Assembly (NCBI GenBank): GCA_947466535.1
Contig: CANIEV010000010.1
Location: 1 to 44,305 of the forward strand
Direction of reading: 5' to 3'
From: Betaproteobacteria bacterium
GTDB taxonomy: Bacteria > Pseudomonadota > Gammaproteobacteria > Burkholderiales > SG8-39
Length of the DNA stretch: 44,305 nt
Shown here: positions 1 through 44,305 of the stretch, in pieces
Position numbering within the stretch: the first letter of the stretch is position 1
Layout of the letters: each line of letters opens with the position of its first letter
The notes under the pieces: model-generated
Database searches by the model: none
What the model was told of the DNA's origin: nothing
The model's input: the letters and a program-made list of their open reading frames with translations, nothing else
Position numbers and translations under genes: made by a program

Positions 1-243
1 GGTGTCGACGGTGCTGCCCTCCAGCTGCGCCGCAAGCACAAGGCAGCCGCGCACGATGTCGCCGTCCACGCGGACGGTACACGCGCCGCACACGCCGTGC
101 TCGCAGCCCACGTGGCTGCCGGTGAGGTCGAGTTCGTTGCGAAGGAAGTCGATCAGGTGGGTGCGCGCATCCACGGTGCGGGTGAGTGCGCGTCCGTTGA
201 CGGTGAGATTGACGGTGATTGCTTGTTCGAGCGGTGCGTTCAT
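1..243 (-). CDS. [2Fe-2S] small subunit of a molybdenum hydroxylase (CoxS type), partial
   Basis: This is the iron-sulfur subunit of a xanthine dehydrogenase/CO dehydrogenase-type molybdenum hydroxylase. It passes electrons from the molybdenum site to the FAD subunit. The ATG at 243 reads leftward and runs off the window after 81 codons. The plant-ferredoxin cluster motif is present: Cys47, Cys52, Cys55 and Cys67, spaced C-x4-C-x2-C-x11-C, with GCEHGVCGACTV around the first three. The C-terminal helical domain that binds the second cluster lies outside the window. It starts 34 bases after the FAD-subunit gene ends and is the last gene of the block visible here. The family call is firm; the substrate cannot be read from this subunit. 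Confidence 0.93.
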   Translation of the reverse strand, partial: MNAPLEQAITVNLTVNGRALTRTVDARTHLIDFLRNELDLTGSHVGCEHGVCGACTVRVDGDIVRGCLVLAAQLEGSTVDT

Positions 244-277
244 GGATCGTACCGTGGAGGAAATAGTGCTATGGGTT

Positions 278-1129
278 TTAGTGGGAGAACGCGGCAAGCG
301 CGCGTTCGGCGAGTACGGCTGCCATGTGCAGGCGGGTCTGCGGTCCGGCGTGCATGTCGGTCTGCGGATCGAGATCGGACTTGAGCGAAGCTTCGAGGAT
401 CGACCTGCGTTCTGCTGGGACCGCGGCGTCGAGCGCGGATTCGGCGTGCAGAGCACGCGCCGGTCGGTCGCCACAGCCGAAGTACACCAGGCGCAATTCG
501 CCGGGCTTCGGCCCGGGACGGCCGGCAATTGCGGCCAGACCGACGATCGCGTAGTCACCGTGGCGACGACTGAACTCGGCGAAGTGCGTCTTCGCGCCGG
601 CGGGTGTCGGGGCGATCTCGACACGGACGAGGATCTCGCCCGGTCCGATCGCGGTTTCGTACATGCCCTTGAAGAAGTCATCGGCCGCGACGCGCCGCTC
701 GCCCGTGCGGCCAGCGACTACGAGCGTCGCATTGAGCGCCACCATGCAGGCGGGCAGTTCCGCCGCCGGATCGGCAAGCGACAGGCTGCCGCCTAGCGTG
801 CCACGGTTGCGGATGGCGACATGCGCGATATTGGGCATCGCCTGCGCGAGCAAGGGCAGTCGGCGCGCGACGATGCCGCTGGACTCCACATCCGCATGGC
901 GGGAAAGCGCGCCGATTCGCACCACGCCCGACGCTTCGTCGATGAAGCGAAGTTCCTTGATGCGGCAAATGTCGATCAGCACGGCGGGCGAGGACAGGCG
1001 CAGCGCGAGCGAGGGCAGCAGGCTTTGGCCACCAGCGAGGATTCGCGCCTCCGGCCCGTGTTGGTCGAGCAGGTCGAAAACCTCGTCGAGCGATCTGGCC
1101 CGTGCGTAGGCGAAGGGAGCGGGTTTCAT
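278..1129 (-). CDS. FAD-binding medium subunit of a molybdenum hydroxylase (CoxM type)
   Basis: This is the flavin subunit (283 residues) that takes electrons from the [2Fe-2S] subunit in a CoxSML-type hydroxylase. The FAD-binding signatures are visible: AGGQSL at about residues 32-37 and TLGGSL near the middle, as in the CO dehydrogenase flavoprotein family. I chose the ATG at 1129 (MKPAPFAYAR) because an AGGAG lies about nine bases upstream. A longer reading to 1207 only adds residues that overlap the VOC gene. Length is normal for the family, about 280-300 residues. It lies 16 bases after the VOC gene and 34 bases before the [2Fe-2S] subunit. This places it in the same transcript as the two large subunits, although two unrelated genes separate them. 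Confidence 0.93.
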   Translation of the reverse strand: MKPAPFAYARARSLDEVFDLLDQHGPEARILAGGQSLLPSLALRLSSPAVLIDICRIKELRFIDEASGVVRIGALSRHADVESSGIVARRLPLLAQAMPNIAHVAIRNRGTLGGSLSLADPAAELPACMVALNATLVVAGRTGERRVAADDFFKGMYETAIGPGEILVRVEIAPTPAGAKTHFAEFSRRHGDYAIVGLAAIAGRPGPKPGELRLVYFGCGDRPARALHAESALDAAVPAERRSILEASLKSDLDPQTDMHAGPQTRLHMAAVLAERALAAFSH

Positions 1130-1145
1130 GTGTTTTGACTCCTGT

Positions 1146-1544
1146 TCAGGCCTTGGCGCCGACCCAGCCCTTGTGCGAGATGTCGAACACCACGCCGTTC
1201 GGATCACGGAACTTGCGCTCGAAATCCACGCCGCCTCCGCCCTTCAGTTCGCGGTGGAAGGTGCCTCCGTTGTCCTCGATCTTCTTGCTCATGCCCTCGA
1301 GGTCTTCAACGATGAAGCCCATGTGATGCAGCCCGACGAAGTCCTTGCCGCGTTCGTCGCCTGCGGCGTCATCGGTATGGAACTTTAGCAACGTGAGGTT
1401 GAATTCACCGTCGGAAAGCGAAAGACCGTCGCCGTAGGGCGTGGCGGCGTAGTTGACGCGCTTCATGCCGAAAGTGGTTTCGTAGAACTTTGCGGCGGGT
1501 TCGATTTCCGGTACCGAGATGGCGATATGGCGAAGCTTGGGCAT
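1146..1544 (-). CDS. VOC family protein (glyoxalase/dioxygenase superfamily)
   Basis: A 132-residue single-domain vicinal-oxygen-chelate protein. It begins MPKLRHIAISVPEIEPAAKF, the usual first beta-alpha unit with a possible metal-ligand His. The second half repeats the fold with GLHHMGFIVEDLEGM and ends in a strand containing FRDPNGVVFDI, where a Glu or similar ligand is expected. VOC proteins include glyoxalase I, methylmalonyl-CoA epimerase and ring-cleaving dioxygenases; this sequence does not allow a choice. The ATG at 1544 has AAGGAG upstream. The reading frame continues far beyond this start, but the upstream part overlaps the enolase-superfamily gene and is a shadow. Its position inside the hydroxylase operon suggests it acts on a pathway intermediate. 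Confidence 0.9.
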   Translation of the reverse strand: MPKLRHIAISVPEIEPAAKFYETTFGMKRVNYAATPYGDGLSLSDGEFNLTLLKFHTDDAAGDERGKDFVGLHHMGFIVEDLEGMSKKIEDNGGTFHRELKGGGGVDFERKFRDPNGVVFDISHKGWVGAKA

Positions 1545-1581
1545 GGTGCTCTCCTTTGGAGTGAAGCAATGCGGGAGTGAA

Positions 1582-2760
1582 TCAGTTCGGCGAGGACAGC
1601 GGTTGCAGGATCGCGTAAAGGTTCTTCTTTGCCTCGTAACCGGCGCCTTCGTGCGACGGGATGCTTGTCCTGCCGTCGCGGACAGCGGTGCCGTCCCAGA
1701 GCCCTCCATAGGGCAGGGAGGCGTCGGGTGCGGCCTCGTGCATGCCGAGGCCGAAGGCGGCCACGAGATGCGCGGCGAAGAGATGTCCGGCGTGCGGGAC
1801 GAATGCGGAATGGGCCCAGCCTGCGGCGCGGTATTCGCGCAGGATGCGTACGTACTCCGGCACGCCGTAGGCGAGAAGCACATCGACCTGCACCCGGTCA
1901 CGTTCCTTTTGCAGACCGCCATAGCGCAACAGGTTGCGAGCATCGTCGAAGGAAAACAGGTTCTCGCCGGTGGCAATCGGCAACCGGGCCTGAGATGCAT
2001 ACCGTCCGAGCGCCGCGTAGTCGAGTGCGGAGGCCGGCTCCTCGACCCAGGCGACATCGAGCTGCGTCATGCGATCGAGCCATGCGTCGGCGATCGATGC
2101 ATCCAGCCTGCCGTTCGCATCCACCGCGATCCTCCCGCCGAGCGCGCGCGAGGCGGCTTCCACGCGCGCGGCATCGTCGGCGATGTTGTTGCCGCCGAGT
2201 TTGATTTTTACGAGAGGATAACCGGCATCACCCGCGCGTTTCACTTCCGCCGCGAGCGCGTCGAGCACATCGCTCGTCCGTCCGGGCCGGTAATGGCCGC
2301 AGGAGCCGTAGAGCGAAATCTTGGGGGATGCACCTGTCGCGCAATCCGGGTAGTGATCCGCAAGACAGCGCCAGAGCGGCTTGCTCTCGAGCTTGGCTCG
2401 TGCGTCCCAAAGCGCGGCATCGAGCAGGCCGATCGCGCCGGGTCGCTCGCCGTGCCCGCCGTCCTTTTCGTTTGCCATCGCGGCGCGCCAGCACGCTTCC
2501 GGATCGATCAGTCCGTTGTCATCAAGCAGGCTGTCGGGGCTGGCGGCAAGCAGACGCGGGATGAAGCGTTCGCGGAGCAGGGCGCCCTTGCCGTAACGGC
2601 CGATCGAGTCGAAGGCGTAACCCGTGACCGGCATTCCATTCTGAACGCGGTCGGTGACGATCGCGAGCGCAGATGCCGTCATCGAGTCGAAGGCGATCGC
2701 GGCGTTACTCATCGCGGCGCCGATCGGCACGGTTACTTCGCGGATGGCGAGAATCTTCAT
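1582..2760 (-). CDS. Enolase-superfamily dehydratase, D-tartrate dehydratase-like
   Basis: A 392-residue member of the mandelate racemase/muconate lactonizing enzyme group. These enzymes remove the proton alpha to a carboxylate at a Mg2+ site. The C-terminal barrel has a K-x-K (Lys185, Lys187), metal ligands Asp214 (VDANGR), Glu240 (WVEEP) and Glu266 (ATGENLFS), and a catalytic-type His323 (VPHAGH). The stretch from ATGENLFS through DARNLLRYGG and the PYGG near the C-terminus resemble, from memory, the characterised D-tartrate dehydratase of Bradyrhizobium, which dehydrates a 2,3-dihydroxy acid to a 2-oxo acid. Its ATG overlaps the stop of the upstream large-subunit gene by four bases (ATGA), so translation is probably coupled. 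Dehydratase chemistry is likely; tartrate as the actual substrate is only a suggestion. Confidence 0.88.
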   Translation of the reverse strand: MKILAIREVTVPIGAAMSNAAIAFDSMTASALAIVTDRVQNGMPVTGYAFDSIGRYGKGALLRERFIPRLLAASPDSLLDDNGLIDPEACWRAAMANEKDGGHGERPGAIGLLDAALWDARAKLESKPLWRCLADHYPDCATGASPKISLYGSCGHYRPGRTSDVLDALAAEVKRAGDAGYPLVKIKLGGNNIADDAARVEAASRALGGRIAVDANGRLDASIADAWLDRMTQLDVAWVEEPASALDYAALGRYASQARLPIATGENLFSFDDARNLLRYGGLQKERDRVQVDVLLAYGVPEYVRILREYRAAGWAHSAFVPHAGHLFAAHLVAAFGLGMHEAAPDASLPYGGLWDGTAVRDGRTSIPSHEGAGYEAKKNLYAILQPLSSPN

Positions 2761-5117
2761 GGCACCTTGCGCAGCGCGCGCAGGATTCGTTCGGGGGTCA
2801 TCGGGAGCTCGCAGACTTCCGCACCGAGCGGTGCGAGCGCATCGTTCACCGCATTGGCGACCGCTGCTGCCGCCCCGACGACGCCGGCTTCGCCCACGCC
2901 CTTGCCGCCGAGCAGGGTGCCGGGCATGGGTGTCTCGATATGGCCGATCTCGATGTCGGGCATGTCGGCGGCCATCGGTACGAGGTAATCGGCCATGGTG
3001 GCAGAGAGAAGCTGTGCTTCGCTGTCGTAAAGGCATTCCTCGAACAGCGCCGCGCCTATGCCCTGCACTACACCGCCGCGAAGCTGCTCGTCGGCAAGCA
3101 GCGGGTTGACCACGCGGCCGCAATCCTCCACTACCCAGTGGCGAAGCAGGCGCACAAAGCCGGACTCGGGATCGACTTCGGCGAGGCTCGCCTGGATGCC
3201 GTTGGCGACGAGGAATGGACGCGGCGACGAATAGTGCCGCGTGACCATCGGATCGGTGGGCACATCGGTGGGGAGCACATGCTGTTTGTAATGCATCACG
3301 AAGCCGATTTCCGAGAGCGCCATTTCCCGGTCGGTGCCACGCACCCGCACCTTGCTGTCGACGAGTTCCAGGTCAGCGCTTGCGACTTCTAGCAGCGCGG
3401 ACCCGGCGGCGAGTATGCGTTCGCGCAAGGTTCCGGAGGCGAGAAGCGCGGCTTCGCCACCGATGGCCATGCCGCGCGATGCGTAGCTGCCGCCGCCCAT
3501 CGGCGTGACCGCGGTGTCGCCGTGGATGATGCGCACCGCATCAAAGGGCACGCTTAGTGTCTGTGCAATCAGCTGGGCCAGACCAACTTCAAGGCCCTGG
3601 CCCTGGAACTGTGCGCTGGTGACGCAGGTGACCGTGCCGGTGGGCTCAAGGCGCACGCTGCAACCGTCGCTTGCGGCGATCGCGATGCCCGAGGTGCCGT
3701 AGAACATCGGGCCTGTGGCGGTGGCTTCGAGGAAACTCGCAAAGCCGATGCCGAGATGGCGACCCTGCTTGAGGGCTTCGGATTGTTCGGCTCGCAGCCT
3801 CGGGTAGTCCATGAGCGCGAGCAGCTTGTCCAGGCACTCCGTCTGCGTGAGCTCGCCGCCCAGGTCGACGCCACTGGGCGTGATGTTTCCGGCACGTGCG
3901 GCGCTGCGGTAGTTGCGCCGCCGGAACTCGGCGGGGTCCATGCCGATCTTGCGCGCGGCGGCATCCACCAGCATCTCGGTCACCGCGCAGCCCACCGGCT
4001 GGCCGACGCCTCGATACGAGCCGACGTGAGGTTTGTTTTGAAACGCGATTCGCAGATGCGCTTCGTACGCGGGAGCGGCATAGGGGGCTCCGACGTTGTT
4101 GACCGCCTGCATGCCCTCGAGCACGCTCGCGCGCGGGTAGATCGAGAAGGCACCCGCTTCCATCAGGTCATCGGTGGTGAAGCCGAGCATGTCACCGTTG
4201 GCGTCGAAAGCGATGGCTGCGTCGGCCTGGTGCGCGCGCGCATGGTTGTCGCTGGCAAAGGCTTCGAGCCGGTCGCAGACGAATTTCACGGGTCGCCCGA
4301 GAAGAATCGCGGCGGCGCACACCGACATTTCATCGTCGTAGGCATGCAGCTTGATGCCGAACCCGCCGCCCACATCGGGGACTATGACGCGCACCCGGTT
4401 CTCGTCCAGCCCGAGTTGCGTCGCGAGGATGTCGCGCATCTGGTGCGGGACCTGCGTTGATGCATGGACCGTGAGATTGCGCTGCGTCGGATCGAATTCG
4501 GCCACGACCGTGCGCGCCTCAAGCGGCACACCGGTGTGTCTCGGAAACCGGAGTTGCCGGCGCACCACATGCGCCGCCGCGGCGAAGGCCGCCTGCGGGT
4601 CGCCCGCACTCATGCGGTGTTCAAACAGCATGTTGCTGTCCAGCGTCGGGTGCAGCACCGGCGCGTCTTCGGCGAGTGCATCGAGGCCGTTGGCAAGCGC
4701 TGGCAGAGATTCCCATTCGACTTCTATCAGTGCGACCGCGTCTTCGGCGACGGCGCGCGATTCTGCGATGACGATCGCCACCGGTTGCCCTTGCCAGAGA
4801 GCGCGTTCATGGGCGAGCGGTGCCTGCGGCGCGGAGCGGTGCGCCGGGGCCAGCCGAAATGTGGTGGTCCAGGGTTTGCACACCGCGAGCAGGTCCTTGG
4901 CCTGATAGACAGCGGTGACGCCCGGCAGCGAGCGCGCCTGACGCAGATCGACCGAAACGATACGCGCATGCGCATGCGGGCTTCGCAGAAAGGCGGCGTG
5001 CAGCAGACCGGGGATGCGCAGATCGTCGGTGTAGCGTCCGCGCCCTGCGGCGAGCTGGCGCGCCTTGGGTCGTGCGATGGAAGAGCCTATCAGGCTGGCG
5101 GAGTCGGAAGTGGACAT
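2757..5117 (-). CDS. Molybdopterin-binding large subunit of a molybdenum hydroxylase, copy B
   Basis: The catalytic large subunit (786 residues) of a xanthine dehydrogenase-family enzyme, which carries the molybdenum cofactor and hydroxylates the substrate. It starts with the family N-terminus (IGSSIARPKARQLAAGRGRY). Molybdopterin-binding stretches follow: DVGGGFGIK near residue 250, SYRGVGQP near 370 and FQGQGLEVGLAQ in the middle. Near the C-terminus GVGEAG carries the Glu expected to be the catalytic base. It lacks the AYRCSFR loop of true CO dehydrogenases. It is a near-copy of the gene just upstream (stop at 5122, four bases away): same length, with 13 differences in the last 107 residues. 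Its stop overlaps the enolase-family start. Only one FAD and one [2Fe-2S] subunit are visible, so the two copies probably share them. Substrate unknown. Confidence 0.95.
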   Translation of the reverse strand: MSTSDSASLIGSSIARPKARQLAAGRGRYTDDLRIPGLLHAAFLRSPHAHARIVSVDLRQARSLPGVTAVYQAKDLLAVCKPWTTTFRLAPAHRSAPQAPLAHERALWQGQPVAIVIAESRAVAEDAVALIEVEWESLPALANGLDALAEDAPVLHPTLDSNMLFEHRMSAGDPQAAFAAAAHVVRRQLRFPRHTGVPLEARTVVAEFDPTQRNLTVHASTQVPHQMRDILATQLGLDENRVRVIVPDVGGGFGIKLHAYDDEMSVCAAAILLGRPVKFVCDRLEAFASDNHARAHQADAAIAFDANGDMLGFTTDDLMEAGAFSIYPRASVLEGMQAVNNVGAPYAAPAYEAHLRIAFQNKPHVGSYRGVGQPVGCAVTEMLVDAAARKIGMDPAEFRRRNYRSAARAGNITPSGVDLGGELTQTECLDKLLALMDYPRLRAEQSEALKQGRHLGIGFASFLEATATGPMFYGTSGIAIAASDGCSVRLEPTGTVTCVTSAQFQGQGLEVGLAQLIAQTLSVPFDAVRIIHGDTAVTPMGGGSYASRGMAIGGEAALLASGTLRERILAAGSALLEVASADLELVDSKVRVRGTDREMALSEIGFVMHYKQHVLPTDVPTDPMVTRHYSSPRPFLVANGIQASLAEVDPESGFVRLLRHWVVEDCGRVVNPLLADEQLRGGVVQGIGAALFEECLYDSEAQLLSATMADYLVPMAADMPDIEIGHIETPMPGTLLGGKGVGEAGVVGAAAAVANAVNDALAPLGAEVCELPMTPERILRALRKVP

Positions 5118-5121
5118 GGAG

Positions 5122-7482
5122 TCAGGGTACTTTGCGAAGGGCTCGAAGAATGCGCTCGGGGGTCATCGGAAGCTCGCAGACCTCGGCGGCAAAGGGTGCA
5201 AGCGCGTCATTCACCGCATTCGCAACCGAGGCGGCCGCACCGACGATGCCGGCCTCGCCCACGCCCTTGCCGCCAAGCAGCGTGTCGGTCACCGGTGTCT
5301 CGACGTGTCCGATCTCGATGTCGGGCATGTCGGCGGCCATTGGCACGAGGTAATCGGCCATGGTCGCGGCGAGCAGCTGGCCTTCGGTGTCATAGGTGCA
5401 TTCCTCGAACAGCGCCGCGCCGATGCCCTGGATCACGCCGCCGCGGAGTTGCTCGTCGGCGAGCAGCGGATTGATGACGCGGCCGCAGTCCTCGACCAGC
5501 CAGTGGCGCAGGAGGCGCACAAAGCCGGACTCGGGATCCACCTCGGCAAGGCTCGCCTGGATGCCGTTGGCGATGAAGTAGGGTCGCTTGGGCGTGTAGT
5601 GTCGCGTGACCATTGGATCGGTCGCAGCACCCGCGGGGAGCACATGCTGGCTGTAATGCATAGTGAAGCCGACTTCCGACAACGGCATCCCCTTGTCGGT
5701 GCCGCGCACCCGCACGCGGCTGTCGCGGAGCTCAAGATCCTCGACCGACACTTCGAGCAATGCGGCGCCGGCCGCGAGTATGCGCTCACGCAACTCGCCC
5801 GATGCCATGAGCGCGGCCTCGCCGCCGACCGACAGGCCGCGCGAGGCCCAGGTGCCGCCGCCCATCGGGGTGACCGCGGTGTCGCCGTGGATGATGCGCA
5901 CCGCATCAACCGGCACGCCGAGCGTCTGGGCGATCAACTGCGACAGCGCGACCTCCACGCCCTGTCCCTGGAACTGGGTGCTGGTGATGCAGGTGACCGA
6001 GCCGGTCGGCTCGAGTCGCACGCTGCAGCCGTCGCTCGCGGCGATCGACACGCCGGAGGCGCTGTAGAACATTGGCCCGGGCGCGGATTGTTCAATGAAG
6101 GTGGCAAAGCCTATGCCGAGATACCGGCCCTGTTTGCGTGCTTCGGCCTGCTCGGCGCGAAGCGCGGAGTAGTCCATCATAGCGAGCAGCTTGTCGAGGC
6201 AGGCGTCGAAGCTGAGTTCGCCGCCCATGTCGATGCCGCCGGGCGACTTGTTGCCCGAGCGCGCCGCGCTGCGGTGATTGCGGCGGCGAAATTCCGCCGG
6301 GTCCATCCCGATCTTGCGTGCCGCCGCTTCCACCAGTATTTCGGTGACCGCGCAGGCCACCGGCTGGCCCACACCGCGATAGGAGGCGACATGCGGCTTG
6401 TTCTGGAACGCCACCCGCAGGCGCGCGCGGAAACCGGGAGCGGCGTAGGGCGCGCCGACATTGACGATCGCCTGCAGGCCCTCGAGCGCGCTCGAACGCG
6501 GGTAGGCGGAGAACGCCCCCGCTTCCATCAGGTCGTCGGTGGAGAAGGCAAGCATGTTGCCCTGCGCGTCGACCGCGATCGCCGCATCGGCCTCGTGCCC
6601 GCGGGAATGGTTGTCGCTTGCGAAGGCCTCCAGCCGGTCGCAGACGAATTTCACCGGGCGCCCGAGCAGCACACTCGCGGCGCAGACGGACATTTCGTCG
6701 TCGTAGGTGTGCAGCTTGATGCCAAAGCCGCCGCCCACGTCGGGAACCACCACTCGCACGCGACTCTCGTCGAGCCCGAGCTGGCGCGCGAGGACATCGC
6801 GTAACTGGTGCGGCACCTGCGTCGAGGCGTGCACGGTGAGCAATTGCTGGGTCGGGTCGAATTCGGCCACGACGGTGCGTGTCTCCAGTGGCACGCCGGT
6901 GTGGCGCGGGAAACGCAACTGCCTGCGCACGACATGCGCCGCGCCTGCGAAGGCCGCATCAGGGTCGCCGACGCTCATGGTGTGTTCGAACAGGACGTTG
7001 CTGCCCAGTTCGGGGTGCAGAGGTGCGGTGCCTGGCGCGAGCGCCTCGCGGCCGCGGGCAAGCGCGGTAAGCGGATACCATTCAACCTCGATCAGGGCGA
7101 CCGCGTCCTCGGCAATCGCCCGCGACTCGGCCACGACGAGCGCCACTGGTTGCCCCTGCCAGAGGGCGCGTTCATGCGCGAGCGGTGGCTGCGGGGCGGT
7201 GCGATGGCCCGGAATCATGTTGAACACGGTGGTCCAGGGCTTGCACACGGCGAGCAGGTCGCTCGCCTGGTAGACCGCGACCACGCCGGGCAGCGCCCGT
7301 GCCGGCGCAAGGTCGACCGAGACGATGCGCGCATGCGCGTGCGGGCTGCGCAGGAAAGCCGAGTGGAGCAGGCCGGGGATGCGCAGGTCGTCGGTATAGC
7401 GGCCGCGTCCTGCGGCGAGCTGGCGCGCCTTGGGCCGGGGAATGGATGCACCGATCAGGCTGCCGGAGTCGGAAGTGGTCAT
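5122..7482 (-). CDS. Molybdopterin-binding large subunit of a molybdenum hydroxylase, copy A
   Basis: The first of two tandem large subunits (786 residues), xanthine dehydrogenase/CoxL superfamily. Visible motifs are GGGFG at residues 250-254, SYRGVGQP at about 367-374, FQGQGVEVALSQ, and GVGEAG with Glu743 as the expected catalytic base. The usual RPE in the loop after YRGxG is replaced here by QPV/QPA in both copies, which hints at a substrate group away from classical xanthine oxidation. The ATG at 7482 has no strong Shine-Dalgarno sequence but matches the copy B N-terminus residue for residue at the start of the conserved region. A 77-base gap separates it from the second dctP gene upstream. 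Export is not expected because there is no signal peptide. Confidence 0.95.
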   Translation of the reverse strand: MTTSDSGSLIGASIPRPKARQLAAGRGRYTDDLRIPGLLHSAFLRSPHAHARIVSVDLAPARALPGVVAVYQASDLLAVCKPWTTVFNMIPGHRTAPQPPLAHERALWQGQPVALVVAESRAIAEDAVALIEVEWYPLTALARGREALAPGTAPLHPELGSNVLFEHTMSVGDPDAAFAGAAHVVRRQLRFPRHTGVPLETRTVVAEFDPTQQLLTVHASTQVPHQLRDVLARQLGLDESRVRVVVPDVGGGFGIKLHTYDDEMSVCAASVLLGRPVKFVCDRLEAFASDNHSRGHEADAAIAVDAQGNMLAFSTDDLMEAGAFSAYPRSSALEGLQAIVNVGAPYAAPGFRARLRVAFQNKPHVASYRGVGQPVACAVTEILVEAAARKIGMDPAEFRRRNHRSAARSGNKSPGGIDMGGELSFDACLDKLLAMMDYSALRAEQAEARKQGRYLGIGFATFIEQSAPGPMFYSASGVSIAASDGCSVRLEPTGSVTCITSTQFQGQGVEVALSQLIAQTLGVPVDAVRIIHGDTAVTPMGGGTWASRGLSVGGEAALMASGELRERILAAGAALLEVSVEDLELRDSRVRVRGTDKGMPLSEVGFTMHYSQHVLPAGAATDPMVTRHYTPKRPYFIANGIQASLAEVDPESGFVRLLRHWLVEDCGRVINPLLADEQLRGGVIQGIGAALFEECTYDTEGQLLAATMADYLVPMAADMPDIEIGHVETPVTDTLLGGKGVGEAGIVGAAASVANAVNDALAPFAAEVCELPMTPERILRALRKVP

Positions 7483-7559
7483 GGATGTGTACTGCAGGGA
7501 CCTGCGACGGGTGATAGGGGCGCACCGGGAGGAAACCCGTGCGCGCCCCGGCTTGCGCG

Positions 7560-8519
7560 TTACTTGTCGAACACCGCGCGAAGTGCCTTGGTCTGCTCCG
7601 GCGCGCGCTTGCTCATTTCGCTCCAGTACGCGTCATAGGCCTGTTTGCGGTACTCGGGACCCATGTTGACCGTCTGGATGCCGGCTTCGGCCTGGCGCTT
7701 GAGTTCCAAGCCGACCTTTTCGCTCACCCACTTCGTGTTGTCCTCGTCGAGCCACTCGCTCGACTTGTTGAGCACGTTGCGTTGCGCATCGGTGAGCGAT
7801 GCCCACTTCTTGCCGTTGACCAGCACGTTGACGATCACGGTGTAGAAGCCCGGGTCGATGCGGTATTTGGTGTGCTTCGCCCAGCCGAGGTCGAAGATGC
7901 CAAGGGCCGGCCAGCCGTAGCCGTCCACCACGCCGCGCTCGAGCGCGGTCTGCACTTCGCCCGGGGCGGTGTTGACCAGCGCGGCGCCGAGGGTGGTGAA
8001 GAAGGGCGTGAAGTTCGGCGTGGTGCGAAGCTTGAGCGCCTTGATGTCCGCGGTCTTGCTCACCGGCTTGAGCGTGTAGGCGTGGAACTGCACGCCATCG
8101 CCGTAGGCGCCAAGGAGATGCACGCCGCCGAAACGCTCGGCAGTGGCTTTTTGAAGCGCTGTCCACGCGCCGGATTTTTTCTGCTGGATGGTGGAGATTG
8201 TGGCGAGGATCTGTGCGTCCGCCTCGGGCATCACGTTGGTGTAATAGGCGGGCGGGACGCAGGCCATGTCGAGCACGCCTGTGCGTACCGCATTGCCCTG
8301 TTCGAACGAAGGCACCGCCTCGGGGCCGCCGACGAGGCGCATCTGCACCTGGCCCTTGCCTTCGGCGTTGACATGCGCGATGAAGCGGCTGCACATCTCG
8401 CCAAAGGTCGTGTTCTGCGGGACGAACACGGCGGTGCGCATTGTGACTTCCTGGGCGGAGGCAGCGCCGGAGACGGCGAACAGTGCGGCGAGGGCGGTAC
8501 TGCGTGCAACGTGTTTCAT
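7560..8519 (-). CDS. TRAP transporter solute-binding protein, DctP family (second copy)
   Basis: A periplasmic binding protein of 319 residues for a tripartite ATP-independent periplasmic transporter. These usually capture organic acids, including aromatic acids. A Sec signal peptide is clear: MKHVARSTALAALF followed by a small-residue cleavage region ending AASAQE. The family core TAPGEVQTALERGVVDGYGWP is recognisable, and the LRTTP stretch carries the Arg that usually pairs with the substrate carboxylate. The ATG at 8519 has AGGAG upstream; an extension to 8561 would overlap the dioxygenase beta gene. There are no dctQ/dctM genes beside it; the only membrane pair is at 16.4-18.3 kb. It may therefore share that pair with the first binding protein or serve as an extra sensor. 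Confidence 0.94.
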   Translation of the reverse strand: MKHVARSTALAALFAVSGAASAQEVTMRTAVFVPQNTTFGEMCSRFIAHVNAEGKGQVQMRLVGGPEAVPSFEQGNAVRTGVLDMACVPPAYYTNVMPEADAQILATISTIQQKKSGAWTALQKATAERFGGVHLLGAYGDGVQFHAYTLKPVSKTADIKALKLRTTPNFTPFFTTLGAALVNTAPGEVQTALERGVVDGYGWPALGIFDLGWAKHTKYRIDPGFYTVIVNVLVNGKKWASLTDAQRNVLNKSSEWLDEDNTKWVSEKVGLELKRQAEAGIQTVNMGPEYRKQAYDAYWSEMSKRAPEQTKALRAVFDK

Positions 8520-8544
8520 GGACACTCCTTGTGGGTGGTCAAGT

Positions 8545-9027
8545 TCAGAACGGTGCGGCAAAGGCGAAAAGCGGCGAGTCGCAGTTGAGCAGCCGCACGG
8601 TCTTGCTCCGGATACGCAGGCCGTCGCCGGTCTGCGCGAGTTCGTGGCGCACGCGGGCGCTGAGAATATGTTGGATGCGCTCGCGCAGGACGAAGATCAC
8701 CGCCAGCGAATTCACTTCGATCGAACTGTCGGCCTGCACGGTCGCGACGATGCTGTTTACATGGCGATGGGCCAGCGCCGGAGGGTTTTCCACGGGTGTC
8801 GCGGGATGCAGAAGCCGGCGGATCCGCAGTTCGAGCAGGCGCCGCTCTTCGTAGACGATCGACACTGCGGTGTGCGGTGACTCCTGGTCCGGCTGCGACG
8901 GCATCCAGTACCAGCCATCGGGCAGAAATAGCTCGGGCCAGTGGGCATAGCGCCGGTCATCCAGCATCCTCGCTTCATCGAGGACGAAACGCTCGGCAAG
9001 TTCTTCGAGGGAAGCCGCGCTGCTCAT
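8545..9027 (-). CDS. Aromatic-ring-hydroxylating dioxygenase beta subunit
   Basis: The small structural subunit (160 residues) of a Rieske non-heme iron dioxygenase, SnoaL-like/ring-hydroxylating beta family. Recognisable features are the N-terminal acidic helix (EELAERFVLDEARMLDDRRYAHW), the strand with DGWYWMP, and the closing beta-sheet with RIRSKTVRLLNCDS. The ATG at 9027 overlaps the alpha-subunit stop (ATGA at 9024-9027) and has GGGAG upstream, so I prefer it to an ATG at 9048. The coupled alpha-beta order is typical of benzoate-, anthranilate- or salicylate-type dioxygenases. No ferredoxin or reductase gene for this enzyme is in the window. Confidence 0.88.
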   Translation of the reverse strand: MSSAASLEELAERFVLDEARMLDDRRYAHWPELFLPDGWYWMPSQPDQESPHTAVSIVYEERRLLELRIRRLLHPATPVENPPALAHRHVNSIVATVQADSSIEVNSLAVIFVLRERIQHILSARVRHELAQTGDGLRIRSKTVRLLNCDSPLFAFAAPF

Positions 9028-10358
9028 TCCGGGCTCCCTTTCATCCATCGTTCCCAGGCAGTGAACTGGTTGCGAATGTGCAGTTCGCTCGTGCCGGGTG
9101 CGCTCATCGAGCCGTCGGGCGCGGTGCGGTCGAGGTCGAAGCCGCGCGACAGGTCCACCCAGTCGGTGGCGGCATCTTCCAGCCCACGTTGGCAGCGCTC
9201 GAAGATATCCAGATCGTCGGCGGCAACCAGCGATCCCGAGGACGCGGCGGCCGTGAGAAAACGCATCGACAGCGCGGTCATTTCATCGGGTGCCCCGTCG
9301 AGCGCGAAGCAGTAGCTTGTGACCACCGTATGGTCTACCGCGACCGGCTGGACCACACGCATCACCTGAAATCGCGAGTTGACGGTTATCGTCGGCCAGA
9401 TCAGGTTGTTGAAGCGGTCCATCGCGAGGATTTCCTGCACCTTCGCTTCGCCGTGTGTCGCGGTAAGTGCGGCGAGGTAGCGCTGGAACACCGGATCCTT
9501 GCGCTCGGCGGCGATTACTCCCGCGCCACGGTAGAAACTGCCCATGTAGGCGTGGCCTCCCGGGTAGCCGTGGATGCCGATTTCGTTCCATTCCGCGGCG
9601 CGCAGGCCGTTTGCAAGCTGCATCTGGACCACCTGGCCAGTCATGCCGGGAAGGTCCGCAGCCTCTCGATCGGCGCGCGCTGCGGCGACCGCGCTCACGT
9701 GAACGATACCCGGGTGTACCTGGTCGGCGGCATTTTCAAGGAAGAACTTCCAGTTGCCGCGGTACTCCATATGCAGACGGCCGCCGGTCTGGGTCAGGCT
9801 GCCTCCGGGGGCGCGGTCCACCATGTTGTCCAGCACACTCGTGATCCCTCCGAGAAACGCGGGGAGGTCGGGGCCGCTCGCGGCGTGAGAGCCGAACACA
9901 AAACCGCGATAGGAGGCGACCCGCGGAACGCGCGCGAGCGATTTGTCGTCGTAGCGGAAATCCTTCGAATAGCCCTCGGGGAGCGGCACGCCGGTGAGGC
10001 TGCCATCGAGGTCGAAGCTCCATGCGTGGTAGGCGCAGGTGAACTGGCGCGCATTGCCGCGCGGCGCGGTGATCACTCGGGCGCCGCGGTGGGTGCAACG
10101 GTTGTGCAGCAGGGCGAGCGAGCGGTCGGCCTGGCGTACCAGTAGCACTTCGTCGGGGCCAAGCCGGGTCAGGAGAAAGTCACCGGGTTTCGGCACCTGG
10201 CTTTCGTGGCCGACGTAGAGCCAGGCACGACGGAATATTCGTTCCTGCTCGGCGGCGAAAATGTCGGGATCGGTATAGACCGAGCGGTGAACCGCTCGCG
10301 GCTGGACAAGATCGGAATACACGCGTTTCACCAGAAAGGATTGCCGGGACGCCCGCAT
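9024..10358 (-). CDS. Rieske [2Fe-2S] aromatic-ring-hydroxylating dioxygenase alpha subunit
   Basis: The catalytic subunit (about 444 residues) of a Rieske dioxygenase that adds O2 to, or hydroxylates, an aromatic substrate. The Rieske cluster ligands are CTHRG and CAYHAW (C-x-H ... C-x2-H). The mononuclear iron site is ENAADQVHPGIVH, giving the Asp and two His. Near the C-terminus, DDLDIFERCQRGL supplies the third iron ligand Asp in the arrangement used by benzoate/anthranilate-type enzymes. The start is uncertain: the ATG at 10358 lacks a clear Shine-Dalgarno sequence and a GTG at 10322 is possible. The gene is 61 bases from the second iorA and overlaps the beta subunit. The substrate is probably an aryl acid, by inference from the neighbouring aryl-pyruvate oxidoreductase genes. 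Confidence 0.93.
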   Translation of the reverse strand: MRASRQSFLVKRVYSDLVQPRAVHRSVYTDPDIFAAEQERIFRRAWLYVGHESQVPKPGDFLLTRLGPDEVLLVRQADRSLALLHNRCTHRGARVITAPRGNARQFTCAYHAWSFDLDGSLTGVPLPEGYSKDFRYDDKSLARVPRVASYRGFVFGSHAASGPDLPAFLGGITSVLDNMVDRAPGGSLTQTGGRLHMEYRGNWKFFLENAADQVHPGIVHVSAVAAARADREAADLPGMTGQVVQMQLANGLRAAEWNEIGIHGYPGGHAYMGSFYRGAGVIAAERKDPVFQRYLAALTATHGEAKVQEILAMDRFNNLIWPTITVNSRFQVMRVVQPVAVDHTVVTSYCFALDGAPDEMTALSMRFLTAAASSGSLVAADDLDIFERCQRGLEDAATDWVDLSRGFDLDRTAPDGSMSAPGTSELHIRNQFTAWERWMKGSPE

Positions 10359-10419
10359 CGCGCTGTCGGAACAATTGCGAAAAACGGGCTGCTAAATTGC
10401 ATGCCCATTGTAAGGGCAT

Positions 10420-12564
10420 TCATGCCGGCTGAACCCAGCCGATGACCGTGGAGCGCAAGCGATCGACGAACCGGTCCCATGCGTTCGGGTTCTGCACTAT
10501 TTCAGCTCGGAAGAACGAGGGGCAAAGCACGGCCGCATGAGCGATCTCGCCGCACAGCCCGCAGCCGACGCAGTCGTTGTTGACGTGCGCGACCGGATCG
10601 ACCTTGAGCGGATCGCTCGAGTCCTGGATGGTGAGCGAGGGGCAGCCGGAGAGCCGGATGCAGGAGTGGTCGCCGGTGCAGGTGTCCTCGTCAACGCCAA
10701 AGCGGGTCCTGACCACGCGTTCGCCGTTTCTGAGCGCCGCGGCATTTACCGGTCTGATCCGGCGTTGCCGTTCGAGCTGGCATTCGCCTTCGGCGACGAT
10801 CACCTTCAGTCCGGGCTCTGACGTGGTGAATGCCTCGCGCAGCGTTTTGATCATCTCTGGCACGCGGTAGGTGTGCACAGTGCGCAGCCACTTCACGCCG
10901 ACGCCGCGCAATGCGTTTTCGATGGTGACGTCCGAATCTGCTGCGCTCGCACCGCCCGCGCTGGCGCGGGCCGCGTCCAGCGGCGAGGACACGATCTCCT
11001 GCGTCCCGGTGGCCGAGGTGTATCCGTTCTTGATCACCACCAGCACCGAGTCGCTCTTGTTGAGCAGCGAGGAGGACACCCCCGAGAGCAATCCGTTGTG
11101 CCAGAAGCCGCCGTCGCCCATGATCGAGAGTGTGCGCCGCTGCATCATCGGGCCGACGCCTGCGGCGCTCGCGAGGCTCATGCCGTAGCCGAGGATGGTG
11201 TTGCCCTGCGAGAAGGGCTCGTAGGTCGCAAAGGCATGGCAGCCGATGTCGGCCGCGATATGCGGCTTGCCGATTTCCGCCTGTGACATCTTCATCGCGG
11301 TGAAGATCGGGCGTTCCGGACAGCCGACGCAAAAGCCCGGCGGACGCGGCGGAAGCGCATCCAGCACACCGGCGGCACGCTTGCGGATGTCGGCGATGCG
11401 CGACAGCGCCTTGTCTGGCGTTTCGGTGCCGAGATGCGGCGCATGCAAGCCGACGAACGAGGAGAGCGCCTTGAGCAGCACCTCGGTGGTGTATTCGCCT
11501 GCCATCGGCAGTATGTCCTTGCCGTGCAGAGGCGTCTGTATGCCTGCACGTCGCAGCTGCGTGGCGATGTCCTGTTCGATGAATTCCGGTTGGCCTTCCT
11601 CTACGACGAGGACCGCCTTTTTCGAGGTGCAAAACGCGGCGATCTCATCAGGTACCAGTGGATAAACCACGTTGAGCGCGAGCACCGAAATCTTCGCGTT
11701 TCCGAATGCGTCGGCCAGTCCGGCGAGTTCCATCGCTCGCAGCAGGTTATTGTGCAGGCCCCCGGGGGCGATGATTCCAAGGCTGGTGTCGGAGCCGTCG
11801 AATATCTCGTTCAGCTTGTGCTCGACGATGAAGCGCCGCGCCGCCGGAAGGCGCACTTCCGCCTTGAGCTTTTCCTGGCGGAAGGTTTCCGGCGGATGCG
11901 ACAGGCGTTCGTAGAGAAACGATGCAGGCTCATCCATCGGTCGCGCGGTGGACACCGCCGCGGCGCGATTGGCGCGGGTAGCAAAGCTGCCCTTCACATG
12001 GCAGGCGCGTATGCGCAGCGCCAGCATCACCGGTGAATTCGACGCTTCCGAGAGTTCAAATCCCTTCTCCACCATGTCGGTGATGCTGGTGAGGTTGGGG
12101 CGCGGGTCGAGCATCCAGATGGAGGATTTCAGCGCGAAGGCGAGCGTGCGCTCGAGCGCAACGCTCGCACCTTCACCGTAGTCCTCGCCCACGACCACGA
12201 GCGCGCCGCCCATGACGCCCGCGGTGGAGAGATACGAGAGTGCATCCGATGCAACGTTGGTGCCGACCACCGACTTCCACGACACCGCACCACGGACCGG
12301 ATAGCTGATCGAGGCACCGAGCATTGCGGCGGCGGCGGCCTCGCTGGTGCAGGGTTCGACATGCACGCCGAGTTCCTGCATGTAGTCGCGCGCCTGAACC
12401 ATCACATCCAGCAGATGCGAAATCGGCGCGCCCTGGTAGCCGCCGACATACGAGACGCCCGACTGGAGGAGCGCCTTGGTCACCGCGAGGATGCCTTCGC
12501 CGTGGAAGGTGTCACCCTCGCCCAGCTTGAGCGAGGCAATCTTGTCGTGGAACGAGACTTCCAT
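10420..12564 (-). CDS. iorA: Indolepyruvate ferredoxin oxidoreductase alpha-type subunit (second copy)
   Basis: The TPP- and iron-sulfur-containing subunit (714 residues) of a 2-oxoacid:ferredoxin oxidoreductase, IorA type. These enzymes decarboxylate aryl pyruvates and form the acyl-CoA. The N-terminal domain has GYQGAPISHL and the EAAAAAMLGAS region; the TPP site is MGDGGFWHNGL followed by KNGYTSATGTQ. The C-terminal domain has two iron-sulfur-type cysteine sets: C-x5-C-x5-CP in DTCTGDHSCIRLSGCP and C-x2-C-x2-C-x9-CP in NDCVGCGLCG. It starts at an ATG with GGAGGG upstream. It is a close paralogue of the gene at 14,257-16,383, and their N-terminal GEGILAVTKALLQSG blocks are identical. The 102-base gap upstream of this gene holds a palindromic repeat. 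Confidence 0.93.
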   Translation of the reverse strand: MEVSFHDKIASLKLGEGDTFHGEGILAVTKALLQSGVSYVGGYQGAPISHLLDVMVQARDYMQELGVHVEPCTSEAAAAAMLGASISYPVRGAVSWKSVVGTNVASDALSYLSTAGVMGGALVVVGEDYGEGASVALERTLAFALKSSIWMLDPRPNLTSITDMVEKGFELSEASNSPVMLALRIRACHVKGSFATRANRAAAVSTARPMDEPASFLYERLSHPPETFRQEKLKAEVRLPAARRFIVEHKLNEIFDGSDTSLGIIAPGGLHNNLLRAMELAGLADAFGNAKISVLALNVVYPLVPDEIAAFCTSKKAVLVVEEGQPEFIEQDIATQLRRAGIQTPLHGKDILPMAGEYTTEVLLKALSSFVGLHAPHLGTETPDKALSRIADIRKRAAGVLDALPPRPPGFCVGCPERPIFTAMKMSQAEIGKPHIAADIGCHAFATYEPFSQGNTILGYGMSLASAAGVGPMMQRRTLSIMGDGGFWHNGLLSGVSSSLLNKSDSVLVVIKNGYTSATGTQEIVSSPLDAARASAGGASAADSDVTIENALRGVGVKWLRTVHTYRVPEMIKTLREAFTTSEPGLKVIVAEGECQLERQRRIRPVNAAALRNGERVVRTRFGVDEDTCTGDHSCIRLSGCPSLTIQDSSDPLKVDPVAHVNNDCVGCGLCGEIAHAAVLCPSFFRAEIVQNPNAWDRFVDRLRSTVIGWVQPA

Positions 12565-12594
12565 CAGGCCCTCCGCGTGGATTCAGCACCTGCG

Positions 12595-12652
12595 GTCATT
12601 GCGGCGACCCTGGCCAGCAAGACGGCCCGCAGAACGCTTCGCCCGCAATGAC
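12595..12652. repeat. Palindromic intergenic repeat, GTCATTGCG type
   Basis: The sequence opens with GTCATTGCGG (12595-12604) and closes with its exact reverse complement CCGCAATGAC (12643-12652), with CGCTTCG just inside the right arm. Elements with the same outer arm occur at 31,546-31,572 and 44,132-44,206, so this is a dispersed REP-like family. It fills most of the only wide gap inside the ior gene set, between iorB (stop at 12667) and the second iorA (start at 12564). In the mRNA it could fold into a hairpin affecting stability or the expression ratio of the two genes. Confidence 0.75.
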
Positions 12653-12666
12653 GTGGTTCAGCCCGC

Positions 12667-14241
12667 CTACGTCGCTTTTTTCTGTCCCGGCTTGCGGCGC
12701 ACGATCTGGATCGGGTGTGCCTTTACCGGGCGACGGGGTACGCCGACCTTTTCCAGCGAACCGTCCAGCACCTTTCCGTCCGGATCGGCGAGCGCCGCAT
12801 CGCGTGCCGCGCGTACCGTCATGCGCAACACCTGCGGGTCGCGGACCGTACCGGCTTCGACCAGCGTGTCCATGATGCGAAGGAAGTTGTCCTTGCTGCG
12901 CTGATGGGTGTCGCCGTAGCCCTTGATCAGGCGGCCGAGCAGTGCTACTTCGAGCGCGAGTTCGAGGTCGGTCTTGCCGGCGTTCGCGACCGCGCGCAGC
13001 CAGCGCTCGATCAGCGCCTGTTCCTGCGGGAAGCGCGAGGTCTTGCGGCGCAGCGGACGAAGCCACGCGAGGGTGCGCAGCATCAGGAATCCGGTGATGC
13101 TGTTGGTCTTGATGTACATGCCCTTGTGCAGGGCGGGCAGGCCACGCTTGCGACGGCCGGCTTCCCAGTTAAGCATCGCCGAGGCGATGCCCGAAGGCAT
13201 CACGGCCGCGATTTCTTCCACGCCGGGCTTCAGGAATTCGACGATCTGGACAGGCTCGTGCGGCTTGGCGCGCACCTCGTTGCGAACGCGCTCGAAGCGG
13301 CTCCTGCGGGTCTTGAGATCGGCGACGCGAATCACGTCCTCGTAGCTCATCCAGAGCGCGAGAAAGCGCGCGGTTTCGTTGGTTAGTTTGCAGCCCCCTG
13401 CGGAGCCGCCCTTTTCGCGGTCGAGCGCGAGGATCGGCTCTATGCGGTCGAGATACATGCTGGCGTACGCGGCATCCTGATAGTCGGTGGTGCGTGCCAC
13501 GCCTTCCTCGACGATGCGGTGCGTCTCAGGCGGGAAGGTCTTTGCAACGCGCTCGACCGGGAATTTCTTCCAACGCTTGGCGTCGTCCAGCGTAGCGGCC
13601 TTGAGTTCGCCGGTGGCATGACGATAGGCGAGGTCGAATCCCTTGAGGCTCGCCTCGACGCCCTTGCCTGCCTTGCGGATGGCGTCTTCGCAGGCCGCCC
13701 GCGGCAGCGGAAGCGCCCCGGAACCGGCCATCGCGCCGAACAGCACCGCGCTGATCACGGTACCGGATTTCACCGCGAGATCGGCCATGTCGAACAGGAT
13801 GGCGCGCCTGGCCAGCTTGTCCGCGGCCTTCATGATTTTTTCCACGTTGATCCGCCCGTCGCCCATCGACATCTTCTCGAGCACCGTATACACGCGGTGG
13901 GTCGAGGCGATCAAGGTGGTGCGATCGGGGCTGACATAGCCGTTCTGCATCGCACGTGCCGACTCGATGATCTCCGATGCGACCATCAGGTCGACATTGC
14001 CCGGCGCCGGGGTGAGTGCGAGCACCGGGCGCTTGCCCTCGAGCGTGTCCCAGCGGGCGGGGTAGATCTCGACGTAATAGGTGGTTGCACCGGTGCGCTG
14101 TGCGACGCCGGGAATCGATGTGCTCTGCACCGGAAAACTCTCGGCGGTGGCAGCGGCAACCAGCCAGTCGGCGAGCACGCCGCCGCCTTCGCCGCCCAGC
14201 GCGGCCACGAGTATGGTGATCGGACGTTCGGGTAGGTTCAT
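12667..14241 (-). CDS. iorB: Indolepyruvate oxidoreductase beta-type subunit, extended form
   Basis: The partner subunit (524 residues) of the IorA-type oxidoreductases. The first about 200 residues are the POR-gamma domain, with the glycine-rich LGGEGGGVLADWL near the N-terminus and QRTGATTYYVEI shortly after. Classical IorB ends there, at about 200 residues. This protein has about 300 more residues, with TTDYQDAAYASMYLDRI and a basic C-terminus, as in the long beta-family proteins of proteobacteria (DUF6537-like). It carries no obvious cysteine cluster. It lies 15 bases downstream of the first iorA and upstream of the second, so one beta subunit probably serves two alpha subunits. The ATG at 14241 is supported by the family N-terminus. 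Confidence 0.92.
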   Translation of the reverse strand: MNLPERPITILVAALGGEGGGVLADWLVAAATAESFPVQSTSIPGVAQRTGATTYYVEIYPARWDTLEGKRPVLALTPAPGNVDLMVASEIIESARAMQNGYVSPDRTTLIASTHRVYTVLEKMSMGDGRINVEKIMKAADKLARRAILFDMADLAVKSGTVISAVLFGAMAGSGALPLPRAACEDAIRKAGKGVEASLKGFDLAYRHATGELKAATLDDAKRWKKFPVERVAKTFPPETHRIVEEGVARTTDYQDAAYASMYLDRIEPILALDREKGGSAGGCKLTNETARFLALWMSYEDVIRVADLKTRRSRFERVRNEVRAKPHEPVQIVEFLKPGVEEIAAVMPSGIASAMLNWEAGRRKRGLPALHKGMYIKTNSITGFLMLRTLAWLRPLRRKTSRFPQEQALIERWLRAVANAGKTDLELALEVALLGRLIKGYGDTHQRSKDNFLRIMDTLVEAGTVRDPQVLRMTVRAARDAALADPDGKVLDGSLEKVGVPRRPVKAHPIQIVRRKPGQKKAT

Positions 14242-14256
14242 TTTCGTTTTCCCTGA

Positions 14257-16383
14257 CTAGGCCGGTTGCAGCCAGCCGATGACGGTGGATCGGATGCTCT
14301 GCATGAAGCGATCCCATGCGTTCGGGTTCTGCACGATCTCCGCACGGAAGAAGGACGGGCACAGTATCGCGGCGTGTGATACCTCGCCGCACAATCCGCA
14401 GCCGACGCAGTCGTTGTTGACGTGCGCGACCGGATCGACCTTGAGCGGGTCGCTGGACTCCTTGATGGTGAGCGAGGGACAGCCGGAAAGCCGGATGCAG
14501 GAGTGATCGCCGGTGCAGGTGTCCTCGTCGACGCCGAAGCGCGTGCGGATGACGCGTTCGCCTCGCTTGAGCGCCGCGGCGTTGATCGGCTTGATCCGTC
14601 GCTGTTTCTCCAACTGGCACTCGGCTTCTGCGATGATGACCTTCAGTCCCTTGAAGGGCGTGGTCATCGCCTCCCTCAGCGTCTTCGCCATTTCCGAGAC
14701 GTGGTAGGTGTGGATGGTCTTTCGCCACTTGACGCCGAGGCTGTCCAGCGCGCGTTCGATTCCCATGTCGGTGGACTTGAACTCGTCCTGGTGCGGCGAG
14801 GACGGGATGTTCTGGGTGCCGGTGGCCGAGGTGTAGCCGTTTTTCATGATGACGAGAATGCCGTCATCCTTGTTGAACACCGAGTTGGCGACGCCCGAGG
14901 TCAGCCCGTTGTGCCAGAAGCCGCCGTCGCCCATGACAGTGACCGTGCGTCGGTTGAACAAAGGGTCGATCGCCGAGTTGCTCGCAAGGCCGAGGCCGTA
15001 GCCAAGCACCGTGTTGCCGATATTGAACGGCGGAAGCGTCGAGAACAGGTGACAGCCGATGTCCGCGGAAATATGGAACTGGCCGGATTCGCGCTCGATC
15101 AGCTTCATCGCCGTAAACACCGGTCGCTCAGGGCAGCCGACACAGAACCCGGGCGGGCGTCCCGGCACCGGCGCGCCGAGGATCTCGGCGGCCTGGGCCT
15201 TGGTGCCGACAAGACGGTCGTGCGTTGAGCGGATCGCAGTAATATCGGTCGCCGAAGAACCTGCGAGTTCGAGAAACTTTGTCATGCCGCCGAGCACCAC
15301 TTCGCCGGTGTACTCGCCCGCAAGCGGGAGCACGTCCTTGCCATGGATCTTCGGGTCGTTGATCTCGGCACGTCGCAGGGCGGCCTGCACCGCGTCCTCG
15401 ATGAAGCAGGGCTGGCCTTCCTCGACCACCAGCACATGCTTCTTGCCGAGGCAGAAGGAGGCGATTTCCTTCGGGATCAGCGGGTAGGTCACGTTCAGAC
15501 AGTAGATCGGGATGCGCGACTTGCCGAAGGGGTCGGCCAGGCCGAGGCTCTGCAGCGACCGCACGGTGGCGTTGTACAAGCCGCCCATGACGATGATGCC
15601 GAGGTCAGAAATGTCGCCGTCGAAGAACTCGTTGAGTTTTTCGTCGACGACGAATTTTTCGGCTGCGGGCCAGCGCACGTCGATCTTCAGCTTTTCCTGC
15701 AGGTAAGTGGCCGGCGGCAGCACGATACGGTCGGTGCTGAATTCCGGCTGGTCCAGCATGGTGTTGGTCGAGATTTTCGGCGCGACGTTGGCTTTCGTCT
15801 TGAAGGTGCCGTACATGTGGCAGGCGCGGATGCGCAATTCGAGCATCACCGGCGTGCTGGATATTTCCGAAAGCTCGAAGCCCTTTTGCACCATGCGGGT
15901 GATGATTTCGAGGTCGGGGCGCGGATCGAGCAGCCAGATCTGCGACTTCATCGCGAATGCGTGGCTTCGCTCCTGCATGATCGAGGCGCCTTCGCCGTAG
16001 TCCTCGCCGGTGACGATCAGCGCGCCGCCCTTCACGCCTGCGGAGGCGAGGTTGGCGAGCGCGTCGGACGCCACGTTCGTGCCGACGGTGGATTTCCACG
16101 CGACTGCGCCGCGGATCGGATAATTGATCGACGCCCCGAGCATCGCCGCCGCCCCGGCTTCCGAAGCGTTGGTCTCGAGGTGGATGCCCAGCTCGTCGAG
16201 AAGGTCGCGCGCATCGTTGAGCACGTCCACCAGGTGCGAAATGGGAGCGCCCTGGTAGCCGCCGACGTACGACACGCCCGACTGCAGCAGGGCCTTGGTG
16301 ACCGCGAGAATTCCCTCGCCGTGGAACGTATCGCCATCGCCGAGGCGCAGGGCCGATACTTCTTCCTTGAATGAGCGTTCCAT
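14257..16383 (-). CDS. iorA: Indolepyruvate ferredoxin oxidoreductase alpha-type subunit (first copy)
   Basis: The first of two IorA-type subunits (708 residues): 2-oxoacid:ferredoxin oxidoreductase with TPP and iron-sulfur clusters. It shows GYQGAPISHL in the N-terminal domain, VMGDGGFWHNGLTSG and KNGYTSATGTQ in the TPP domain, PPGFCVGCPERPVFTAMK before it, and the C-terminal cysteine sets DTCTGDHSC/SGCP and NDCVGCGLCGE ... LCPSFF. The ATG at 16383 has AAGGAG upstream. It lies 59 bases downstream of dctM and 15 bases upstream of iorB, as expected for one operon in which an imported acid is converted to an acyl-CoA. The enzyme delivers electrons to a ferredoxin, and aryl-pyruvate substrates are usual for the family. 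The exact substrate here is not known. Confidence 0.94.
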   Translation of the reverse strand: MERSFKEEVSALRLGDGDTFHGEGILAVTKALLQSGVSYVGGYQGAPISHLVDVLNDARDLLDELGIHLETNASEAGAAAMLGASINYPIRGAVAWKSTVGTNVASDALANLASAGVKGGALIVTGEDYGEGASIMQERSHAFAMKSQIWLLDPRPDLEIITRMVQKGFELSEISSTPVMLELRIRACHMYGTFKTKANVAPKISTNTMLDQPEFSTDRIVLPPATYLQEKLKIDVRWPAAEKFVVDEKLNEFFDGDISDLGIIVMGGLYNATVRSLQSLGLADPFGKSRIPIYCLNVTYPLIPKEIASFCLGKKHVLVVEEGQPCFIEDAVQAALRRAEINDPKIHGKDVLPLAGEYTGEVVLGGMTKFLELAGSSATDITAIRSTHDRLVGTKAQAAEILGAPVPGRPPGFCVGCPERPVFTAMKLIERESGQFHISADIGCHLFSTLPPFNIGNTVLGYGLGLASNSAIDPLFNRRTVTVMGDGGFWHNGLTSGVANSVFNKDDGILVIMKNGYTSATGTQNIPSSPHQDEFKSTDMGIERALDSLGVKWRKTIHTYHVSEMAKTLREAMTTPFKGLKVIIAEAECQLEKQRRIKPINAAALKRGERVIRTRFGVDEDTCTGDHSCIRLSGCPSLTIKESSDPLKVDPVAHVNNDCVGCGLCGEVSHAAILCPSFFRAEIVQNPNAWDRFMQSIRSTVIGWLQPA

Positions 16384-16442
16384 TACGTACTCCTTGCTAG
16401 ATCATCAGTTGTACTTGCGATCCGCCGTCCTGTCGGGGGTGT

Positions 16443-17756
16443 TCAGCCGATCAGATTGGGCAGCCATACCGCGACCGCGGGTACGAAATACACCAGCGCC
16501 AGCACTGCCATGCTGAAGAGCACGTAGGGCGTTACAGCGCGGAATATATGGGCCATCGTGACCGCAGGGGGCGACACGCCCTTCATGGTCATCAGCAACA
16601 GGCCGTGCGGCGGCAACAGAAGGCCGAGCTGCATGCAGATCAGGAACATCACGCCGAACCACACCTGGTCGATCCCGAACTTCTGCACGATCGGCATGAA
16701 GATCGGAAGAGTGATCATCATCATGCTGACCTGATCGAGGAAAAGCCCGAGGAAGATGAGCATGCCCATCATGCAGGCAATCACCACCGCGATCGGCCAG
16801 CCCTGCCCGGTGATGATCTGCACCAGTCCGTCGCTCGCGCCGGAAAACGAAAGCAGCTGTGCGAAGGTGGTGGCGCCGACGATGATGAACAGGATCATTC
16901 CCGACACGCCGGCCGTGCCGCGCAGGGATTTGAGCATCGCATCCAGGGTGAGCGCCCGGTAGGCAAGCGCCAGAAGAATTGTGGCGAAGGCGCCGAGCGC
17001 GGCGGTTTCGGTGGGCGTCGCCCAGCCGACCAGCATCGCTCCGACCACGACGCCGAATATCGACACCAGCGGGATCACGTACTTCACGAACGGCTGGAAT
17101 TTCTGCCAGCCGTGAAATTCCTCGAACTCGGAATTCGGCGCGAGTTCCGGATTGATCTTCACGCGCAGGATGATGTAGCCGATGAAGACGAGGCTCAGGA
17201 TCAGGCCGGGGATGATGCCGCCGACCAGCAGCTTGGATATCGAGATGCCCGAGAGGCTGCCAAGCAGGACGGTGAGTGCCGAAGGCGGAATGAGCATGTC
17301 CACAGCACCGATCGCCATGATCGGGCCGGTGGCCATCACCGGGTGATAGCCGCGTGCGAGCATGACGGGCAGCATCAGGCTGCCGAGCATCGCGGTGGTG
17401 GCAATGGTCGAGCCTGAGATGGCGGAGAACACCGTGCCGGCGACCACCGCGACCACGGACAGCCGGCCGGGAACGGCGCTGATCAGGCGTTCCACGCCAT
17501 CAATGACCTTGATTGCGAGGCCGGTGTGGAACAGCACTTCCCCCATCAGGATGAACAGCGGGATCGGCGTGAGCGAGAAACTCGTCACCGAGGACACGCT
17601 GTTCCTGACCAGCTGCACCAGGCCAGCTTCGCCGCCCAAGAAAATGATCGCCCCGGCAAGATTGATCACAAGGAACGAAAACGCGACCGGAAGCCCGAGG
17701 AACAGGAGAATGGTCGAACCGCCCAGCATCAGCCACGCTGCTGCTTCCCAGGACAT
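16443..17756 (-). CDS. dctM: TRAP transporter large membrane subunit, DctM family
   Basis: The 12-helix inner-membrane permease (437 residues) of a TRAP transporter, using the Na+ or H+ gradient to import the ligand delivered by the DctP protein. The chain is hydrophobic throughout, with family stretches such as GLPVAFSFLVINL, ISGSTIATTAMLGSLMLPVM, PPSALTVLLGSLSGISI and WATPTETAALGAFATI. The ATG at 17756 (MSWEAAAW) has GAGGAG upstream; a TTG one codon earlier is also in frame. It lies 34 bases after dctQ. This is the only DctM in the window, whereas two DctP genes are present. Confidence 0.96.
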   Translation of the reverse strand: MSWEAAAWLMLGGSTILLFLGLPVAFSFLVINLAGAIIFLGGEAGLVQLVRNSVSSVTSFSLTPIPLFILMGEVLFHTGLAIKVIDGVERLISAVPGRLSVVAVVAGTVFSAISGSTIATTAMLGSLMLPVMLARGYHPVMATGPIMAIGAVDMLIPPSALTVLLGSLSGISISKLLVGGIIPGLILSLVFIGYIILRVKINPELAPNSEFEEFHGWQKFQPFVKYVIPLVSIFGVVVGAMLVGWATPTETAALGAFATILLALAYRALTLDAMLKSLRGTAGVSGMILFIIVGATTFAQLLSFSGASDGLVQIITGQGWPIAVVIACMMGMLIFLGLFLDQVSMMMITLPIFMPIVQKFGIDQVWFGVMFLICMQLGLLLPPHGLLLMTMKGVSPPAVTMAHIFRAVTPYVLFSMAVLALVYFVPAVAVWLPNLIG

Positions 17757-17790
17757 CAACGACTCCTCTTCTTGCTAATCATGCCGCGAT

Positions 17791-18324
17791 TCATGCGGCA
17801 GATACCGCGTCATCACGCGGACCGCGTTCACCCTGGTACAGGCGATGCATCCGGAAAAGCACCTCTATCGAGAGCAGCAGGAACGCGATCGGCAGCGGGG
17901 CGATCGACCACCATTCCGGCGTGATCAATGCCTTGATCGTCATCGCGCCCGAGGTGTAGCTCGCAATGGTTGCCTTGATCCCGTACCACATGATGACCAG
18001 GCTGCAGACGAGCGCCATGACATCGCAGATCCATTCGAAGACCCAAGCGAGCGTGCGAGGGATCGCGCGCAGCAGGATGTCCACCCGGATGTGCTGTCCC
18101 TGGCGCAGCAGCCAGGGCGCGGTCAGCATGGTGAGCAGATAGAGCATCGACTCGGTGACCTCATTGCCCCAGGCGAGACCGCGTACCCCGGGGATGATCG
18201 TCGCGTTGCGCAGCAGCACGTCGAGACAGATCAGGATCATCATGCAGAAGAGCACCGCGCAGCCCGCGAGGGCCAGCCAGGTGAGCAGTCTGCCGTACTG
18301 CTCGGAGAGTTTTTCGATGTTCAT
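17791..18324 (-). CDS. dctQ: TRAP transporter small membrane subunit, DctQ family
   Basis: The four-helix small membrane subunit (177 residues) that partners DctM. Hydrophobic segments are at about residues 14-34, 54-72, 90-115 and 140-160. The family pattern around CLDVLLRN and the W-x-NEVTE stretch (GLAWGNEVTESMLYLLTMLTAPWLLRQGQHIRVDI, split over helices 2 and 3) is recognisable. It starts at the ATG at 18324, 34 bases after dctP ends, with only a weak Shine-Dalgarno sequence. The order dctP-dctQ-dctM is the standard TRAP operon order. Confidence 0.93.
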   Translation of the reverse strand: MNIEKLSEQYGRLLTWLALAGCAVLFCMMILICLDVLLRNATIIPGVRGLAWGNEVTESMLYLLTMLTAPWLLRQGQHIRVDILLRAIPRTLAWVFEWICDVMALVCSLVIMWYGIKATIASYTSGAMTIKALITPEWWSIAPLPIAFLLLSIEVLFRMHRLYQGERGPRDDAVSAA

Positions 18325-18358
18325 CGCGGGCTGCCCGGTTCTTTGTGCGGATGCTCGT

Positions 18359-19480
<1,122 letters not shown>

Positions 19481-19494
19481 TATATATTCATGGC

Positions 19495-20487
19495 ATGAAT
19501 GTCGGCGACGTCGATCTCAACCTGCTTCGAACCTTTGACGCGATCCTGCGCGAAGGCAGCGTGACCGCTGCGGGAGCACGGCTTTCGCTGTCCCAGCCGG
19601 CGATGTCCAATGCACTCTCGCGGCTGCGTGCGGTGTTCGAGGATCCGTTGTTCGTGCGCACTCCTCGCGGCATGCAGCCTACGCCCTTTGCCGAGTCGCT
19701 CGCCGGGCCGATTTCCCAGGCGCTCGCCCTGATCGAGCGCACGCTCGCACAGCGCTCCGGCTTTGAACCGGCGCGCTCCGAGCGCAGCTTCCGCTTTCAC
19801 ATGTCGGATATCGGGGAAATGCTGTTCCTGCCGCCCCTGCTCGAGCGCCTCGCGCGCGAAGCGCCGGGGATTCGTATCGAGACGACGGCCTTTGGCGAGG
19901 AGCGGATCGCCGATGCGCTCGCCTCGGGCGAAATCGACTTTGCGGTGGGTTTTCTCCCCGGATTGCGTGCGCCGGTGCGCAACCGCGCGCTTTTCAGCGA
20001 TGCCTACCTCTGCCTGCTTCGCGCCGACCATACGCACATCGGGAAAACGCTCAGCCGGGAGCAATTCCTCGCGGCATCACACGCGTTGATTTCCTCCATC
20101 GGCAGCGGTCACAGGGTGGTCGAGGACGCGCTTGTCGCGGCCGGAATCCGCAGGCGCATCAGCCTGCGCGTGCCGCATTTCATGGTGGTGCCGATGCTGC
20201 TCGAGCGGACCGACCTGATCGTGACCGTTCCCGAGCGTGCGGCGGCGGTTTTCGAGAGGCTTGGCAAGCTGAAACTGCTCAGGCCGCCTGTGGCCATTCC
20301 TCGCACCGACGTGCGGGTTCACTGGCACGAACGCTTCGAGCGTGACCCGGCGAGTCTCTGGATGAGGGAATTGCTGTTTGAACTGATCGCCGATTCCGCG
20401 CCGCGTCGCAAGCCGGCGGGGGGCGGCCGGCCGGTCAGCCGTTCTGCGAGGGTTCGTCCGTCTGCTGAACCGCGAGGGCCGCGATAA
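19495..20487 (+). CDS. LysR-family transcriptional regulator
   Basis: A 330-residue LysR regulator. The N-terminal winged helix-turn-helix (about residues 5-65) reads DLNLLRTFDAILREGSVTAAGARLSLSQPAMSNALSRLR, a standard LysR sequence (split by eye into helices 1-3), followed by FVRTPRGMQPT. The remainder is the periplasmic-binding-protein-like effector domain. The ATG at 19495 gives the canonical spacing to the helix-turn-helix; earlier in-frame starts add only about ten residues. It is divergent from the dctP-led operon, so it is the obvious candidate regulator, with a pathway substrate or intermediate as inducer. Its 3' end overlaps the convergent dehydrogenase gene by 53 bases. The C-terminal tail is rich in Arg and Pro and probably unstructured. 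Confidence 0.93.
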   Translation: MNVGDVDLNLLRTFDAILREGSVTAAGARLSLSQPAMSNALSRLRAVFEDPLFVRTPRGMQPTPFAESLAGPISQALALIERTLAQRSGFEPARSERSFRFHMSDIGEMLFLPPLLERLAREAPGIRIETTAFGEERIADALASGEIDFAVGFLPGLRAPVRNRALFSDAYLCLLRADHTHIGKTLSREQFLAASHALISSIGSGHRVVEDALVAAGIRRRISLRVPHFMVVPMLLERTDLIVTVPERAAAVFERLGKLKLLRPPVAIPRTDVRVHWHERFERDPASLWMRELLFELIADSAPRRKPAGGGRPVSRSARVRPSAEPRGPR

Positions 20488-21376
20488 GCACGCGCTCGTA
20501 GCGCGCCCGCTCGGCCGCGGCAGATTCCGGCGTCCAGCAGTAGAAACCTTCCCCGGTTTTCATTCCGAGTTTTCCCTGGCTGACCTTGTCGCGCAGGGTT
20601 TGCGGCGGGGCATCGTCATTGGCGAGCGTCGGATAGACCGATGTCGCGGCGGCGCAGTGGATGTCCAGTCCCGCGAGGTCTTTTTGCAGCACCGGGCCGG
20701 CCGCGAGGTAGCGCATGCCGAAACCGTACTTGACCGCGGCGTCGATGTCCTCCGGACCGGCGAGGCCCTGGTTCATCAGCGACCAGGCTTCGCGCATCAG
20801 CGCGTGCTGCAGGCGGTTGGCAACAAAGCCGGGAATGTCTTTCGCCACCATCACCGGCTTCTTGCCGAGTGCGCGCACCAACTCGCCGAGGCGGCTCCAA
20901 AGCGTCTCGGGGGTGGATTCGCTCTTGATCACCTCCACCGCGGGGATAAGGTGGGCTGGCATGAAGAAGTGCAGGCCGAGCATGCGCTCCTGCGTTGGCA
21001 GGCCGCGCGCGATTTCGCTGACCGGGTAGCTCGAGGAGTTGCTGGTGATCACTGTGTCCGGGCGCGCCAGCCGCACGAGCGAGGCGAATACGCCGCGCTT
21101 GAGCTCGAGATTCTCCGGGGCACACTCCACCACAAGGTCCACCTTCGCCCAGCCGAGTTCTTCCAGCGAGGCAACGATCCCGGCCGGTGCTGCCGGCGAG
21201 ACCGGATGCAACTGCCGGATCGATTCGGCAAGCCGTCCGCGCGCCGCATCCCAGCGCGCAGTGTCCGGTTCCATGATCTCGACCGGTACGCCTGCCGCGC
21301 AAAAAATTGCTGCGATGTCGATGCCCATGACGCCACCGCCAATGACGGCAACGCGTTGCGGGAGTGTGCTTTGCAT
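20435..21376 (-). CDS. 3-hydroxyacyl-CoA dehydrogenase family oxidoreductase (NAD-dependent)
   Basis: A 313-residue NAD-dependent dehydrogenase of the 3-hydroxyacyl-CoA dehydrogenase superfamily. The Rossmann motif is RVAVIGGGVMGIDIA near residue 8, and the NAD-domain signature is VVECAPENLELKRGVF followed by ITSNSSSYPVSEIA. The hinge and active-site region reads LGLHFFMPAHLIPAVEVI, with the catalytic-type His. The C-terminal domain contains DIPGFVANRLQHALMREAW and ends GEGFYCW. It is shorter than many bifunctional members and is about the size of lambda-crystallin/L-gulonate or carnitine dehydrogenases, so a free hydroxy acid is as likely as an acyl-CoA substrate. The ATG at 21376 is seven bases after the Bug gene; the 3' end overlaps lysR. 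Confidence 0.92.
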   Translation of the reverse strand: MQSTLPQRVAVIGGGVMGIDIAAIFCAAGVPVEIMEPDTARWDAARGRLAESIRQLHPVSPAAPAGIVASLEELGWAKVDLVVECAPENLELKRGVFASLVRLARPDTVITSNSSSYPVSEIARGLPTQERMLGLHFFMPAHLIPAVEVIKSESTPETLWSRLGELVRALGKKPVMVAKDIPGFVANRLQHALMREAWSLMNQGLAGPEDIDAAVKYGFGMRYLAAGPVLQKDLAGLDIHCAAATSVYPTLANDDAPPQTLRDKVSQGKLGMKTGEGFYCWTPESAAAERARYERVLIAALAVQQTDEPSQNG

Positions 21377-21383
21377 GCCGGGG

Positions 21384-22352
21384 TCAGTCGACCTTGGCGC
21401 CGGCGGCCTTGACCACCTTGCCCCACTTGTCAATTTCCTCGCGAATGAACACCGCAAACTGTTCCGGGGTATTGCCAACCTGTTCAGCGCCCTGGCTGGC
21501 GAGGCGTTCGCTGGTCTCGGGCGTCGCGAGCCCTTTGACGATCGCATCGTGCAGCTTGCCGACCACATCGCGCGGTGTCGACGCGGGCGCGAGGATGCCG
21601 AACCAGGAACTTGCTTCGTAACCCGGCAGTCCGGCTTCCGCGATCGTCGGGAGTTCGGGAAGCACCGGCGCGCGCTTGCTGCTGGTCACGGCGACCGCGC
21701 GCAGCTTGCCCGCTCTTATGAAGGGAAGCGCCGATGGCAAATTGTCGAACATCAGGCCGACCTGGCCGCCGACAAGATCAGCGAGCGCGGGGGAACTGCC
21801 CTTGTACGGGATATGCAGCATGCTCACGCCTGCCATCGATTTGAATAGTTCGGCCGAGAGGTGGATCGAGGTGCCATTCCCGCTTGACGCGTAGTTGAGC
21901 TTTCCCGGTTCTCTTTTTGCAAGATCAATCAGGTCCCTTACGCTCTTTACCGGCAGCGACGGATGCACCACGAGGACGTTCGGAACAAGAGCCACAAGGG
22001 TGATCGGGGCGAAATCCTTCACCGCGTCATAGGGCATCTTTGAATACAACGCGACGTTTATGCCGTGGGTGCCGACGGTGCCCATCAGCAGGGTGTAGCC
22101 GTCGCCGGGCGATTTCGCGACAAGGTCCGCGCCGAGGTTGCCGCCGGCGCCCGGCCGGTTTTCCACCAGTGCCGACTGTCCGAAGCCCTTCTGCAGATCC
22201 TGCGCGACGGCGCGCGCGAGAATGTCGGTTGCTCCGCCGGGCGGGAAAGGCACGACGATCCGGATCTGTTTGTTCGGGAACGCCTGTGCCGCTGCGATGT
22301 TGGGCAAAGCGGCAAGAGCGATGAGCGCCGATGTGATCCAGTGCTTGAACAT
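21384..22352 (-). CDS. Bug family (TctC-like) periplasmic solute-binding protein
   Basis: A 322-residue extracytoplasmic receptor of the tripartite tricarboxylate transporter/Bug family, highly expanded in betaproteobacteria. The signal peptide is [24 protein letters not shown], written here as charged start, hydrophobic core and AAA-QA cleavage region. The mature N-terminus has the family signature [18 protein letters not shown], followed by [19 protein letters not shown] and DGYTLLMGT. These proteins bind carboxylates and small amides through backbone and water contacts, so the ligand cannot be predicted. No TctA/TctB membrane genes are present; orphan Bug proteins are common. It lies between the iron alcohol dehydrogenase (24-base gap) and the hydroxyacyl-CoA dehydrogenase gene. 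Confidence 0.95.
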
Positions 22353-22376
22353 GTTGATTCCCCCGTCCTTGTTGAC

Positions 22377-23690
22377 CTACCAGTATTTCATCGCGCCGAG
22401 GTACAGGCCCTCGATCTCTTTTGTTCCGACTTCCCGCGGCGAATTCACCAGCAGGCGCTGCTGCGCGAACGCGCCCGCCGCGAGGGCCCCGACATCCGCC
22501 TCGCTGTAGCCCACACCGCCGATGCCGTTGGGGATGCCGGTGGCCTTCATCAGCTTGATGAGTTGGCCCGCGACCACTTCGCCCGCGTCGTCGTTCGACG
22601 CATCGCGTGTGTCGGCGCCGAGGCAGGCCGCGCCGTGCAGGTGGCGCTCCGGGCAGGCGCAGGCGGTGTACCGGAATACCGAGGGGGCGTTGACGATCAC
22701 CGACATGCCGTGCGGCACCATCGGCTCGTCCTGCGGATAGCCCTCGGGCCGGAAGTCCTTCACCAGCCCCGCCACCGAGTAGGACATGCCGTGGGGAATG
22801 TGTACCCCGGCATTGCCGAAGGCGATCCCCGCGAGCGTCGCGGCATACATCATGTTGTCGCGGGCTTCGTGATCGGACGCGTCGTTCACCGCGCGCTGCA
22901 GATATTTGCCCAGAAGCTTGAGCGCCGCCTCGCAGCCGATGTCGCTCCAGGGATTCGCGCCCTGGCTCATCGGCCGGGCAGCGGGCGAACCGGGCTTCGT
23001 GCGCATCGTGTAGGGGCGAGCGGTGTAGGACTCGAGCGCGTGGGCAAGCACGTCGAAGCCGCTCGCAGCCACCACGTTTCGGGGCAGCGAATAGGTGGCG
23101 CTCGGGTCGATCAGAGCGAGGGAGGGCTTCAGTCGCTTGGACGCAATGCCGGTCTTCACCTGCTTCTCCAGCAGGTCGAACACCGCGATGCCGGTGCATT
23201 CGGCGCCGGTGCCGCAGGTCGTGGGGCAGGCGATATGCGGTTTGAGCGGGCCCGGTACCGGACGCGCTTCGCCGATCGGCGCATTCACGTAGGCGAGGAA
23301 ATCGGCCGGATGAGTGGAGTAGAGGTTCGCCGCCTTGGCGGTGTCGATCACCGAGCCGCCGCCGACCGAGACGTAGCCGTCGAAACGACCTTCGGTCGCA
23401 AAACGCGCCGCCTGCTTGAACGAGGCATCGGTGGGCTCGACCCGGACTTCGTCGTACACCACGACGTCCAGTCCGGCATCGCGAAGCGACTTCTCCGCAT
23501 CAGCGAAAAACGCCAGCTTGCGAAGGGCGGGTTCAGTGAACAGCGCGACGCGCTTCATGCCGAGTGCTTTTGCCTGCTCGCCGGCCTCGCGAAGTACTCC
23601 GGGGCCGAAACTGATCGCGGCGACATCGACCGAAAACACCGACTCGGTCTTGCCGTCGTCGGCGATGGAATAGTAGTGGCAGCAGCTCAT
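22377..23690 (-). CDS. Iron-containing alcohol dehydrogenase, hydroxyacid-oxoacid transhydrogenase-like
   Basis: A 437-residue iron-type alcohol dehydrogenase. The N-terminus [20 protein letters not shown] and the overall pattern resemble the hydroxyacid-oxoacid transhydrogenase (ADHFE1/HOT) branch, which interconverts 4-hydroxybutyrate-type hydroxy acids and 2-oxo acids. NAD-binding residues are in [17 protein letters not shown], and [12 protein letters not shown] follows. Metal ligands are expected in [12 protein letters not shown] (Asp, His) and [10 protein letters not shown] (His). The ATG at 23690 has GGAGGAGG upstream. It is the first gene of the small minus-strand operon with the Bug receptor and the hydroxyacyl-CoA dehydrogenase, which suggests a hydroxy-acid pathway. 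Long in-frame extension past 23690 is a shadow of the exporter gene on the other strand. Confidence 0.92.
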
Positions 23691-23828
23691 GCGTCCTCCT
23701 CCATGCGGATGATACGCGAGGCGGTACCGAGCATTGGCTCGCTGTGGTCGAAGGAGTTCTTGCCCGCAAAGTGCCGGCGTACGCAGTGCTACACTGAGAC
23801 GCGCTATTTCTTGGCTCCGCCCCCCCAC

Positions 23829-24608
23829 ATGCACGTTTTCGAAACTCTTCCCTGGTGGGGCTACGCTTGGCTCGCCGTGGTGATGGTGGCCTCGGGTTTC
23901 TTTCACGGACTGATCGGTTTCGGTTTTCCGATCATCGCCACGCCGCTGCTTACGCTGATGTTCGATTTCAAGACCGCGCTCCTGCTGTCGGTTCTGCCTG
24001 GATTCATCACTACCATCCTCAACGCCTTTCGCGGCGGCAATCTCGGGGCGAGTCTCGGACGTTTCTGGTTCATGCCGGCATTCCACCTGACTGGCGCATT
24101 TCTCGGCACGCTCATCCTGATACGCGCGCCGTCCGAGCCGTTCATCCTGCTGCTCGCGGTTTTGCTGGTGCTCTATCTGTACCGGGAGCGGCTCGGCAAG
24201 CTGGACGTGCCGGTGGTGAAGGCGCACTGGATTGTTTTCGGCGCCGCCGCAGGGCTTGCGGGCGGAATATTCGAAGCGACGGCCAACGTGGCGCTTGCAC
24301 CGCTGATCATCTATTTCATGATTCTCGGGGTTGCGCCCGCCGCACTCGTCCAGGTACTGAACCTGTGCTTCATGTTCGGCAAGGCGACCCAGATTGTCAC
24401 CTGGACGACGGCGGGCAACGTGCCGCTCGGATTCTGGCTCCAGTGCCTGCCCTGGGCCCTGTTGTCGCTTATCCTGCTGCTTGCGGGCGAGCGCATCCGT
24501 CGGCGGGTGTCGGTCGAGACCTACATGGGGTGGTTGCGCAAATTTCTCTGGGCGATGGTTGCGCTGCTGATCGTCGGTTTTATGCGTGCGGTGCTGGAGA
24601 AGTCATGA
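23829..24608 (+). CDS. TauE/SafE family membrane exporter
   Basis: A 259-residue integral membrane protein of the TauE/SafE (sulfite exporter) family with about eight hydrophobic helices. The N-terminal half has the family motif [19 protein letters not shown], and the second half repeats the pattern in [26 protein letters not shown], as expected for an internal duplication. These proteins move small organic or sulfonate anions; the ligand is not predictable. The ATG at 23829 is chosen because the upstream 2.5 kb of the same frame is antisense to the transhydrogenase gene; no clear Shine-Dalgarno sequence precedes it, so the start is a little uncertain. The stop overlaps the next start (ATGA at 24605-24608), so translation is coupled. 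Confidence 0.92.
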
Positions 24609-25318
24609 GAGTGTTCGTATTGCTGATGCTGATGTTCGCGTCCGGTTTCGCCGGCGCGCAGAGCCTGCGCGAGGATCTGTTTCGCGCGCTGGACGACCGC
24701 AACATGTCCGAACTGAAGCGCGTGATCCTCACCGGTGTTCACTTCACGGCGAAGAACGAGGAAGGTGAGCCCCCGCTGTTTGTAGCGGTGGAGAAGGGCG
24801 ACCTTGCGATCGTGTATGTTCTGCTCGAGGAAAAGGTGGACCCCAACGGTCGGACCGCCAACGGAGAAACCGCGTTGCACGCCGCCGCGCTGCATGTCGA
24901 TCCGGCGTTCACCGACCTGTTGCTGCAGCGGGGTGCCGACCCGAAGCTCGCGAATCGGGACGGGGAGACCGCGTTGCACTGGGCCGCGCTTTCCGGGTCG
25001 CTCGAGATGGTCAACCGGCTGGTGGCGCGTGTCGCCAATCCGGGTGCGCCCAACAGCGAAGGCGACACCTCGCTGCACATGGCGGCGGCGGCAGGTCATG
25101 CGGAGATCGTGGCGGTGCTGCTCGAAGCGAATGTGCGCAAGGTCGTTCGCAACAAGGCGGGCAAGACGCCGCTGGATCTGGCGATTGCGAATGAACATTT
25201 CGATGTGGTCAAGTTGCTCGGCGGCGCGCCTGCCCCTGTCCGATCGAAAGACCCGAACGCGAATCCGGGGCCGGTGCCCGCCGCCGTTCCCGCGGCCCCT
25301 TCCGCGTCGCCGCGTTAG
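24605..25318 (+). CDS. Exported ankyrin-repeat protein
   Basis: A 237-residue protein with a Sec signal peptide ([19 protein letters not shown], cleavage likely after AGA) followed by four to five ankyrin repeats from about residue 55 to 205. Repeat consensus elements are visible: GEPPLFVAVEKGD, GETALHAAALH, DGETALHWAALSG, GDTSLHMAAAAGH and GKTPLDLAIAN. A Pro/Ala-rich low-complexity tail ends the protein. Ankyrin domains bind proteins, so a periplasmic partner is likely. Its start overlaps the exporter stop by four bases, which suggests the two act together or are at least co-produced. No enzymatic motif is seen. Confidence 0.93.
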   Translation: MRVFVLLMLMFASGFAGAQSLREDLFRALDDRNMSELKRVILTGVHFTAKNEEGEPPLFVAVEKGDLAIVYVLLEEKVDPNGRTANGETALHAAALHVDPAFTDLLLQRGADPKLANRDGETALHWAALSGSLEMVNRLVARVANPGAPNSEGDTSLHMAAAAGHAEIVAVLLEANVRKVVRNKAGKTPLDLAIANEHFDVVKLLGGAPAPVRSKDPNANPGPVPAAVPAAPSASPR

Positions 25319-25399
25319 ACAGCTTCCACGCCTCTCGGGCTTTTGCCTGTGCACAGCTTTGGGGCGGGGTGCACCAAGCCGGCGAGTCGTTCGGCGTTA

Positions 25400-25426
25400 G
25401 AATTTCCAAATTCCGTGGAATATTCC
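25400..25426. promoter_or_regulatory. Candidate GntR operator upstream of the first ABC operon
   Basis: The segment reads GAATTTCCAAATTCC (25400-25414), then GT, then the perfect palindrome GGAATATTCC (25417-25426). TTCCAAATTCC (25404-25414) is repeated exactly at 32411-32421, between the GntR gene and the second ABC operon. This is the only such pair noticed in the window. It lies 125-151 bases upstream of the first binding-protein start. Binding by the GntR protein encoded at 31,596-32,318 is inferred from the shared sequence and position. Confidence 0.6.
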
Positions 25427-25501
25427 ATTTCGGGTGATGCCCGTTGGCCAACATTCGATGGGCAGGAGTGTGCACGGTTCTTGCAGATGAGTGGATCACA
25501 G

Positions 25502-25523
25502 GCGCCGGACGATTCTCCGGCGC
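25502..25523 (+). promoter_or_regulatory. Leader hairpin before the first ABC binding protein
   Basis: GCGCCGGA (25502-25509) and TCCGGCGC (25516-25523) form a perfect eight-base-pair, very GC-rich stem with a six-base loop. It ends 27 bases before the ATG at 25551 and just ahead of the GGAG ribosome site. No run of T follows, so it is not a standard terminator. A similar perfect stem is in the leader of the second ABC operon. Possible roles are mRNA stabilisation or translation control. Confidence 0.5.
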
Positions 25524-25550
25524 GGTCCAGATACCCACCAGGAGATCGTC

Positions 25551-26621
25551 ATGCAGCGCTCGAACAAATCCCGCTCCGCGCAGTACCCCGGCCTTGCCTC
25601 GTCGTCGCGCCGCAACCTTCTCAAGGGTGCGGGTGCTGCCGCGCTCGGCGCTGCCCTGCCACCCATCGGCATTCTCGGCATGGGCGGCGAGGCCTGGGCA
25701 CAGTCGCTCAGGTCGGTGAATTTCCAGCTTTCCTGGATCAAGAGCATCCAGTACGGCGGCTATTTCGCCGGGATCGAAAAGGGCTTTTTCAAGGACGCGG
25801 GCATCGACCCGACGTTCAATTCCGGCGGTCCGAACATAGACCCTGTTGCGAACGTGGCGAGCGGTAACTCGGTGATTGGCGACCGGCCGATCGGTCCGCT
25901 GCTCATCGCGCGTGAAAAAGGCATTCCGATCAAGGTGATCGGCACGGTGTTTCAGAAAAGCCCGTACGCGTTCATGAGCGCCGGCTCCAAGCCGATCCGG
26001 ACGATAAAGGAACTCACGGGCAAGACGATTGCGGTGTCCACCTCCGGCCGGCCGCTGGTGCAGAACCTTCTCAAGGAACACGGCGTCGACCTGAAGAGCG
26101 TGAATCTGGTTCCAGCAGCGCCGGATCCCGGTGCGCTGGTGACTGGCCAGATCGATGCCTATAGCGGCTATTCGACGAACCAGGGCGTGATGCTGCAGAC
26201 GCGCGGCTTCGATGTGCATGTTCTGGAGGTGCACGACCTCGGCGTTCCCGAGACCGCGGGTACGATCTATGTTCGCGAGGATTACCTCAAGACCAACCGC
26301 GACGACGTGGTGCGCTTCATGCGCGCGGCGATCCGTTCCTGGACCTGGGCGCTGGACAATCCCGAGGAAACCGCCAGGCTGATGGTGGAGAAGTACGGTG
26401 CGCCCGGCCTCGACTACAAGGCGCAGCTAGCGGAGATCAAGGCGAGCAAGCCCTACATTATTGCCGGGCCGGTGCAGAAACAGGGCATGCTCACGCTTGA
26501 TCTCGACCTGTACACGAAGATTATCGACCTTTATCGCAAGGTCGACATGATCAAGAGCCCGATGAGCGCTAAGGATCTCTGCGACCCGAGCGTCGCGATC
26601 GACGCCAACAAGAAGGCCTGA
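25551..26621 (+). CDS. ABC transporter substrate-binding protein, NMT1/SsuA-like, Tat-type signal
   Basis: A 356-residue periplasmic binding protein of the NMT1/THI5-SsuA type. The N-terminus carries a twin-arginine signal: SSRRNLLKGAGAAALG (Arg20-Arg21), with likely cleavage after AWA near residue 50. Mature family features are SWIKSIQYGGYFAGIEKGFF and DAGIDPTFNSGG, then LTGKTIAVSTSGRPLV. The ATG at 25551 has GGAG seven bases upstream. The operon order is binding protein, amidohydrolase, ATPase, two permeases, amidase. Members of this family deliver pyrimidines, sulfonates, nitriles or aromatic acids, so the ligand is open. The neighbouring amide hydrolases point to a nitrogenous compound. 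Confidence 0.93.
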   Translation: MQRSNKSRSAQYPGLASSSRRNLLKGAGAAALGAALPPIGILGMGGEAWAQSLRSVNFQLSWIKSIQYGGYFAGIEKGFFKDAGIDPTFNSGGPNIDPVANVASGNSVIGDRPIGPLLIAREKGIPIKVIGTVFQKSPYAFMSAGSKPIRTIKELTGKTIAVSTSGRPLVQNLLKEHGVDLKSVNLVPAAPDPGALVTGQIDAYSGYSTNQGVMLQTRGFDVHVLEVHDLGVPETAGTIYVREDYLKTNRDDVVRFMRAAIRSWTWALDNPEETARLMVEKYGAPGLDYKAQLAEIKASKPYIIAGPVQKQGMLTLDLDLYTKIIDLYRKVDMIKSPMSAKDLCDPSVAIDANKKA

Positions 26622-26642
26622 ACGGGCCTGGAAGGAGAAGAC

Positions 26643-26672
26643 ATGGCAAGGAAGGCAGGTTTTCCTCGATGA
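26643..26672 (+). CDS. Nine-codon leader reading frame coupled to the amidohydrolase
   Basis: ATG at 26643 opens a nine-residue frame (MARKAGFPR) that stops at TGA 26670-26672. The stop overlaps the amidohydrolase ATG at 26669 as ATGA. It has the best ribosome site of the junction: AAGGAG at 26632-26637, five bases before its ATG. The amidohydrolase itself has only a weak site. Ribosomes may therefore reach the amidohydrolase by translating this mini-gene first. The coding geometry is visible; use in the cell is inferred. Confidence 0.4.
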   Translation: MARKAGFPR

Positions 26673-28141
26673 ACGATTTGGCACCGCATATTTCGGCGCG
26701 GCTTCTCGATCCGCGCGGCGGCTGTTCTGTGTGCCGTCGCGCGAGCATCGGCTGGAGCGGTTCCAGCTTTACGGCGGTGGACGATCTTGCTGCGGGGCAC
26801 CCCGCCGACTCGGGATCGTTCTTTGCCATGCCGCCGCTTGCCAATGCGCACGATCATGTGCGCGGCGTGCGCCCCACCGCGCTCGGTGCCTACGACCTGC
26901 CGCTGGAACTCTGGCAGATCAACATGACCGGCAGCCCAAGCGCGGACCCGTACCTCGTGAATGTCGCAGCGCTCGGGCGTTCTGCGCTCGGCGGAACCGG
27001 TTCGGTGATGGTTCATTACACCCGGCCGCAGAACCGCACGCGGATCGTGCAGGAACTCGAGACCGTGGCACGCGCGGCCAACGATGTTGGCATCCGCGTC
27101 TGTGTGGCGGTTGCGCTGCGGGATCGTTACCCGATCGGCTACGCGCCGGATGAAAAGCTGATCGCTCTGCTCGATCCCGCCGATCGCGACCGGGTGCGCG
27201 ACAAGCTGGTGTTCGCCTCCGATTCGCCGCAGTCCCAGGTGGCGATGGTCGAGGACCTCGCGGCGAGAATCGAGAGTCCGACGGTCACGGTGCAGTTCGG
27301 CCCGTACGGCGCCGAGTGGTGTTCCGATGCGCTGTTGCGGCTGATCGCCGAACGTTCCGCGATCACCGGCCGCCGGGTGCACATGCACCTGCTCGAATCC
27401 CGCCTGCAGCGCGAATTCCTCGATTCGATCCATCCCGATGGTGGTCCGGTGAAGTATCTCGATTCGATCGGCATGCTCTCGCCCCGGCTGTCGGTGGCGC
27501 ATGCGGTCTGGTTGCGTCCCGACGAGATGGAACTGCTTGCGGAACGTGGTGTTACGGTGAGCGTCAATTCCAGTTCCAATCTCACGATCCGATCCGGCAT
27601 TGCACCGGTGCGCGACATGCATCGCGCCGGCGTGCCGCTCGCGATGGGCATGGACGGTTTCTCGGTTGACGACGACGACGACGCCTTTCGCGAACTTCGT
27701 CTCAACTACATGTTGCATCGCGGGGTCGCGATCGACGAAGGCTTGCCGCTCGGCGAGTTGTATCGCTTTGCGAGCTACGGCGGTCGGCGCTCGGTCACCG
27801 GGCGCGAGGAGGGCGGGGGTATCGCTGCGGGCGAACCCGCGGATCTCGCAGTTCTCGACTACGCGGGCATGTCGCGCGACCTGATCACCGACGGCCCGGG
27901 CGAGGCATCGCTCGTGGTAACGCGCGCGACCATGCGCCACCTCAAGCGCCTGGTGATCGCAGGCGAGGATGTGGTCGTCGATGGTCGTCTCGCCCGGGTT
28001 GATCTGGACGAGGTGCAACGCGAACTCGATGCCCAGGTTCGGGTAGCGGCCCCCGGCTTCCTTGAATGGCAGCAGGTGGCGCGCAGGCTGCGCGAGAAGC
28101 TTCGCGGCTTTTATTCGGCCGGACTGCATACCTGCGGCTGA
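26669..28141 (+). CDS. Amidohydrolase-superfamily protein, cytosine deaminase/TRZ-ATZ-like
   Basis: A 490-residue metal-dependent hydrolase of the amidohydrolase superfamily. Predicted metal and catalytic residues are His61 and His63 (NAHDHVRG), His240 with Glu243 (VHMHLLES), His278 (VAHAVWL) and Asp329 (GMDGF). This mononuclear pattern is used by cytosine deaminase, atrazine-pathway and related deaminases. A composite beta-sandwich closes around the barrel at the C-terminus (AGEPADLAVLDYAG ... VVVDGRLARVDL). A run of five Asp at 334-338 is unusual. It lies between the binding-protein and ATPase genes of one ABC operon, so its substrate is probably the imported compound. Hydrolysis of an amide or deamination of a ring nitrogen is likely; a specific substrate is not assigned. 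Confidence 0.9.
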   Translation: MNDLAPHISARLLDPRGGCSVCRRASIGWSGSSFTAVDDLAAGHPADSGSFFAMPPLANAHDHVRGVRPTALGAYDLPLELWQINMTGSPSADPYLVNVAALGRSALGGTGSVMVHYTRPQNRTRIVQELETVARAANDVGIRVCVAVALRDRYPIGYAPDEKLIALLDPADRDRVRDKLVFASDSPQSQVAMVEDLAARIESPTVTVQFGPYGAEWCSDALLRLIAERSAITGRRVHMHLLESRLQREFLDSIHPDGGPVKYLDSIGMLSPRLSVAHAVWLRPDEMELLAERGVTVSVNSSSNLTIRSGIAPVRDMHRAGVPLAMGMDGFSVDDDDDAFRELRLNYMLHRGVAIDEGLPLGELYRFASYGGRRSVTGREEGGGIAAGEPADLAVLDYAGMSRDLITDGPGEASLVVTRATMRHLKRLVIAGEDVVVDGRLARVDLDEVQRELDAQVRVAAPGFLEWQQVARRLREKLRGFYSAGLHTCG

Positions 28142-28177
28142 CTCCGATTTTCCCGATGATTCTCACGGACTGAAACC

Positions 28178-28993
28178 ATGTCGCTCGCGATCGATGTCAG
28201 GCAGGTCACGATGCTCTTCGATACCAAGGGGCAGCGGGTGATCGCGCTGGAGAAGACCGATCTTGCGATTCCCGCCGGCCGCTTCGGGTCGATCATCGGG
28301 CCGAGCGGTTGCGGAAAATCGACCCTGCTGCGGCTGGTCGCGGACATCATGCAACCCTGGTCGGGGACGATCAACGTCGGCGATGCGCCGCCTCGTCAGG
28401 CGCGTCGTGATCACGCGATCGGTTTCATTTTCCAGAGCCCGACCCTGTTGCCCTGGCGCTCGGTGCGGGAGAATGTGGAACTGCCGCTGGACATTGTTGG
28501 CCGGACGAGCGCGCGGGCGGCCACGCGCACGCCGGCGGAACTGATCGAACTTGTCGGCCTCAAGGGATTCGAGAACTCGCTGCCTTCCCAGCTTTCCGGC
28601 GGCATGCAGCAACGGGTTGCGATCGCGCGTGCCCTGGCACTCGAACCCGAAGTGCTGCTGCTCGATGAACCCTTCGGTGCGCTGGACGAGATCACGCGTC
28701 AGCGGATGAATCTCGAACTGCTGCGAATCTGGGCCGAATCCGGAACCACCGCATTGCTGGTGACCCACTCGATTTCAGAGGCGGTGTTCATGTCCGATAC
28801 GGTCTATGTGATGTCGCCGCGTCCGGGGCGGATCACAACCACGCTCGACATCGAGCTGGCGCGGCCTCGCGAGCTCGGGATGATGCGCACACAGGCGTTT
28901 TTCGAGTCGGTGAACAAGGTGCGTGACGCCCTGTTCGGCCGCGAAGCCGGGTCGCTTCCCGATGGTGCCCCGGCGCCGGTCGAGACCTACTGA
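28178..28993 (+). CDS. ABC transporter ATPase (nitrate/taurine/NMT1 type)
   Basis: A 271-residue cytoplasmic ATPase that drives the importer. All motifs are present: Walker [11 protein letters not shown]-loop FQSPTLLPW, signature LSGGMQQR, Walker [14 protein letters not shown] and switch His in [12 protein letters not shown]. After the switch comes VMSPRPGRI, typical of the SsuB/TauB group. The ATG at 28178 has a poor Shine-Dalgarno sequence but matches the family N-terminus. One ATPase gene serves two permease genes that follow, so the complex probably has two identical ATPase subunits and two different permease subunits. Confidence 0.96.
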
Positions 28994-29001
28994 GCCGCAG
29001 G

Positions 29002-29796
29002 GTGACGATCGCGACTTCGCCGGCATCCGTTCGCCTTCGCCGCCTGGCGCTTGCGCTCGCGCCGGTGCTGGCGGTGATCCTCGCTCTTGGCCTCGCTGAA
29101 TTCCTGCAGGCTCGCGGCGCCCTTCCGGTGGTGATCCCCGCACCCTCGGCGGTCTGGGCGGATGCGGTGAAGAATCCGGCGGTGGTGACGCGCCACCTCA
29201 CGCCGACTGTGCTCAAGGCGCTCACCGGCTATGCGATCGCGGCCGGCATCGCGCTCTTGGCTGCGGCGGTCGCGAGCATGGTGGTCGTTCTGCGCGCCCC
29301 GATCTACAACCTTGGGGTCGGATTGCACAGCGTGCCGCTGATTGCGACCACGCCCCTGCTCGCCCTGTGGCTGGGCACCGGCCCGCCGACGCATGTGCTG
29401 GTCGCTGCACTTGCGTGCTACTTCCCGATGCTGGTGGGCGCGATGCAGGGCTTTCGTGCGGTGGAGCGCACGCGGCTCGAGTTGTTCCACACGCTCTCGG
29501 CCTCGCCGCTGCAGCAGTTGCGCTATCTCGTGATCCCGAGCGCGCTGCCGTATCTGTTTGCCGGGTTCAAGATCGCCGCGCCGTCGGCGGTGCTTGGCAC
29601 CATCACCGCGGAATGGGCGGGCGCGGAACTCGGGCTGGGCGCGCTGATGCTCTATGCGCTTGGCGCCTTCGACATCAACAAGGTCTGGCTTTCGGTGGTG
29701 CTCGCCTGCGGCCTGTCGGCAGCGGCCTACGCATTCTGGGCGCTGGCCGAACGTCTGGTGATCTACTGGGAATCCTCGACGGAGTTGAAGGACTGA
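29002..29796 (+). CDS. ABC transporter permease (first of two)
   Basis: A 264-residue inner-membrane permease of the nitrate/taurine/NMT1 class, starting at a GTG at 29002 eight bases after the ATPase stop, with CCGCAGG just upstream. About six hydrophobic segments are seen. The cytoplasmic coupling loop (EAA-type) reads LFHTLSASPLQQLRYLVIPSALPYLFAG across residues of the fourth loop, followed by GTITAEWAGAELGLGALM. The stop overlaps the next ATG by one base (TGATG). It forms the likely heterodimer with the next permease. Confidence 0.94.
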   Translation: MTIATSPASVRLRRLALALAPVLAVILALGLAEFLQARGALPVVIPAPSAVWADAVKNPAVVTRHLTPTVLKALTGYAIAAGIALLAAAVASMVVVLRAPIYNLGVGLHSVPLIATTPLLALWLGTGPPTHVLVAALACYFPMLVGAMQGFRAVERTRLELFHTLSASPLQQLRYLVIPSALPYLFAGFKIAAPSAVLGTITAEWAGAELGLGALMLYALGAFDINKVWLSVVLACGLSAAAYAFWALAERLVIYWESSTELKD

Positions 29797-30596
29797 TGAG
29801 CGACGCTGCCACGCCGGGCCATGCCAGGCCCCCCCGTCCGCTTGTCGAGCGATTTGTAGTGCGGGTGATCTGGATCGTTCTTGCAATCGTCGCAATCGCG
29901 ATCCTCTGGCAGGGTGCGATCGAGGCGTTCAAGCCGCCAGCCTATCTCATACCAACACCATTCGGCGTGCTGCAAGCGTTCTCGGAAAAGCAGGACACGC
30001 TCGTGCATCACGCGAGCTATACCTTCAGTTCCGCGCTGCTCGGCCTTGTCGTATCGAGCGTGTTCGCGATATCGCTGGCGGTGCTGTTCGTGAGCTTTCG
30101 CATGTTTGCGCAGGCCTCGATGCCGCTGGTGATTGCCTTCCGCTCGATGCCTGCCGCCGCGATTGCGCCGCTGATTACGCTCATGGTCGGCCGGGGTGTG
30201 GGCACCAATATCGTGGTGGTGGTGCTGGTGTCCTTCTTCCCGATCCTGGTCAACCTGATGCGAGGGCTCCAGGCGCCCGATCCGACCACGCTCGAGCTCA
30301 TGCACGTGTACGGCGCCTCCCGCTGGCAGCAGATCCGCATGTTGCGCGCGCCGTTCTCTCTGCCGTATTTCTTCACCGGGCTGCGGATCGCAGGTGCCAA
30401 TGCGATACTGGGTGCGATGCTTGCAGAATGGCTGACCGGTTCGCGCGGACTCGGTTACCTGATTCTCGAGTCGGGGGAGTTGCGCGAAATCGAGCTGCTC
30501 TGGGCAGCGATCCTGACTTCCGTCTCGGCGGCGTTGCTGGTATTTGCGGTGACGGCCACCGCCGAGCGATCGGTGCTCCACTGGAGGGAACAATGA
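29796..30596 (+). CDS. ABC transporter permease (second of two)
   Basis: A 266-residue permease that starts at the ATG overlapping the previous stop by one base (TGATG at 29794-29798). The N-terminus is a short cytoplasmic stretch (MSDAATPGHARPPRP), followed by six hydrophobic segments. The coupling loop contains HVYGASRWQQIRMLRAPFSL, and GAMLAEWLTGSRGLGYLIL follows, as in SsuC/TauC-type proteins. Its stop overlaps the next ATG (ATGA at 30593-30596), so expression of the amidase is coupled. Longer in-frame readings to the left are shadows of the first permease. Confidence 0.94.
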   Translation: MSDAATPGHARPPRPLVERFVVRVIWIVLAIVAIAILWQGAIEAFKPPAYLIPTPFGVLQAFSEKQDTLVHHASYTFSSALLGLVVSSVFAISLAVLFVSFRMFAQASMPLVIAFRSMPAAAIAPLITLMVGRGVGTNIVVVVLVSFFPILVNLMRGLQAPDPTTLELMHVYGASRWQQIRMLRAPFSLPYFFTGLRIAGANAILGAMLAEWLTGSRGLGYLILESGELREIELLWAAILTSVSAALLVFAVTATAERSVLHWREQ

Positions 30597-31528
30597 ACAA
30601 GCAACACGAGCTGAAGGCCACTCCCCGCTCGGTGCACTGGGGCTACTTCGATGCTGCGCTGCCGCCGGTGCTGGAGATCGGCTCGGGCGATACGGTGGTG
30701 GTCGATACCGTCTCGGGCCAGCCGGACGAACTGCCGGCCCTGCGTACACATGTGTTGCCGGAGCACCTGGAAATCCTCGCCGAAGTGCCGCATTTCCTCG
30801 GGCCGCACGTGCTCACCGGCCCGATCTGGGTGCGCGATGCCGAACCGGGAGATGTACTCGAAGTACGAATTCATTCGGTGAAGCTGCGCCAGCGCTGGGG
30901 TTACAACACGATGCGGCCGCTCAAGGGCACGCTGCCCGACGAATACCCGAAATTGCGCCATTCGCACTTCGACATCGACATCGAATCGAAGACCGGTACG
31001 CTGCCCTGGGGGAAGAAGATCGCGCTCAACCCGTTCTTCGGCGTGATGGGTGTGGCGCCACCGTCGTCCTACGGCAGGATCAACTCGAGCGATCCGCGGG
31101 AGTTCGGCGGCAACATGGATTGCAAGGCGCTCACCGAGGGCTCGACGCTGTTTCTTCCGGTGTTCAACAAGGGGGCGCTTTTCTCGGTGGGCGATGGCCA
31201 CGCGACCCAGGGCGACGGCGAGGTCAATCTCACCGCGCTCGAGACCGCGCTGAACGGCACGCTCGAATTCGTCCTGCACAAGGGCAAGACCTTGCGCTGG
31301 CCGCGGGCAACCACAAAAACCCATTACGTCACGATAGCGATGGATCCGGATCTGGACGACGCGGCGAAGATTGCGTTACGCGAGATGATCGCGTGGATCA
31401 CCGAAATGTCGGGCCTGTCGCGGGAGGACGCGTACATGCTCTGCAGCCTCGCCTGCGACCTGCGGGTGACGCAACTCGTCACCGCGAACAAGGGCATCTA
31501 CGCGATGCTGCCGAAGGAATTGCTGTAG
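30593..31528 (+). CDS. Acetamidase/formamidase family protein
   Basis: A 311-residue member of the FmdA/AmdA acetamidase-formamidase family, which hydrolyses short amides to the acid and ammonia. Family sequences visible are GPIWVRDAEPGDVLEV, NPFFGVMGVAP, FGGNMDCK and GDGHATQGDGEV. It is shorter than fungal and methylotroph formamidases (about 400 residues), matching the compact bacterial group. The ATG is coupled to the permease stop by ATGA. It completes the first ABC operon. Together with the amidohydrolase it suggests that the imported compound is broken down to a small amide and then to ammonia. Confidence 0.92.
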   Translation: MNKQHELKATPRSVHWGYFDAALPPVLEIGSGDTVVVDTVSGQPDELPALRTHVLPEHLEILAEVPHFLGPHVLTGPIWVRDAEPGDVLEVRIHSVKLRQRWGYNTMRPLKGTLPDEYPKLRHSHFDIDIESKTGTLPWGKKIALNPFFGVMGVAPPSSYGRINSSDPREFGGNMDCKALTEGSTLFLPVFNKGALFSVGDGHATQGDGEVNLTALETALNGTLEFVLHKGKTLRWPRATTKTHYVTIAMDPDLDDAAKIALREMIAWITEMSGLSREDAYMLCSLACDLRVTQLVTANKGIYAMLPKELL

Positions 31529-31545
31529 GGACCGGATGCGTTCGC

Positions 31546-31572
31546 GTCATTGCGAGCGCAGCGACGCAATCT
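31546..31572. repeat. GTCATTGCGAG-type half element between convergent genes
   Basis: GTCATTGCGAGCGCAGCGACGCAATCT lies, split here as GTCATTGCGAG, CGCAGCGACG and CAATCT, in the 67-base gap between the amidase and GntR gene ends. It matches the left half of the element at 44,132-44,162 and shares its outer arm with 12,595-12,652. Its own arms ATTGCG and CGCAAT allow a short hairpin, which could help end both convergent transcripts. Confidence 0.65.
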
Positions 31573-31595
31573 CTACCGATGAGCCGCCGCTGATC

Positions 31596-32318
31596 CTATT
31601 TCGCACGTAAGCGCTTTGCCGGCTTCGGTTCTCCCGCAAGCGCAACACTCTTCGCCACCGCGTTTGCCGTATCGCCGATATGTTCCGCGAGTATCTTCGC
31701 CGCCGCTTCCGGCTGCCGCGCTTTTACCGCGCGTGCGAGGACCGTGTGATGGGTCGCGAGTTGTGGCTGCCGGCGTCCGGCGGATTTCGCCAGCCGCCTG
31801 TAACGGTCGAACTGGTCGTGGAGCAGGGCGCAGAAATGCAGCAGCCAGGGTGATCCGCAGGCGGCGATCAGGGCGGCATGGAATTCGCGGTGCCGTGCCT
31901 CCCAGTCCTCGCGCAAGGGCGGTTCGGCAATGCGCGTCGGGTCGAATTTGGCGAGGACGTGATGCGCGGAGACAACCCGGGCCTCCCAGTCGTCGTCACC
32001 GCGTTCGACCGACAGCGCGATCGCGGCGGTCTCGAGCCGGATCCGGTTGTCGGTGATGTCACGCAGGTCGTGCCAGGACGCAGGCCGGACGCGAAAGCCG
32101 CGCTGGCTCTCCTGGACCACGAGGCCATCCGACGCCAGGCGAGACAGCGCCTCGCGCACCGGACTGATGCCTGCGCCGTAGAGTTCGCGCATCCTGTCGA
32201 GCAGGAGCTTCTGCCCGGGTTCGAATCGTCCGCGGATGATGTCAATCCGCAGGCGCGAGAGCACCGCCTCGGCGACGGTTGAACTTCCCTCGACACGCGG
32301 TTCGGCTGTCTTGTCCAT
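31596..32318 (-). CDS. GntR-family regulator with FCD effector domain
   Basis: A 240-residue GntR/FadR-type repressor. The N-terminal winged helix-turn-helix (about residues 12-80) includes VLSRLRIDIIRGRFEPGQKL and the signature GISPVREALSRLASDGLV. The C-terminal all-helical FCD domain shows the metal-binding pattern: an Asp in the first helices, then REFHAALI, the ATHHTV stretch and the His of LAEHIGD. I chose the ATG at 32318 (MDKTAEP), with GAGG and AAGG upstream. It is divergent from the second ABC operon and convergent with the first. It probably responds to a carboxylate intermediate and represses both operons through the shared site at 25,400 and 32,391. Confidence 0.93.
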   Translation of the reverse strand: MDKTAEPRVEGSSTVAEAVLSRLRIDIIRGRFEPGQKLLLDRMRELYGAGISPVREALSRLASDGLVVQESQRGFRVRPASWHDLRDITDNRIRLETAAIALSVERGDDDWEARVVSAHHVLAKFDPTRIAEPPLREDWEARHREFHAALIAACGSPWLLHFCALLHDQFDRYRRLAKSAGRRQPQLATHHTVLARAVKARQPEAAAKILAEHIGDTANAVAKSVALAGEPKPAKRLRAK

Positions 32319-32390
32319 CCCTTGTCCTCTCATTGCGCCGGTCTGGTGTACTTCGATGCGGACTTGCACTAATCCGGTAATTCGCCGAGG

Positions 32391-32421
32391 ATTTGGAAAT
32401 TCAGGGAAAATTCCAAATTCC
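32391..32421. promoter_or_regulatory. Candidate GntR operator in the gntR/ABC2 divergent region
   Basis: ATTTGGAA (32391-32398) and TTCCAAAT (32411-32418) are exact inverted arms with a 12-base spacer; the pairing continues imperfectly inward. The right arm continues into TTCCAAATTCC (32411-32421), which occurs exactly at 25404-25414 before the first ABC operon. The left arm ATTTGGAAATT is also the exact reverse complement of 25401-25411. The site is 73 bases upstream of the GntR start and 143 bases upstream of the binding-protein start, fitting autoregulation plus operon control. Confidence 0.65.
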
Positions 32422-32499
32422 TGATCTTCCGGCATCTTTGTCTCATGACCTGCCAGTGGCCGTCCCCGGATTCGGCTTTCCCACTGGAACGGTGTTAAG

Positions 32500-32518
32500 G
32501 GCACGCATTTTGCGTGCC
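32500..32518 (+). promoter_or_regulatory. Leader hairpin/inverted repeat before the second ABC binding protein
   Basis: GGCACGCA (32500-32507) and TGCGTGCC (32511-32518) are perfect eight-base inverted arms around the loop TTT. It ends 45 bases before the ATG at 32564 and has no following T-run. It mirrors in position, though not in sequence, the stem at 25502-25523 in front of the first ABC operon. It may be an RNA hairpin or a second protein-binding site. Confidence 0.45.
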
Positions 32519-32563
32519 ACGAAGTCACCGGGCTGCCCCGGCACTTCTAAAGAGAGGTTACCC

Positions 32564-33619
32564 ATGCTCCGCGCGTCGTCGATTCCCGCAAGCCTTCGCA
32601 TTGTCTTCGCCACGGTGCCGTTGTTCGCCGCGCTTGCCGCGTTCCCCGGTCACGCTTTTGCGCAGTCCTCGCCCAGGGTGAAGATGGTTCTCAACTGGAA
32701 ATACCAGGGGCCGCAGGCCTGGTTCTTCATCGCCCAGGACAAGGGCTACTTCAAGGCCGAGGGCGTGGATATCGATCTTGACCAGGGCGAAGGGTCGGGG
32801 GCGCCCGTGGGCAAGATCGCCTCGGGGGCCTATAACGCGGGCTTCGGCGACATCAATGCCATCATCAACCTCGCGGCCATCAAGCCGCAGGATGCGCCGG
32901 TGGGCGTGTACATGATGTACAACATCCCGCCCTTCGTGATCGCGGCGAAGAAATCTTCCGGCATCAGGACGCCGAAGGATCTCGAAGGCAAGACACTCGG
33001 CGGCGCAGGCAACGATGCGGCGCTGAAACTGTTCCCCGCCTTTGCCAAGCTCGCGAAGATGGATGCCTCGAAGGTGACCATCACCAACATGGCGCCCAAC
33101 CTGCGCGAACAGATGCTGCAGCGCGGCCAGGTGGACGCGGTGTTCGGGTATGTGAACACGATCTGGTTCAGCGCCAAGCCGCTTGGCATCGATCCGGAGA
33201 AAGATCTCGTCTGGCTCAAGTACTCCGACTACGGCATGGACCTCTACAGCAACACGATCATGGTGTCCAAGGCGCTCGCGAAGGATCACCCGAAGGTGGT
33301 GAGCGGCATGTTGCGCGCGCTCAACCGCTCGATCGCCGAGGTCGCGAAGAACCTCGAGCCCGGTATGGACGCTGTGATGAAACGCGAACCGCTGCTCAAT
33401 CGCGGCATCGAGAAGGAGCGCCTTGTAGCCACCCTCAAGAACGAGATGTCGCATCCCGAAATCAAGGAGATCGGCTTCGGTGACGTGAAGGACGACCGCC
33501 TCAAGCGCGCAATCGCCCAGGTGGTGGATGCCTACGGCCTGCCACGCGCGCCGTCCAACGCGGAGGTGTTCGACCGTTCCTTCCTGCCGCCCAAGGCGGA
33601 TCGGATGTTCGCGTTTTGA
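32564..33619 (+). CDS. ABC transporter substrate-binding protein, NMT1/SsuA-like (second system)
   Basis: A 351-residue periplasmic binding protein with a Sec signal peptide: basic start, hydrophobic IVFATVPLFAALAAF, and GHAFAQSS with cleavage likely after AFA. The mature part begins KMVLNWKYQGPQAWFFIAQD and contains GYFKAEGVDIDLDQGEG and LEGKTLGGAGND, typical of NMT1/THI5-like and SsuA proteins. AGAGAGG lies upstream of the ATG at 32564. It is only distantly similar to the first binding protein, which uses a Tat-type signal, so the two systems likely take up different but related ligands under one regulator. Confidence 0.94.
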   Translation: MLRASSIPASLRIVFATVPLFAALAAFPGHAFAQSSPRVKMVLNWKYQGPQAWFFIAQDKGYFKAEGVDIDLDQGEGSGAPVGKIASGAYNAGFGDINAIINLAAIKPQDAPVGVYMMYNIPPFVIAAKKSSGIRTPKDLEGKTLGGAGNDAALKLFPAFAKLAKMDASKVTITNMAPNLREQMLQRGQVDAVFGYVNTIWFSAKPLGIDPEKDLVWLKYSDYGMDLYSNTIMVSKALAKDHPKVVSGMLRALNRSIAEVAKNLEPGMDAVMKREPLLNRGIEKERLVATLKNEMSHPEIKEIGFGDVKDDRLKRAIAQVVDAYGLPRAPSNAEVFDRSFLPPKADRMFAF

Positions 33620-34452
33620 GCACGGCATTCGTAGAACTCGCCGGCGCCAGCCTGCGCTACGGCCGGCGCGGCGGCACGGGAACGCTGGCTCTTGCCGATG
33701 CGAGCATGAAGATCGCCGAGGGCGAATTCTCGGCGATCGTCGGCCCGAGCGGCTGTGGCAAGTCCACCGTGCTCAAGCTGGTGTCGGGCCTGATGCGCGC
33801 ATCGGGTGGCAGCGTGATCGTCGACGGACGCGAGGTGGCGGGGCCGGCAAAGGCACTTGTCGGCATGGCCTTCCAGAACCCGACCATGCTTCCCTGGCTC
33901 ACCATCCTCGACAATGTGATGATTCCGATGCGCATCGTCGAGCCTTACCGCAGCACCTGGCGAGACAAGCGTGACGAATACGAGGCGAAGGGGCTCGAAC
34001 TGCTGAGGACGGTCGGTCTCAAGGGATTCGAGAGAAAGCACACCTGGGAACTCTCCGGCGGCATGCTGCAGAGGGCATCGCTGGTGCGCGCGCTGATCCA
34101 CGAACCGCGCCTGCTGCTGCTGGATGAGCCCTTCGGTGCGCTGGATGCGTTCACCCGCGAGGATCTGTGGGCGGTGCTGCAGGACCTGTGGATAGCAAAG
34201 CGCCCGACGGTGATTCTGGTCACCCACGATCTTCGTGAGGCGGTGTATCTCGCCGACACCGTGTATGTGATGAGCGCGCGTCCCGGCCGGCTGCTGGATG
34301 TGCGCCGCTCGCCGTTTCCCCGGCCGCGCACGCTCGCCACAACGTTCGAGGACGAGTTCGTGCACGTCACGCAGGCGCTGCGCGTCCAGATCGGCGAGGC
34401 GCGCCTTGCGCAGTTGACCACCCAGGCGGCCGATCCGGCCGCCGCCATCTGA
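33616..34452 (+). CDS. ABC transporter ATPase (second system), TTG start
   Basis: A 278-residue ATPase of the nitrate/taurine/NMT1 importer class: Walker [11 protein letters not shown]-loop FQNPTMLPW, signature LSGGMLQRA, Walker [14 protein letters not shown] and switch VTHDLREAVYL, then VMSARPGRL. The start is a TTG at 33616 that overlaps the binding-protein stop (TTGA); no ATG occurs early enough to keep the first strand, so translation is probably coupled. It lies between its binding protein and a single permease gene; that permease would act as a homodimer. Confidence 0.93.
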   Translation: MSTAFVELAGASLRYGRRGGTGTLALADASMKIAEGEFSAIVGPSGCGKSTVLKLVSGLMRASGGSVIVDGREVAGPAKALVGMAFQNPTMLPWLTILDNVMIPMRIVEPYRSTWRDKRDEYEAKGLELLRTVGLKGFERKHTWELSGGMLQRASLVRALIHEPRLLLLDEPFGALDAFTREDLWAVLQDLWIAKRPTVILVTHDLREAVYLADTVYVMSARPGRLLDVRRSPFPRPRTLATTFEDEFVHVTQALRVQIGEARLAQLTTQAADPAAAI

Positions 34453-34459
34453 GACGTCC

Positions 34460-35233
34460 ATGGACGATCCTTCTTTCTTGCGGCGCAGCTTCCCCTGGCT
34501 GTTCGCGATAGGCCTGTTTCTCCTGTGGGAGATACTCTGCCGCGCGTTCGGCGTGTCGGATGTGCTTTTGCCCAAGCCGACCCAGGTGCTGAGCGTGCTG
34601 TACGAAAAGCGTGCCGCGCTTGCGCCGCATGCCATCCAGACGCTGCTCACCACGCTTGCGGGCTTTGTCGGGGGGGTGCTGATCGGCATCCTGCTCGGCG
34701 TGGCGATCGGTTCGTCCCGCCTGGTGTACGACGCGGTGTATCCGCTGCTCGTGGGCTTCTACAGCATCCCGAAAGTCGCGGTGGTGCCGATCTTCGTTGT
34801 CTGGTTCGGCAGCGGCACCGTCCCCGCGGTGCTGACCGCGCTGGTGATCTGCATCTTCCCGGTGGTGGTTAATGTGGCCACGGGTCTTGCCACCACCGAG
34901 CCGGAACTGGAGGACGTGCTGCGCGCGCTCGGCGCGAGCAAGCGCGACATCCTCTGGCGGGTCGGCCTGCCGCGCGCGCTGCCGTACCTGTTTGCCTCGC
35001 TCAAGATTGCGATCTCGCTCGCCTTCGTCGGTTCGGTGTTGTCGGAGACGGTCGCGGCGAACCGCGGCATAGGCAACATGATGGTGCTTGCAAGCGGCAA
35101 CTTCGACGTGCCACTCGTGTTCGCGGGGCTGGTGATACTCGCGGTGATGGGCATCTCTTTCTACGCGGTGTTCGCGTGGCTCGAGGCGAGGTTGACAGGC
35201 TGGGCTACGCGGAAGAATGAGTTCGCGAATTAG
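34460..35233 (+). CDS. ABC transporter permease (second system)
   Basis: A 257-residue inner-membrane permease with about six hydrophobic segments, starting at an ATG seven bases after the ATPase stop. The N-terminal helix is WLFAIGLFLLWEILC. The coupling loop reads LRALGASKRDILWRVGLPRALPYL (split across the loop), followed by FVGSVLSETVAANRGIGNMM, as in SsuC/TauC-type proteins. The operon has only this one permease, unlike the first system. The following 153 bases contain a palindromic repeat and probably a new promoter or a processing site before the dehydrogenase gene. Confidence 0.95.
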   Translation: MDDPSFLRRSFPWLFAIGLFLLWEILCRAFGVSDVLLPKPTQVLSVLYEKRAALAPHAIQTLLTTLAGFVGGVLIGILLGVAIGSSRLVYDAVYPLLVGFYSIPKVAVVPIFVVWFGSGTVPAVLTALVICIFPVVVNVATGLATTEPELEDVLRALGASKRDILWRVGLPRALPYLFASLKIAISLAFVGSVLSETVAANRGIGNMMVLASGNFDVPLVFAGLVILAVMGISFYAVFAWLEARLTGWATRKNEFAN

Positions 35234-35242
35234 GAAGTGTCT

Positions 35243-35285
35243 GAACAAGGGGGCGATGCCCCCTTGTATATCCGCCACTCCAGAG
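35243..35285 (-). repeat. Palindromic repeat, copy 1 (inverted relative to copy 2)
   Basis: This 43-base unit contains the perfect stem ACAAGGGGGC / GCCCCCTTGT (35245-35254, 35258-35267) with a three-base loop. Read on the minus strand it matches 36,188-36,229 at about 36 of 43 positions, including flanks beyond the stem (TCTGGAnTGGnGGATnTACAAG pattern, positions 35262-35284). The two copies lie in opposite orientation on either side of the short-chain dehydrogenase gene. The stem could also act as a transcription barrier after the permease gene, although no T-run follows. Confidence 0.7.
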
Positions 35286-35386
35286 GGATGCTCAGTTCGA
35301 TTCGTTGCACAATCGGGACTTGATCAGAGCTTCCTTGGGAATGTGCCCGGCACGCGGCACTTGAAAAACGAAACGACGGAGTGAGG

Positions 35387-36172
35387 ATGGAACTCAAAGA
35401 CAAGGTGGCGCTTATCACCGGACCGGCGAAAGGCATGGGAGCCGACGTATCGCTCGCGCTCGCTCGCGAAGGCGCGGATCTGGTGTTGGTGGGCCGCGAC
35501 ACGGCGGCGATCGAGCCGGTGGCGGCGCAGGTGCGAGCACTCGGCCGTCGCGCGATCGTCGCGCGTTGCGACGTGACCAATGAGGCCGAGGTGACTGCGG
35601 CGGTCAAGGCGGGCGAGAAGGAATTCGGCCGCATAGACATCCTGGTGAATATCGCCGGCGGCACCGGACCGGTGGAGAAAAAGGGCTGGGAGACCACTGG
35701 CGCGGAGTTCGATGAAATCGTCGAACTCAATATGAAGGGCTGCTTCCTCACCATGCAGGCGGTGCTGCCCGGCATGATGGCAAGGCGCTACGGCAAGATC
35801 TGCAATGTCGGTGGCACCTTCGGACTGCGCGCCGCGCCCGGACGCATGGCCTACAGCGCGTCCAAGTGGGGATTGCGTGGCATCACCAAGACCTTTGCCT
35901 TCGAGGCGGGGCCGTTCAATATCAATGTCAATTGCGTCGCGCCCGGCATGGTCGAAGGCCCGCGCTTCACAGGAAAAGTGTTGCCGGCCAAGGCTGCGAA
36001 GGCAGGCGTTAGCGTGGAGGAGGCCCGGCGGCAGTACGAAGAGAACTACGCACTGCGTCGCATCACCACCGGCGAGGACGTCGCGAACGCGGTCGTGTTT
36101 CTGGTGAGCGAAAAATCAAGACAACTCACCGGCGTCGATCTGCCGGTGGACGGGGGATGGGCTTCACTATGA
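35387..36172 (+). CDS. Short-chain dehydrogenase/reductase (SDR)
   Basis: A 261-residue classical SDR that oxidises an alcohol or reduces a carbonyl with NAD(P). The cofactor motif is LITGPAKGMGADVSLA (T-G-x3-G-x-G), an Asp after CDVT contacts the adenine, and DILVNIAGG is the NAG-type motif. The catalytic Tyr-Lys pair is in MAYSASKWG (Y-x3-K), with a Ser expected in the strand before it; VGGTFG occupies that place, so the usual Ser is not obvious. The C-terminus GVDLPVDGGWASL is the standard SDR ending. The ATG at 35387 is preferred to a GTG at 35381 because GGAGTGAGG precedes it. Inverted repeats flank the gene, and its 3' end is duplicated downstream. Confidence 0.92.
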   Translation: MELKDKVALITGPAKGMGADVSLALAREGADLVLVGRDTAAIEPVAAQVRALGRRAIVARCDVTNEAEVTAAVKAGEKEFGRIDILVNIAGGTGPVEKKGWETTGAEFDEIVELNMKGCFLTMQAVLPGMMARRYGKICNVGGTFGLRAAPGRMAYSASKWGLRGITKTFAFEAGPFNINVNCVAPGMVEGPRFTGKVLPAKAAKAGVSVEEARRQYEENYALRRITTGEDVANAVVFLVSEKSRQLTGVDLPVDGGWASL

Positions 36173-36291
36173 ATCTGCGCTATCTGAATCTGGACTGGGG
36201 GATTTACAAGGGGGTGTGCCCCCTTGTTCCTGTTCTCAGACAACTCACCGGTGTTGATCTGCCGGTCGATGGTGGATGGGCCTCGCTATGA
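36169..36291 (+). pseudogene. 40-codon frame carrying a duplicated SDR 3' end
   Basis: The ATG at 36169 overlaps the SDR stop (ATGA) and opens a 40-residue frame ending at TGA 36289-36291, which in turn overlaps the next gene's ATG (36288). Its last 17 residues, RQLTGVDLPVDGGWASL, are identical to the SDR C-terminus, yet the DNA differs at seven third positions, all synonymous. The first part runs through the second palindromic repeat. This looks like the remnant tail of a second, older SDR gene whose body was lost, leaving its coupled junction with the allantoinase-like gene intact. Whether the peptide is made is unknown. Confidence 0.7.
36188..36229 (+). repeat. Palindromic repeat, copy 2
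   Basis: ACAAGGGGG (36206-36214) and CCCCCTTGT (36219-36227) are perfect arms around TGTG. With its left flank it matches the reverse complement of 35,243-35,285 at about 36 of 43 positions. It lies inside the 40-codon frame at the junction where the duplicated SDR tail begins, so it probably marks the rearrangement point. Confidence 0.7.
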
Positions 36292-37700
36292 CAAAAGTTG
36301 ACTACGTCATCCGCGGTGGGCAGGTGGTGTCACCGACAGCGACGATCCATGCGTCGGTGGCGGTGCACGAGGGCAGGGTGGTGGCGGTCGGCGAGGATGC
36401 GTTGATGCCCCCTGCGGCCGAGATCATCGATGCGACCGGAAAGTTCGTTATCCCCGGCGCGATCGACTCGCACGTTCACTTCCGCACCCCGGGCTACGAC
36501 TACAAGGAAGACTGGCATACCGGCACCGGCGCGGCCGCGCGCGGCGGCGTGACCACGGTGCTGGAGATGCCCAACACCAACCCGCCCACCGGCACGCTAG
36601 AGGCGCTGCGCCAGAAGCAGGCGATCGCGAAAGCGCAGGCGCTCGTTGACTACGGCATCTACGGCCTTCTAGATGAAAACAACATCGGTCAGCTCGAGGC
36701 GCTGATCGACGCCGGGGTTTCCGGTTTCAAGTGCTTCATGGGCAACACCTTCGGCGACCTGCCCGCGCCCTCGGATGGCGCGATGCTCGAAGGCTTCGAG
36801 ATTCTTGCGCGGCGCGGCATGCGCTGCACGGTGCACGCGGAGAATTTCTCCATCATGGCGCGGCGCCAGGCGCAAATGGAAGCGGCCGGCCGCACCGATG
36901 CGCAGGCGCATCTCGCCGCGCGTCCCGAGGTGTGCGCGATCGAGGCGGTGAGCCGCGCGGTGATCTTCGCCGAGTGGACCGGTGCAAGGCTGCATATCGC
37001 GCACAAGAGTTCGGGCGATGCGCTCTATCTGCTGCGCGATGCCAAGCGTCGCGGCGTGGATGTCACGGTGGAGACCTGTCCGCAGTACCTGTTGCTCGAC
37101 ACCGGGGACATGAAGCGGCTCAAGGGCATTCTGCGGGTGAATCCGCCGATCCGCGACCCCGAGCATCCGCCGCAGCTCTGGGCGGCGCTGAAGGAGGGCC
37201 TGATCGACATGATCGCCACCGACCATGCGCCGCACAGCCCTGAGGAAAAGACCCGCGAGAACATCTGGAAGTGCGACTGCGGGTTTCCCGGCGTGGAGAC
37301 GCAGATGCCGATCATGCTGACGGAGGTCAACAACGGCAGGCTCACGCTGCAGGACTATGTTCGCATCTCCAGCTTCAACCCGGCGCGCGCCTGGGGATTT
37401 TTCCCGAGAAAGGGCGCAATCCAGCCTGGCGCGGACGCCGACATCGTGCTGGTGGACATGGCCGCCGAACGCACCATCGACCAGGGTTCGCTGTTTTCCA
37501 AGAGCAAGATCACGCCCTGGCACGGACGCAAGGTGAAGGGGCTGCCGATGCTCACCATGGTGCGCGGCAAGGTGGTGATGAAGGACGGCAAGATCCTCGC
37601 CGAACCGGGCTGGGGCAAGCCGGCGGTGCAGGAGATGCCTGCGCCCGCGCCGCGAAACACCCACAAGACCAGCGCCGCGATCGTCGCGTTCAAAGGCTGA
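36288..37700 (+). CDS. Allantoinase/dihydropyrimidinase-like cyclic amidohydrolase
   Basis: A 470-residue cyclic amide hydrolase of the allantoinase-hydantoinase-dihydroorotase group, opening a ring amide at a two-metal site. The ligand set is complete: His62 and His64 (DSHVHFRTPG), carbamylated Lys148 (SGFKCFMGNT), His183 (CTVHAEN), the His in LHIAHKSS near 239, and Asp312 (MIATDHAPHS). GFKCFM and HVHFR-PG favour allantoinase over dihydropyrimidinase, but substrate is not proven. The ATG at 36288 overlaps the stop of the duplicated SDR tail (ATGA); a GTG at 36276 is also in frame. The M20 amidase follows four bases later, fitting ring opening followed by hydrolysis of the linear product. Confidence 0.93.
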   Translation: MTKVDYVIRGGQVVSPTATIHASVAVHEGRVVAVGEDALMPPAAEIIDATGKFVIPGAIDSHVHFRTPGYDYKEDWHTGTGAAARGGVTTVLEMPNTNPPTGTLEALRQKQAIAKAQALVDYGIYGLLDENNIGQLEALIDAGVSGFKCFMGNTFGDLPAPSDGAMLEGFEILARRGMRCTVHAENFSIMARRQAQMEAAGRTDAQAHLAARPEVCAIEAVSRAVIFAEWTGARLHIAHKSSGDALYLLRDAKRRGVDVTVETCPQYLLLDTGDMKRLKGILRVNPPIRDPEHPPQLWAALKEGLIDMIATDHAPHSPEEKTRENIWKCDCGFPGVETQMPIMLTEVNNGRLTLQDYVRISSFNPARAWGFFPRKGAIQPGADADIVLVDMAAERTIDQGSLFSKSKITPWHGRKVKGLPMLTMVRGKVVMKDGKILAEPGWGKPAVQEMPAPAPRNTHKTSAAIVAFKG

Positions 37701-37704
37701 GGCG

Positions 37705-38868
37705 ATGGCCAACAGGGACACACCCGACCGCGAGCTGTTCGGCATCCTTTCCGAGCTGATCGCGATTGATTCGACGTTTCCGCCGGGCGACACCCGCCGC
37801 ATTGCCGACTGGGCGGCAGCACGGCTGGCACGTGCGGGCTATGCAACCGAAACCGTGGCGGGCGTGCCGGAGATGTCGAACGCGGTCGCACGCCTTGGCA
37901 GCGGCAAGCCATCGCTTGTCTTCAACGTGCATTACGACACCATCGGCCCCGGCGAACGTGCGGCCTGGTCGGGTGATCCGTTCAAGGCGGAGCTTCGCGA
38001 TGGCCGTATCTACGGACTCGGTGCGGGGAATTGCAAGGGACCAATGGCGGCGCAGGTCTGGGCTGCAGAGGAAGTTGCCCGTCGCGGCGGTCCTGCGCGC
38101 GGCGAGCTGGTTTTCACTTTCGTCGGCGACGAGGAGAGCCTCGGCGAGAACGGTCTTGCACTCCTGCGCGCTCGCGGCATCGTCAGGCCCGACATGCTTG
38201 TGGTAGGCGCGCAGACCGAAAACCAGCTGATCATCGCCGAGCGCGGCGTGCTCTGGACGAAGATCCGCACCCGGGGCCGCGCGGCACACGCCGGCCTCGC
38301 GCCCGAGGGGGACAGCGCGATCCTGCGCATGATGCGGGTGATTGCGGCGATCGAGCGCGATTTCGCGCCGAAGATCGCGCAGCGGCGCTCCGGCACGCTG
38401 CAGGCGATGATCAACATCGGCCGTATTCGCGGCGGCAGCAACACGAACGTGGTGCCCGATTTCTGCGAGATCGAGGTCGACAGGCGCCTGGTGCCGGAGG
38501 AAACGGTGGAGGGCGCGCTGGCCGAACTTGAGCAGGCAGCGCTCGCCGCGGGCGAACCTGCGGGCACGGTGGAAGTCGAGCGCATCACCGGCACCCGAGG
38601 TTTTCGCGGCAGCGAGAGCGGGCCCTGCGTGCGTGCTTTTGGCGAAGCGATCTCTGATCGCACCGGAAAGCCCGCGAAATTCCTCGACGTGGTGGGCGTG
38701 TTCGACGGTCGCTGGTTTGCGGGTGACGGCATCGAGATACTCGATTTCGGCCCGGGCGAGGGCGCCGAAGGCCACAAGCCCAACGAATCGATGCCGCTGG
38801 ATCAGCTGGTGGATGCGGCGCTCATCCAGGTGGATGCGATCGGGTCGCTACTTGGTCTTCGTAAGTAA
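37705..38868 (+). CDS. M20 family metallo-amidase (ArgE/DapE-like) with altered metal ligands
   Basis: A 387-residue M20 peptidase-family protein, related to acetylornithine deacetylase, carbamoylases and aminoacylases. First ligand His76 lies in FNVHYDTIGPG, the general base region is GDEESLGENG (Glu143/Glu144), the dimer-domain His195 is in RAAHAGLAPEG, and the last ligand His357 is in EGHKPNESM. Two usual ligands look changed: the bridging Asp of the G-x-G-x2-D-x-K-G motif is Asn109 (GLGAGNCKG), and the GEPT Glu is Ala169 (VVGAQTEN). It may be active with a different metal arrangement, or Glu172 may take over. It follows the allantoinase-like gene by four bases and is the last gene of the group; the linear ureide or carbamoyl product is a natural substrate guess. 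Confidence 0.9.
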   Translation: MANRDTPDRELFGILSELIAIDSTFPPGDTRRIADWAAARLARAGYATETVAGVPEMSNAVARLGSGKPSLVFNVHYDTIGPGERAAWSGDPFKAELRDGRIYGLGAGNCKGPMAAQVWAAEEVARRGGPARGELVFTFVGDEESLGENGLALLRARGIVRPDMLVVGAQTENQLIIAERGVLWTKIRTRGRAAHAGLAPEGDSAILRMMRVIAAIERDFAPKIAQRRSGTLQAMINIGRIRGGSNTNVVPDFCEIEVDRRLVPEETVEGALAELEQAALAAGEPAGTVEVERITGTRGFRGSESGPCVRAFGEAISDRTGKPAKFLDVVGVFDGRWFAGDGIEILDFGPGEGAEGHKPNESMPLDQLVDAALIQVDAIGSLLGLRK

Positions 38869-38978
38869 ATCCTGAACATTCATTTAGCAGACCCAGCAAG
38901 GACGCCTGAAAGCGGGTAAACGGCGATCAGTTCTGATTCATATTACGGGTTTGTTTGATACGTCTGCATGCCGGGGAT

Positions 38979-38998
38979 GCGGAAGAATTCCATTCCGC
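38979..38998. terminator. Possible bidirectional terminator hairpin
   Basis: GCGGAA (38979-38984) and TTCCGC (38993-38998) are perfect six-base arms with an eight-base loop that is itself GAATTCCA. It lies in the 148-base gap between the convergent M20 and RES toxin genes. No clear T-run follows on either strand, so the call rests mainly on position. Confidence 0.3.
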
Positions 38999-39016
38999 TG
39001 CGGTGATTCCGGTCCG

Positions 39017-39709
39017 CTAGAAATCCCTGATCTGTGTTTTCTCGTAGACGGTGACGATGCGCCTGCCGTCCCAGCAGTAGCCAAAGTGCGGGCCTTGCAC
39101 GCAGTTCGAAAGCACTGGCGCCCGGAACACGCCGGCGCATTCGCCGCCCGGATCGCGCACGCTGTCGTACACGACACCGTTCGAACCCGCACTGCGCAAG
39201 CTCCTGCCCATCGCTTGGCCGGGGGCATGGTTCACCGGGTCGTAGACGTCTGCCAGATCGCGCCGTCCTCGTATGTCGTGAAGCTCGCCGCGAAGATCGG
39301 CATAGTAGGCGCGCATGTCGATCTCGATCGGGCCTTCCCGGGTTCGTTCAAGAAACTGTGCACGGTGATGCATCGTTTCGGCGATCGCGGTGTCGAGCGA
39401 ACGCGCCGCGTAGTACACGCCCCATGTGCCGTCGCTGAAGCGGCTGCCTTCCGGGTTGAGATGCGTGAACGCGGCCATGATTGGCTGGGTCCCGGGTCCG
39501 GTGATGCGGTCTTCCGGCGTCACCAGCGAGAGTTGTCCCGCTTCCTGCCGCAGGCGCGGATTGGTCATGGCTTCGACCGCGAAAACCGAATCGAGATCCT
39601 CGGGCGAGGCCACCCGGTCATACAGTCCTGTGGGCGGAAAGCGGCTGGGGATCAGCCGGTAACAGGGCGTCCACGCCACTGCAGACACGGCAGGCACTAC
39701 AGCGATCAA
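39017..39709 (-). CDS. RES-domain toxin of a type II toxin-antitoxin system
   Basis: A RES-family toxin, about 230 residues. Members of this family break down cellular NAD+ and are named for conserved Arg, Glu and Ser. The typical core is visible: PCYRLIPSRFPPTGLYD at the start, then GSRFSDGTWGVYYAARSLDTAIAE (the conserved Arg, Tyr and Glu region, split in two by the turn), and GVVYDSVRDPGGECAGVFR (conserved Ser). The frame stays open upstream through the antitoxin gene, so the start is uncertain. I chose the TTG at 39709, which overlaps the antitoxin stop as TTGA and gives a typical length; a GTG at 39697 is also possible. Order antitoxin then toxin is usual. Confidence 0.88.
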   Translation of the reverse strand: MIAVVPAVSAVAWTPCYRLIPSRFPPTGLYDRVASPEDLDSVFAVEAMTNPRLRQEAGQLSLVTPEDRITGPGTQPIMAAFTHLNPEGSRFSDGTWGVYYAARSLDTAIAETMHHRAQFLERTREGPIEIDMRAYYADLRGELHDIRGRRDLADVYDPVNHAPGQAMGRSLRSAGSNGVVYDSVRDPGGECAGVFRAPVLSNCVQGPHFGYCWDGRRIVTVYEKTQIRDF

Positions 39710-40113
39710 GCCCAGCCGCCCCGTTGGGCATCGAGATACTGGCGCACGACATAAAGGTCCGACACTTGGCCCGAGAGCATGCGTTCGAGTGCGCTGCGTC
39801 CACCGAACATCGGCGCGGTATTCGGCTTGCGCACCCAGGTATCCGCCGCTGCCTCCTGCGGCAGCAGCACCTGCAGCGCCGAATAGATGCCGAAGATATA
39901 GGAAAGCCGCTCCAGCGTGTCCTGAGGCAGGGTCAGGTCCGTGATCTGTTTCCATCGGTAGAACGTTGATTTCGATGGATTTCCGAGCAGCGCTATCTGC
40001 TCCTTGCCGGAAAGGTTCCAAGCATCCGCAATGCGAAAGAAGGTCCGCAAAGCGGCACCGGAGACCTTGTGCGAGTCGAGTGCAGTGGGGGCTTCGTTCA
40101 GAACAGCGGACAT
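39706..40113 (-). CDS. Xre/MbcA/ParS-type antitoxin (DUF2384)
   Basis: The 135-residue antitoxin for the RES toxin. The N-terminal half is an Xre-like helix-turn-helix (FFRIADAWNLSGKEQIALLG, then STFYRWKQ). The C-terminal half has the DUF2384 pattern, with LERLSYIFGIYSAL, PNTAPMFGGRSALERML and VVRQYLDAQRGGW. This region blocks the toxin active site in characterised relatives. The ATG at 40113 has AGGA upstream. The stop overlaps the toxin start, so the pair is translationally coupled. A near-perfect inverted repeat just upstream (40,121-40,161) is the likely site of autorepression by the complex. Confidence 0.93.
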   Translation of the reverse strand: MSAVLNEAPTALDSHKVSGAALRTFFRIADAWNLSGKEQIALLGNPSKSTFYRWKQITDLTLPQDTLERLSYIFGIYSALQVLLPQEAAADTWVRKPNTAPMFGGRSALERMLSGQVSDLYVVRQYLDAQRGGWA

Positions 40114-40120
40114 GGCGAAT

Positions 40121-40161
40121 TCCTAAAATGGGATCATTTAAAGATATATTCCATATTAGGA
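40121..40161. promoter_or_regulatory. Inverted-repeat operator of the toxin-antitoxin operon
   Basis: TCCTAAAATGGGAT (40121-40134) and ATTCCATATTAGGA (40148-40161) are inverted arms matching at 12 of 14 positions, with a 13-base AT-rich spacer. The site begins eight bases before the antitoxin ATG at 40113. Type II antitoxins with helix-turn-helix domains commonly repress their own operon at such dyads, so this is a good candidate operator overlapping the promoter. Confidence 0.7.
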
Positions 40162-40388
40162 CAATAAGCGATGCGGATCAACAGTCGGCCAGACCCCTCG
40201 ACTTCCACAGCCTAGGCAATGCGCTATATAAATCGTCTGCCGGCTGACTCCTTGAAAGAGTCGCGGTTTGTGGCGACGACATCCACATGCATTTAGGGTG
40301 GATCTTCCCATGAGCCTGCGACCGTGGAGAATTCAGGCGGCGACTCTAGCAGCCGGGGTTCGGTTGCTATTGAACAGGGGCCTCGTGC

Positions 40389-40826
40389 ATGACGCGACTT
40401 TCCGGTTACAGGATCTGCGCCTGTCCACTCTGTGGACAGGAACGTCTTTTCCCCGCATACGGGTCGATCAATCTGACGACTGCCATACCGGACGATGTGT
40501 TCGAGTCGATGGGCCGGCCAGTGCAATGCGGTTGCGGAAATCGATTCTCGGTCGAGGAGGGCCGGTTTGTACGATGGGCAAAGGAAGTACTTTTTTGTCG
40601 GAATAACACGGAGTCGGCGAGATTTGTTCATGTCGTATCACGGCGTACCGCATCCGTATCTGAAAGAGATGCCGAAGGAGTATTTCGTGTTCGAGAAGAT
40701 CCCGTAAGCGCATATGGAATACGTATTGCTTACGCGATGGGAGTGGCAAATTTTATGTTCTCAGGGAAGCATTTGTATGCTGCGTGTGAGGGTGTGCGCA
40801 ATCTCGGAAAGCAGTGCTCCATCTGA
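40389..40826 (+). CDS. Small CpXC-like zinc-ribbon protein, probably frameshifted
   Basis: The first 64 codons encode a likely zinc ribbon: Cys10, Cys12, Cys15 (RICACPLCGQE) and Cys47, Cys49 (PVQCGCGNRF), with INLTTAIPDDVF between, resembling the CpXC family. Codons here favour G or C in third position. From about 40,600 the same frame loses that preference. The neighbouring frame gains it and reads RRDLFMSYHGVPHPYLKEMP (40597-40656) and on to a stop at 40705-40707. A frameshift near the T-rich ACTTTTTTGTCGG at about 40,587-40,600 would join the parts into a protein of about 105 residues. Either the gene is decayed or the sequence has an error. No function is assigned. The 40,162-40,388 stretch before it shows nothing recognisable. 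Confidence 0.4.
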   Translation: MTRLSGYRICACPLCGQERLFPAYGSINLTTAIPDDVFESMGRPVQCGCGNRFSVEEGRFVRWAKEVLFCRNNTESARFVHVVSRRTASVSERDAEGVFRVREDPVSAYGIRIAYAMGVANFMFSGKHLYAACEGVRNLGKQCSI

Positions 40827-41943
40827 TGTATACAAATTATTCAAGATGGCGCCCCAGTTTAATCTGGGCGATGCCCATGCATTTGTAATTGCAGAGCTTT
40901 CGAATGGATGGCGAGTATCGGATACGCGAAGTCAATTTGGCGCCAGTGAGGTTGTCGAGGCGCTAAGCTTAGAGTCGGTAGTGTGCTTTTTCCCTTTAAC
41001 TTCAGATGAATTGGACGATCTTCAGGAAAAGGCGGTCGCTGGCGCGATATTGGTCGAGAGTCCAAGATTCGAGCATCAGTGGTTGGAATGGGTTAGTGAG
41101 AAGACAAAGGACTTGGTTTCGAAGTCTTCTGAAAAATTTGTGCGCGCTCTCGGTTTGGATGAATGGCTTTTTGAGGTCTCTGAGGCAATCAATAAAGCAA
41201 AAGACTTTGATGAAAATGATCCTTCGAATCACGGTAGCCTGATCGGATTATTTCTCAGCAATGAAAAGAAGATAGTAAAAGATGACCAAGCAAGATCAAA
41301 GGAAGGAACGTGCGCGCACGCGATTGCATGTGCAACTTTGTGGGCAAGTTTCGTCTGCGGTCGAACTGTTCCAGAAAATGATTCCGATTTACGGAAGCGA
41401 TTGGATATTCGATTAGAGCGGTACCTTGAGTGGCAATGCAGGGAGCCAAATTATTTGACCTCAGGTTTTCACCGCGAATTACAGGCACTTGAGCAAGAGG
41501 CTCCACGCGCATTTAACGAACTGCTAACACCAACAGGGCTCGGGATATACCTTCGCTTCTCAGTGGCAATTCAGTCCAGGCTACCGCCAGAGCCAACCGA
41601 CTTGGTGGCTGCCATCCTGAGGCTGCAACAGCTGGACGGTGGTCTAGCAGCAGCGGCATGCGCCTATTTAATCGGCCCCAAATTAACGCCACAGTTCATT
41701 CACTCAATTGCCATAGCGCTTGATGGAGAACGGTATCCATCAGTGGATTCGGTTTTAGCTGCGAAATCAATGGGGTTGGGGACGTTGGACACTTTACGGA
41801 AGCGTATCTCGGACTTGAAGACTGATTTAGACATTGACGAGACCGATATTGAGGCGGCAGAGAATCATTCCGAAGTGCATCAATCGGAAGCGGCTAGAAC
41901 ATCTGTTGCAGTAGTGGATGCTGACCCTGATAAAAAGGTTTAA
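40714..41943 (+). CDS. Unrecognised protein in an AT-richer segment
   Basis: An open frame for 409 residues. I do not recognise a family. The predicted protein is soluble, acidic and largely helical, with no signal peptide or membrane helix; a possible coiled or charged C-terminus reads KRISDLKTDLDIDETDIEAAE. The first about 35 residues (rich in Trp, Cys, Arg) look unlike the rest and overlap another open frame, so the true start may be the ATG at 40846 (MAPQFNLGDAHAF), or the gene may be joined by a frameshift to upstream sequence. Base composition is visibly less GC-rich than the flanking catabolic genes, with many A/T-ending codons. This suggests acquisition from another genome. It lies next to a toxin-antitoxin pair. 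Confidence 0.6.
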   Translation: MEYVLLTRWEWQILCSQGSICMLRVRVCAISESSAPSDVYKLFKMAPQFNLGDAHAFVIAELSNGWRVSDTRSQFGASEVVEALSLESVVCFFPLTSDELDDLQEKAVAGAILVESPRFEHQWLEWVSEKTKDLVSKSSEKFVRALGLDEWLFEVSEAINKAKDFDENDPSNHGSLIGLFLSNEKKIVKDDQARSKEGTCAHAIACATLWASFVCGRTVPENDSDLRKRLDIRLERYLEWQCREPNYLTSGFHRELQALEQEAPRAFNELLTPTGLGIYLRFSVAIQSRLPPEPTDLVAAILRLQQLDGGLAAAACAYLIGPKLTPQFIHSIAIALDGERYPSVDSVLAAKSMGLGTLDTLRKRISDLKTDLDIDETDIEAAENHSEVHQSEAARTSVAVVDADPDKKV

Positions 41944-42048
41944 GTGAATAGATCGCATCGACGGATATGACATTCGTGCTTCTGCGACGCTAGGGAATAC
42001 TGCCAACGTTTTAGTGACGGTCTGTGACCCCTACACATGCGGTACGTC

Positions 42049-42888
42049 TCAAAGCGCCCCCGCCGCGAACGTATTGCAGTCCCGCGTCCGGCCCGAGTCC
42101 AGGCCCTTTTTGAACCAGCGCACGCGCTGCTCGGACGATCCGTGGGTAAAGGATTCGGGCACGACGCGGCCCTGGCTTTTCTGCTGCAGGCGGTCATCGC
42201 CAATGGCGGTGGCGGCATTGAGCGCTTCGGCGATGTCGCCCGGGTCCAGTTGATTCAGGGTGCCGGCATGGTTGCCCCAAACGCCGGCGTAGCAGTCGGC
42301 CTGCAGTTCCATGCGCACCGACGTCTGATTGGCTTGCGCTTTGGAGGCGCCCTCGCGCGCGCTCGCCATCTTCTGGAAGGTGCCGGTGAGCTTCTGCACG
42401 TGATGTCCCACTTCGTGCGCGATCACGTAGGCCTGTGCAAAGTCGCCCGGGGCCCGAAAGCGGCTTTGCAACTCGCGGAAGAACGCGAGATCGATATAGA
42501 GTTTCTCGTCGCCGGAGCAATAAAAGGGGCCGGTGGCGGATTGCGCCATGCCGCAGGCGGAACGTACCTGCCCGTCGAACAGGACCAGGGTGGGCGGACG
42601 GTACTCGGCGTTCGACTGCTCAAAGATCTTGCCCCAGACGGCTTCGGTGCTTCCGAGGACACGGGCGACAAACTGACCCGTCGCGTCGGCGGGTGCGCCT
42701 TTGGTCACTTTCCTCGTCTCGGCCTGGGGCATGACCTGTTCGGCCACATTCATCACCGTGCTCGGGTCGAACCCCAGGAAGTAGGCGACGACGGCAATCA
42801 CGATGCCACCGACGCCCAGGCCGCCGCCAATGCCGATGCCGCGCCGGTCTTCGACATTACTGCTGGGCTGCTGGTCGCCTAGTTGCAT
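42049..42888 (-). CDS. ypfJ: Neutral zinc metallopeptidase, YpfJ family
   Basis: A 279-residue membrane-anchored protein of the YpfJ/KPN_02809 neutral zinc metallopeptidase family. The N-terminus NVEDRRGIGIGGGLGVGG leads into one membrane helix (about residues 19-39). The zinc motif is HEVGHH (His158, Glu159, His162), and the Glu or Asp-containing RMELQADCYAGVW gives the third ligand region. Two Cys pairs (SACG ... FYCS and ADCYAG ... RDCN) suggest disulfides in a periplasmic domain. Length matches the family. The biological substrate of YpfJ proteins is unknown. It ends 105 bases after the converging unrecognised gene and is divergent from the monooxygenase gene. Confidence 0.94.
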   Translation of the reverse strand: MQLGDQQPSSNVEDRRGIGIGGGLGVGGIVIAVVAYFLGFDPSTVMNVAEQVMPQAETRKVTKGAPADATGQFVARVLGSTEAVWGKIFEQSNAEYRPPTLVLFDGQVRSACGMAQSATGPFYCSGDEKLYIDLAFFRELQSRFRAPGDFAQAYVIAHEVGHHVQKLTGTFQKMASAREGASKAQANQTSVRMELQADCYAGVWGNHAGTLNQLDPGDIAEALNAATAIGDDRLQQKSQGRVVPESFTHGSSEQRVRWFKKGLDSGRTRDCNTFAAGAL

Positions 42889-43024
42889 CGATGTTGCGCC
42901 TCAATGGGGTAGGGGGATACGCGAGGCTGCTGATGAATCGCTAATTACAGTACTTGTGCCGGTTCGCAGACACCGTGCGCCAGCGCGCACAATGGCGGTT
43001 GTCACGACCAACCTGCACTCCAAC

Positions 43025-44038
43025 ATGAAATTATCGGTACTCGACCAATCAAGCGCCTCCAAAGGCAAGACCCAGGACGTGGCGATCCGCGAGACCCTCG
43101 CGCTCGCGCGTCATTGCGATGCCCTCGGTTACAGCCGTTACTGGGTGTCGGAGCATCACAACTCCGGAAACATCGTCGGCACCGCGCCCGAGGTGCTGAT
43201 GGCGGCGATTGCCGCCACCACGCAGCGAATCCGCGTCGGCAGCGCCGGCATCATGCTGCCGCATTACTCGGCGCTGAAGGTGGCCGAACAGTTCCGGGTG
43301 CTCGAGGCGATCGCACCCGGCCGGATCGACATGGGCGTGGGCCGCGCACCGGGATCGGACCAGCTCACCGCGCGGGCGCTGAATCCGCATCCGGACAACG
43401 TCGAAGACCACTTTCCTCGCCAGGTGCAGGAACTGCAGTACTGGGTGTCGGGCACGACCTTGCCGGAGGGGCATCCGTTTCGTCGCGTGGTGGCCAGCCC
43501 CACCGGACCGACGACCCCCGACCTGTGGATGCTCGGCAGCTCCGACTACGGCGCGCAACTCGCGGGCTACTTCGGCCTGCCCTATGCCTTTGCGTATTTT
43601 TTTGCGGAGGGCGTAGGCGTTGAGCAGGCGCTGGATCTGTACCGCAAGAACTTCCGCCCAAGTGCGTTGTACCCGAAGCCCAAGGCCACGATCTGCGTCT
43701 GGGCGCTTGCCGCCGACACCGACGAGGAGGCGCAGTGGCAGTTCAAGAGCCGCGAACGCTCGAGCATCGATCGTGATTTTGGCATCCGCCTGCCGCTGAT
43801 ACCGCCCGAGGAAGCCGCGGCGCGGGTGCTCAATCCCGCGGAGCAGGCGATATCCGAGCGACTGCGACGCAAGGCGATCATCGGGTCGGCCGCCACCGTG
43901 GCCGAGAAGCTGAATGATCTGGCAAAAAAGCTCGATCTGGACGAACTGGTGATCGTGACCTGGACCTATGATCCGGAGCCAAGGCGGCGTTCGTACGAGC
44001 TGCTGGCGGAGGCGTTTTCCCTCCCGAAGGCCGGGTAA
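43025..44038 (+). CDS. LLM-class flavin-dependent oxidoreductase (luciferase-like)
   Basis: A 337-residue member of the bacterial luciferase-like group, close to the type with LuxA-like N-terminus KLSVLDQSS. These cytoplasmic TIM-barrel enzymes use reduced FMN or F420. Recognisable features are YSRYWVSEHHNSGNIVGTAP, RIRVGSAGIMLPHYSALKVA, APGRIDMGVGRAPGSD and WMLGSSDYGAQLAGYFGLP, each a family landmark. I chose the ATG at 43025 to match the family N-terminus; an ATG at 42992 would add eleven residues. No operon partner is visible, so the substrate is open. The gene is followed by a repeat-rich 267-base end region. Confidence 0.94.
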   Translation: MKLSVLDQSSASKGKTQDVAIRETLALARHCDALGYSRYWVSEHHNSGNIVGTAPEVLMAAIAATTQRIRVGSAGIMLPHYSALKVAEQFRVLEAIAPGRIDMGVGRAPGSDQLTARALNPHPDNVEDHFPRQVQELQYWVSGTTLPEGHPFRRVVASPTGPTTPDLWMLGSSDYGAQLAGYFGLPYAFAYFFAEGVGVEQALDLYRKNFRPSALYPKPKATICVWALAADTDEEAQWQFKSRERSSIDRDFGIRLPLIPPEEAAARVLNPAEQAISERLRRKAIIGSAATVAEKLNDLAKKLDLDELVIVTWTYDPEPRRRSYELLAEAFSLPKAG

Positions 44039-44131
44039 AAGTCAAACATTTATTTTAAAACCCGGCAGCCCGTGCGTTAGAGCGGTCGATTGACGTCTAT
44101 TTCTGGTGCAATAGGCGAGCGACTCCACGGA

Positions 44132-44206
44132 GTCATTGCGAGGCGCGCAGCGACGAAGCAATCCCCCCGGGGCCTGTGAGATTGCTTCGCTTGCGCTCGC
44201 AATGAC
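44132..44206. repeat. Inverted pair of GTCATTGCGAG-type elements
   Basis: The left unit starts GTCATTGCGAGG (44132-44143) and contains CGACGAAGCAATC. The right unit is its inverted relative: GATTGCTTCG (44180-44189) then CGCTCGCAATGAC (44194-44206). Together they can fold into a long cruciform or mRNA hairpin downstream of the monooxygenase gene. The same arm occurs at 12,595 and 31,546, so these are members of a dispersed REP-like family. Confidence 0.75.
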
Positions 44207-44296
44207 GGCGAGTTGCGGCCGGATCAGGCCTTCAGCACCGCTATCGTTCGCTCGCAATGACGGCGAACTGCGGCCGTATCAGGCCTTCAGAACCGC
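44195..44296. repeat. Two 47-bp direct repeats
   Basis: The unit beginning GCTCGCAATGACGGCGA occurs at 44195-44241 and again at 44250-44296, matching at 43 of 47 positions, with an eight-base spacer. Each unit ends in ATCAGGCCTTCAG-ACCGC with one variable base. The first unit shares its start with the right arm of the inverted pair at 44,132-44,206, so part of the REP-like element has been amplified in tandem. The array may continue beyond the window. Confidence 0.75.
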
Positions 44297-44305
44297 CAAT
44301 GCAAA

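Follow-up and report, generated by a model that had tools for sequence, protein, structure and literature searches.

An AT-rich segment of a betaproteobacterial MAG carries the probable remnant of a helicase-HP-NYN cassette

The window analyzed here is a stretch of 44,305 nt that makes up a whole contig of a 4.63-Mb metagenome-assembled genome (MAG; 341 contigs, 90% complete, 5% contaminated). Three open reading frames (ORFs) were found in the segment of interest, at 40389-40826 (145 aa), 40495-40707 (70 aa), and 40714-41943 (409 aa), and three coding traces were found to abut within 350 bases. The gene for the 409-aa protein (HP) was the AT-richest part of the window, with a GC content of 0.478 compared with a mean of 0.642 (sd 0.018, minimum 0.589) for 1230-b windows outside of 40,000-42,050. 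Its stop-free run of 411 codons was far beyond chance, as the maximum reached in 500 Markov-1 simulations of matching composition was 250 codons. Both the ORF positions and the dip in GC confirm the description given in an earlier note on this DNA, that of an AT-richer segment with three overlapping frames.

Frame 0 at 40389-40584 (+) was identified as the 5′ portion of a zinc-ribbon gene (CPLCG...CGCG) that has been truncated, with 56% identity over 65 aa to a gene of a related genome (G021). This homologue is a separate, stand-alone gene, and the similarity to it was found to stop at 'WAK', near 40576-40584. The 3′ stub of a UvrD-like SF1 helicase was identified in frame +1 at 40577-40707 (+), spanning the motif VI region to the stop codon (the last ~43 codons) and displaying 90% identity over 41 aa to the helicase of locus L016 and 76% identity over 49 aa to that of genome G006. 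Only residues ~346-394 of the helicase are present in the window. When compared with the intact relatives, nucleotide similarity had an abrupt onset at 40577 and extended beyond the helicase stop codon and into the 409-aa gene. At the presumed deletion junction (40573-40586, +), the zinc-ribbon homologue (GGATGGGCCAAGGA) and the helicase homologue (GAATGGCAGCGAAAG) were both found to align to the overlap zone GATGGGCAAAGGAA. The overlap of these two unrelated genes amounts to 10-13 bp that resemble both parents, which fits a deletion between short similar sequences. Past the junction, frame 0 (40585-40826, +; GC3 0.40) overlaps homologous frame-1 coding throughout and is a chance continuation through the helicase and 409-aa gene sequence. 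The helicase TAA (40705-40707) and the ATG of the 409-aa gene (40714) form an ordinary stop/start boundary; the actual break is near 40577, not 40707. The suggestion of a junction between foreign and native DNA therefore holds in that a junction exists and the 409-aa gene is foreign in composition, but the border is not at 40,707: the helicase stub and the 409-aa gene are parts of one AT-rich module. What had been read as native-like codons up to 40,707 is, from ~40577 onward, the C-terminus of a foreign helicase. A search of the PDB with the helicase stub returned no match.

Other features were observed around these frames, including: (i) a strong 9-bp hairpin, CCTGTCCAC TCT GTGGACAGG, at 40420-40440 (+) in the 5′-terminal part of the zinc-ribbon gene, terminator-like with a T-rich tract after it, where the hairpin search gave 3 observed compared with 2.1 expected in shuffles; and (ii) an imperfect palindrome, CGCATATGGAATACGTATTGCTTACGCG, at 40709-40736, which spans the start codon of the 409-aa gene and could be due to chance or be regulatory. 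In G021, the zinc-ribbon homologue (L020, G021:C63) is located near a gene for an HTH-plus-nucleotidyltransferase-like protein, in a toxin-antitoxin-like neighborhood.

The 409-aa gene (40714-41943, +) is intact and corresponds to the middle component of a cassette, with full-length identities of 55% and 54% to its homologues at L015 and L016, respectively. A homologue was detected in one of 149 related genomes (G006, 55% identical across residues 1-409), where it belongs to an AT-rich module and the surrounding genes differ, which speaks against the alternative that this gene order is ancestral. The single same-genus genome available (71% complete) was without the gene. The 409-aa protein belonged to no family in Pfam, NCBIfam, PADLOC, or PHROGs, with its match to NCBIfam NifU_clost (0.028) far below the cut-off, and it had no match among plasmids or viral contigs. 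Genome contigs likewise gave no match when scanned with short exact peptide patterns, an insensitive search that missed the G006 and L016 homologues. An AlphaFold model of HP based on a three-row alignment was unusable (mean pLDDT 37.5).

Three-way comparison of the HP genes revealed changes mostly at the third codon position, with dN of 0.26-0.39 and dS of 1.0-2.1. Pairwise dN/dS was about 0.17-0.28, a value that averages over pre-deletion time and so reports constraint on the family, not on the period after the deletion. Judged from these substitution patterns, the 409-aa frame is a real gene of a constrained family under purifying selection. Of the core residues common to a distant homologue in genome G692, 44 of 57 were kept in the window copy compared with 44 of 51-53 in the copies from intact cassettes. 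The window protein had the most lineage-specific substitutions (73 vs 37 and 41), though with three unrooted taxa rate is inseparable from distance.

Intact copies of the cassette were found at two loci only, both in MAGs: G006/L015 (CAIXPL010000006.1) and L016 (SYOC01000161.1). The gene order in both was helicase (371-395 aa), HP (415 aa), and coiled-coil/NYN protein (592-593 aa), with an 8-bp overlap between the helicase and HP genes. The G006 row comprises an HTH_17 (excisionase/MerR-like) gene followed by genes for a 395-aa UvrD-like helicase, the 415-aa HP, and a 593-aa coiled-coil protein, the last with a C-terminal NYN_YacP domain (1.5e-8). Acidic residues expected of a PIN-like fold (D463, D512, D539, D564, and D566) were conserved in both NYN proteins. 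When L016 was compared with G006, the helicases matched at 86% and the NYN proteins at 57%. In both relatives the module was AT-richer than its surroundings, as in the window. The HP start (MEYV) was conserved in two relatives, and the helicase tail of the window ends at the conserved C-terminus of the intact helicases. The L016 cassette adjoins an AlpA-type gene and a primase-like gene. Two uncharacterized genes lie directly upstream of it (L016 1-1622), one with cysteine pairs and one matching PHROG 37634 (unknown function); these may represent additional parts of the cassette or the backbone of the element. Scans of viral contigs with the helicase and NYN proteins revealed weak relatives or none.

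In the window, HP directly follows the helicase stop, the same position as in the G006 and L016 cassettes. A complete SF1 helicase with Walker A/B motifs was absent, and no other close copy was detected in the binned contigs of the genome assembly. The coiled-coil/NYN gene was also absent from the assembly, in a search that was run without an in-genome positive control and is informative only for close homologues; when both intact NYN proteins served as tblastn queries against the window, no credible remnant was revealed. With helicase and NYN gene absent, the locus is to be regarded as a remnant and not as a working member of the cassette family. At the right edge of the segment (41944-42048), where the NYN gene would be expected, it was absent, and no repeat or att-like sequence was found. 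Beyond this edge lies a native gene for a neutral zinc metallopeptidase (42049-42888, −; PF04228, 4.5e-110; GC 0.65), with a 78% identical homologue in genome G009. The G009 gene shared no further neighbors with the window, and neither an undeleted ancestor nor an empty site was found for the locus. Near the segment, searches revealed no att repeats, tRNA, Rfam element, or convincing flanking direct repeat.

To the left, an ordinary RES (4.5e-31)/Xre toxin-antitoxin pair with a GC of 0.60-0.64 is encoded at 39017-40113 (−), divergent from the zinc-ribbon gene. Its Xre/MbcA/ParS-type antitoxin gene (39706-40113, −; PF09722, 1.3e-12; PF20432, 2.4e-10; GC 0.60) is a neighbor outside the module. 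No RES/Xre genes were recognized beside the intact copies in the DNA examined, where the upstream side of G006 ends at a contig end and L016 is 7.2 kb. The idea that toxin-antitoxin neighbors mark a defense or mobile island fared unevenly: the relatives of the module do reside in mobile or defense-type contexts, but the RES/Xre pair is on the opposite strand, has a near-native GC, and showed no tie to the module in the DNA examined.

When about 1,170 genomes at the order, class, and phylum level were searched for the helicase, one more clear relative was identified, in G692 (L025, G692:C17, 1627-13675, −). This compact row, probably a five-gene defense operon, encodes a Type III methyltransferase with a SAP domain, a BPTD_3080-family restriction enzyme, a HEPN_Swt1-Hsp70-repeat protein, the helicase, and a 525-aa protein. 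On the Antarctobacter plasmid pSMS3-3, genes for a HEPN-Hsp70 protein, a helicase, and a 457-aa protein are bounded by IS elements. The 525-aa and 457-aa proteins were homologous (28%, shuffle z 22.9), and their joint profile matched the 409-aa family (hhalign 95.2%, E 2.6e-8). The Antarctobacter protein was significant against the 409-aa family profile only jointly with the G692 protein and not alone; the window protein alone scored a z of 8.8 against the G692 protein. Both Hsp70 proteins contain an R-x4-H HEPN-type motif (RNRYAH and RNRHAH) of the form given for HEPN (PMC3710099). Compared with the window-type cassette, the HEPN_Swt1-Hsp70/SF1 helicase/HP triad has a helicase that is 33-39% identical, an HP that is homologous by profile, and the same helicase-HP order; its predicted RNase is the upstream HEPN-Hsp70 protein, whereas that of the window-type cassette is the downstream coiled-coil/NYN protein. 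Since the helicase and HP are kept across both forms, they form the constant part and the predicted RNase the variable part. A locus on the Persicobacter (Bacteroidota) plasmid pPP6 (L029, 5935-11335) encodes an Hsp70 family protein, a short SF1 helicase, and a 596-aa protein in the same order; it was set aside, as its third protein was not alignable to the 409-aa family.

None of the named systems in PADLOC, NCBIfam, or the literature searched corresponded to the cassette, and models for HP and the NYN protein are missing from PADLOC. Similarity to Gabija was noted in that the helicase matched GajB profiles (1.1e-17 in G006 and 5.5e-26 in G692). However, these matches were partial and unspecific, with Nhi, AbiO, and RT-associated helicases matching too (Nhi and AbiO equally well in G006), and the cassette helicase (371-395 aa) is shorter than GajB. 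GajA (OLD-family ATPase/TOPRIM nuclease) had no match among the cassette genes of G006 and G692, and no such Pfam domain was found in the G006, G692, and L016 neighbors scanned. CoCoNuTs bring together an SF1 helicase, an Hsp70-like protein, and a HEPN RNase in one neighborhood, with coiled coils (PMC11090510). Types II and III are defined by McrB-type GTPases and have a UPF1-like helicase, CnuH (PMC11090510); no McrB-like GTPase, the CoCoNuT hallmark, was recognized among the module genes and neighbors scanned. In MoxR-vWA ternary conflict systems, an SF1 helicase accompanies a PIN nuclease (PMC7159879), a pairing with a PIN-fold nuclease that is shared here, yet no MoxR AAA+ or vWA gene was recognized in the loci of this study. 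We call the cassette an uncatalogued variant of helicase-nuclease conflict cassettes, represented in the window by a remnant.

Other explanations of the segment were weighed against a decayed cassette. The earlier note had suggested one or two frameshifts, and three frames abutting within 350 bases could indeed be read as the result of sequencing errors in a single gene that encodes zinc ribbon, helicase tail, and 409-aa protein together. This is extremely unlikely: the zinc-ribbon homologue is a separate gene, the helicase tail shares its C-terminus with the intact helicases, and the gene after it begins with the MEYV conserved in two relatives. No sign of a base-calling frameshift was seen, and none needs to be assumed, as each of the two frames comes from a different gene. 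An assembly artefact, in which strain variants were collapsed or molecules misjoined at ~40577 and the organism really has a complete cassette, we regard as improbable, if less so. Strain-variable islands are common in metagenomes, the MAG is fragmented, incomplete, and partly contaminated, and the junction offers a short stretch of similarity on which an assembler could go wrong. Against this, native-like genes are present on both flanks, such that a simple chimera would require two false joins, and the helicase body and NYN gene were on no other contig among the binned contigs searched.

Somewhat less doubtful, though still not the likelier reading, is a working reduced locus, in which HP would keep a function of its own, for instance by serving as a decoy or by acting in trans with a related helicase, and might be expressed from the promoter of the zinc-ribbon gene. 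The ORF intact over 409 codons, the pairwise dN/dS of about 0.2, and core residues kept nearly as well as in the intact cassettes are consistent with this scenario. However, the dN/dS value includes the time before the deletion, the excess of lineage-specific substitutions in the window HP points the other way (within the bounds of three unrooted taxa), and the genome assembly no longer contains the helicase and nuclease.

Overall, these results suggest with good confidence that the segment is what remains of a helicase-HP-NYN cassette that was acquired horizontally and has since decayed, with a deletion joining it to a zinc-ribbon gene and HP left as an intact orphan. A single deletion, its ends lying within a few similar bases, would have joined the upstream zinc-ribbon gene to the last ~43 helicase codons; the NYN gene would have been lost as well, with the 409-aa gene remaining. 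For the intact cassette an anti-invader role is most likely, favored by the context of restriction-modification, mobile elements, and HEPN/NYN domains. Such a role agrees with the SF1-PIN pairs known from conflict systems (PMC7159879) and with the way CoCoNuTs group an SF1 helicase, Hsp70, and HEPN (PMC11090510), apart from the McrB GTPase of the latter. The helicase may engage, load on, or remodel invader nucleic acid, the 409-aa protein may act as an adaptor or regulator coupling the helicase to the effector, and the NYN domain, a predicted PIN-like RNase, may cut RNA. In the sister variant, the HEPN-Hsp70 protein would cut RNA as the effector in place of NYN. The window locus cannot work by this proposed mechanism, because its helicase and nuclease are gone.

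Taken alone, the window presents a broken locus of modest interest, which led to a rare cassette and its HEPN-Hsp70 sister form. We tentatively propose, as a possibility somewhat short of even, that an unrecognized defense class is built around the 409-aa family as its common core, with a short SF1 helicase and HP combined with interchangeable RNase effectors (NYN coiled-coil or HEPN-Hsp70), and that the window copy represents such a system being lost through a deletion that takes helicase and nuclease but leaves the adaptor. That the predicted RNase changes while the helicase and its partner protein stay constant is a testable hint of modular anti-invader design.
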